From positions 40,972 to 74,010 of the forward strand of contig NZ_HE978518.1 of assembly GCF_000311725.1 (NCBI RefSeq): DNA of 33,039 nt. The letters are read 5' to 3'. The stretch comes from Robertmurraya massiliosenegalensis JC6. Lineage in GTDB: Bacteria > Bacillota > Bacilli > Bacillales > Cytobacillaceae. Positions within the stretch are counted from its first letter, which is position 1, and each line of letters opens with the position of its first letter. The notes under the pieces are model-generated. The model saw only the letters and a list, made by a program, of their open reading frames with translations, ran no database searches and had not been told where the DNA came from. Below, piece after piece: positions 1-33,039 of this stretch. Position numbers and translations under genes: made by a program.

Positions 1-220
1 TTTATAAATTCCTAGACAAGAACAAAAGCACGGGGCGCCTTGAACATCGCCGTACAAACTCATAGGGCTTGTTCTTTCGATATAGGAAACCTGAATTGCG
101 ATGGCTGCTTGCGCTAGACGTAGATACACTTCATAACAAAGTTATACACAACTGCGAAATCTTAAATTTCCTAAAGCACAAGAAACAAGACCAGATCAGT
201 AGCCTGACCTGGTCTTTTTA
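1..220. repeat. Gene-free, repeat-like intergenic segment (low confidence)
   Basis: No convincing coding frame is present; the one 68-codon frame here has no good ribosome binding site and runs through a terminator. The stretch from about 30 to 130 is clearly more GC-rich than the flanking DNA, and it ends in a strong hairpin. It resembles, from memory, structured intergenic repeats that are dispersed in some Bacillus genomes, but no second copy lies in this window, so repeat status is an inference. Confidence 0.3.
187..219 (+). terminator. Rho-independent terminator
   Basis: Arms AAGACCAG and CTGGTCTT, extended by an inner TCAG/CTGA pairing across a TAGC loop, are followed by a T-run. It would end any transcript crossing the segment at 1-186, or one entering from a gene left of the window. 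Confidence 0.75.
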
Positions 221-252
221 TTGGGTATTCCTTTATATAGTGATAATAGGAT

Positions 253-402
253 TCAAACATGATATTCCAAAATAGCTGATGCAATAAAAAGAATATCTTC
301 TTTAATCGTATTTTTAATCGTCATATCTTGACATTGCTGATACTCGTTTAATAACTGCTGAAGTTCATTTATAAATATTTTAAGTTCTGCATCGGCGTTC
401 AT
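253..402 (-). CDS. Small acidic hypothetical protein, 49 aa
   Basis: A reverse-strand frame starts with ATG at 402 and is preceded by a CTAGGAG ribosome binding site 11 bases upstream. The product is predicted to be mostly helical, with an EL/QQLLNEYQQCQ stretch in the first half and a hydrophobic IL-FIASAIL segment near the end. It has no signal peptide and I recognise no family. It stands alone between the terminator at 187-219 and the PAP2 gene on the other strand. Size and acidic helical character recall the many small regulatory proteins of Bacillus, but the SQxLD signature of Spo0E phosphatases is absent, so no function is proposed. Confidence 0.5.
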   Translation of the reverse strand: MNADAELKIFINELQQLLNEYQQCQDMTIKNTIKEDILFIASAILEYHV

Positions 403-586
403 CTGATAATATGCTCCTAGTCATTATTTCGTACAAAGACTTTATACCCATAAATTAAACTTATTAAACGTTGAATGCCATAATTAGAATGTTAGAAATT
501 TTTATAGAAGTTTTACATGCAATTAATATTCCCCATATATGTTCAAATTAAAATAGGTGCTAACGACGTATTAAGGAGGATTATCG

Positions 587-1114
587 ATGATTACGAAGTG
601 GGCACAAAATCTGTATCGATATGATTGTGGATTGTTTCATTCCTTAAATTGCCTTTTTGAACGTAAAGTACTCAATATGTTATTTTCACGAATCACTTAT
701 TTTGGAGGAGCGACATTTACAATCGCTTTCTGTCTATTTATCATCCTCTTCGTTGAATCTCCGGTAAAGATGTGGGGATTCCAAAGTGGCTTTGCGCTTT
801 TGTCTAGCCACTTAGTCGTCATGCTCATTAAGAAAATCTATCCGAGAGAACGCCCTTATATATCGATAAAAGATGCATTCGTCGATATGAATCCGTTAAA
901 AGACCATTCTTTTCCATCAGGTCATACGACAGCTATTTTTTCAATTATAACGCCATTTATCATTCATCTACCCATCGCTAGTCTATTCCTATATCCAATT
1001 GGCTTTACTGTAGGAGCTTCTCGAATTGTATTAGGATTACATTATCCATCCGATGTTCTAGTAGGGGCCCTTATTGGAACTGTTTTCGCGATTCTTTTCG
1101 TGACAATCATTTAA
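587..1114 (+). CDS. PAP2-family membrane phosphatase
   Basis: This 175-residue integral membrane protein carries the complete PAP2 signature: KX6RP at K82 to R89-P90, PSGH at 110-113, and SR(x5)H(x3)D at S145-R146, H152 and D156. The two histidines and the aspartate form the catalytic centre that hydrolyses lipid phosphates such as phosphatidate, phosphatidylglycerophosphate or undecaprenyl pyrophosphate at the outer membrane face. Hydrophobic segments surround the motifs as in other members. The start is set by AAGGAGG ahead of ATG 587. The gene is followed 15 bp later by a glycosyltransferase and then by ugd, so an operon supplying or recycling a lipid acceptor is plausible. The exact substrate cannot be read from sequence. 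Confidence 0.93.
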   Translation: MITKWAQNLYRYDCGLFHSLNCLFERKVLNMLFSRITYFGGATFTIAFCLFIILFVESPVKMWGFQSGFALLSSHLVVMLIKKIYPRERPYISIKDAFVDMNPLKDHSFPSGHTTAIFSIITPFIIHLPIASLFLYPIGFTVGASRIVLGLHYPSDVLVGALIGTVFAILFVTII

Positions 1115-1129
1115 GGAGGGAAGAACTGA

Positions 1130-2281
1130 ATGAAAATTGCCATTTTTACTGATACATTTACACCTCAAGTGAATGGAGTTGCATTGACCTTTCAGCGCTT
1201 CGTGGACTATTTAGATAAAGAAGGGATTGAATACCGACTGTTCGTTCCCGAAACAGAAGAAACAGATTTATTTTCGAATCAAATATTCAGATTCGCAAGC
1301 TATCCGTTTTTCCTGTATCCTGAATGTCGTTTAGCTTTTCCAAATGTTCTTCATATAAAAAAAGAGCTCGAACAGTTTAAACCAGATATCATTCATGTTG
1401 CGACACCTTTTAATATTGGGTTAGCAGGAATCTATTATGCTAAGAAACTCGGTATTCCTCTAGTTGGTTCATACCATACCCATTTTGACCGCTATCTGCA
1501 ATACTATGATTTACAATTTTTATCTAACTTCATATGGAAATACTTACGGTGGTTCCATCGTTCCTTCAAAAAGACATTCGTTCCCTCTTATGAAACAAAA
1601 ACAGAACTGATCAACAGAGGGTTTTCAAATGTGGATATTTGGAGTAGAGGAGTCGATTGTTCGCTATTTCATCCCCACTTTTCCTCCACTCGGTTAAGAG
1701 ATCAATACGAAATAACAGAGCCATATATTTTAAGCTACGTTGGTCGCCTTGCTCCTGAAAAAGATCTCGATGTTCTAATGAATATTGCCCATCAATTACC
1801 TGCCCATATTAGAAAACAAGTTCATTGGTTGATTGCTGGGAATGGTCCTCTCTATGAAGAGTTACAACAACAAAAACCAGAAAATATGACTTTTACTGGC
1901 TATATCAAAGGGGAAAGTCTAGCAGAGCTCTATGCAATCTCCGATCTGTTTGTGTTTCCTTCCAGCACGGAAACATTTGGGAATGTCGTATTGGAGTCAT
2001 TCGCATGTGGAACTCCAGTTGTTGGAGCAAAGGCAGGTGGTGTTCAAGAAATTATAGAACACGGTCGTACTGGAATGCTCTGTCAACCAGGTAATGTAGA
2101 GGAATTTATGGAGAGTATTACGGAATTAGTAAGCAAGAAATCGCTTCTTAAAATGATGAATTTAGAGGCTCGAAACTATGCATTAAGCCAGTCATGGGAT
2201 CGGATTTTTTCTGATCTCCTCAATCAGTATGAAGATGTAATTACGGAAACGGAAACGAATCGTCTGATTGCTAATATGTAA
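1130..2281 (+). CDS. GT4-family glycosyltransferase (MgtA-like)
   Basis: A 383-residue GT-B fold glycosyltransferase. The N-terminal acceptor domain opens with MKIAIFTDTFTPQVNGV, typical of family GT4 lipid glycosyltransferases related to MgtA and to sulfolipid or glucuronosyl-lipid synthases. The C-terminal nucleotide-sugar domain contains SYVGRLAPEKDLD and the E(x7)E motif at E281 and E289, followed by a GTPVVGAKAGGVQEII loop. It has no signal peptide and probably acts peripherally at the inner membrane face. It lies between a PAP2 phosphatase and UDP-glucose dehydrogenase with only 15-bp gaps. The context suggests that UDP-glucuronate is the donor and a lipid (diacylglycerol or similar) the acceptor; this is inference from neighbours. 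Confidence 0.9.
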   Translation: MKIAIFTDTFTPQVNGVALTFQRFVDYLDKEGIEYRLFVPETEETDLFSNQIFRFASYPFFLYPECRLAFPNVLHIKKELEQFKPDIIHVATPFNIGLAGIYYAKKLGIPLVGSYHTHFDRYLQYYDLQFLSNFIWKYLRWFHRSFKKTFVPSYETKTELINRGFSNVDIWSRGVDCSLFHPHFSSTRLRDQYEITEPYILSYVGRLAPEKDLDVLMNIAHQLPAHIRKQVHWLIAGNGPLYEELQQQKPENMTFTGYIKGESLAELYAISDLFVFPSSTETFGNVVLESFACGTPVVGAKAGGVQEIIEHGRTGMLCQPGNVEEFMESITELVSKKSLLKMMNLEARNYALSQSWDRIFSDLLNQYEDVITETETNRLIANM

Positions 2282-2296
2282 TAGGGAGGGGTATGT

Positions 2297-3640
2297 TTGA
2301 AAAAAAGAGAAATTGCCATTGTGGGCGCCGGTTATGTCGGCTTAGTAACTGCTGTTGCTTTAGCCAAAATCGGACATCACGTAACTTGTATAGATGTTGA
2401 TAAGCGAAAAATTGATGTGTTACAGGCGGGGCAATCCCCGATTTACGAACCAGGGTTAGAAGCCCTATTACGACAAACCTTGGATAGAAAAAATCTTTCC
2501 TTTACGTCAGATCATCACGACGCCCTGATTACAGCAGAACTTATCTTTCTTGCAGTTGGAACTCCATCCAAGAAGGACGGTTCAGTTGATTTGACCTATC
2601 TATTGGAGGCTGCAAAAGCAATCAGTTATGCAGCAACAGGTGAAGTAGTCGTCGTCACGAAGAGTACAGTCCCCGTTGGCACTAGTGAAATGGTCAAGAA
2701 CTACATTGAAGAGCATGCCTTACATGAAGTCAACATTCATGTCGTCTCAAATCCAGAATTTCTTCGCGAAGGGCAAGCTCTTCATGATACATTTCATGCT
2801 GAACGCATTGTCATTGGTGCAAATGATGAATACGGTGCAAATCTGTTAATGGAAGTTTATGAAGCTTTCAATATTAACATCATTCGAACCGATCTACGAA
2901 GTGCAGAAATGATCAAATATGCGTCCAATGCATTTTTAGCAACGAAAATTAGTTTTATCAATGAAATTGCCAATATTTGCGAAAAACTAAATGCCAATAT
3001 TGACGATGTCGCCAAAGGAATGGGAAGTGACTCACGAATTGGACATCAGTTTTTAAAAGCAGGGATTGGTTATGGAGGCTCATGCTTTCCTAAAGATACG
3101 AATGCTCTTATGCAAATTGCTGGTCATTTAAGTCATGAATTTGAACTTCTTAAATCCGTTATCCATGTCAATAATCGCCAACAAGCGCTTCTTTTTGAAA
3201 AAGCAATCGATCGTTTTAGGCATTTAAAAGGGATGAAGGTGGCACTCCTCGGTCTAGCGTTTAAACCCAATACAGATGATATGAGGGAATCACCAGCACT
3301 TACTCTTGCGGATAAACTTGTCAAAGAAGGAGCAGAGGTGACAGCCTTCGATCCGATTGCTTATGAAAAAGCAAGAGCAGTGCTCCCAAAAGAGGTAGCG
3401 GTTACATCAGATATTCGGCAGGCTCTCTATCATGCCGATTTCGCATTTATCGTGACAGATTGGGATGTCATCAAGGAACTTTCTTTATCCATTTATGAAA
3501 AATTTATGAAAAGCCCTGTTATTTTTGATGGTAGAAATTGTTATACACTCGATCAAGCTTCTAAATACGAGATTGAATATCACTCGATAGGGAGACAATC
3601 TGTTCGTAATCTATTAGTAGAAGCGCTATCAACGCATTGA
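2297..3640 (+). CDS. ugd: UDP-glucose 6-dehydrogenase
   Basis: This 447-residue enzyme oxidises UDP-glucose to UDP-glucuronate with two NAD+. The Rossmann motif GAGYVG is at 10-15, the central helical domain follows, and the catalytic cysteine C263 sits in GYGGSCFPKD; the C-terminal UDP-binding domain contains GLAFKPNTDDMRESPA. Length and layout match TuaD/YwqF/Ugd. The start is TTG at 2297 with GGGAGGGG upstream; the nearby ATG at 2293 is out of frame. The gene is third in a tight PAP2-GT4-ugd operon that ends at the terminator at 3649-3687, which ties UDP-glucuronate supply to the preceding glycosyltransferase rather than to a teichuronic acid cluster. Confidence 0.97.
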   Translation: MKKREIAIVGAGYVGLVTAVALAKIGHHVTCIDVDKRKIDVLQAGQSPIYEPGLEALLRQTLDRKNLSFTSDHHDALITAELIFLAVGTPSKKDGSVDLTYLLEAAKAISYAATGEVVVVTKSTVPVGTSEMVKNYIEEHALHEVNIHVVSNPEFLREGQALHDTFHAERIVIGANDEYGANLLMEVYEAFNINIIRTDLRSAEMIKYASNAFLATKISFINEIANICEKLNANIDDVAKGMGSDSRIGHQFLKAGIGYGGSCFPKDTNALMQIAGHLSHEFELLKSVIHVNNRQQALLFEKAIDRFRHLKGMKVALLGLAFKPNTDDMRESPALTLADKLVKEGAEVTAFDPIAYEKARAVLPKEVAVTSDIRQALYHADFAFIVTDWDVIKELSLSIYEKFMKSPVIFDGRNCYTLDQASKYEIEYHSIGRQSVRNLLVEALSTH

Positions 3641-3648
3641 ATAATAAT

Positions 3649-3687
3649 AAATCAATGAGGACGTTCAAATGGCGTCCTCATTGATTT
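3649..3687. terminator. Terminator after ugd, possibly bidirectional
   Basis: Perfect 15-bp arms (3649-3663 and 3673-3687) enclose a 9-base loop. The hairpin begins right after the ugd stop codon. The stop codon of the reverse-strand open stretch at 3678-3866 lies inside its right arm, so the hairpin probably also ends transcription coming from the DUF3298 gene. Confidence 0.8.
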
Positions 3688-3866
3688 CGACTGTTTTTGA
3701 TTGGATTGCGGTATTTTGTATTCTTAATCGTATACGTATCTTTATAGACTTCGAGTATCTTATCATTAGAGTTTAAAGGAAATACGACACTGATATTCAT
3801 ATCATCGACATCACTCGTTTTATAAGCAACAAGATAATTCGAAAGAAATATACAAAGTAGTCCTAT
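3678..3866 (-). pseudogene. Possible gene remnant or tiny ORF downstream of the DUF3298 gene
   Basis: Directly after the DUF3298 gene and in the same reading frame, separated only by two consecutive TAA codons, an open stretch of about 62 codons continues to a TGA inside the ugd terminator. It has a hydrophobic beginning (LLCIFLSNYLVAY) followed by a soluble tail containing VVFPLNSNDKILEVYKDTY. The only ATG is at 3800, which would give a 40-residue product, and it has no ribosome binding site. The composition looks protein-like, so this may be the 3' end of a decayed secreted or lipoprotein gene, but chance cannot be excluded. Confidence 0.3.
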
Positions 3867-3869
3867 TTA

Positions 3870-4490
3870 TTAACGATTGGTTGCAAGTCTTCCTAATGGA
3901 CCATTTTCCTCAATGATATCGATTAAATCATAGACTGATACTGGAAACATTGGAAAACCAAAAGCATAGGGGGTAATATCATAGAGTTGAAAATAGATAA
4001 CTAACGTCTTATCCGCAATATAAAAATCCTGGTCTGGTTTAATTTGCGTAAACTCGTTTAGTAAGGAGATTCCTCGCTTCTCAATTTGTTCTTTAATTAA
4101 GGTTGAAATCCTATCTACATAAGGACTACCTGGTTTAAAAAGATCGGCTAATGTACAAAGCTTCTCTTTTTGAAGATCAAATGTCAAAGACTTTAGATAA
4201 GTCATTCCATGAGCGGCTTGATGATGAAACGTATAATTTGATAATAACAAACTTAAGACTTCTCTTTGATTATTCTTGATTTCGTACGTTCCGAGCATCT
4301 CAGTTATTGTAGTAGGCATATTTCCAACTTGGGTATCGATTAACGTTTGAACTGCTTTGACAATCAAATCATTCAAACGTTTCTCAAATATACGATTTCT
4401 TATTCCTCTAATTCGCGGATAAAAAACGATCTTTTGAGGCGCTTCTCCGATATGCAATGTATCAACTTTAACGGGAAAATCATGACTCAT
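3870..4490 (-). CDS. DUF3298 (RsiV-like) domain protein, cytoplasmic form
   Basis: A 206-residue protein whose C-terminal half ends in the pattern VIYFQLYDITPYAFGFP followed by FPVSVYDL, characteristic of DUF3298, the extracellular lysozyme-binding domain found in the anti-sigma factor RsiV and in PdaC-type proteins. Unlike those relatives, this protein has neither a signal peptide nor a membrane segment and starts directly with the domain. The start ATG at 4490 is preceded by AAGGGTG. It is monocistronic. A cytoplasmic DUF3298 protein is uncommon, and its ligand is unknown; the family call is firm in fold but not in role. Confidence 0.75.
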   Translation of the reverse strand: MSHDFPVKVDTLHIGEAPQKIVFYPRIRGIRNRIFEKRLNDLIVKAVQTLIDTQVGNMPTTITEMLGTYEIKNNQREVLSLLLSNYTFHHQAAHGMTYLKSLTFDLQKEKLCTLADLFKPGSPYVDRISTLIKEQIEKRGISLLNEFTQIKPDQDFYIADKTLVIYFQLYDITPYAFGFPMFPVSVYDLIDIIEENGPLGRLATNR

Positions 4491-4538
4491 CTATCTACAC
4501 CCTTTTTCACAGTATATTAAGATATATGGTTATAGGTT

Positions 4539-4575
4539 AAAAAAAGGTGCACCCGTCAAAAGATAACGAGTGCAC
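4539..4575 (-). terminator. Terminator of the xpt-pbuX operon
   Basis: On the reverse strand a 10-bp stem (one G-U pair) formed by GTGCACTCGT and ACGGGTGCAC with a 9-base loop is followed by seven T. It lies 9 bp after the pbuX stop codon. Confidence 0.88.
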
Positions 4576-4583
4576 AGTCTGAT

Positions 4584-6682
<2,099 letters not shown>

Positions 6683-6709
6683 AATGGATATATTCATATG
6701 TACGAAAGT

Positions 6710-6738
6710 ATTATAGGAGGTAAAATGGAATTTGTAAA
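6710..6738 (-). promoter_or_regulatory. Sigma-A promoter of xpt-pbuX
   Basis: Reverse strand: -35 TTTACA (6733-6738), a 17-bp spacer and a perfect -10 TATAAT (6710-6715). Transcription would begin about 20 nt before the guanine aptamer. The promoter diverges from cidR. Confidence 0.85.
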
Positions 6739-6824
6739 TGGTTGAAGTTGGAATACTGGCATTGTTCGTCCTGTTAAATCATGCTAATAAGTGAGTAATA
6801 GAAAGAGTTTTGGAGGTCTTGCAA

Positions 6825-7730
6825 ATGGAAATACGTCAATTAAAATATTTTCTTACAATAGCTAAATGCAAAAGTATTACGAAAGCAGCAGAAATATTGC
6901 ATGTCTCTCAACCTGCATTGAGTAAAATGATGAAGGGATTAGAAGATGAACTTGGGATGACCTTGCTTCTGCGTTCTAATAAATCAAATGAACTAACCGA
7001 TGCTGGAGAAATCGTAATGGAATATGCTCAAAAGATTTTTTCGGAAATTGATAATATGACAACGACTTTGAATGACTTAACAAATTTAGAGAGAGGAGAA
7101 ATAAAGATCGGGTTGCCACCGATCATCGGAAGTCTCTTTTTTCCTAATATCATGGCAGATTTTCATAAAAAGTATCCTAACATAAAAATGAATGTGACAG
7201 AATACGGTGCAGCAAAAGTTGTCAAATCTGTTGAAGATGGAGAACTAGATCTGGGCGTTGCTGTTCTCCCGGTAGACGGAAGAATTTATAATATCTATCC
7301 GATAGTCGAAGAGCAAATGAAGCTCTTAGTCCATCATGAACATGCTCTAGCTAGCTCAAAGAAAGTACATTTAAAAGAACTAAGAGATGAAGAACTTATC
7401 TTTTATCATGAGGATTTTGCATTACATGACATCATGTGGAAGAAATTTATTCAAATAGGGTTTGAACCGAATATTTTATTTAAGAGCTCTCAGTGGGACT
7501 TAATGTCTGAAATGGTTGCCGCAAACCTTGGTGTGACGATTTTACCAGAGTCGATTTGTAACCGCGTCACCAATGAGAGGATACGAATTATGGACTTTGT
7601 TCCCATAACACCTTGGAACCTTGCCGTCATTACCAAAAAGGATAAATATCTCTCTTATGCAGGAAGAACGTTTATCGATTATATTTCCAATCATTCTTCA
7701 ACTCGAATTGGATATAACTTTAAGTTATGA
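6825..7730 (+). CDS. cidR: LysR-type regulator of cidAB
   Basis: A 301-residue LysR-family regulator. The N-terminal winged helix-turn-helix (IRQLKYFLTIAKCKSITKAA, SQPALSKMMKGLEDELGM) is followed by a substrate-binding effector domain. The start is ATG 6825 behind GGAGG with 8-nt spacing; a longer frame from TTG 6810 would swallow that site. Its immediate downstream neighbours are a CidA/LrgA and a CidB/LrgB gene, the arrangement of B. subtilis ywbI-ywbH-ywbG and staphylococcal cidR-cidABC. CidR proteins activate the cid genes during overflow metabolism in response to acetate or related weak acids. The effector here is inferred from family and context. Confidence 0.9.
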   Translation: MEIRQLKYFLTIAKCKSITKAAEILHVSQPALSKMMKGLEDELGMTLLLRSNKSNELTDAGEIVMEYAQKIFSEIDNMTTTLNDLTNLERGEIKIGLPPIIGSLFFPNIMADFHKKYPNIKMNVTEYGAAKVVKSVEDGELDLGVAVLPVDGRIYNIYPIVEEQMKLLVHHEHALASSKKVHLKELRDEELIFYHEDFALHDIMWKKFIQIGFEPNILFKSSQWDLMSEMVAANLGVTILPESICNRVTNERIRIMDFVPITPWNLAVITKKDKYLSYAGRTFIDYISNHSSTRIGYNFKL

Positions 7731-7813
7731 AAGGCATAATAAACATGTATTTTACGCATGCTCTAAAAACGTTGTAATATGTTCATATCCATTTAGTAGG
7801 AAGGAGCATGCGG

Positions 7814-8182
7814 ATGAAAATCATTATGATTGCCACACAAATTTTATTTATTCATTTGTTTCTGTTCTTAGGCGTTGGCATTAAAGCATTGCTTCCGATT
7901 CCCATTCCTGCTTCCATGATCGGACTAGTGCTTCTTTTTTTGGCACTTTGTTTAAAAATCGTAAAAATAGAGTGGGTGGAGAAGGGGGCTACTTGGCTTA
8001 TCGCAGAACTTCTTCTCTTCTTCGTACCCGCAGCAGTCGGAATTATCAATTATGATGAAATTTTAAGTCTTCAAGGTTTTGAAACATTGCTTTTAATTGG
8101 ACTTAGTACTTTAATTGTTATGGGCTCAACAGCCTTTATTGCAGATATTATTTTTAAAAAGAAAGATCGTGACCCAGCATGA
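7814..8182 (+). CDS. cidA: CidA/LrgA holin-like membrane protein
   Basis: A 122-residue membrane protein with four predicted transmembrane segments, carrying the family-typical early stretch LPIPIPASMIGLVLLFLAL and the conserved FVPAAVGIINY segment. The start is ATG 7814 with AAGGAG 7 nt upstream; ATG 7808 is only one base from that site and is unlikely. CidA-type proteins are holin-like or organic acid transporter subunits that work with CidB and affect lysis and export or uptake of overflow metabolites. The gene overlaps cidB by 4 bp, so translational coupling is expected. Confidence 0.93.
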   Translation: MKIIMIATQILFIHLFLFLGVGIKALLPIPIPASMIGLVLLFLALCLKIVKIEWVEKGATWLIAELLLFFVPAAVGIINYDEILSLQGFETLLLIGLSTLIVMGSTAFIADIIFKKKDRDPA

Positions 8183-8874
8183 TGTATATAGGTTTGACTG
8201 TTATTACTTGTCTCTTTTATTTTTTCACAAAAAAGATGTACCAAAAATATTCAATTGCCATTTTTCATCCACTTTTACTTTGTCCATTTTTATTAATTAT
8301 AATGATCATACCTCTTCATATATCTGCCGATCAGTACATGGAGAAAACCGCTGCTTTAACTCACTTGTTAGGACCAGCGACAATTGCTTTTGCCATTCCT
8401 ATATATAAGCATCTTCCGGTTATTAAGAAAAACATTTCCATCATCCTTATCAGCTTAACAGCTGGAACTCTAGTTGCGATCGTTAGTTCATTTACCTTAT
8501 CATTGATCTTTAATTTAAACTCTAACTTTTTGATAAGTATATTGCCAAGATCGATTACAACTCCGATTGCCATTGAGGTTTCAAAGGATATTGGCGGTTT
8601 GCCAACTTTAACAACGGTTTTTGTCATCATTACAGGGATAGTTGGAGGCATTATGGGCCCACATGTAATTAAGAGGCTTTCGATTCAATCTCCATTAGCA
8701 AGGGGACTGGCGCTTGGGATGAGTGCCCATGGAGTTGGCACCTCAAAAGCAAGGGAATACGGGGAACAAGAAGCAACTTTTTCCACATTAGCGATGATTT
8801 TTGCTGCTTTTATTACGATGATTTGGGCAAAATCGCTTATTCCGGCATTAATTCATCTTACCTCCGTGATCTAA
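8179..8874 (+). CDS. cidB: CidB/LrgB membrane protein
   Basis: A 231-residue polytopic membrane protein of the LrgB/CidB family. Conserved stretches are LLGPATIAFAIPIY, the PRSITTPIAIEVSKDIGG region and GLALGMSAHGVGTSKA near the C-terminus. The start codon overlaps the cidA stop (ATGA), with no strong ribosome binding site of its own, which fits coupled translation. A hairpin immediately after the stop closes the operon. Partner of CidA in the holin-like/organic acid transport complex; the direct biochemical activity is still debated in the family. Confidence 0.95.
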   Translation: MMYIGLTVITCLFYFFTKKMYQKYSIAIFHPLLLCPFLLIIMIIPLHISADQYMEKTAALTHLLGPATIAFAIPIYKHLPVIKKNISIILISLTAGTLVAIVSSFTLSLIFNLNSNFLISILPRSITTPIAIEVSKDIGGLPTLTTVFVIITGIVGGIMGPHVIKRLSIQSPLARGLALGMSAHGVGTSKAREYGEQEATFSTLAMIFAAFITMIWAKSLIPALIHLTSVI

Positions 8875-8875
8875 G

Positions 8876-8904
8876 AAGCAGGAGCACCTTTGCCTCCTGC
8901 TTTT
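8876..8904 (+). terminator. Terminator of cidRAB
   Basis: Nine-bp arms AAGCAGGAG and CTCCTGCTT enclose a 9-base loop and run into TTTT, 1 bp after the cidB stop. It separates cidB from the convergent guanylate-kinase-like gene and may serve both. Confidence 0.8.
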
Positions 8905-8914
8905 GCTACAAGGA

Positions 8915-9505
8915 TCAATAATCCGTTACAATGATATCGCGATCAAGAAATTTCTCAATTTCTTCACTTATCTGGTACGAAATCTGCGGGGAATCATAAT
9001 TTTCAAATACATATTCACATTCGTTTTTGTAGGTCATAATTTCATCATAATGGGCTAGATGACGTTCAATATCTGACTCATTATCACCACGCTCTTGTTG
9101 TCTGCTAATAACCGTATCTCGATTTGCGTAAATGAAGAATCTCATTACACGATCCCCGTATATATTCTTTAATTTTTCTGTCCCTTCTGGATTTAAAGTC
9201 AAGTAGACAAGATTGTGATTTTCAAAGGCTTTAACAATATCCGCTTCTCGAATACCATAATAGATGCCATCTATTTCAACAGCTTCTAAAAATTCACCAT
9301 CATGATTTAACTTCGTAAATGTTTCTTCATCTACAAAATGATAATCTTCCCCATTTGTTTCATAATGGCGAGGGGGACGTGTTGTATAAGACAGCACCGT
9401 TTCCATATCAAAAGCCGTCGCAACCATTTTTGCCACTGTTTTCCTTCCAGAACCATCAGGACCAGTATAAATAAATAGCTTTTCTTTTTCCTTAATTTTG
9501 TACAT
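8915..9505 (-). CDS. Guanylate-kinase-like protein with altered P-loop
   Basis: A 196-residue protein of the guanylate kinase fold. The GMP-binding region is well kept (SYTTRPPRHYETNGEDYHF, then FLEAVEIDGIYYG), as is a lid-like region rich in R, E and D. The P-loop, however, reads GPDGSGRKT at 15-23, where true Gmk has GPSGVGKGT: the Walker A lysine is arginine (R21), with a lysine shifted to position 22. The start ATG 9505 has AAGGAGG upstream. The gene is monocistronic, away from the usual gmk-rpoZ neighbourhood, so it is most likely a paralogue. Activity could be reduced, changed or purely nucleotide-sensing. Confidence 0.85.
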   Translation of the reverse strand: MYKIKEKEKLFIYTGPDGSGRKTVAKMVATAFDMETVLSYTTRPPRHYETNGEDYHFVDEETFTKLNHDGEFLEAVEIDGIYYGIREADIVKAFENHNLVYLTLNPEGTEKLKNIYGDRVMRFFIYANRDTVISRQQERGDNESDIERHLAHYDEIMTYKNECEYVFENYDSPQISYQISEEIEKFLDRDIIVTDY

Positions 9506-9633
9506 AGGCGAACCTCCTTATTCAAGTTATTAGATGTCCATTGCATAAAATCAGTCACCGAGTTTATTCTTATTTATATTGTATCAGAATGTTCGTAAAA
9601 TTAGAATATTTTGTCAGGAATTCTTATTTTTCA

Positions 9634-9669
9634 CAAAAAAGAAAAACAAATGTACGCAGACATTTGTTT
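9634..9669 (-). terminator. Rho-independent terminator
   Basis: A 10-bp perfect stem (9644-9653 with 9660-9669, loop ACGCAG) is followed on the reverse strand by a T-rich run. It is the last stop signal for transcripts from the DUF1906 gene before the guanylate-kinase-like gene. The interval 9506-9849 (344 bp) holds this hairpin, the one at 9809-9842 and the promoter region of the kinase-like gene; I see no other gene there. Confidence 0.65.
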
Positions 9670-9808
9670 GTTTAATCAGCACCAATCACCACAGGTGGGA
9701 ATGATAAGTCTCAAAAAAGAGAATTGAATGAACCTATTTTACTTCGCTCTTTGTTGTTTTAATTGGGCCAGTCATCGTTCAACTTGTTACACAATTTTTT
9801 TAGAGGCA

Positions 9809-9842
9809 ACAAAAGACATTCCTTAAAGAGAATGTCTTTTGT
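9809..9842 (-). terminator. Hairpin after the DUF1906 gene
   Basis: Perfect 13-bp arms (9809-9821 and 9830-9842) with an 8-base loop lie 7 bp beyond the stop codon. The T-run is part of the stem rather than after it, so termination efficiency is uncertain. Confidence 0.6.
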
Positions 9843-9849
9843 CATGCCA

Positions 9850-10497
9850 TTACCAAAGCAATTCATATAATGGTCCATTAATGAGATTGGTATCAATCGG
9901 ACATACGTCTGAATCTCTACCATATTGCCAGCCCCAAACATTCGCTTTACAAGGTGGCTTTCGAGGTCGAAAGTTAGGTGCTCTTCTAGCCTTTGTTATT
10001 CCAGACTCTGGCTCAGCACTCCATAGAATCACCTGATTTCCTACTTTACTATCGTTTGCCACAGCTTCACAGTAGCTACGACTGAACGGGCCAGAGACAG
10101 GATCATGATAAATCCCAGGTTTATAGCCACTAGTATATATACCATCAACAAAACCTCTAATCCAGCTCTCATCTATATCAAAGTGATTTTCAATATTGGC
10201 AAAAACGACTTTGCCATTTGGTACCCCGATTCTCCTTGCTTGATAAATTGTATTTTGAGCAACTACTGCGCCTTCTCTATAACCGATAGCCTGATCGAAA
10301 TTGCTGTATATGGGAAGGACTTTAGTGCCGCTATTGTGGAGCAAGTGTACTTCTTCTTTTGTTAACACATCCACCTTTCCCGGGATAGGGGCTAAATATC
10401 TTCCCCAATAGGTTGGTTTCCCAAAGTTCTTTAGTACACAATCATATAAATCCTTCGATACCATAGTGGCTGAATCCACTCCCCAATAATATGGCAA
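9850..10497 (-). CDS. DUF1906 glycoside-hydrolase-like (GH25-like) protein
   Basis: A 215-residue single-domain TIM-barrel protein related to DUF1906/Rv2525c and GH25 lysozyme-like folds. Landmarks are the N-terminal WGVDSA strand with D8, the FGKPTYWGRYL segment, NIENHFD with E103, GYKPGIYHD, and the terminal WGWQYGRDSDVCPIDTNL containing Q191 and D202. No signal peptide is present, so export would need another route, or the protein acts in the mother cell or on an internalised substrate. The start is TTG 10497, preceded by AAAGGGGAT; no ATG is suitably placed. Peptidoglycan is the likely target class by analogy, but hydrolytic activity is unproven for this family. Confidence 0.82.
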   Translation of the reverse strand: MPYYWGVDSATMVSKDLYDCVLKNFGKPTYWGRYLAPIPGKVDVLTKEEVHLLHNSGTKVLPIYSNFDQAIGYREGAVVAQNTIYQARRIGVPNGKVVFANIENHFDIDESWIRGFVDGIYTSGYKPGIYHDPVSGPFSRSYCEAVANDSKVGNQVILWSAEPESGITKARRAPNFRPRKPPCKANVWGWQYGRDSDVCPIDTNLINGPLYELLW

Positions 10498-10610
10498 TGT
10501 ACTATCCCCTTTCTATAGAACTTCTTTAACTATAGATTTTATTCTCATTTCAGCTTGTCATAGACCAATATAATATTTTGAAAATGTTGTCATACAATCT
10601 GACACATTAG

Positions 10611-10838
10611 TTGAAAGTAGAGGAGGATCTGTATACGCTTATACTAATTATTAGAAGGGAGGACGGTCGTATCGAGAAAAAAAGGAAGTCATTCAAGTTT
10701 AGAAGGGTTGGAGTATTAAGTATCAGTGCTGCAGCCTCAGCACTGGCGGCTTCATATTTTTATGCATCAAACAAAACTAGAAATAGCAAAGATCAGTACT
10801 TTCCATTATCAAGAAATGATAGAGAGGAGAGATCTTAA
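10611..10838 (+). CDS. Possible small membrane protein, start uncertain
   Basis: An open frame ending at TAA 10838 encodes a basic patch (KKRKSFKFRR) followed by one hydrophobic helix (VGVLSISAAASALAASYFY) and a charged tail, the layout of a single-pass membrane peptide. The earliest start in frame is TTG 10611, without a ribosome binding site. Two good sites, AGAGGAGG near 10619 and AGAAGGGAGG near 10652, lie inside the frame with no standard start codon at proper distance. The gene may be real with an unusual start, or may be decayed. No family is recognised. Confidence 0.35.
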   Translation: MKVEEDLYTLILIIRREDGRIEKKRKSFKFRRVGVLSISAAASALAASYFYASNKTRNSKDQYFPLSRNDREERS

Positions 10839-10906
10839 TAAAATAGAAATGGATTCATTATCTTCAAATTTCATGGACCTAACTGTAGTCCTTTTATTTT
10901 GAGCAT

Positions 10907-10931
10907 AAAAAAAGGGAGAAACGATTCCCCC
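10907..10931 (-). terminator. Terminator after the coat-like gene pair
   Basis: Reverse strand: GGGGGAA, loop TCGT, TTCTCCC (7 bp with one G-U pair), then seven T, placed 2 bp after the stop codon. Confidence 0.8.
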
Positions 10932-10933
10932 GA

Positions 10934-11275
10934 TTATTGATATGGAAATTGCGTAGAGTAATTACTAAATTGCTGGTGAGCTTGATCGATTTTCTGTTGT
11001 TCAGCTGCCTCTAATTTATACCAACCTTTTTTAAACATAAGATTAAAAAGTTGTCTTGAACTATGATGCGTTTCTTCTAGCATTTTCAGTAAATCAATGT
11101 ATAACTGTTCATGACTTGCTTCACGTACAGCAATATTTAAACTGTCTGTTAAATATTTACACGTAGAAAGTCCATCATTCATAAAATCTCTTTCATTCAT
11201 TTCTGGTGTTTTTACTTTTGGCAATTGACCAGTAGATGGATTCGCTATTTGCTTGTTTTGTTGTTGGTTTTGCAT
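10934..11275 (-). CDS. CotF-family spore coat protein
   Basis: A 113-residue protein with a Gln/Asn-rich N-terminus (MQNQQQNKQIAN) and a helical coat-F domain: MNERDFMNDGLSTCKYLTDSLNIAVREASHEQLYIDLLKMLEETH followed by LFNLMFKKGWYKLEAAEQQKI, ending in a short Tyr-containing tail. This fits the small CotF/YraD/YraG-type coat proteins made in the mother cell late in sporulation. The start ATG 11275 is preceded by AGGTG; an ATG four bases earlier is out of frame. It follows the related 92-residue gene by 19 bp and shares its terminator, so both are probably one sporulation transcript. I could not identify a convincing sigma-E or sigma-K promoter. Confidence 0.85.
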   Translation of the reverse strand: MQNQQQNKQIANPSTGQLPKVKTPEMNERDFMNDGLSTCKYLTDSLNIAVREASHEQLYIDLLKMLEETHHSSRQLFNLMFKKGWYKLEAAEQQKIDQAHQQFSNYSTQFPYQ

Positions 11276-11294
11276 CCATTTTCACCTGCTTTCT

Positions 11295-11573
11295 TTAATG
11301 CTGTTGTCCTTGATTCGGATTCGGTACATTTGCCATGATCGTATTGTTATCCACTTGTAAGTGAGATAGTAAACGTTGATAATGATTTTGATGCATTCTT
11401 CCAGCCTGTTCGAATGCTTGCTTAATTTCCTGGTCATTTACTTGCTCGGCATAAAAGTGGAACTTCTTAAAAGCGAGTAATTCCCAAGACATAGCGTCCT
11501 TTAAATAAGACAAGTCTTTTGTCGTAATCGCCGGTGGTGGCGAAGACATCGGTGATTGCTGTGAATATTGCAT
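11295..11573 (-). CDS. CotF-associated small coat-like protein
   Basis: A 92-residue protein with a Gln/Ser/Pro-rich start (MQYSQQSPMSSPPPAITTKD) and a ferritin-like two-helix body (DLSYLKDAMSWELLAFKKFHFYAEQV, then QAGRMHQNHYQRLLSHL), ending in a Gln/Asn-rich tail. It resembles the short YraE/YraF-like partners encoded beside CotF-type proteins in Bacillus. It lies immediately upstream of the 113-residue coat gene on the same strand, 19 bp away. Both would assemble into the spore coat; direct evidence beyond similarity and pairing is lacking. Confidence 0.8.
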   Translation of the reverse strand: MQYSQQSPMSSPPPAITTKDLSYLKDAMSWELLAFKKFHFYAEQVNDQEIKQAFEQAGRMHQNHYQRLLSHLQVDNNTIMANVPNPNQGQQH

Positions 11574-11629
11574 AATCTACTCCTTTATTCGTTTTTTATT
11601 GTTATGATAATAAGAAAGGATAGAAAGAA

Positions 11630-11770
11630 TTATACTTCATTTCCCTTTTTCCCATCATTTCCTTTGTCAACTCCAGTTGCATTATTGACGGTTTGAGAGA
11701 CGAGGTTAAGACCTTGATCCATCGCATTCATAGAATCTGACTTTTGCCCTCGCTTATGTTCTTTCTTCAC
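11630..11770 (-). CDS. Small hydrophilic protein, 46 aa
   Basis: A reverse-strand frame starts at GTG 11770 behind a strong AGGAGGTG site 7 nt away. The product is very hydrophilic: a basic start (KKEHKRGQKSDS), a central NAMDQGLNLVSQTVNNATGV that could form one amphipathic helix, and a Lys/Gly/Asn-rich end. It is followed after 56 bp by the two coat-like genes on the same strand, so it is plausibly a sporulation-associated peptide. I do not recognise a family, and the SASP signature is not present. Confidence 0.6.
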   Translation of the reverse strand: MKKEHKRGQKSDSMNAMDQGLNLVSQTVNNATGVDKGNDGKKGNEV

Positions 11771-11902
11771 TTATGTACACCTCCTCATTTCTAGGTTTCC
11801 AATAACCAATTAGGTTATTCATATAAGGACATATCTTCTAAAAAACGACAAAATCACATACATATACGATAGTGATGAAATTGTTGCAAGGAGGTATGAC
11901 GT

Positions 11903-12229
11903 ATGAATTTTGAACAAGAAAGAGCCATTCTATTCGGAGAAAATTTAATTCATTTTGCTAAATATGTTTATCAAAGCAGTGATAAACACATTCTTTATGA
12001 TCCAGATAAATTTTTCCGGCTTACAAATCTAATAGAAGAATATCGCTTGCAAGTTTTAGGAGCAGAGATTGTACGCATAAATCAATTTAGTTGGGAACCT
12101 CGTGAAAGCGAACACTTAATTGAAAGAGCGAGTCAAGCAATCGCTACTATTGATGAATATATCGAAAATAACATGGATGGATTGTTTATTTTTTCTGCCC
12201 GTGTTCATACTTTAAAGAAGTATTATTAA
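11903..12229 (+). CDS. Hypothetical protein, 108 aa
   Basis: A soluble, mostly helical protein starting at ATG 11903, which is preceded by AAGGAGGTATGACGT. It is rich in aromatic and charged residues (FGENLIHFAKYVYQ, FSWEPRESEHLIERASQAIATIDEYIENN) and lacks membrane segments or cysteines. It is divergent from the small coat-associated gene on the other strand. I do not recognise the family; its spacing from the next gene allows co-transcription, but a separate promoter-like TATAAT lies at about 12262. Confidence 0.7.
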   Translation: MNFEQERAILFGENLIHFAKYVYQSSDKHILYDPDKFFRLTNLIEEYRLQVLGAEIVRINQFSWEPRESEHLIERASQAIATIDEYIENNMDGLFIFSARVHTLKKYY

Positions 12230-12301
12230 AGAGTGTATTTTACCGATTAAAGTTTGAACGTTATAATAAAGGGGATAAAGAAGTCAAAGGGGAAAATTTG
12301 C

Positions 12302-12496
12302 TTGAACACTAAACGTATCACTTTTATTATTCCAATCATGATTGTTGTTGGAGTGGTATCTATTTGGATGCTACAAACAGGCTATTCCGAAATCGACTTT
12401 TCCATTAGAATGATTATTACTCTCGGAGCGGTCATTTTTTCTGGAATTATTTCCTATTTTCTCTTTCCTGAGAATGAAGGCAATAAACGAGGATGA
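12302..12496 (+). CDS. Small two-helix membrane protein, 64 aa
   Basis: The start is placed at TTG 12302 because AAAGGGG lies 9 nt upstream; a longer frame from TTG 12254 would begin inside the promoter region and has no site. The product has two hydrophobic helices (ITFIIPIMIVVGVVSIWML and MIITLGAVIFSGIISYFLF) separated by a short polar loop, and a charged C-terminus. It was probably missed or extended by automated start choice. Function unknown. The terminator beginning within its last codons closes the unit. Confidence 0.65.
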   Translation: MNTKRITFIIPIMIVVGVVSIWMLQTGYSEIDFSIRMIITLGAVIFSGIISYFLFPENEGNKRG

Positions 12497-12520
12497 AATC
12501 TATTGGTTTCATCTTTTTTT
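12492..12520 (+). terminator. Rho-independent terminator
   Basis: GATGAAA and TTTCATC form a 7-bp stem with an 8-base loop and seven following T. The stop codon of the small membrane protein gene lies in the left arm. Confidence 0.85.
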
Positions 12521-12605
12521 GTTTTATCAAATGCGGAACAGTAGAAAATAAGAAAAGATTTTTGTACACTTATGTCTAGCGCAGGGAAAAAGAGAGGATG
12601 TTAGT

Positions 12606-13463
12606 ATGTTTAATTTTGCAAATATCGATTGGGACAGTTTGTTCATTAAAGGCGGAATGATAGTCCTACAAATAATTGGCGTATTGATTGCCTATTGGCT
12701 CATTAGACGAATTATTCGAAAAATCCTTGATCGTACATTTCAAAATGTCATGAAGCGTCAAGATATAAGTGAAGGTCGAGCATTAACATTGCATCGATTA
12801 ACTGAAAATATTTGTTCATATGCATTGATTTTTGTTCTTATCCTTACTGTATTTAGTATTCTTAACATCCCTATCGCAAGTTTACTCGCTGGTGCTGGTA
12901 TTGTTGGACTAGCAGTTGGTTTTGGCGCACAGGGCCTTGTTAGTGACGTCGTGACAGGCTTCTTCCTGCTATTAGAAAAACAAATCGATGTCAATGATTA
13001 CGTCACTGTTGGCAACTATGATGGAATTGTCGAAGCGGTAGGATTGAGAACAACGCAAATTCGTAGCTTCGATGGGACACTACACTATATTCCGAATCGT
13101 GAAATTACGAGTTTAAGCAACCATTCTCGCGGAAATATGCGTGCGTTGGTTGATATCGGAATTTCTTATGCAGATGATATAGATAAGGCAGTTGATGTGA
13201 TGCAGCGAGCGTGTGAAAGAGTTGCAGAAGTGACACCAACGATTGTAGAAGGACCAAATGTTCTTGGTGTACAAGCCTTTGGCACATCTGATGTCATTCT
13301 GCGTGTTATTGCAAAAACAGTAAACGGAGAGCAATGGACAGTAGAACGATTATTAAGAAAAGCAATCAAAGAAGCATTTGATGAAAATGGGATTGAAATC
13401 CCATTCCCGCATCAAGTATTTATTCAAAGAAATGCTGATACACAACAAAAATCATTAGGGTAA
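12606..13463 (+). CDS. MscS-family mechanosensitive channel (YkuT-like)
   Basis: A 285-residue small-conductance mechanosensitive channel. Three hydrophobic helices precede the domain; the pore-lining third helix contains the Gly/Ala-packed stretch ASLLAGAGIVGLAVGFGAQGLVSD in the typical position, followed by the beta domain with LEKQIDVNDYVTVGNYDGIVEAVGLRTTQIRSFDGTLHYIPN and the C-terminal alpha/beta vestibule domain ending in IPFPHQVF. Such channels open under membrane tension to release solutes during hypo-osmotic shock. Size matches B. subtilis YkuT. The gene is monocistronic between two terminators, with GAGAGGATG upstream of ATG 12606. Confidence 0.95.
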   Translation: MFNFANIDWDSLFIKGGMIVLQIIGVLIAYWLIRRIIRKILDRTFQNVMKRQDISEGRALTLHRLTENICSYALIFVLILTVFSILNIPIASLLAGAGIVGLAVGFGAQGLVSDVVTGFFLLLEKQIDVNDYVTVGNYDGIVEAVGLRTTQIRSFDGTLHYIPNREITSLSNHSRGNMRALVDIGISYADDIDKAVDVMQRACERVAEVTPTIVEGPNVLGVQAFGTSDVILRVIAKTVNGEQWTVERLLRKAIKEAFDENGIEIPFPHQVFIQRNADTQQKSLG

Positions 13464-13472
13464 TCGTAATAA

Positions 13473-13503
13473 AGCCGCTCAACCTTTTAGTGGCGGCTCT
13501 TTA
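13473..13503. terminator. Terminator between MscS and the convergent DinB-like gene
   Basis: AGCCGC and GCGGCT arms (with further partial pairing) are followed by TCTTT. It lies between the convergent stop codons at 13463 and 13508 and may serve both. Confidence 0.7.
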
Positions 13504-13507
13504 TACC

Positions 13508-13966
13508 CTATAGAAATTTCTTAATATTTAAAATCACTTGTAAATGCATGCCCTCATGGAAGATCGTGCGAATGAGCACCTGTTCAATTGTGTGCATTCC
13601 CATTTCTGTCGCTTCAAACACTTCTTCTAGTCGGTCACCGAATCGATTCCTTATTTCATTTGGTTGGTTTTGTAAAAGTATCTTTAATTCTTCTAACTTT
13701 GGCGTTTCAGACGTAAAATTACTAGGGGATGTTCCGTAACCAAACCACTTATGAAAGCCTGCAGGCACGTCTGCTTTTTCCTTTGTAACAGCCTGAATCC
13801 AGAGATATTGATCTAAATAAATATGTCCTAAATTCCAACGAATATTATTGTTAAAACCTGGTGGAATGAACTCCGCTTTCTTCTCATTCACATCCTTAAT
13901 TGCTTCTAAAATCTCAGAACGATATGTTTCTAATTGATTGAATAGTATTTCTTGTCTCTTATTCAC
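13508..13966 (-). CDS. DinB/YfiT-superfamily protein
   Basis: A 152-residue four-helix-bundle protein. The metal-binding histidine triad of the DinB-like fold is visible: H48 in WNLGHIY and H137/H141 in the HEGMH motif near the C-terminus. Members bind a divalent metal and many act as thiol-dependent S-transferases, for example with bacillithiol in BstA/YfiT; the specific substrate here is not evident. The start ATG 13966 is preceded by a GGAGAGAAGATC region. The gene is monocistronic, convergent with mscS and divergent from pepF. Confidence 0.88.
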   Translation of the reverse strand: MNKRQEILFNQLETYRSEILEAIKDVNEKKAEFIPPGFNNNIRWNLGHIYLDQYLWIQAVTKEKADVPAGFHKWFGYGTSPSNFTSETPKLEELKILLQNQPNEIRNRFGDRLEEVFEATEMGMHTIEQVLIRTIFHEGMHLQVILNIKKFL

Positions 13967-14122
13967 GATCTTCTCTCTCCTTATAATGTTTTCATCAAAA
14001 GAATACGAGATATATTTGAAAAATCCTGCTCCATTTTCGCCATTATCTTAATTCTTGGACAATTTTATTTTGTTTTGGAATAATAGAAGTAGCTAAACAT
14101 TAAAAATAAAGGAGTGCAGCGA

Positions 14123-15913
14123 GTGACAACAACATACAAATCAAGGGCAGATGTCCCTTTAGAAGAAAAGTGGAATTTAGAAGATCTCTACGTCAGTCTT
14201 CAAAAATGGGAAGAGGACTTACAAGCGATAGACAAAACTGCAGTGGAATTAAAAACTTTTGATGGCAATATACATAACGGAACCCAGTTGTTTCAATTTT
14301 TAAAAAAGCAAGAGGAATTATCCTTTAAGTTCAACCATGTGTTTGCTTATGCCATGTTAAAGGTCGATGAGGATACTCGTGATACAGCATCTCAATCATT
14401 AATTGACCGGGCGAGAGCCTTAAGTGTAAAAGTTAGTTCTGCAACGTCATTCTTTATGCCGTTCTTGCTTGGTCTAAATGAAGAAACGTTAAAAAAATAT
14501 ATTGCTGAAGAAGAAGGATTAGCTTATTTCGAGGAGGATTTATTTGAATCATTTCGCTACAAAAAGCATGTTCTGAGCAAAGAGCAAGAGGCCATTATGT
14601 CTCAGCTTGGTGAAGCATTATCCGCACCAGCAAATACATATGGAATGATCAATAACGCCGATATTAAATTTGGAGAAGTGACCAATGATAAAGGGGAAAA
14701 AATTGAACTGACACGGGGGATGTATTCAAAACGAATTGAAGATGAAGACCGAGAGAAAAGAAGAGAGGCTTACAGAGCTTACTACAAACCTTATCTTCAA
14801 ATGAAAAACTCAATCGCTTCAACTTTATCAGCTGCCATTAAAAATAATGTCACTACCTCAAAAATCCGCCACTATCCGTCGGCACTTGAAAAAGGATTGT
14901 TTGCTGATAATGTTCCAAAAGCGGTATATGAGAATGTAATACAGGCAACGAAAGAAAACATTGCTCCATTACACCAGTATTCTCAATTACGAAAGGAAAT
15001 ACTTGGGCTAGATGAGCTAAGACAATATGATATGAATGTTCCACTGGTAAGCGGTGTTAAGCAAGATATTCCTTTTGATAAAGCTTATGAAGTGATGTTA
15101 AAGGCTTTAGCACCACTAGGTGAAGATTATATTCATACATTGAAGGATTTCAAGAAGTCTCGGTACTTTGATGTGAGAGAAACTCCAGGTAAACGTTCAG
15201 GCGCTTATAATCTCGGAGTATACGGTGTTCACCCATTTATTCTTTTAAATCATCAAGATGATCTGGATAGCTTATTTACGCTCGTCCATGAATGTGGTCA
15301 TGGAGTTCATAGCAAATTAAGCTCCCAATATCAGCCGCAAATTACGGCACGTTATAGTATATTCGTCGCTGAAGTTGCTTCCACTGTTAATGAAGTATTG
15401 CTAATTAATTATTTGCTTGAAAACGAAAAAGATGAAAAAATGAAGCGTCACCTTCTCAATCATTTTATCGATAAATTTAGAGGGACATTCTTCACACAAG
15501 TAATGTTTGCCGAATTCGAAAAGTTAACACATGAAAAAGCCGAACAAGGTGAACCTTTAAATGTTGAGATTTTTAATGCTATTTATGAAACCTTATTAAA
15601 AGAATACTATGGCGAAGCAATCATACTTGACGAAGAAGTTAAATATGGGTGGGCAAGAATTCCACATTTTTATCGACCATTCTATGTTTATAAGTATGCG
15701 ACAGGATTTGCATCAGCGATTCATATTGCGACAAATCTTTTAGAAGGAAAGGAAGACTTCTTACATTCTTATTTAGAATTCTTAAAAAGCGGCAGCTCTG
15801 ATTATCCATTAGAACTATTGAAGAAAACAGGCGTCGACTTAACATCTCAAGAACCGATCAAGAATTCTTTGGTGAAATTTAAGGAGCTAATTGAAGAATT
15901 TGCTTCTTTATAA
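14123..15913 (+). CDS. pepF: Oligoendopeptidase F (M3B metallopeptidase)
   Basis: A 596-residue cytoplasmic zinc peptidase that cleaves oligopeptides of roughly 7-17 residues. The N-terminal helical domain begins with ADVPLEEKWNLEDLY, and the catalytic HECGH motif (H389, E390, H393) is followed by the third-ligand helix region VAEVASTVNE, as in M3 enzymes. GTG 14123 is chosen as start because GGAG lies 8 nt upstream; GTG 14114 overlaps that site. Length is close to B. subtilis PepF/YjbG (about 609). Terminators bound it downstream. Roles attributed to PepF in Bacillus include peptide turnover and modulation of signalling-peptide levels in sporulation. Confidence 0.96.
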   Translation: MTTTYKSRADVPLEEKWNLEDLYVSLQKWEEDLQAIDKTAVELKTFDGNIHNGTQLFQFLKKQEELSFKFNHVFAYAMLKVDEDTRDTASQSLIDRARALSVKVSSATSFFMPFLLGLNEETLKKYIAEEEGLAYFEEDLFESFRYKKHVLSKEQEAIMSQLGEALSAPANTYGMINNADIKFGEVTNDKGEKIELTRGMYSKRIEDEDREKRREAYRAYYKPYLQMKNSIASTLSAAIKNNVTTSKIRHYPSALEKGLFADNVPKAVYENVIQATKENIAPLHQYSQLRKEILGLDELRQYDMNVPLVSGVKQDIPFDKAYEVMLKALAPLGEDYIHTLKDFKKSRYFDVRETPGKRSGAYNLGVYGVHPFILLNHQDDLDSLFTLVHECGHGVHSKLSSQYQPQITARYSIFVAEVASTVNEVLLINYLLENEKDEKMKRHLLNHFIDKFRGTFFTQVMFAEFEKLTHEKAEQGEPLNVEIFNAIYETLLKEYYGEAIILDEEVKYGWARIPHFYRPFYVYKYATGFASAIHIATNLLEGKEDFLHSYLEFLKSGSSDYPLELLKKTGVDLTSQEPIKNSLVKFKELIEEFASL

Positions 15914-15919
15914 AATGGG

Positions 15920-15960
15920 AAAACAGCCGAATTTGAAATCCTTTGGCTGTTTTCTTTCTT
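15920..15960 (+). terminator. Terminator after pepF
   Basis: Ten-bp arms GAAAACAGCC and GGCTGTTTTC flank a 15-base loop and lead into a T-rich run, 6 bp after the pepF stop codon. Confidence 0.8.
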
Positions 15961-15977
15961 TCGAACGGAGGGGTAAC

Positions 15978-16625
15978 TTGTTCTTAAATATCATTTTTTC
16001 GATTATCTTTATCGTAAGTGTCTACTCCATTATTCAATATCGCCAAAACTTACGTGTTGCAGCCAGCAGGTCAAAGGATGCTCTTTTTCCTAAAGATCAG
16101 ACGGAAATGGATGGAATTCTTATTCCACCGGAGTGGAAGAGGATGGAACCCTTATCGAAACATACGAGGTCCTATCAACATGTTAAATGGGCAACCATTA
16201 TAGCACTCGTTTTGTTGACAGTCCTATTAACATTTGCACTTACTACGGACATCCTTCATTCATCATTCTTAAGCTTTGCTTATTTATTTTTTACCTTCAT
16301 AAAATTCATTAAGCATAAAGGAAACCTCTATATCTTATCGGATGGATTAATTTTGAATGGGAAATTTTATTCTATATATCAAATTAAATATTTTGAAACC
16401 GAACAAATTATTCGTTGGCATGAATTATACGGACTAGATAATCGGCTCAATAATCGTTATAAATTAAGTTTTACAATCAAACATCAATTAACTTCACCTT
16501 TCTTTGTTATAGAAAGTGAGGATCAACTAAATCGCATCGTTTCCATCCTTAGTGAACACGGAATATCTCGAAGTGTTGATAATGATCCGAGTAAGGTTAC
16601 GAGTGAGCAATTGCATAATAACTAA
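15978..16625 (+). CDS. Membrane protein with C-terminal PH-like domain
   Basis: A 215-residue protein starting at TTG 15978, chosen because GGAGGGG stands just upstream and because earlier in-frame codons lie in the pepF terminator. An N-terminal transmembrane helix (LNIIFSIIFIVSVYSIIQY) is followed by a cytoplasmic linker, two further hydrophobic segments at about 72-110 and a C-terminal region (LYILSDGLILNGKFYSIYQI, LSFTIKHQLTSPFFVIESED) that reads like the small bacterial PH-like domains of YdbS-type proteins. I do not recognise a named family. The DUF2161 gene follows after 67 bp on the same strand, and co-transcription is possible. Confidence 0.65.
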   Translation: MFLNIIFSIIFIVSVYSIIQYRQNLRVAASRSKDALFPKDQTEMDGILIPPEWKRMEPLSKHTRSYQHVKWATIIALVLLTVLLTFALTTDILHSSFLSFAYLFFTFIKFIKHKGNLYILSDGLILNGKFYSIYQIKYFETEQIIRWHELYGLDNRLNNRYKLSFTIKHQLTSPFFVIESEDQLNRIVSILSEHGISRSVDNDPSKVTSEQLHNN

Positions 16626-16692
16626 TCTCCTTCATCGAAGGAAAATACAATCCATGTTATACTAACCTTCAGAAAGCATGAGGGGAAAATCA

Positions 16693-17421
16693 ATGGCTAA
16701 AGAGAAAAAATATGAAAAAGATTTATTTCCACCCGTACAAAAGTATTTTTCTAAACTCAAATACGAGGTTTATGGAGAAGTAAACGACTGCGATGTCGTA
16801 GCCGTTAAAGAAGATGAATTGATTATTATAGAATTAAAATTACATTTCAACAGCGATTTACTGATTCAAGCAACGAACCGACAGCGTCTTACAGATCAAG
16901 TATATATCGCTATTCCAAAACCACGTTTTAAACGAAACTCAAAAAAATGGCATGATATGTGCCATCTATTAAAGAGATTAGAACTTGGTTTGATAGTCGT
17001 AACTTTTTTAAAGAATGATGCAAAACTGGAAGTAATAATAGAGCCAGGTCCATATGATCGAAAAAGTAGTATTCAAAGCTATAAGAAAAGACGCCAAAAG
17101 CTATTAGAAGAGATTAAAGGAAGAAATATAAACGATAATATTGGCGGTAGCAATCAAACGAAAATCATGACTGCCTATAAGGAAAATTGTATTCAGATTG
17201 CAACTTACTTCCTTCACCACGGGCCATTATCACCGAAAAAGCTGAGACAATTGGGAACAGGGGAGAAGACATTATCGATTTTATATCAAAACCATTACGG
17301 CTGGTTCAGAAGAATTGAAAGAGGAGTCTATGATCTTAGTGAGATAGGAAAAAAAGAACTCACCAGCTATCCAAAGGTTGTAGACTACTACACAACCTTG
17401 ATTGCACAAGTTAATGAATAA
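16693..17421 (+). CDS. DUF2161 PD-(D/E)XK nuclease-like protein
   Basis: A 242-residue protein of the DUF2161 family, placed in the PD-(D/E)XK phosphodiesterase superfamily. The nuclease core is recognisable: D34 in NDCDVVAV and the E47-x-K49 motif in IIIELKL, followed by a QATNRQRLTDQVYIAIP segment. The C-terminal third, after about residue 155, has a winged-helix look (GPLSPKKLRQLGTGEKTLSILYQNHYGWF) consistent with DNA binding. The start ATG 16693 follows GAGGGGAAAATCA. No methyltransferase or other restriction gene is adjacent, so it is not an obvious restriction enzyme; nuclease activity and target are undetermined. Confidence 0.85.
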   Translation: MAKEKKYEKDLFPPVQKYFSKLKYEVYGEVNDCDVVAVKEDELIIIELKLHFNSDLLIQATNRQRLTDQVYIAIPKPRFKRNSKKWHDMCHLLKRLELGLIVVTFLKNDAKLEVIIEPGPYDRKSSIQSYKKRRQKLLEEIKGRNINDNIGGSNQTKIMTAYKENCIQIATYFLHHGPLSPKKLRQLGTGEKTLSILYQNHYGWFRRIERGVYDLSEIGKKELTSYPKVVDYYTTLIAQVNE

Positions 17422-17459
17422 AAGCTAGTCTGAAGTACTCCAAGCTTTGGACTAGCTTT
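17421..17459. terminator. Bidirectional terminator
   Basis: Ten-bp arms AAAGCTAGTC and GACTAGCTTT enclose a 19-base loop. It lies between the convergent ends of the DUF2161 and DUF1287 genes, with T-runs available on both sides. Confidence 0.8.
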
Positions 17460-17478
17460 CAATTTTTTCACATGGTAG

Positions 17479-18168
17479 TTAGTACTTCCAACGATAATGT
17501 CCTGCAATTGGGGTCTTAAAAGAAGTTAATTTTACCTCGGCTGCAAACGGAGGATTATTATGAATGAAATAGGGAGTCCCATCCTTCGCTCGCTTGTCAG
17601 AAACAATTCCCACATGATGATAACCGTCAAGAAATACGACAATATCACCTGGCTGCCACTCTTTTAAATTTTCTACATCTCCAGGTATTAAATCTGTTGT
17701 TAAGCTTTCCGCATGCCTTTTGAAATAGACATTTTGATTAGGTACTCTACGAAAATCGATATTTGGGTCAGGCACACCATCTACTCGTGGATACAATTTT
17801 GTGTTAGCAGCAATATCTGCATCCATTTCATCCTTCAATTTGATGTTCGCCCCTAATAAACCACGCCATATGACATCGGTACACACTCCTTCATCATCTG
17901 GAGGATAACCATCATCGTAGTAATTGCTTTTATAATGGGTTCTTTGCTCAACTTCTTTTCTTGCAGCTTGAACAATATCGATTGGGTCAGCTATGTTATT
18001 ATTATTTTTATCGACATTTACATATGTATCAGGAATTTCAATCTGTTGGATAAAGGGGTTTTCCCAATGTAACCCGATATAATCAAGAATAATTCCTTTT
18101 CGAAAGAAGAGAATAACGGATAATAGAATGATAAGTAATAAGAAAATTTTTGTTTTTTTCTTCAACAT
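17479..18168 (-). CDS. DUF1287 (YijF-like) secreted or anchored protein
   Basis: A 229-residue protein with an N-terminal membrane anchor or uncleaved signal (KKKTKIFLLLIILLSVILFF) and an extracellular DUF1287 domain, which belongs to the NlpC/P60-like cysteine peptidase or amidase fold. The candidate catalytic cysteine C96 lies in DEGVCTDVIW, H185 in DGYHHVGIVSD, and H203 in FIHNN near the end. Typical DUF1287 markers such as YPRVDGVPDPNIDFRRVPN and WQPGDIVVFL are present. ATG 18168 is preferred over GTG 18174, which overlaps the GAGGTG site. Enzymatic activity on cell-wall peptides is plausible from fold but not demonstrated for the family. Confidence 0.87.
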   Translation of the reverse strand: MLKKKTKIFLLLIILLSVILFFRKGIILDYIGLHWENPFIQQIEIPDTYVNVDKNNNNIADPIDIVQAARKEVEQRTHYKSNYYDDGYPPDDEGVCTDVIWRGLLGANIKLKDEMDADIAANTKLYPRVDGVPDPNIDFRRVPNQNVYFKRHAESLTTDLIPGDVENLKEWQPGDIVVFLDGYHHVGIVSDKRAKDGTPYFIHNNPPFAAEVKLTSFKTPIAGHYRWKY

Positions 18169-18217
18169 GTCCACCTCAGTAAATTAGACGAATGATTGAG
18201 CATAATCGTTTCATGTA

Positions 18218-18322
18218 ATTTCTGAATATTAATTAAAATGATATTCAGAAATAGTACTATTACGCTGTTAAAAAAGTGATTAAATCAACATATGTAAGAA
18301 ATTGTGAAATTTTCTTAAAAAT
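18218..18322 (+). promoter_or_regulatory. Candidate CodY-binding region upstream of brnQ
   Basis: A perfect 12-bp inverted repeat (ATTTCTGAATAT at 18218-18229 with ATATTCAGAAAT at 18241-18252) and a sequence at 18308-18322 (AATTTTCTTAAAAAT, matching 13 of 15 positions of the CodY box AATTTTCNGAAAATT) lie in the 240-bp leader. Each arm of the repeat shares the TTCNGAA core. CodY repression of branched-chain amino acid uptake genes is known in B. subtilis; binding here is inferred. Confidence 0.55.
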
Positions 18323-18345
18323 TTACGCAATTCTTGAAAATATTA

Positions 18346-18374
18346 TTGTTTTTTTAGAAAAATAGTTGTATGAT
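18346..18374 (+). promoter_or_regulatory. Probable sigma-A promoter of brnQ
   Basis: TTGTTT (18346-18351), a 17-bp spacer and TATGAT (18369-18374) lie 45 bp before the start codon. The candidate CodY boxes lie just upstream of this promoter. Confidence 0.6.
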
Positions 18375-18418
18375 AGCATTTGTTCATAATTTTTAACGTT
18401 TAAGGAGTATTTTTTTGT

Positions 18419-19777
18419 ATGAAAAACAGTCTTTCATTTTCGTCTTATTCTGTCATTGGAGTTATGTTGTTCGCTCTATTTTTTGGAGCAGGGAATTTAA
18501 TTTTTCCAGCCCAACTCGGACAGAATGCTGGTACGAACTTTTGGCCAGCTGTAACCGGGTTTTTAATAACCGGTGTAGGATTACCACTTTTAGGAATTTT
18601 AGCAATGGGCTTTTCAGGTAGCTCAAATTTACAGGACTTAGCAAGTCGTGTTCATCCGATATATGGTGTCTTTTTTACTTCGTTACTATATTTAACTATC
18701 GGCCCTTTCTTTGCGACACCAAGAACAGGAACGGTAGCATTTGATATTGGAATTTCACCTTTTGTTGGAGAAGCATCTACACAACTTGGACTTCTTATTT
18801 TCACGATTGTATTTTTTGGAATTACGTTATGGTTATCGTTGAATCCAGCAAAAATCGTTGATCGGGTAGGAAAAATCTTATCACCTGGAATTATTGTTTT
18901 ACTGTTTGTTCTTTTAATGATGGCACTGATAAACCCAATTGGTTCTTTTGAAGCTCCACAAGCAGCATACGAAGATGGGGCATTTATCAAAGGTTTCCTT
19001 GAAGGGTACAATACGATGGACGCCCTTGCTTCACTCGTATTTGGGATCATCGTGATCAATGCAATTCGCGCATTAGGTGTGACGTCAAAAAAAGAAATTT
19101 TATCTGCAACTGTGAAAACGGGAATCGTTGCCGTTGCATTACTTGCCTTAATTTATGTAGGGATTACCTATTTAGGTGCTACTAGTACAGCAGAGTTTGG
19201 AGTATTTGATACAGGTGGACCAGTATTAAGTCAAGCATCATCCTACTATTTTGGAACATATGGCTCAATATTGCTAGCGGTTTTAATTACACTCGCTTGT
19301 ATGACAACGAGTATCGGCTTAATAACAGCATGTGGAGAATACTTCCATGCATTATTGCCGAAAATTAGCTATAAAACTTTTGTAGTCTTGTTCTCGTTAC
19401 TTTCTTTTGTCATTGCAAACTTTGGGTTGGCCAATATTATTACATTTTCCATCCCAGTGTTAATGTTTTTATATCCACTTGCGGTAACACTTATGATCTT
19501 AACCTTTACATCTCCATTTTTTAACCACTCGAGGTTAGTGTATATCACAGCAACAGTTGTTGCCTTTTTTATTAGTATAATTGATGGTTTAAAAACCTTA
19601 TGTGATTCACTAGGAATTCCTTACTATCAGTGGATGGAACCGATTATTTCTTTTTATGATAGAGTGTTGCCATTCTATGCGCAGGGACTCGGTTGGCTTA
19701 TTCCAGTCATTATTGCGATTGTTGTTACAGGATTTATTTCCCGCCTCCAACAAACAGAATCTATTTATGTAAAATAG
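18419..19777 (+). CDS. brnQ: Branched-chain amino acid transporter (LIVCS family)
   Basis: A 452-residue membrane protein with about 12 hydrophobic segments, of the branched-chain amino acid:cation symporter family. The N-terminal VIGVMLFALFFGAGNLIFPAQLG is the family signature, and TIGPFFATPRTGTVAFDIGI and FGIIVINAIRALGV are also conserved. It takes up leucine, isoleucine and valine coupled to Na+ or H+. AAGGAG lies 11 nt before ATG 18419. It is a single gene closed by a strong terminator. The CodY-like boxes upstream suggest repression when branched-chain amino acids are plentiful. B. subtilis homologues are BrnQ and BraB; which orthologue this is cannot be decided here. Confidence 0.95.
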   Translation: MKNSLSFSSYSVIGVMLFALFFGAGNLIFPAQLGQNAGTNFWPAVTGFLITGVGLPLLGILAMGFSGSSNLQDLASRVHPIYGVFFTSLLYLTIGPFFATPRTGTVAFDIGISPFVGEASTQLGLLIFTIVFFGITLWLSLNPAKIVDRVGKILSPGIIVLLFVLLMMALINPIGSFEAPQAAYEDGAFIKGFLEGYNTMDALASLVFGIIVINAIRALGVTSKKEILSATVKTGIVAVALLALIYVGITYLGATSTAEFGVFDTGGPVLSQASSYYFGTYGSILLAVLITLACMTTSIGLITACGEYFHALLPKISYKTFVVLFSLLSFVIANFGLANIITFSIPVLMFLYPLAVTLMILTFTSPFFNHSRLVYITATVVAFFISIIDGLKTLCDSLGIPYYQWMEPIISFYDRVLPFYAQGLGWLIPVIIAIVVTGFISRLQQTESIYVK

Positions 19778-19783
19778 CAGAAG

Positions 19784-19815
19784 AAACCGGTTCTAAAAAG
19801 AGAACCGGTTTTTAT
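19784..19815 (+). terminator. Terminator of brnQ
   Basis: Perfect 11-bp arms (AAACCGGTTCT and AGAACCGGTTT) with a 6-base loop are followed by TTT, 6 bp after the brnQ stop. Confidence 0.88.
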
Positions 19816-19899
19816 ATGAATAGGTCATTTACTTTTCTTTCTTATCAACTTCATGTATGATAAAGACTGATCCATTTATACATAAAGGAGTTGTCGATC

Positions 19900-20337
19900 A
19901 TGACAAAAAAAGGTTACATACAAATGCAAGATGGCAAAAAAATCGAATTTGAATTGTACCCAAGTGAAGCACCTGGTACAGTCGCTAACTTTGAAAAGCT
20001 AGCAAAGGAAGGCTTCTATAATGGTTTAACTTTCCACCGTGTCATTCCTGGCTTTGTAAGTCAAGGCGGATGTCCAGTGGGAAATGGGACAGGCGGTCCT
20101 GGCTATACAATTAAATGTGAAACAGCAGGTAATCCTCATAAGCATGAAGTTGGTTCTTTATCAATGGCTCATGCTGGTAAGGATACAGGTGGAAGTCAGT
20201 TCTTCATCGTTCATGAACCACAACCACATTTAAATGGTGTTCACACTGTATTTGGTAAAGTGACTTCTGGAATGGAAACAGTCCTTAACCAAAAACAAGG
20301 TGACGTCATGGAAAAAGTAGAAGTATTTGATGCATAA
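19900..20337 (+). CDS. ppiB: Peptidyl-prolyl cis-trans isomerase (cyclophilin)
   Basis: A 145-residue cytoplasmic cyclophilin, the full length of bacterial PpiB. Conserved active-site stretches include [40 protein letters not shown] and [11 protein letters not shown], with the catalytic arginine in FHRV. It catalyses isomerisation of Xaa-Pro bonds during folding. The start is ATG 19900, 9 nt after AAAGGAG; the TTG at 19891 lies too close to that site. It is monocistronic and ends at a terminator shared with the convergent phnE. Confidence 0.97.
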
Positions 20338-20338
20338 T

Positions 20339-20366
20339 AAAAAAGAGAGCCGAGGCTCTCTTTTTT
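20339..20366. terminator. Bidirectional terminator between ppiB and phnE
   Basis: A 12-bp palindromic stem (AAAAAAGAGAGC with GCTCTCTTTTTT) with a CGAG tetraloop gives A-run and T-run in both directions. The phnE stop codon touches the right arm. Confidence 0.9.
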
Positions 20367-21987
20367 ATTTTACTGTTTTCCGTGCCCATTCAGAGATAAA
20401 ATCAGCAATCCATACAAGGATGATATAGCAGAATAGGAGGAGTGTGATATCAGAATAATGGAAGAAACTCATGCTTAACTTAAATTGCTGGCCGAGGCCA
20501 CCTGCGCCGACAAAACCAACAATGATTGTCGTCCTCATAATGACTTCCCAACGGTACAAAATATACGTTAAAAATCGGGGAAGCACTGAAGGGACAACCC
20601 CATATAAGAGAATTTGACCTTTACTTGCTCCAGAAGATGCTAAATGACGAACAGGTCTCGCATCTAAATCTTCAACAACCTCAGCACATAATTTCCCTAA
20701 AATTCCAAAGTTATGAAGAGCAAGAGCAATGGCTCCTGGTAAGATCCCAGGTTTAAAAATAAAAATAATCATCATCGCCCAAACCAGCTCAGGAATTGCT
20801 CTGCTAAAAATATAGCTTAATCTAATAAGCGAAAAAGAAATCCAGCTATACCATCTTCCAGATAACGTTAGCCTTCCATTTGCGACATTTCTAGCAGCTG
20901 GCAACACGGTTAAAAACATGAGAATGGTAGAGAAACCAATTGCCATAATACTCATTTGTAGGGTGTCATAAGTTAAACTGATCGCATTTTTCCAGCTAGC
21001 CCAATCGAAGAAGGCTGGCTCTTCCTCACCCAATCCGAACATATTGGCAAAAAATTTCTTAGCAAATGATAGGTTTCTCTCAGAAAAAAGTTCCAGAAAA
21101 CTTGCTTTATCAATGATATAAATATAACTCCATGCTCCTATTAATAACCCGATTGTGAGCAAGGTAGAGAAGGGGACAAACCAATGTTTTGAGTAATGAT
21201 TTAATTTGTTTCTTAAGTGGCTGCTCCACCAATCAACTAAGACCACGATTGTGATTAAAAAGAAAATAAAAGTCCAGACCTCATCGTAATGTAAATCATC
21301 GAGTGAAAGCTGAATTTGATAACCCAATCCACCAAGACCAACAAAACTCATAATCGCTGAAGAACGTATTCCACATTCAAACCGATACATGGTATAGCTT
21401 AACATTCCTGTTTTCACGATAGGGAAGTAGCCGTAAAAAAACAGTTGCCATTTGGATGCCCCTGTTGATTTTAAAGCTTGAATGGGAGCTTCTTGAACAT
21501 CAGCAAGCATATCTGCAAAGATTCTCCCTAAAATGCCGCCGAAAGGGAGGGCAAGAGCAAAAATGGCAGCATATGGACTGAGACCAAAGGATGCAACAAA
21601 AATAAGAGCCCACACTAATTCATGGATGGCTCTTAAAAATCCAAGAATGGCGCGAAAAATGGTCTTAAGAGTTATTCCGAGACGACCATCATCAAAAAAT
21701 ATACCTGACGCTAATATTCCAAGAACAAAGGCGATTACAATCGCAAGTCCAACACCTGCAACTGCATAAGATAAAGTTATCCAAGTTGATCGTACAGCAA
21801 GTAGAAGAATGTCCGCCGATAAATTAGGTTGAAATAACGCTTGAACAATTTGAAATAGTGTAGCAAAGCCTCCAGCATGAAAAAGTTCTGAACTCCACTG
21901 AACTGAGAATAAACTCCAAATAAAGGCACCAATTAGAATAATCGTGAGATACGATTTTTGATGTGTTTTGGTGAATGTTTTTGCCAT
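20365..21987 (-). CDS. phnE: Tandem-fused phosphonate-type ABC permease
   Basis: A 540-residue inner-membrane permease, twice the usual PhnE length of about 260-280. Two PhnE-type modules are joined head to tail: each has an EAA-type coupling motif, EAPIQALKSTGASKWQLFFYG in the first half and DARPVRHLASSGASKGQILLYG in the second, followed by a MYRFE or LYRWE segment and a VGLGGLGYQIQLS or VGAGGLGQQFKLS block. The fusion would build the whole permease from one chain rather than a dimer. The start shares one base with the phnC stop (TAATG), so the three genes phnD-phnC-phnE form one operon. Confidence 0.93.
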   Translation of the reverse strand: MAKTFTKTHQKSYLTIILIGAFIWSLFSVQWSSELFHAGGFATLFQIVQALFQPNLSADILLLAVRSTWITLSYAVAGVGLAIVIAFVLGILASGIFFDDGRLGITLKTIFRAILGFLRAIHELVWALIFVASFGLSPYAAIFALALPFGGILGRIFADMLADVQEAPIQALKSTGASKWQLFFYGYFPIVKTGMLSYTMYRFECGIRSSAIMSFVGLGGLGYQIQLSLDDLHYDEVWTFIFFLITIVVLVDWWSSHLRNKLNHYSKHWFVPFSTLLTIGLLIGAWSYIYIIDKASFLELFSERNLSFAKKFFANMFGLGEEEPAFFDWASWKNAISLTYDTLQMSIMAIGFSTILMFLTVLPAARNVANGRLTLSGRWYSWISFSLIRLSYIFSRAIPELVWAMMIIFIFKPGILPGAIALALHNFGILGKLCAEVVEDLDARPVRHLASSGASKGQILLYGVVPSVLPRFLTYILYRWEVIMRTTIIVGFVGAGGLGQQFKLSMSFFHYSDITLLLFCYIILVWIADFISEWARKTVK

Positions 21988-22739
21988 TAGACTTTCTCCT
22001 TTAATACATATAAGGAGGCTAAATCATGTTCACTCACTTCATGTGCGGGTCGATCAAAGTAAATTACTCCATCTCGCAAGGCAATGATCCTTGTGAAATA
22101 TTTCTTTGCATACTCGACCGAGTGGAGACTTGTGACAAGTGTTTGGTTTTCCTCAGATACAAGTTTTGTCAAAATAGAAAGTACATCTTCTGCCCTCGCA
22201 GGATCAAGAGAAGCGACAGGTTCATCAGCTAGAATAATTTCCGGTTTTTGTACAAGTAAGCGAGCAAGGGCAACACGTTGCTGCTCACCACCAGATAAAT
22301 TAGCCGTTTTCTCAAGCCACTTATCCCCTAAACCGACTCGTTCCAATGACTGGATCGCAAGTTCTTTATCTTGGGGGAAAATTAACGAGAGGAATGACTT
22401 AAAAAACCCCCAATCCGCAAGTTTCCCTGCAAGAACATTGTGAATGACAGGCAACTGATCAACGAGATCAAATTGTTGACGAATCATACCCATTTTTTTG
22501 GCGAGCTTTTTCCGATCCTTCAGATCCTTTAGTGATAATTGATCAATGGATATTTCACCATTGTCAGGCTTGATAAAAGTAGCTATCGTATTAAGAAGGG
22601 TTGTTTTTCCAGCGCCACTTGGGCCAATTAAAGCTACTCTTTCTCCCTTTTTTATAGAGAAAGAGAGGGAAGACAAGGCTATCTTCCCATCGAATTGAAC
22701 ATATACATTTTTTGCTTCTATAATATCGTTAGATGCCAA
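21987..22739 (-). CDS. phnC: Phosphonate-type ABC transporter ATPase
   Basis: A 250-residue nucleotide-binding subunit. Walker [10 protein letters not shown] is at 39-47, the ABC signature [15 protein letters not shown] lies near 150, Walker B IILADEP near 168 with the following [11 protein letters not shown], and the switch histidine in SLHSVE. It energises the PhnE permease. The start is TTG 22739; the nearby ATG is out of frame. It lies 23 bp after phnD and overlaps phnE by one base. Family members import phosphonates, phosphite or related phosphorus compounds. Confidence 0.94.
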
Positions 22740-22762
22740 TGCATCCTCACCTCAATGCTTAC

Positions 22763-23647
22763 TTACTTAATGATACCGAGTTCTTTAGCAACCTTTTCGA
22801 TCGCATCATAATTATCGTTGTTTGTTTCGATAAATTTATCTGTTTCAAATATATCAAGCATTTCTTTTTCAGCTTCTCCCATCGATAGGAGGGCTTCTTT
22901 TACGTTTTCCTTTGTTCCTTCACCGAATCCTTCATCAACAGTATTGATGGTCCAATTGTAGTCATAGTACGCAGGCGTCGTATAGAAGACATCTACTTTA
23001 CTCAGATCAACGGCTCCTTCTTTCACTGCGCCTTCCCATACTGCTTCATTCAGTGCTCCTGCTTGGAATGTTCCTGACTCTACTAATTTGTAGGTTTTAT
23101 CATGTGAACCAGAATAGTTTGGCTCACCAGCTAGATCTTTTTCAGGGTCAACCCCATTTTCTAACATATAGTATCTTGGCATTAAATGTCCAGAAGTGGA
23201 ACTTTCACTTCCGAATGTGAAACTTAATCCTTTAATGTCTTCAATGCTGTCTAACTGAAGATCCTTTTGCGCAATAAAAACAGAGTGAAAGTCTTCGTCG
23301 CGAGGTCGTTGGGCAATCGCTTCTGCTCCTTCTACAAGACTCATTGCTTGTACACCAGTTAAACCACCAAACCACGCAAGGTGAATTTCTCCTCGTTCAA
23401 ACGCTGTTACGAGGGCAGCATAATCAACAGATGGTACGTATTCTACTTCTAATCCTGTTTCCTCAGCTAAATATGCAGCAATATCGTCCATGCTTCTATT
23501 TAAATCAGCTGCATTCTGGTCAGGGATGGCACCAATTTTAAACACTTCATTAGAACTATTTTTTGTTTCCTCTTTATCATTTCCAGAACAAGCTGATAAT
23601 ACGAACATAATCATAAGTGAGAAAGTTAAGATTACTAGTTTTTTCAT
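22763..23647 (-). CDS. phnD: Phosphonate-type substrate-binding lipoprotein
   Basis: A 294-residue lipoprotein. The signal peptide ends in the lipobox LSAC with the lipidated cysteine at position 20, so the mature protein is anchored outside the membrane. The body shows PhnD-family features: FKIGAIPDQNAADLNRSMDDIAAYL, VEYVPSVDYAALVTAFERGEIHLAWFGGLTG, and FTFGSESSTSGHLMPRYYM, the serine/threonine-rich phosphonate-binding loop. ATG 23647 is preceded by AGGAGG. First gene of phnD-phnC-phnE. No C-P lyase, phosphonatase or phosphite dehydrogenase gene is nearby, so the natural ligand is open. Confidence 0.95.
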   Translation of the reverse strand: MKKLVILTFSLMIMFVLSACSGNDKEETKNSSNEVFKIGAIPDQNAADLNRSMDDIAAYLAEETGLEVEYVPSVDYAALVTAFERGEIHLAWFGGLTGVQAMSLVEGAEAIAQRPRDEDFHSVFIAQKDLQLDSIEDIKGLSFTFGSESSTSGHLMPRYYMLENGVDPEKDLAGEPNYSGSHDKTYKLVESGTFQAGALNEAVWEGAVKEGAVDLSKVDVFYTTPAYYDYNWTINTVDEGFGEGTKENVKEALLSMGEAEKEMLDIFETDKFIETNNDNYDAIEKVAKELGIIK

Positions 23648-23783
23648 TTCAATCCTCCTGATGTAATTTTACGACCACTGTAATTATAGTAGAAAGAATG
23701 GCTAAATAATAGAGAATTCCGTTGTGTATCTATCTATATTATCGATAACAATGATTGAAAATGAGCTATAATTCCGATATAAC

Positions 23784-23810
23784 AAAAAGGCTCCCCTTAA
23801 AAAGGGGAGC
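23784..23810 (-). terminator. Terminator after the ABC-F gene
   Basis: On the reverse strand GCTCCCCTT and AAGGGGAGC form a 9-bp stem with a short A/T loop, followed by CTTTTTG. It ends the ABC-F transcript 7 bp after its stop and precedes the phn operon promoter region. Confidence 0.88.
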
Positions 23811-23817
23811 TACTTAC

Positions 23818-25374
23818 TTATTTGGACAACTGTTCAGCCCATTTTTCAACATCCCAAACCTTTGTAACCCAATCTTCATAGAAATCTGGTTCATGGCAAA
23901 CTAATACGACAGTGCCTTTATATTCCTTTAAAGCACGCTTTAGCTCTGCTTTTGCATCAATATCAAGATGGTTGGTTGGTTCGTCAAAAAGAAGCCAGTT
24001 ACTTTCATGCATTTGTAGTTTACAAAGGCGAACTTTTGCTTGTTCGCCTCCACTTAATTGCGTCATCGGTCTTGAAATATGCTCATTTTTAAGTCCACAA
24101 CGGGCAAGTGCAGCTCTTACTTGGTGTTGATCAAGTCCTGGGAACTCATTCCACACATCATCTATCGGGGTAATATCTTTTCCTTTTACCTCTTGTTCGA
24201 AGTAAGAAGGGAAGAGGAAATCACCTCTTTCAATCTTTCCACTTAGCGGTTTAATCACACCGAGCATCGTTTTTAATAAAGTAGATTTCCCGACACCATT
24301 ACAACCAACAATAGCAATTTTTTCACCACGTTCAATGGTCATCGACATTCTAGGAAGTAGAGGGTGGGCATATCCAATTTCAAAATCTTCCCCTTCAAAT
24401 ACATAGCGAGAGCTACTACGAGATTCCTTAAAAGAGAAAGTAGGTTTCACCGCAGTTTCAGGTCGATCAATTCTTTCCATTCTCTCTAACTGCTTTTGAC
24501 GGCTTTTGGCCCGACCTGTAGTAGAGTAGCGCGCCTTATTTTTTGCAATAAAATCTTCCTGCTTTTTAATAAATTCTTGCTGTTTTTCATATGCATTAAT
24601 GTGCTGATTTTTATTAATCTCAGCTAACTCAAGAAATTTCTCATACGTCGCTGTATAACGGTTCATCTTAGAAAATTCAAGATGGAAAATCACGTTAGAA
24701 ACCTGATTCATAAATTCGGTATCATGAGATATTAAGATGAATGCATGCGGATACTCTCTTAAATATCCAGTCAACCAGCGAATATGCTCCACATCTAAAA
24801 AGTTAGTCGGCTCATCAAGCAGTAATACTTTAGGTTTCTCTAATAAAAGCTTTGCTAAAAGGACCTTCGTTCTCTGTCCACCACTAAGAGCGGTGACATC
24901 TCGCTCTAATCCGATCGCATCCAATCCAAGGCCTCTAGCAGCATCTTCCACTTTCATATCGAGATTGTAGAAATCTCCAGCATCTAATCGATCTTGAATC
25001 TGAGCCATTTCTTCCAATAAAAGTTCTAATTCTTCAGGCGTTGCATCAGCCATTTTAGCTGTTACTTCATTTAATTTCTTTTCTTCTTCAAATAAGTGAA
25101 GAAAAGCATCATTTAATATATCTCGAATCGTTTTTCCAGGTGTTAAAACAGTATGCTGATCAAGATAGCCATAGTGAACACCAGGCGTCCATTCCACTTT
25201 CCCGGAATCATGAATTAATTGCTTTGTCATAATATTCATTAAGGTTGATTTTCCAACTCCATTGGCGCCAACAAGACCAACATGATCTTCAGCAAGTAAA
25301 CGGAAGGAAACATCTTTAAATAAGGTACGGTCACCAAATGTATGACTCAATTTTTCAACAGTTAATAAGCTCAT
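23818..25374 (-). CDS. yfmM: ABC-F family ATPase (YfmM-like)
   Basis: A 518-residue soluble protein with two tandem ABC ATPase domains and no membrane segment. Domain 1 has Walker A GANGVGKST and signature LSGGQRTKVLLAKLLLEKPKVLLLDEPTNFLD; domain 2 has GCNGVGKST and LSGGEQAKVRLCKLQ with DEPTNHLD. The interdomain P-site tether (YEKQQEFIKKQEDFIAKNKARYSTTGRAKSRQKQ) is basic and helical, as in ribosome-acting ABC-F proteins. Length and the start MSLLTVEKLSHTFGDR fit B. subtilis YfmM. These ATPases act at the ribosomal E site to relieve stalls; whether this one confers antibiotic protection is unknown. Monocistronic. Confidence 0.92.
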   Translation of the reverse strand: MSLLTVEKLSHTFGDRTLFKDVSFRLLAEDHVGLVGANGVGKSTLMNIMTKQLIHDSGKVEWTPGVHYGYLDQHTVLTPGKTIRDILNDAFLHLFEEEKKLNEVTAKMADATPEELELLLEEMAQIQDRLDAGDFYNLDMKVEDAARGLGLDAIGLERDVTALSGGQRTKVLLAKLLLEKPKVLLLDEPTNFLDVEHIRWLTGYLREYPHAFILISHDTEFMNQVSNVIFHLEFSKMNRYTATYEKFLELAEINKNQHINAYEKQQEFIKKQEDFIAKNKARYSTTGRAKSRQKQLERMERIDRPETAVKPTFSFKESRSSSRYVFEGEDFEIGYAHPLLPRMSMTIERGEKIAIVGCNGVGKSTLLKTMLGVIKPLSGKIERGDFLFPSYFEQEVKGKDITPIDDVWNEFPGLDQHQVRAALARCGLKNEHISRPMTQLSGGEQAKVRLCKLQMHESNWLLFDEPTNHLDIDAKAELKRALKEYKGTVVLVCHEPDFYEDWVTKVWDVEKWAEQLSK

Positions 25375-25683
25375 TTATATCCCCACTTGTTTTAGATTCT
25401 ATATTAATAACACACAATAAAATAAATCACTTTATCTATCATACTAAATTCCGAGGGTCAAGACTAGATCTTTCATCCCGATCGTAAGATTTGGAAAGAA
25501 AACAAAAAAACAAAACGATCTTCATCCTCTAAATCTGTCCTTTATAGGTGTACGAAATAAAAAAATATGATAAAGTAATGATAGTAAAAACTTATTATAT
25601 CAGCTACATAGACAAGTTTTGTTGTCCTTCTCAGAGAGACACATGTGTTTTTTTGTAGTTTGAAAATAAAGGAGGTAAACGTC
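25375..25683. promoter_or_regulatory. Intergenic region between yfmM and kbl
   Basis: No gene is visible in these 309 bp. The region must carry the divergent promoters of the ABC-F gene and kbl. Near the kbl start lies the palindrome ACACATGTGT followed by seven T, preceded by GACA/TGTC pairing, which could form a leader structure. The kbl ribosome binding site AAAGGAGG is at the right edge. I could not assign a confident promoter or regulator. Confidence 0.4.
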
Positions 25684-26874
25684 ATGTCAAGCAATAAATT
25701 AGATGCTTTTTTACAAACAAACTTAAATGATTTAAAAGAAAAAGGGCTTTACAATGTGATTGATCCCCTTGAAAGTCCGAATGGTCCGATCATTAAGATT
25801 AATGGAAAAGAACTGATCAATCTATCTTCAAATAACTATTTAGGTTTAGCAACTGACGAAAGACTAAAGACAGCGGCGACAGAAGCGATTGCAAAGTTTG
25901 GAGTTGGAGCAGGTGCCGTTCGTACCATTAACGGGACATTGGAAGTACATATCCTTTTAGAAAAGAAACTAGCCGAGTTTAAACATACAGAAGCGGCTAT
26001 CGCTTATCAATCAGGCTTTAATTGTAATATGGCGGCCATTAGCGCTGTTATGGATAAAAATGATGCCATTCTTTCAGATGAATTAAACCACGCTTCTATC
26101 ATTGATGGTTGTCGTTTATCAAGAGCAAAAATTATTCGTTACAACCATTCAGACATGAATGATTTACGTGCAAAAGCAAAAGAGGCAACTGAATCCGGTC
26201 AATATAATAAAGTGATGGTTATTACAGATGGTGTATTTTCAATGGATGGAGATATTGCTAAACTTCCTGAAATTGTTGAAATTGCAGAAGAATTTGATTT
26301 AATCACATATGTTGATGACGCACACGGCTCTGGTGTATTAGGCAAAGGGGCAGGTACTGTTAAGCACTTTGGTCTTTCAGATAAAGTGGATTTCCAAATC
26401 GGAACTTTATCGAAAGCGATAGGTGTTGTTGGTGGATATGTAGCAGGAAAAAAAGAGTTAATTGACTGGTTAAAAGTGCGAAGCCGACCATTTTTATTTT
26501 CCACTTCATTAACTCCAGCTGACGTTGCAGCAAGTATTAAAGCTGTGGACATTTTAATGGAAAGTACGGAACTTAATGAACGTTTATGGAAAAATGCCGA
26601 CTATTTGAAAAAGGGATTAGCGGATCTTGGATTTGATATTGGCGAAAGCGAAACACCGATTACACCTTGTATTATCGGTGAGGAAGTGAAAACACAAGAG
26701 TTTAGTCGTCGCTTAAATGATGAAGGCGTATATGCAAAAGCGATTGTATTCCCAACGGTTCCAACAGGTACAGGAAGAGTGCGAAACATGCCTTCTGCTG
26801 CTCATACGAAAGAGATGCTTGATAATGCCCTTTCCATTTATGAAAAGGTTGGCAAAGAGATGGGGATTATTTAA
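25684..26874 (+). CDS. kbl: Glycine C-acetyltransferase (2-amino-3-ketobutyrate CoA ligase)
   Basis: A 396-residue PLP-dependent enzyme of the alpha-oxoamine synthase family. The cofactor lysine is K244 in [11 protein letters not shown], preceded by the [10 protein letters not shown] segment (D212, H214) and by [10 protein letters not shown] near residue 50. It cleaves 2-amino-3-oxobutyrate with CoA to glycine and acetyl-CoA. ATG 25684 is chosen because AAAGGAGG lies 8 nt upstream; an in-frame extension upstream has no site. Length matches Kbl (about 392-398). It precedes tdh by 50 bp, which sets this gene apart from the related KAPA, ALA and serine palmitoyl synthases and gives the complete two-step threonine-to-glycine pathway. 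Confidence 0.93.
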
Positions 26875-26924
26875 GCATTCTAAATAAAAAGGAAGAGTGA
26901 GGCAAAGGGTGGAGGACTAAAGGG

Positions 26925-27860
26925 ATGAAAAGAATATTAATTACAGGTGCACTAGGCCAAATTGGTTCAGAATTAACGGTCAAGTTAAGAGATATTTATG
27001 GGACAGATAATGTCATTGCTACTGATATTCGCAAAGATGAAGAAACAGAAGGACCATTTGAAACGCTGGATGTTTCCGACGATTATAAAATGTATGAGAT
27101 TGCAAAAAAGCATGAAGTCGATACGATTATTCATCTTGCCGCATTGCTTTCAGCAACAGCTGAAAAGAAGCCGATATTTGCTTGGAATCTCAATATGGGT
27201 GGTCTTGTCAACGCTCTTGAAACCGCAAGAGAGTTGAATTGTCAATTTTTCACACCGAGTTCTATCGGAGCCTTTGGTCCAACAACCCCAAAGGACAACA
27301 CACCACAGGACACCATACAACGCCCAACGACGATGTATGGTGTTAATAAAGTAGCCGGTGAGTTACTCTCAGATTACTATTTTCAAAAATTTGGAGTCGA
27401 TACGAGAGGGTTACGGTTTCCTGGCTTGATTTCTTATGTCACTCCACCTGGTGGGGGTACGACTGACTATGCGGTTGAAATTTATTATGAAGCCATTCGA
27501 AACGGCAAATATACATCCTATATTGATAAAGGAACTTATATGGATATGATGTATATGCCTGATGCTTTGGATGCCATTGTCCAGTTGATGGAGGCTGATC
27601 CAGCGCAGTTAAAACATCGTAATTCCTTTAATGTAACAGCAATGAGCTTTGCCCCTGAGGAGATCGCAGGCGAGATTCAAAAGCATATCGGAAATTTTGA
27701 ATTGAACTATAACGTCGATCCAGCACGACAACAAATTGCCGATAGTTGGCCAAATTCGATTGATGCGACAGCTGCGAAAGAAGAATGGGGCTTTAAGACA
27801 ATTTACAATCTCCAAACGATGACGGTTGATATGTTGGAAAAACTAAGTGCAAAACTATAA
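26925..27860 (+). CDS. tdh: L-threonine 3-dehydrogenase, SDR (GalE-like) type
   Basis: A 311-residue extended short-chain dehydrogenase. The nucleotide motif GALGQIG is at 8-14 (G8, G11, G14), the acidic NAD+ selector follows in ATDIR, and the catalytic Y138 and K142 lie in [12 protein letters not shown] with S112/S113 in [10 protein letters not shown]. It oxidises L-threonine to 2-amino-3-oxobutyrate, the substrate of the preceding kbl product. This is the GalE-type threonine dehydrogenase, distinct from the zinc-dependent MDR-type enzyme also called Tdh. A generic UDP-sugar epimerase is less likely given the kbl linkage. The gene ends at a terminator. Confidence 0.9.
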
Positions 27861-27870
27861 AACTACTATG

Positions 27871-27904
27871 AAGAGCAAGCTTACTATAGGTGAGCTTGCT
27901 CTTT
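27871..27904 (+). terminator. Terminator of kbl-tdh
   Basis: AAGAGCAAGCT and AGCTTGCTCTT form an 11-bp stem with an inner extension, followed by TT. It starts 11 bp after the tdh stop codon. Confidence 0.88.
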
Positions 27905-27978
27905 TATGTATGAAAGTATCGAATATGAAGAATTCTAGAACATAGGAAAAAAATCTAGCTTTTTTATGATTTGCACGA

Positions 27979-28020
27979 TATAATGTAAACAATAGTTTAT
28001 ATAAATTAAACAAATGTTTG
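27979..28020 (+). promoter_or_regulatory. psuK promoter with two overlapping operator-like repeats
   Basis: A perfect -10 TATAAT (27979-27984) is followed by two inverted repeats: TAAAC-aata-GTTTA (27986-27999) and TAAACA-aa-TGTTTG (28007-28020). Both share the TAAAC half-site, and their axes are 21 bp apart, about two helical turns. They cover the expected start of transcription, the position of a repressor site. The -35 is weak (around 27956). The regulator is not identified; PsuK itself has a DNA-binding N-terminus. Confidence 0.6.
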
Positions 28021-28045
28021 TGTTTGAAAATAGGGAGGTGGAAGA

Positions 28046-29149
28046 ATGAGAGAACAACTGTCAGATAAAGAAAAAACTCTTCTCCAGCTAATTCGTAAAA
28101 ATCCGTATATATCGCAGCAAGAATTGGCCGCTGCTTTGTCCATCTCACGCCCAACGGTAGCAAACTTAATCTCCGGTCTCATGAAAAAGGGCTATATTGC
28201 CGGTCGTGCCTATGTGCTATCCAAGGATGAACCAATTGTCTGTATCGGTGGAGCTAATATCGACCGGAAATTCCATGTAAAAGAGAAAGTGCAGGTTGGA
28301 ACTTCGAATCCAGTGAAATCGACACAAAGTGCTGGCGGAGTTGCAAGAAATATTGCTGAGAATTTAGGAAGACTTGGATTGAACGTGTCATTACTGACAT
28401 GCTGTGGACAGGACTCAGATTGGCGCTATATTAAAGAAGTTTCTTCTCCTTTTATGAATTTAGACTTCGTTTCACCAATTGGAAAAGCTGCGACTGGTTC
28501 TTATACAGCGATTTTAGAACGCTCTGGTGAAATGGTGATGGCACTAGCTGACATGGAGGTATATGAATTTATTACACCAAAGTTGTTAGAAAATCATCTA
28601 TCCTTGTTGAAACAATCAAAGTGTATCATCGCTGATCTAAATACACCAAAGGAAGCATTAGAATTTCTCTGCCATTTTTCGAGGGAAAATAAGAAAGATA
28701 TCGTTTTGATTCCCGTATCTTCCCCAAAAATGAAGCGGCTTCCGAAAAAGTTAGACGATGTTACATGGGTAATTACAAATTGTGATGAAACAGAAGCCTA
28801 TTTTAATACAAAAATAAATGATGCGAACGATTGGAGTAACGCTTTAAATAGATGGCTATCACTCGGGATTAAAAATGTCATTATCACGAATGGCAAGAAA
28901 GGTGCTCTAATCGGAAACCGAGAAGAAACACTCTATATTCCCGCTAAAGAAGTAACCGAAATTATTGACGTTACTGGAGCAGGTGACGCATTTTCTGCCG
29001 CCGTTGTCTATTCGTGGCTTGAAGGCAAAAGCATTAGAGAAATAGGGAAAGCAGGCACTATCAATGCCTATAAAACATTACAATCACCTTACACCGTTCG
29101 TCAGGATCTTACATCCATACAATTACAGAAGGACATGGAGGAAATATAA
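28046..29149 (+). CDS. psuK: Pseudouridine kinase with N-terminal HTH domain
   Basis: A 367-residue fusion: residues 1-55 form a winged helix-turn-helix ([40 protein letters not shown]), and residues about 65-365 a PfkB sugar kinase. The kinase part shows the N-terminal [11 protein letters not shown], the [17 protein letters not shown] motif and the C-terminal DVTGAGDAF with catalytic D314. It phosphorylates pseudouridine to pseudouridine 5'-phosphate for PsuG. The kinase assignment over other PfkB substrates rests on the one-base overlap with psuG. GGGAGGTGG precedes ATG 28046. The HTH may let the enzyme bind the TAAAC repeats just upstream, which is inference. Confidence 0.93.
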
Positions 29150-30060
29150 TGAAATCCTATATCGTATTATCAGAAGAAGTAAAAGCAGCGAAAGAACAAG
29201 GGAAGCCAATTGTTGCCCTTGAGTCAACGATCATTTCTCATGGAATGCCCTATCCTCAGAATGTAAAGACCGCAAGAGAAGTGGAAGATATCATCCGTGA
29301 AAAAGGAGCCGTTCCTGCAACGATTGCGATCTTAGACGGAAAAATTAAGATTGGATTGTCCGATGAAGAACTTGAAATGTTCGGCAAGAGCACAGATGTG
29401 GCGAAGGCTTCACGACGAGACATCCCATATTTACTTGCAACAAAGAAAAAAGGAGCGACAACCGTTGCTGCAACGATGATTTGTGCTGACTTAGCAGATA
29501 TACGCATTTTTGTTACAGGGGGAATAGGTGGCGTCCATCGTGGTGCTGAAACAACGATGGACATCTCAGCAGATCTCGAAGAACTAGCGAATACAAATGT
29601 AGCTGTTATTTGCGCAGGAGCAAAATCGATTCTTGATTTAGGATTAACGATGGAATACCTAGAAACAAAAGGTGTCCCTGTCATTGGTTATCAAACTGAT
29701 CGTCTACCAGCATTTTATACAAGAACAAGCGAGCATCCCGTTAACTTCCGTTCTGACCAAGCTAACGAAATTGCCGCTACGTTAAAAACGAAGTGGGATT
29801 TAAAATTAAAAGGTGGAGTTGTCGTTGCAAATCCAATTCCAGAAGAATACGCAATGGATGAAACGCTTATCACAAACGTAATTGAGAAGGCATTAGAAGA
29901 AGCAGGTGAACAACACATAAGCGGTAAAGACTCCACACCGTTCCTCCTTGCAAAAGTTAAAGAGCTCACAGGTGGAAAAAGTCTTGAAACCAATATTGAA
30001 CTTGTTAAAAATAACGCCCGTCTAGGTGCTGAAATAGCAGTTAGCTTTAATGAGAAATAA
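29149..30060 (+). CDS. psuG: Pseudouridine-5'-phosphate glycosidase
   Basis: A 303-residue cytoplasmic enzyme that breaks the C-C glycosidic bond of pseudouridine 5'-phosphate to uracil and ribose 5-phosphate. Strong family markers are [20 protein letters not shown] at the N-terminus, [37 protein letters not shown] and [19 protein letters not shown] with the catalytic lysine, and [10 protein letters not shown]. Its ATG overlaps the psuK stop (TAATG), so the two are coupled. Together they salvage pseudouridine released from RNA turnover. A long convergent terminator separates it from selD. Confidence 0.96.
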
Positions 30061-30065
30061 GGAAT

Positions 30066-30106
30066 ATGTAAAAAGGTGAAATCAAGTTGATTTCACCTTT
30101 TTACAT
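30066..30106. terminator. Bidirectional terminator between psuG and selD
   Basis: A nearly perfect palindrome of two 20-base arms around one central base, with A-runs and T-runs on both sides of the GGTGAAATC core. It sits 6 bp after the psuG stop. The selD UGA stop codon (30093-30095) lies inside it. Confidence 0.9.
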
Positions 30107-31145
30107 AGATTAACTTATCTCTTTTTTCAGTTACTTTTCCCACAATCGCCGCATCAATAAGACCATGTTTATGTAGTCTATCGACATAACTTTGCGCATC
30201 TTGCTCAGGTAGTGCAACAAGAAGTCCTCCTGAGGTGATTGCATCACATAAAATCATTTGTTCTTCAAGAGCGATTCCTTCATAAACAACATCATCGACA
30301 AGCCAGCTATGATTAGATTTAGAGCCTCCTGGAATGATCCCTTGTTTGGCTAACTCATATGTGCCCTCGAGAACAGGGACTGAACCAAAGATAAACTCAA
30401 AGCTTACTTCACTGCCTCTTGCCATTTCACTGCCATGTCCGAGTAAACCGAATCCTGTCACATCGGTTACAGCATGTGGGGTGGATTCTTTCAAAAGTTC
30501 AGCAGCATTTTTATTCAAAGTGGCCATGACTTCAGTCACTTTTGCTTCCTGCTCAGGTGTAACCACTTGTCTCTTTATGCCAGTAGTCATAATTCCTACA
30601 CCAATCGGTTTTGTCATGACAAGTAAATCACCAGGTTTGGCACCGACATTTTTCCAAACTTTTTCTGGATGAACAATACCGGTAACAGATAAACCAAATT
30701 TTGGTTCTTGATCATCAATGGAATGTCCACCTATTGTAACTGCTCCAGACTCAACCACTTTGTCACTAGCACCACGCAAAATGTCAGCAAGAATATCTGG
30801 GCCAAGCTTCTTCACAGGGTAACCAACTATATTCAGAACGGTTTTAGGAACTCCACCCATTGCATATATATCACTTAGTGCATTAGCAGCAGCGATTTGT
30901 CCAAACATATAGGCATCGTCGACAATCGGAGTGAAATAGTCAAGTGTTTGTACGAGCGCAATTTCATCCGTTAATTTAAATACACCACCATCATCTGATG
31001 TTTCATGACCAACGATTAATTCTGGCACCGGATCATGCTTTGGTAATAAGCGCAAAACTTGCGCTAAGTCCTCAGGACCAATTTTACAGCCTCAACCAGC
31101 TTTACTAGATAAGGAAGTAAGGCGAATAATTTCTTCTTTACTCAC
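30093..31145 (-). CDS. selD: Selenide, water dikinase, a selenoprotein with Sec18
   Basis: SelD makes selenophosphate from selenide and ATP, the selenium donor for Sec-tRNA and tRNA 2-selenouridine. The full protein is 350 residues, starting at GTG 31145 behind GGAGGTGG. An in-frame TGA at 31092-31094 is codon 18 and falls exactly on the catalytic Cys/Sec of the family: the segment reads SSKAGUGCKIGPEDL, with C20 also kept. Without recoding, a gene caller would start near 31055 and lose the active site. The downstream body (ETSDDGGVF, DYFTPIVDDAYMFGQIAAANALSDIYAMGG, TIGGHSI) is canonical. A SECIS-like hairpin lies at 31049-31065. The true stop is also UGA. selA, selB and selC are not in the window. 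Confidence 0.94.
31049..31065 (-). promoter_or_regulatory. Candidate bacterial SECIS hairpin of selD
   Basis: On the coding strand AGCGCA, loop AGTTT, TGCGCT form a 6-bp stem that begins 27 nt after the Sec UGA; the loop GU is at +34 to +35. A GG or GU in a short apical loop within a few tens of bases downstream is the known bacterial SECIS pattern recognised by SelB. The SelW-like gene has the same loop. Confidence 0.7.
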
Positions 31146-31165
31146 GTTGTCCACCTCCACATTCT

Positions 31166-31195
31166 AGTATAACTCTTCATCTAAACATTTCACAA
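31166..31195 (-). promoter_or_regulatory. Probable selD promoter
   Basis: Reverse strand: -35 TTGTGA (31190-31195), an 18-bp spacer and -10 TATACT (31166-31171), about 20 bp before the selD ribosome binding site. It lets selD be expressed apart from the KAS-like gene upstream. Confidence 0.55.
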
Positions 31196-31230
31196 CGATT
31201 GAAGATGATTTCTAATAGGGTGAAGCTTCT

Positions 31231-32217
31231 TTAATATTTTAATAACATCGCTACAAGCTGGAATCCTCCACCAATTGTCCAGAATAGAATATGATCTCCT
31301 CTATTAATCCGACCCTTTTCAATCCCATCATAAAAAGCAAGGAGGGGACTGGTAGTTCCTGTATAGCCAAAACGATCTCCTATATACATAAACTTGTCTT
31401 CGTCTAGTTGATAATGCTCTTTGATCGTTTTAATATTGGCAATTGAAAACTGAGAAAAACAAAATGCATCTAGCTCATTGATTGAGAGATTATTTCTAGA
31501 AAGCATGGTCTCAAACATTTGATAAGTAGGGGGCATTGCAATACTTCCGTCAAATGGAATCCATTGCATCGTTTGTTCTCCAGACCCTTTAATCGTATTC
31601 GAAAGCCCTGTACGAGGAAAATTCGTGTTGCTGTACGTAACAGAATCCGTATGGTAGATCGAATCGATGAAACCAGTGTTTTCATTTGTTTTTTCTAAGA
31701 TGACTGCACATGCGGCATCGCCAAAATTAGCATATGAGATTTCTTCATCAGGATTAGCCATTAATGTGTTGTAATCAGAGCCTACAACAAGAGCTCTTTG
31801 GATAAAAGGATTTGCTTGCATATAGCGGGAAGCTTGATCAATTGCAACAAGCATACCAGCACAATTGGCATTTGTATCCATCGTTAATGTACTATGCTTC
31901 CCATTTAATTTATTGTGAAGCTGGATCGCATTGGAAGTAGCTAAATATTCAGGTGTTTGTGAGGTAAACATAATTAAATCAAGATCTTCACCTGTAAGAT
32001 GGGATTTTTTTAATACATTTATTGAAGCTTCATAAGCCATTGTTAAACTATTCTCACTGTCATTATTAATCACATAGCGTGACTTTCGACCAAGAATGTT
32101 CTCAATAAAATGAGTTGAGTCTCTTCCTTTCTTATTAAAATGTTCTAAATAATAGCTGTTGTCCACAGCATTATCAGGGTAATAGATTGCGATGTCACGG
32201 ATTTTAATATTTGTCAT
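31231..32217 (-). CDS. KAS III-fold acyl transferase-like protein lacking His and Asn
   Basis: A 328-residue thiolase-fold protein of the 3-oxoacyl-ACP synthase III family. The nucleophile C119 is present in DTNANCAGMLVA, and the C-terminal GRINRGDHILFWTIGGGFQL block aligns with FabH. The other two FabH catalytic residues are changed: where FabH has PHQAN, this protein has FSQFS, so the histidine is S255; where FabH has HGNTSAAS, it has FGYTGTTS, so the asparagine is Y285. A decarboxylating condensation is therefore unlikely, and acyl transfer through C119 is more plausible. A terminator-like hairpin separates it from the 116-residue gene upstream. Substrate unknown. Confidence 0.85.
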   Translation of the reverse strand: MTNIKIRDIAIYYPDNAVDNSYYLEHFNKKGRDSTHFIENILGRKSRYVINNDSENSLTMAYEASINVLKKSHLTGEDLDLIMFTSQTPEYLATSNAIQLHNKLNGKHSTLTMDTNANCAGMLVAIDQASRYMQANPFIQRALVVGSDYNTLMANPDEEISYANFGDAACAVILEKTNENTGFIDSIYHTDSVTYSNTNFPRTGLSNTIKGSGEQTMQWIPFDGSIAMPPTYQMFETMLSRNNLSINELDAFCFSQFSIANIKTIKEHYQLDEDKFMYIGDRFGYTGTTSPLLAFYDGIEKGRINRGDHILFWTIGGGFQLVAMLLKY

Positions 32218-32242
32218 GGTTCTTATTTACCTCCAATAAATT

Positions 32243-32269
32243 AAAAAACAAGACTACAGGGAGCCTTGT
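32243..32269 (-). terminator. Intrinsic terminator or attenuator between the STAS-like and KAS-like genes
   Basis: Reverse strand: ACAAGGCT and AGTCTTGT form an 8-bp stem with one G-U pair around a CCCTGT loop, followed by six T. It lies between the two genes and would reduce read-through into the KAS-like gene. Confidence 0.7.
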
Positions 32270-32285
32270 CATTCTATTAAACATT

Positions 32286-32636
32286 TTAGATTTCCTTTAC
32301 TTCTGCATTTGTAAAATTGGTGTTTTTAAAGATTCTATTCAATTGCATTTTCAAGATTGGATTTTTCTTAATTGTAACGACTAATTTGTCAAACCCAGAT
32401 TGCTGATACATCCGAATCGTATTTTCCATCGCAGGGACCATATCTTGTGTTAACACATCCATATCTGTTGAATCAGCGATTAATGTATATTCTTTAGGGT
32501 TTACACTTTTTACTTTTGCTGTATAATCTCCGACAAACTCTTGCACTTGTTGCGGAGTAAACGTTCCTGCAACGACTAAATCAATTGTTTTAGCAACTCG
32601 ATTCACTTTAATAGAATAAGATCCTTCTTTTGCCAT
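32286..32636 (-). CDS. Small STAS-like hypothetical protein, 116 aa
   Basis: The start is ATG 32636 with GAGGGAG 8 nt upstream; a TTG two codons earlier is less well placed. The pattern of short beta strands and helices (YSIKVNRVAKTIDLVVAGTF, then QEFVGDYTAKVKSVNPKEYTLIADSTDMDVLTQDM) looks like a STAS or SpoIIAA-like fold, with a conserved-looking D-S/T-D turn after the second strand, but this is a fold guess. It has no signal peptide, cysteine or membrane segment. It lies 68 bp upstream of the KAS-like gene with a terminator-like hairpin between them, and it heads the unit behind a good promoter. Function unknown; a partner or regulator of the KAS-like enzyme is one possibility. Confidence 0.6.
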   Translation of the reverse strand: MAKEGSYSIKVNRVAKTIDLVVAGTFTPQQVQEFVGDYTAKVKSVNPKEYTLIADSTDMDVLTQDMVPAMENTIRMYQQSGFDKLVVTIKKNPILKMQLNRIFKNTNFTNAEVKEI

Positions 32637-32667
32637 ATTCAAAACTCCCTCATATTTAGTTTTTTAA

Positions 32668-32690
32668 CGTATAACTGAGGTAATTATACG
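32668..32690. promoter_or_regulatory. Operator-like inverted repeat over the STAS-like gene promoter
   Basis: CGTATAA (32668-32674) and TTATACG (32684-32690) form a perfect 7-bp inverted repeat with a 9-base spacer. The right half overlaps the -10 box of the leftward promoter, a location suited to a repressor. The regulator is unknown. Confidence 0.5.
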
Positions 32691-32711
32691 AAATGGAAAC
32701 CTTGCTGTGAA
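32683..32711 (-). promoter_or_regulatory. Sigma-A promoter of the STAS-like/KAS-like unit
   Basis: Reverse strand: -35 TTCACA (32706-32711), a 17-bp spacer and perfect -10 TATAAT (32683-32688). It diverges from the SelW-like gene. Confidence 0.8.
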
Positions 32712-32819
32712 CGGGATTTAACGTAAAAATTCACTCCAAAAAAAATAAAATTATCTGGTATAGGTCTTTGTGTTTATTTTTATAAAATAACAACAGACTT
32801 TTTACCTATTTTTAAATAT

Positions 32820-32848
32820 TTGTCGAAGGAGATTTTCTGATTTAAAAT
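32820..32848 (+). promoter_or_regulatory. Possible promoter of the SelW-like gene
   Basis: TTGTCG (32820-32825), a 17-bp spacer and TAAAAT (32843-32848) lie 59 bp before the start codon. Matches to consensus are moderate. Confidence 0.5.
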
Positions 32849-32907
32849 GTATTTAATGAAAAGTGAATTTTTTATGAATGATTTCATCGAGAAGGAGTAG
32901 ATTTTTT

Positions 32908-33039
32908 ATGAAGGACTTTAAAATCAGTGTAGAATTTTGTATGCAATGAAATTATGCACCAAAAGCTGCGAGTTTCGCAGAAGAGTTATTTAGCCATTTT
33001 CGCTCTAATATAGCAGAAATGAAGCTTATCCCTAGTAGC
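32908..33039 (+). CDS. SelW-like (Rdx family) selenoprotein, 3' end outside window
   Basis: ATG 32908 with AAGGAG upstream opens a frame of 44 codons that stays open to the window edge if the TGA at 32947-32949 is read as selenocysteine. The product begins MKDFKISVEFCMQU, placing C11 and Sec14 in a CxxU redox motif right after the first beta strand, followed by NYAPKAASFAEELFSHF and IAEMKLIPSS, which match the SelW/SelT/SelH/Rdx thioredoxin-like family. A conventional gene caller stops at residue 13 and misses it. Rdx proteins are thought to act as thiol or selenol oxidoreductases with unknown partners. A SECIS-like hairpin lies at 32966-32980. selD is 1.8 kb away. Confidence 0.9.
32966..32980 (+). 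promoter_or_regulatory. Candidate bacterial SECIS hairpin of the SelW-like gene
   Basis: CTGCG, loop AGTTT, CGCAG form a 5-bp stem beginning 17 nt after the Sec UGA; the loop GU is at +23 to +24. Loop sequence equals that of the selD hairpin. Confidence 0.7.

Follow-up and report, generated by a model that had tools for sequence, protein, structure and literature searches.

Rdx or SelW-like proteins are small, about 70–100 residues in length. Insertion of selenocysteine (Sec) relies in eukaryotes on an element in the 3'UTR, and in bacteria the rule for a SECIS element is a hairpin shortly 3' of the UGA, about 16–37 nt away, with a G early in its apical loop.

The available portion of a 2006 survey reports 10 SelW-like bacterial selenoproteins, few or no SelW-like Cys homologues in Sec-using organisms and, for the Bacillales, three selenoproteins from three families (PMC1794560). 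SelW-like was generally the most abundant selenoprotein family in marine samples, according to the accessible part of that study (PMC2398784), and the corresponding part of a 2016 survey of >5,200 gives a SelW-like selenoprotein in 35 organisms (PMC5029168). In the sections available of each, a 2022 review lists SelW-like/Rdx proteins with a CxxU motif (PMC9312934), and a study of Campylobacter jejuni used ribosome profiling and proteomics to demonstrate that translation of SelW goes past its UGA (PMC11955535). No report of SelW in the Bacillaceae was found in the literature, judged on titles and abstract openings.

Here we analysed a stretch of 33,039 nucleotides (the window) from Robertmurraya massiliosenegalensis JC6, corresponding to contig C8, positions 40972–74010; the genome measures 4.96 Mb and is assembled into 24 contigs. 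The gene at its end is almost certainly a bacterial SelW-like (Rdx family) gene in which UGA is read as selenocysteine. With bacterial SelW-like selenoproteins it shares the family models, the CxxU and GGxFEV motifs, the hairpin after the UGA and the Sec machinery, and no essential difference was found, although its relatives share a strongly conserved FCM(Q/M)UNYAPKAA block and their selW usually lies in the gene order selD-selW-selA. As in C. jejuni, the product would be a small Rdx selenoprotein concealed by its own UGA, whilst here the score is below the cut-off of the equivalog model NF041051 (SelTWH_Campy; 66.4 bits, cut-off 88) and the protein is not placed in that subfamily. The gene adds a member to an established kind of protein, and its mechanism shows nothing new.

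The gene at the window end and its continuation

The features of the gene within the window are as follows.

32892..32897, + strand: Shine-Dalgarno-like AAGGAG, 10 nt upstream of the ATG (direct sequence reading)
32908..33039, + strand: first 44 codons of the selW-like gene, frame open to 33039 (Pfam and NCBIfam matches)
32947..32949, + strand: in-frame UGA, codon 14, Sec14 of the CMQU motif (homologue comparison)
32966..32980, + strand: SECIS-like hairpin CUGCGA-GUU-UCGCAG, 17–31 nt after the UGA, loop G at +23

Translated directly from the ATG, the final 132 bases of the window give MKDFKISVEFCMQ, UGA, NYAPKAASFAEELFSHFRSNIAEMKLIPSS, the protein starting MKDFKISVEFCMQ-U-NYAPKAASF. Since the selenocysteine codon resembles a stop, ordinary gene finders miss selW; a reading of the window made without database searches (the sequence-only reading) had proposed a hidden SelW-like frame with a CxxU motif at 32908..33039, and its frame, motif and coordinates were all borne out, with CMQU at residues 11–14, near the N-terminus. 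When the conceptual protein was compared with family models, with the run of N described below written as X, it scored 67.3 bits against Pfam Rdx (PF10262; cut-off 22.6) and 59.6 bits against NCBIfam TIGR02174 (SelT/SelW/SelH; cut-off 34.2). A sequence profile built from 24 relatives matched bacterial Rdx structures in the PDB, the best being 2fa8 (E 1.8e-16), as well as 2npb (E 3.6e-4), which we take to be mouse selenoprotein W and which belongs to the same family by this profile match whilst being distant in sequence. A chance open frame was rejected because the family models score above cut-off and the UGA codon is kept in homologues.

Directly adjoining position 33039, the contig continues with a run of 195 N (positions 3512–3706 of the fetched stretch L002), beyond which the selW frame resumes as GGAFEVIVNGQKIYSKLDTGLFPKNKEVIELLEKM followed by TAA (L002 3707–3814). 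This second part, 35 codons long and still in frame, includes GGAFEV. An Rdx-like continuation in frame, on which the sequence-only reading had staked its proposal, is hence present after the N run; the GGxFEV-like motif that it had predicted to the right of the window is there, and the length it had expected, 40–50 residues, proved too long. The protein as read amounts to 44 + 35 residues with the N run between them, and because these N interrupt selW in the assembly, the entire protein has never been read from this organism. Relatives, four of them from the same genus, align without any insertion at this site (..PSSGGAFEV.. and variants), in an alignment confined to those fetched loci that have GG before the FE motif. 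This makes a scaffold gap of nominal size the likeliest explanation of the N run, although a masked stretch would look the same.

The run falls exactly at a codon boundary of selW, and its 195 positions are divisible by three (65 codons). Preservation of the frame across exactly 65 codons would also be expected if the N concealed real additional sequence, or might be read as a sign that the pieces were mis-scaffolded, and either is compatible with a SelW-like gene; the alignment of relatives without an insertion, together with the presence of selA further along, as in relatives, makes this an improbable account of the N run.

Conservation of the UGA and of the hairpin that follows it

Among the loci fetched, UGA occupied the Sec codon of selW in 121 of 122 distinct homologues and TGT in the remaining one, using an extraction pattern that admitted only Sec or Cys at that codon. 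The Rdx matches listed for the family carry one in-frame TGA each, with the sole exception of the Cys form in genome G032, and every match listed from the sample of the order has one TGA. Four family genomes also encode another kind of Rdx protein with Sec, which reads YCTAUGNLPKAV at loci L006, L007 and L008 and YCTAUNFLPRAV at L015; three of these genomes have two Rdx matches.

As in bacterial SECIS elements, the hairpin lies shortly after the UGA and has a loop G, here at +23; its stem joins +17 to +21 with +27 to +31, and all five pairs are formed in 111 of 113 distinct sequences. Pairing between codons was counted in the 107 sequences of the main KAA form, the six without this form being left out. 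The third bases of the sixth and tenth codons after the UGA were C-G in 78, U-A in 24 and U-G in five, and never C-A, and those of the seventh and ninth codons were G-C in 99 and A-U in eight; synonymous changes therefore match across the stem in all 107 main-form sequences. No shuffle out of 10,000 was as extreme as the observed pairing for either codon pair, in a comparison that ignores relatedness. The lone Cys homologue (TGT) has lost the hairpin fold.

Relatedness was allowed for with a tree of SelA built from 103 of the 114 SelA-bearing loci. On this tree (103 rows) the base at codon 6 changed at least 13 times, and among seven supported independent pairs of sequences differing at codon 6, codon 10 followed codon 6 in an average of 5.2 and went in the opposite direction in none (median p 0.0625). 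Codons 7 and 9 offered just one well-supported independent pair. Five of the six control codon pairs gave same-way/other-way values of 1.3/1.2, 1.3/1.2, 1.6/1.0, 0.4/0.2 and 2.3/0.6, the last being a mild trend (median p 0.5) and the other four showing no trend. The evidence for co-change in the stem is weaker once relatedness is allowed for. On its own, the window's hairpin was not unusually stable (z -1.04; 29 of 200 shuffles folded equally well), and a search of positions 30000–33039 of the window with Rfam returned 13 sub-threshold matches, with no SECIS family among them.

These data bear on whether selW is instead a decaying Cys-type Rdx gene in which the UGA really ends translation, or the UGA is a sequencing error. 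The N run that breaks the gene in the assembly, and the lack of significance of the hairpin when folded from a single sequence, would be in keeping with decay, against which stand the UGA retained in nearly every distinct homologue, the frame that is kept, the preservation of the hairpin through synonymous changes and the tracking of selB by the presence of the gene (see below), so that we regard decay or error as highly improbable. For a UGA read as selenocysteine, the paired synonymous changes make a SECIS hairpin within coding sequence directly testable.

Selenocysteine machinery, other UGA-containing genes and gene neighbourhood

The remaining features of the locus and genome are given below.

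30093..31145, - strand: selD (selenide, water dikinase; TIGR00476, 393 bits)
31092..31094, - strand: in-frame UGA (Sec) of selD, LSSKAG-U-GCK (sequence reading)
31067..31079, - strand: SECIS-like hairpin of selD, GGUCC-UGA-GGACU, +13 to +25 after its UGA
31231-32642, - strand: ketoacyl-ACP synthase III-like gene and a 118-residue protein, between selD and selW
L002 4246-5652: selA, downstream of selW (565.8 bits)
C1:214544-216403: selB (359.9 bits, cut-off 242.25; one of seven matches above it)
C1:280687-280779: tRNA-Sec (56.7 bits, gathering score 47; ARAGORN anticodon TCA)
C5:102898-104919: formate dehydrogenase alpha gene with in-frame UGA (795.2 bits, cut-off 666.25)
C2:562378-563139 and C2:487853-488608: two formate dehydrogenase alpha relatives with UGA (226.8 and 211.7 bits, under 666.25)

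The Sec machinery, whose presence the sequence-only reading had made a test of its proposal, is encoded in the genome in the form of selA, selB, tRNA-Sec and selD. The tRNA-Sec model gave 17 matches in this genome, one of them above cut-off, and matched all 14 control genomes, five above cut-off. The GTG start of selD at 31145 is a chosen start, the open reading frame list beginning the gene late, at 31055. The selD hairpin is part of the lowest-energy fold of the window's sequence and is absent from the folds of some relatives. The Sec frame of selD contains one UGA and terminates at another, and UGA therefore doubles here as stop and Sec codon. The frame of selW would be open under any code that gives UGA a residue, as expected if a changed genetic code or suppression inserted another amino acid; the termination of selD at UGA, the tRNA-Sec with anticodon TCA alongside selA, selB and selD, and the conserved hairpin after the UGA all speak for selenocysteine and render insertion of another residue extremely improbable.

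The idea that SelW and SelD are the sole clients of the Sec machinery did not hold up, as the genome has three UGA-containing genes of formate dehydrogenase alpha type; with selW and selD, this would bring its selenoproteins to at least five. The hairpin loops after the UGA in these three genes were read as GGUCU, AGUUU and GGUCU, at a distance similar to that in selW, and the lowest-energy fold of the third gene is without that hairpin. The loop of E. coli fdhF likewise reads GGUCU. Across 80 named loci, the selD motif was present in its Sec form in 57 and was not found in 23, and no Cys form was seen among the 80.

Within the stretch fetched around each of these 80 loci, selD was present in 58, selA in 78 and acnA in 72, and in 54 of the 58 selD-bearing loci the selD and selW matches begin 125–178 nt apart on opposite strands. 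The pair formed by the ketoacyl synthase III-like gene and the 118-residue orphan, the latter having no Pfam or NCBIfam match, separates selD from selW in three of the 80 loci as well, judged by their distances those of R. siralis, R. yapensis and R. kyonggiensis, and is missing from the B. dakarensis locus and the other loci examined. A selD-selW-selA cluster was also observed on a 690 kb plasmid of Cytobacillus spongiae (L208, NZ_CP089998.1). The record of this plasmid, in a gene table stated to be incomplete, lists selD at its full UGA-containing length and has no feature for the adjoining UGA-containing selW. The suggestion made from the sequence that such genes are rarely annotated in the Bacillaceae is thus in line with one Bacillaceae record, in which selW is unlisted and the gene table incomplete.

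Distribution and possible role of SelW in the family

Of the 193 family genomes, 160 gave a match to Rdx; in a sample of the order, drawn evenly from a larger group, the figure was 165 of 397. The genome scan confirmed 255 stretches, from which 80 loci were kept, from Robertmurraya, Cytobacillus, Neobacillus, Mesobacillus, Rossellomorea and others; the four same-genus genomes with the locus are R. siralis, R. yapensis, R. kyonggiensis and Bacillus dakarensis. A phage collection of 50,697 records gave no match, and 32 of 72,556 records in a plasmid collection matched. Annotation as SelT/SelW/SelH family was seen for some rhizobial records among the plasmid matches listed.

The gene selB was found in 170 of the 193 family genomes (E <= 1e-60). 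Rdx and selB occurred together in 157, Rdx only in three, selB only in 13 and neither in 20, with 13 genomes assigned by elimination for Rdx and three for selB. The Fisher p value for this co-occurrence (1e-15; 193 family genomes) overstates independence, because 13 of the 20 double negatives are from one genus. Two of the three Rdx-only genomes are 66% complete and the third is in 720 contigs.

In the mechanism that we envisage, SelB bound to Sec-tRNA would grip the hairpin and the UGA would be decoded as selenocysteine. The product would be about 79 residues long and have a predicted thioredoxin-like fold, in which Cys11 and Sec14 may form a reversible selenenylsulfide. We lean towards the view that the product acts through this selenenylsulfide as a small thiol/selenol redox protein; to name bacillithiol or thioredoxin as its partner is guesswork.

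Bacillaceae-type bacteria are mostly aerobic. More tentatively, a nearly Sec-only SelW-like protein may be among the most widespread selenoproteins of Bacillaceae-type genomes, part of an old Sec cluster with selD and selA and absent from genomes that lack selB, with three incomplete or fragmented assemblies as exceptions, and its task, possibly linked to bacillithiol, may be a main reason for keeping selenocysteine; we consider this a real possibility that falls somewhat short of an even chance. The comparison of 160 of 193 family genomes with the 35 organisms in the available portion of the 2016 survey (PMC5029168) is not like-for-like because the samples differ. The gene itself is ordinary once recognised, and the useful part of the finding is the breadth of selW in the family: such bacilli could help to reveal what bacterial SelW does.
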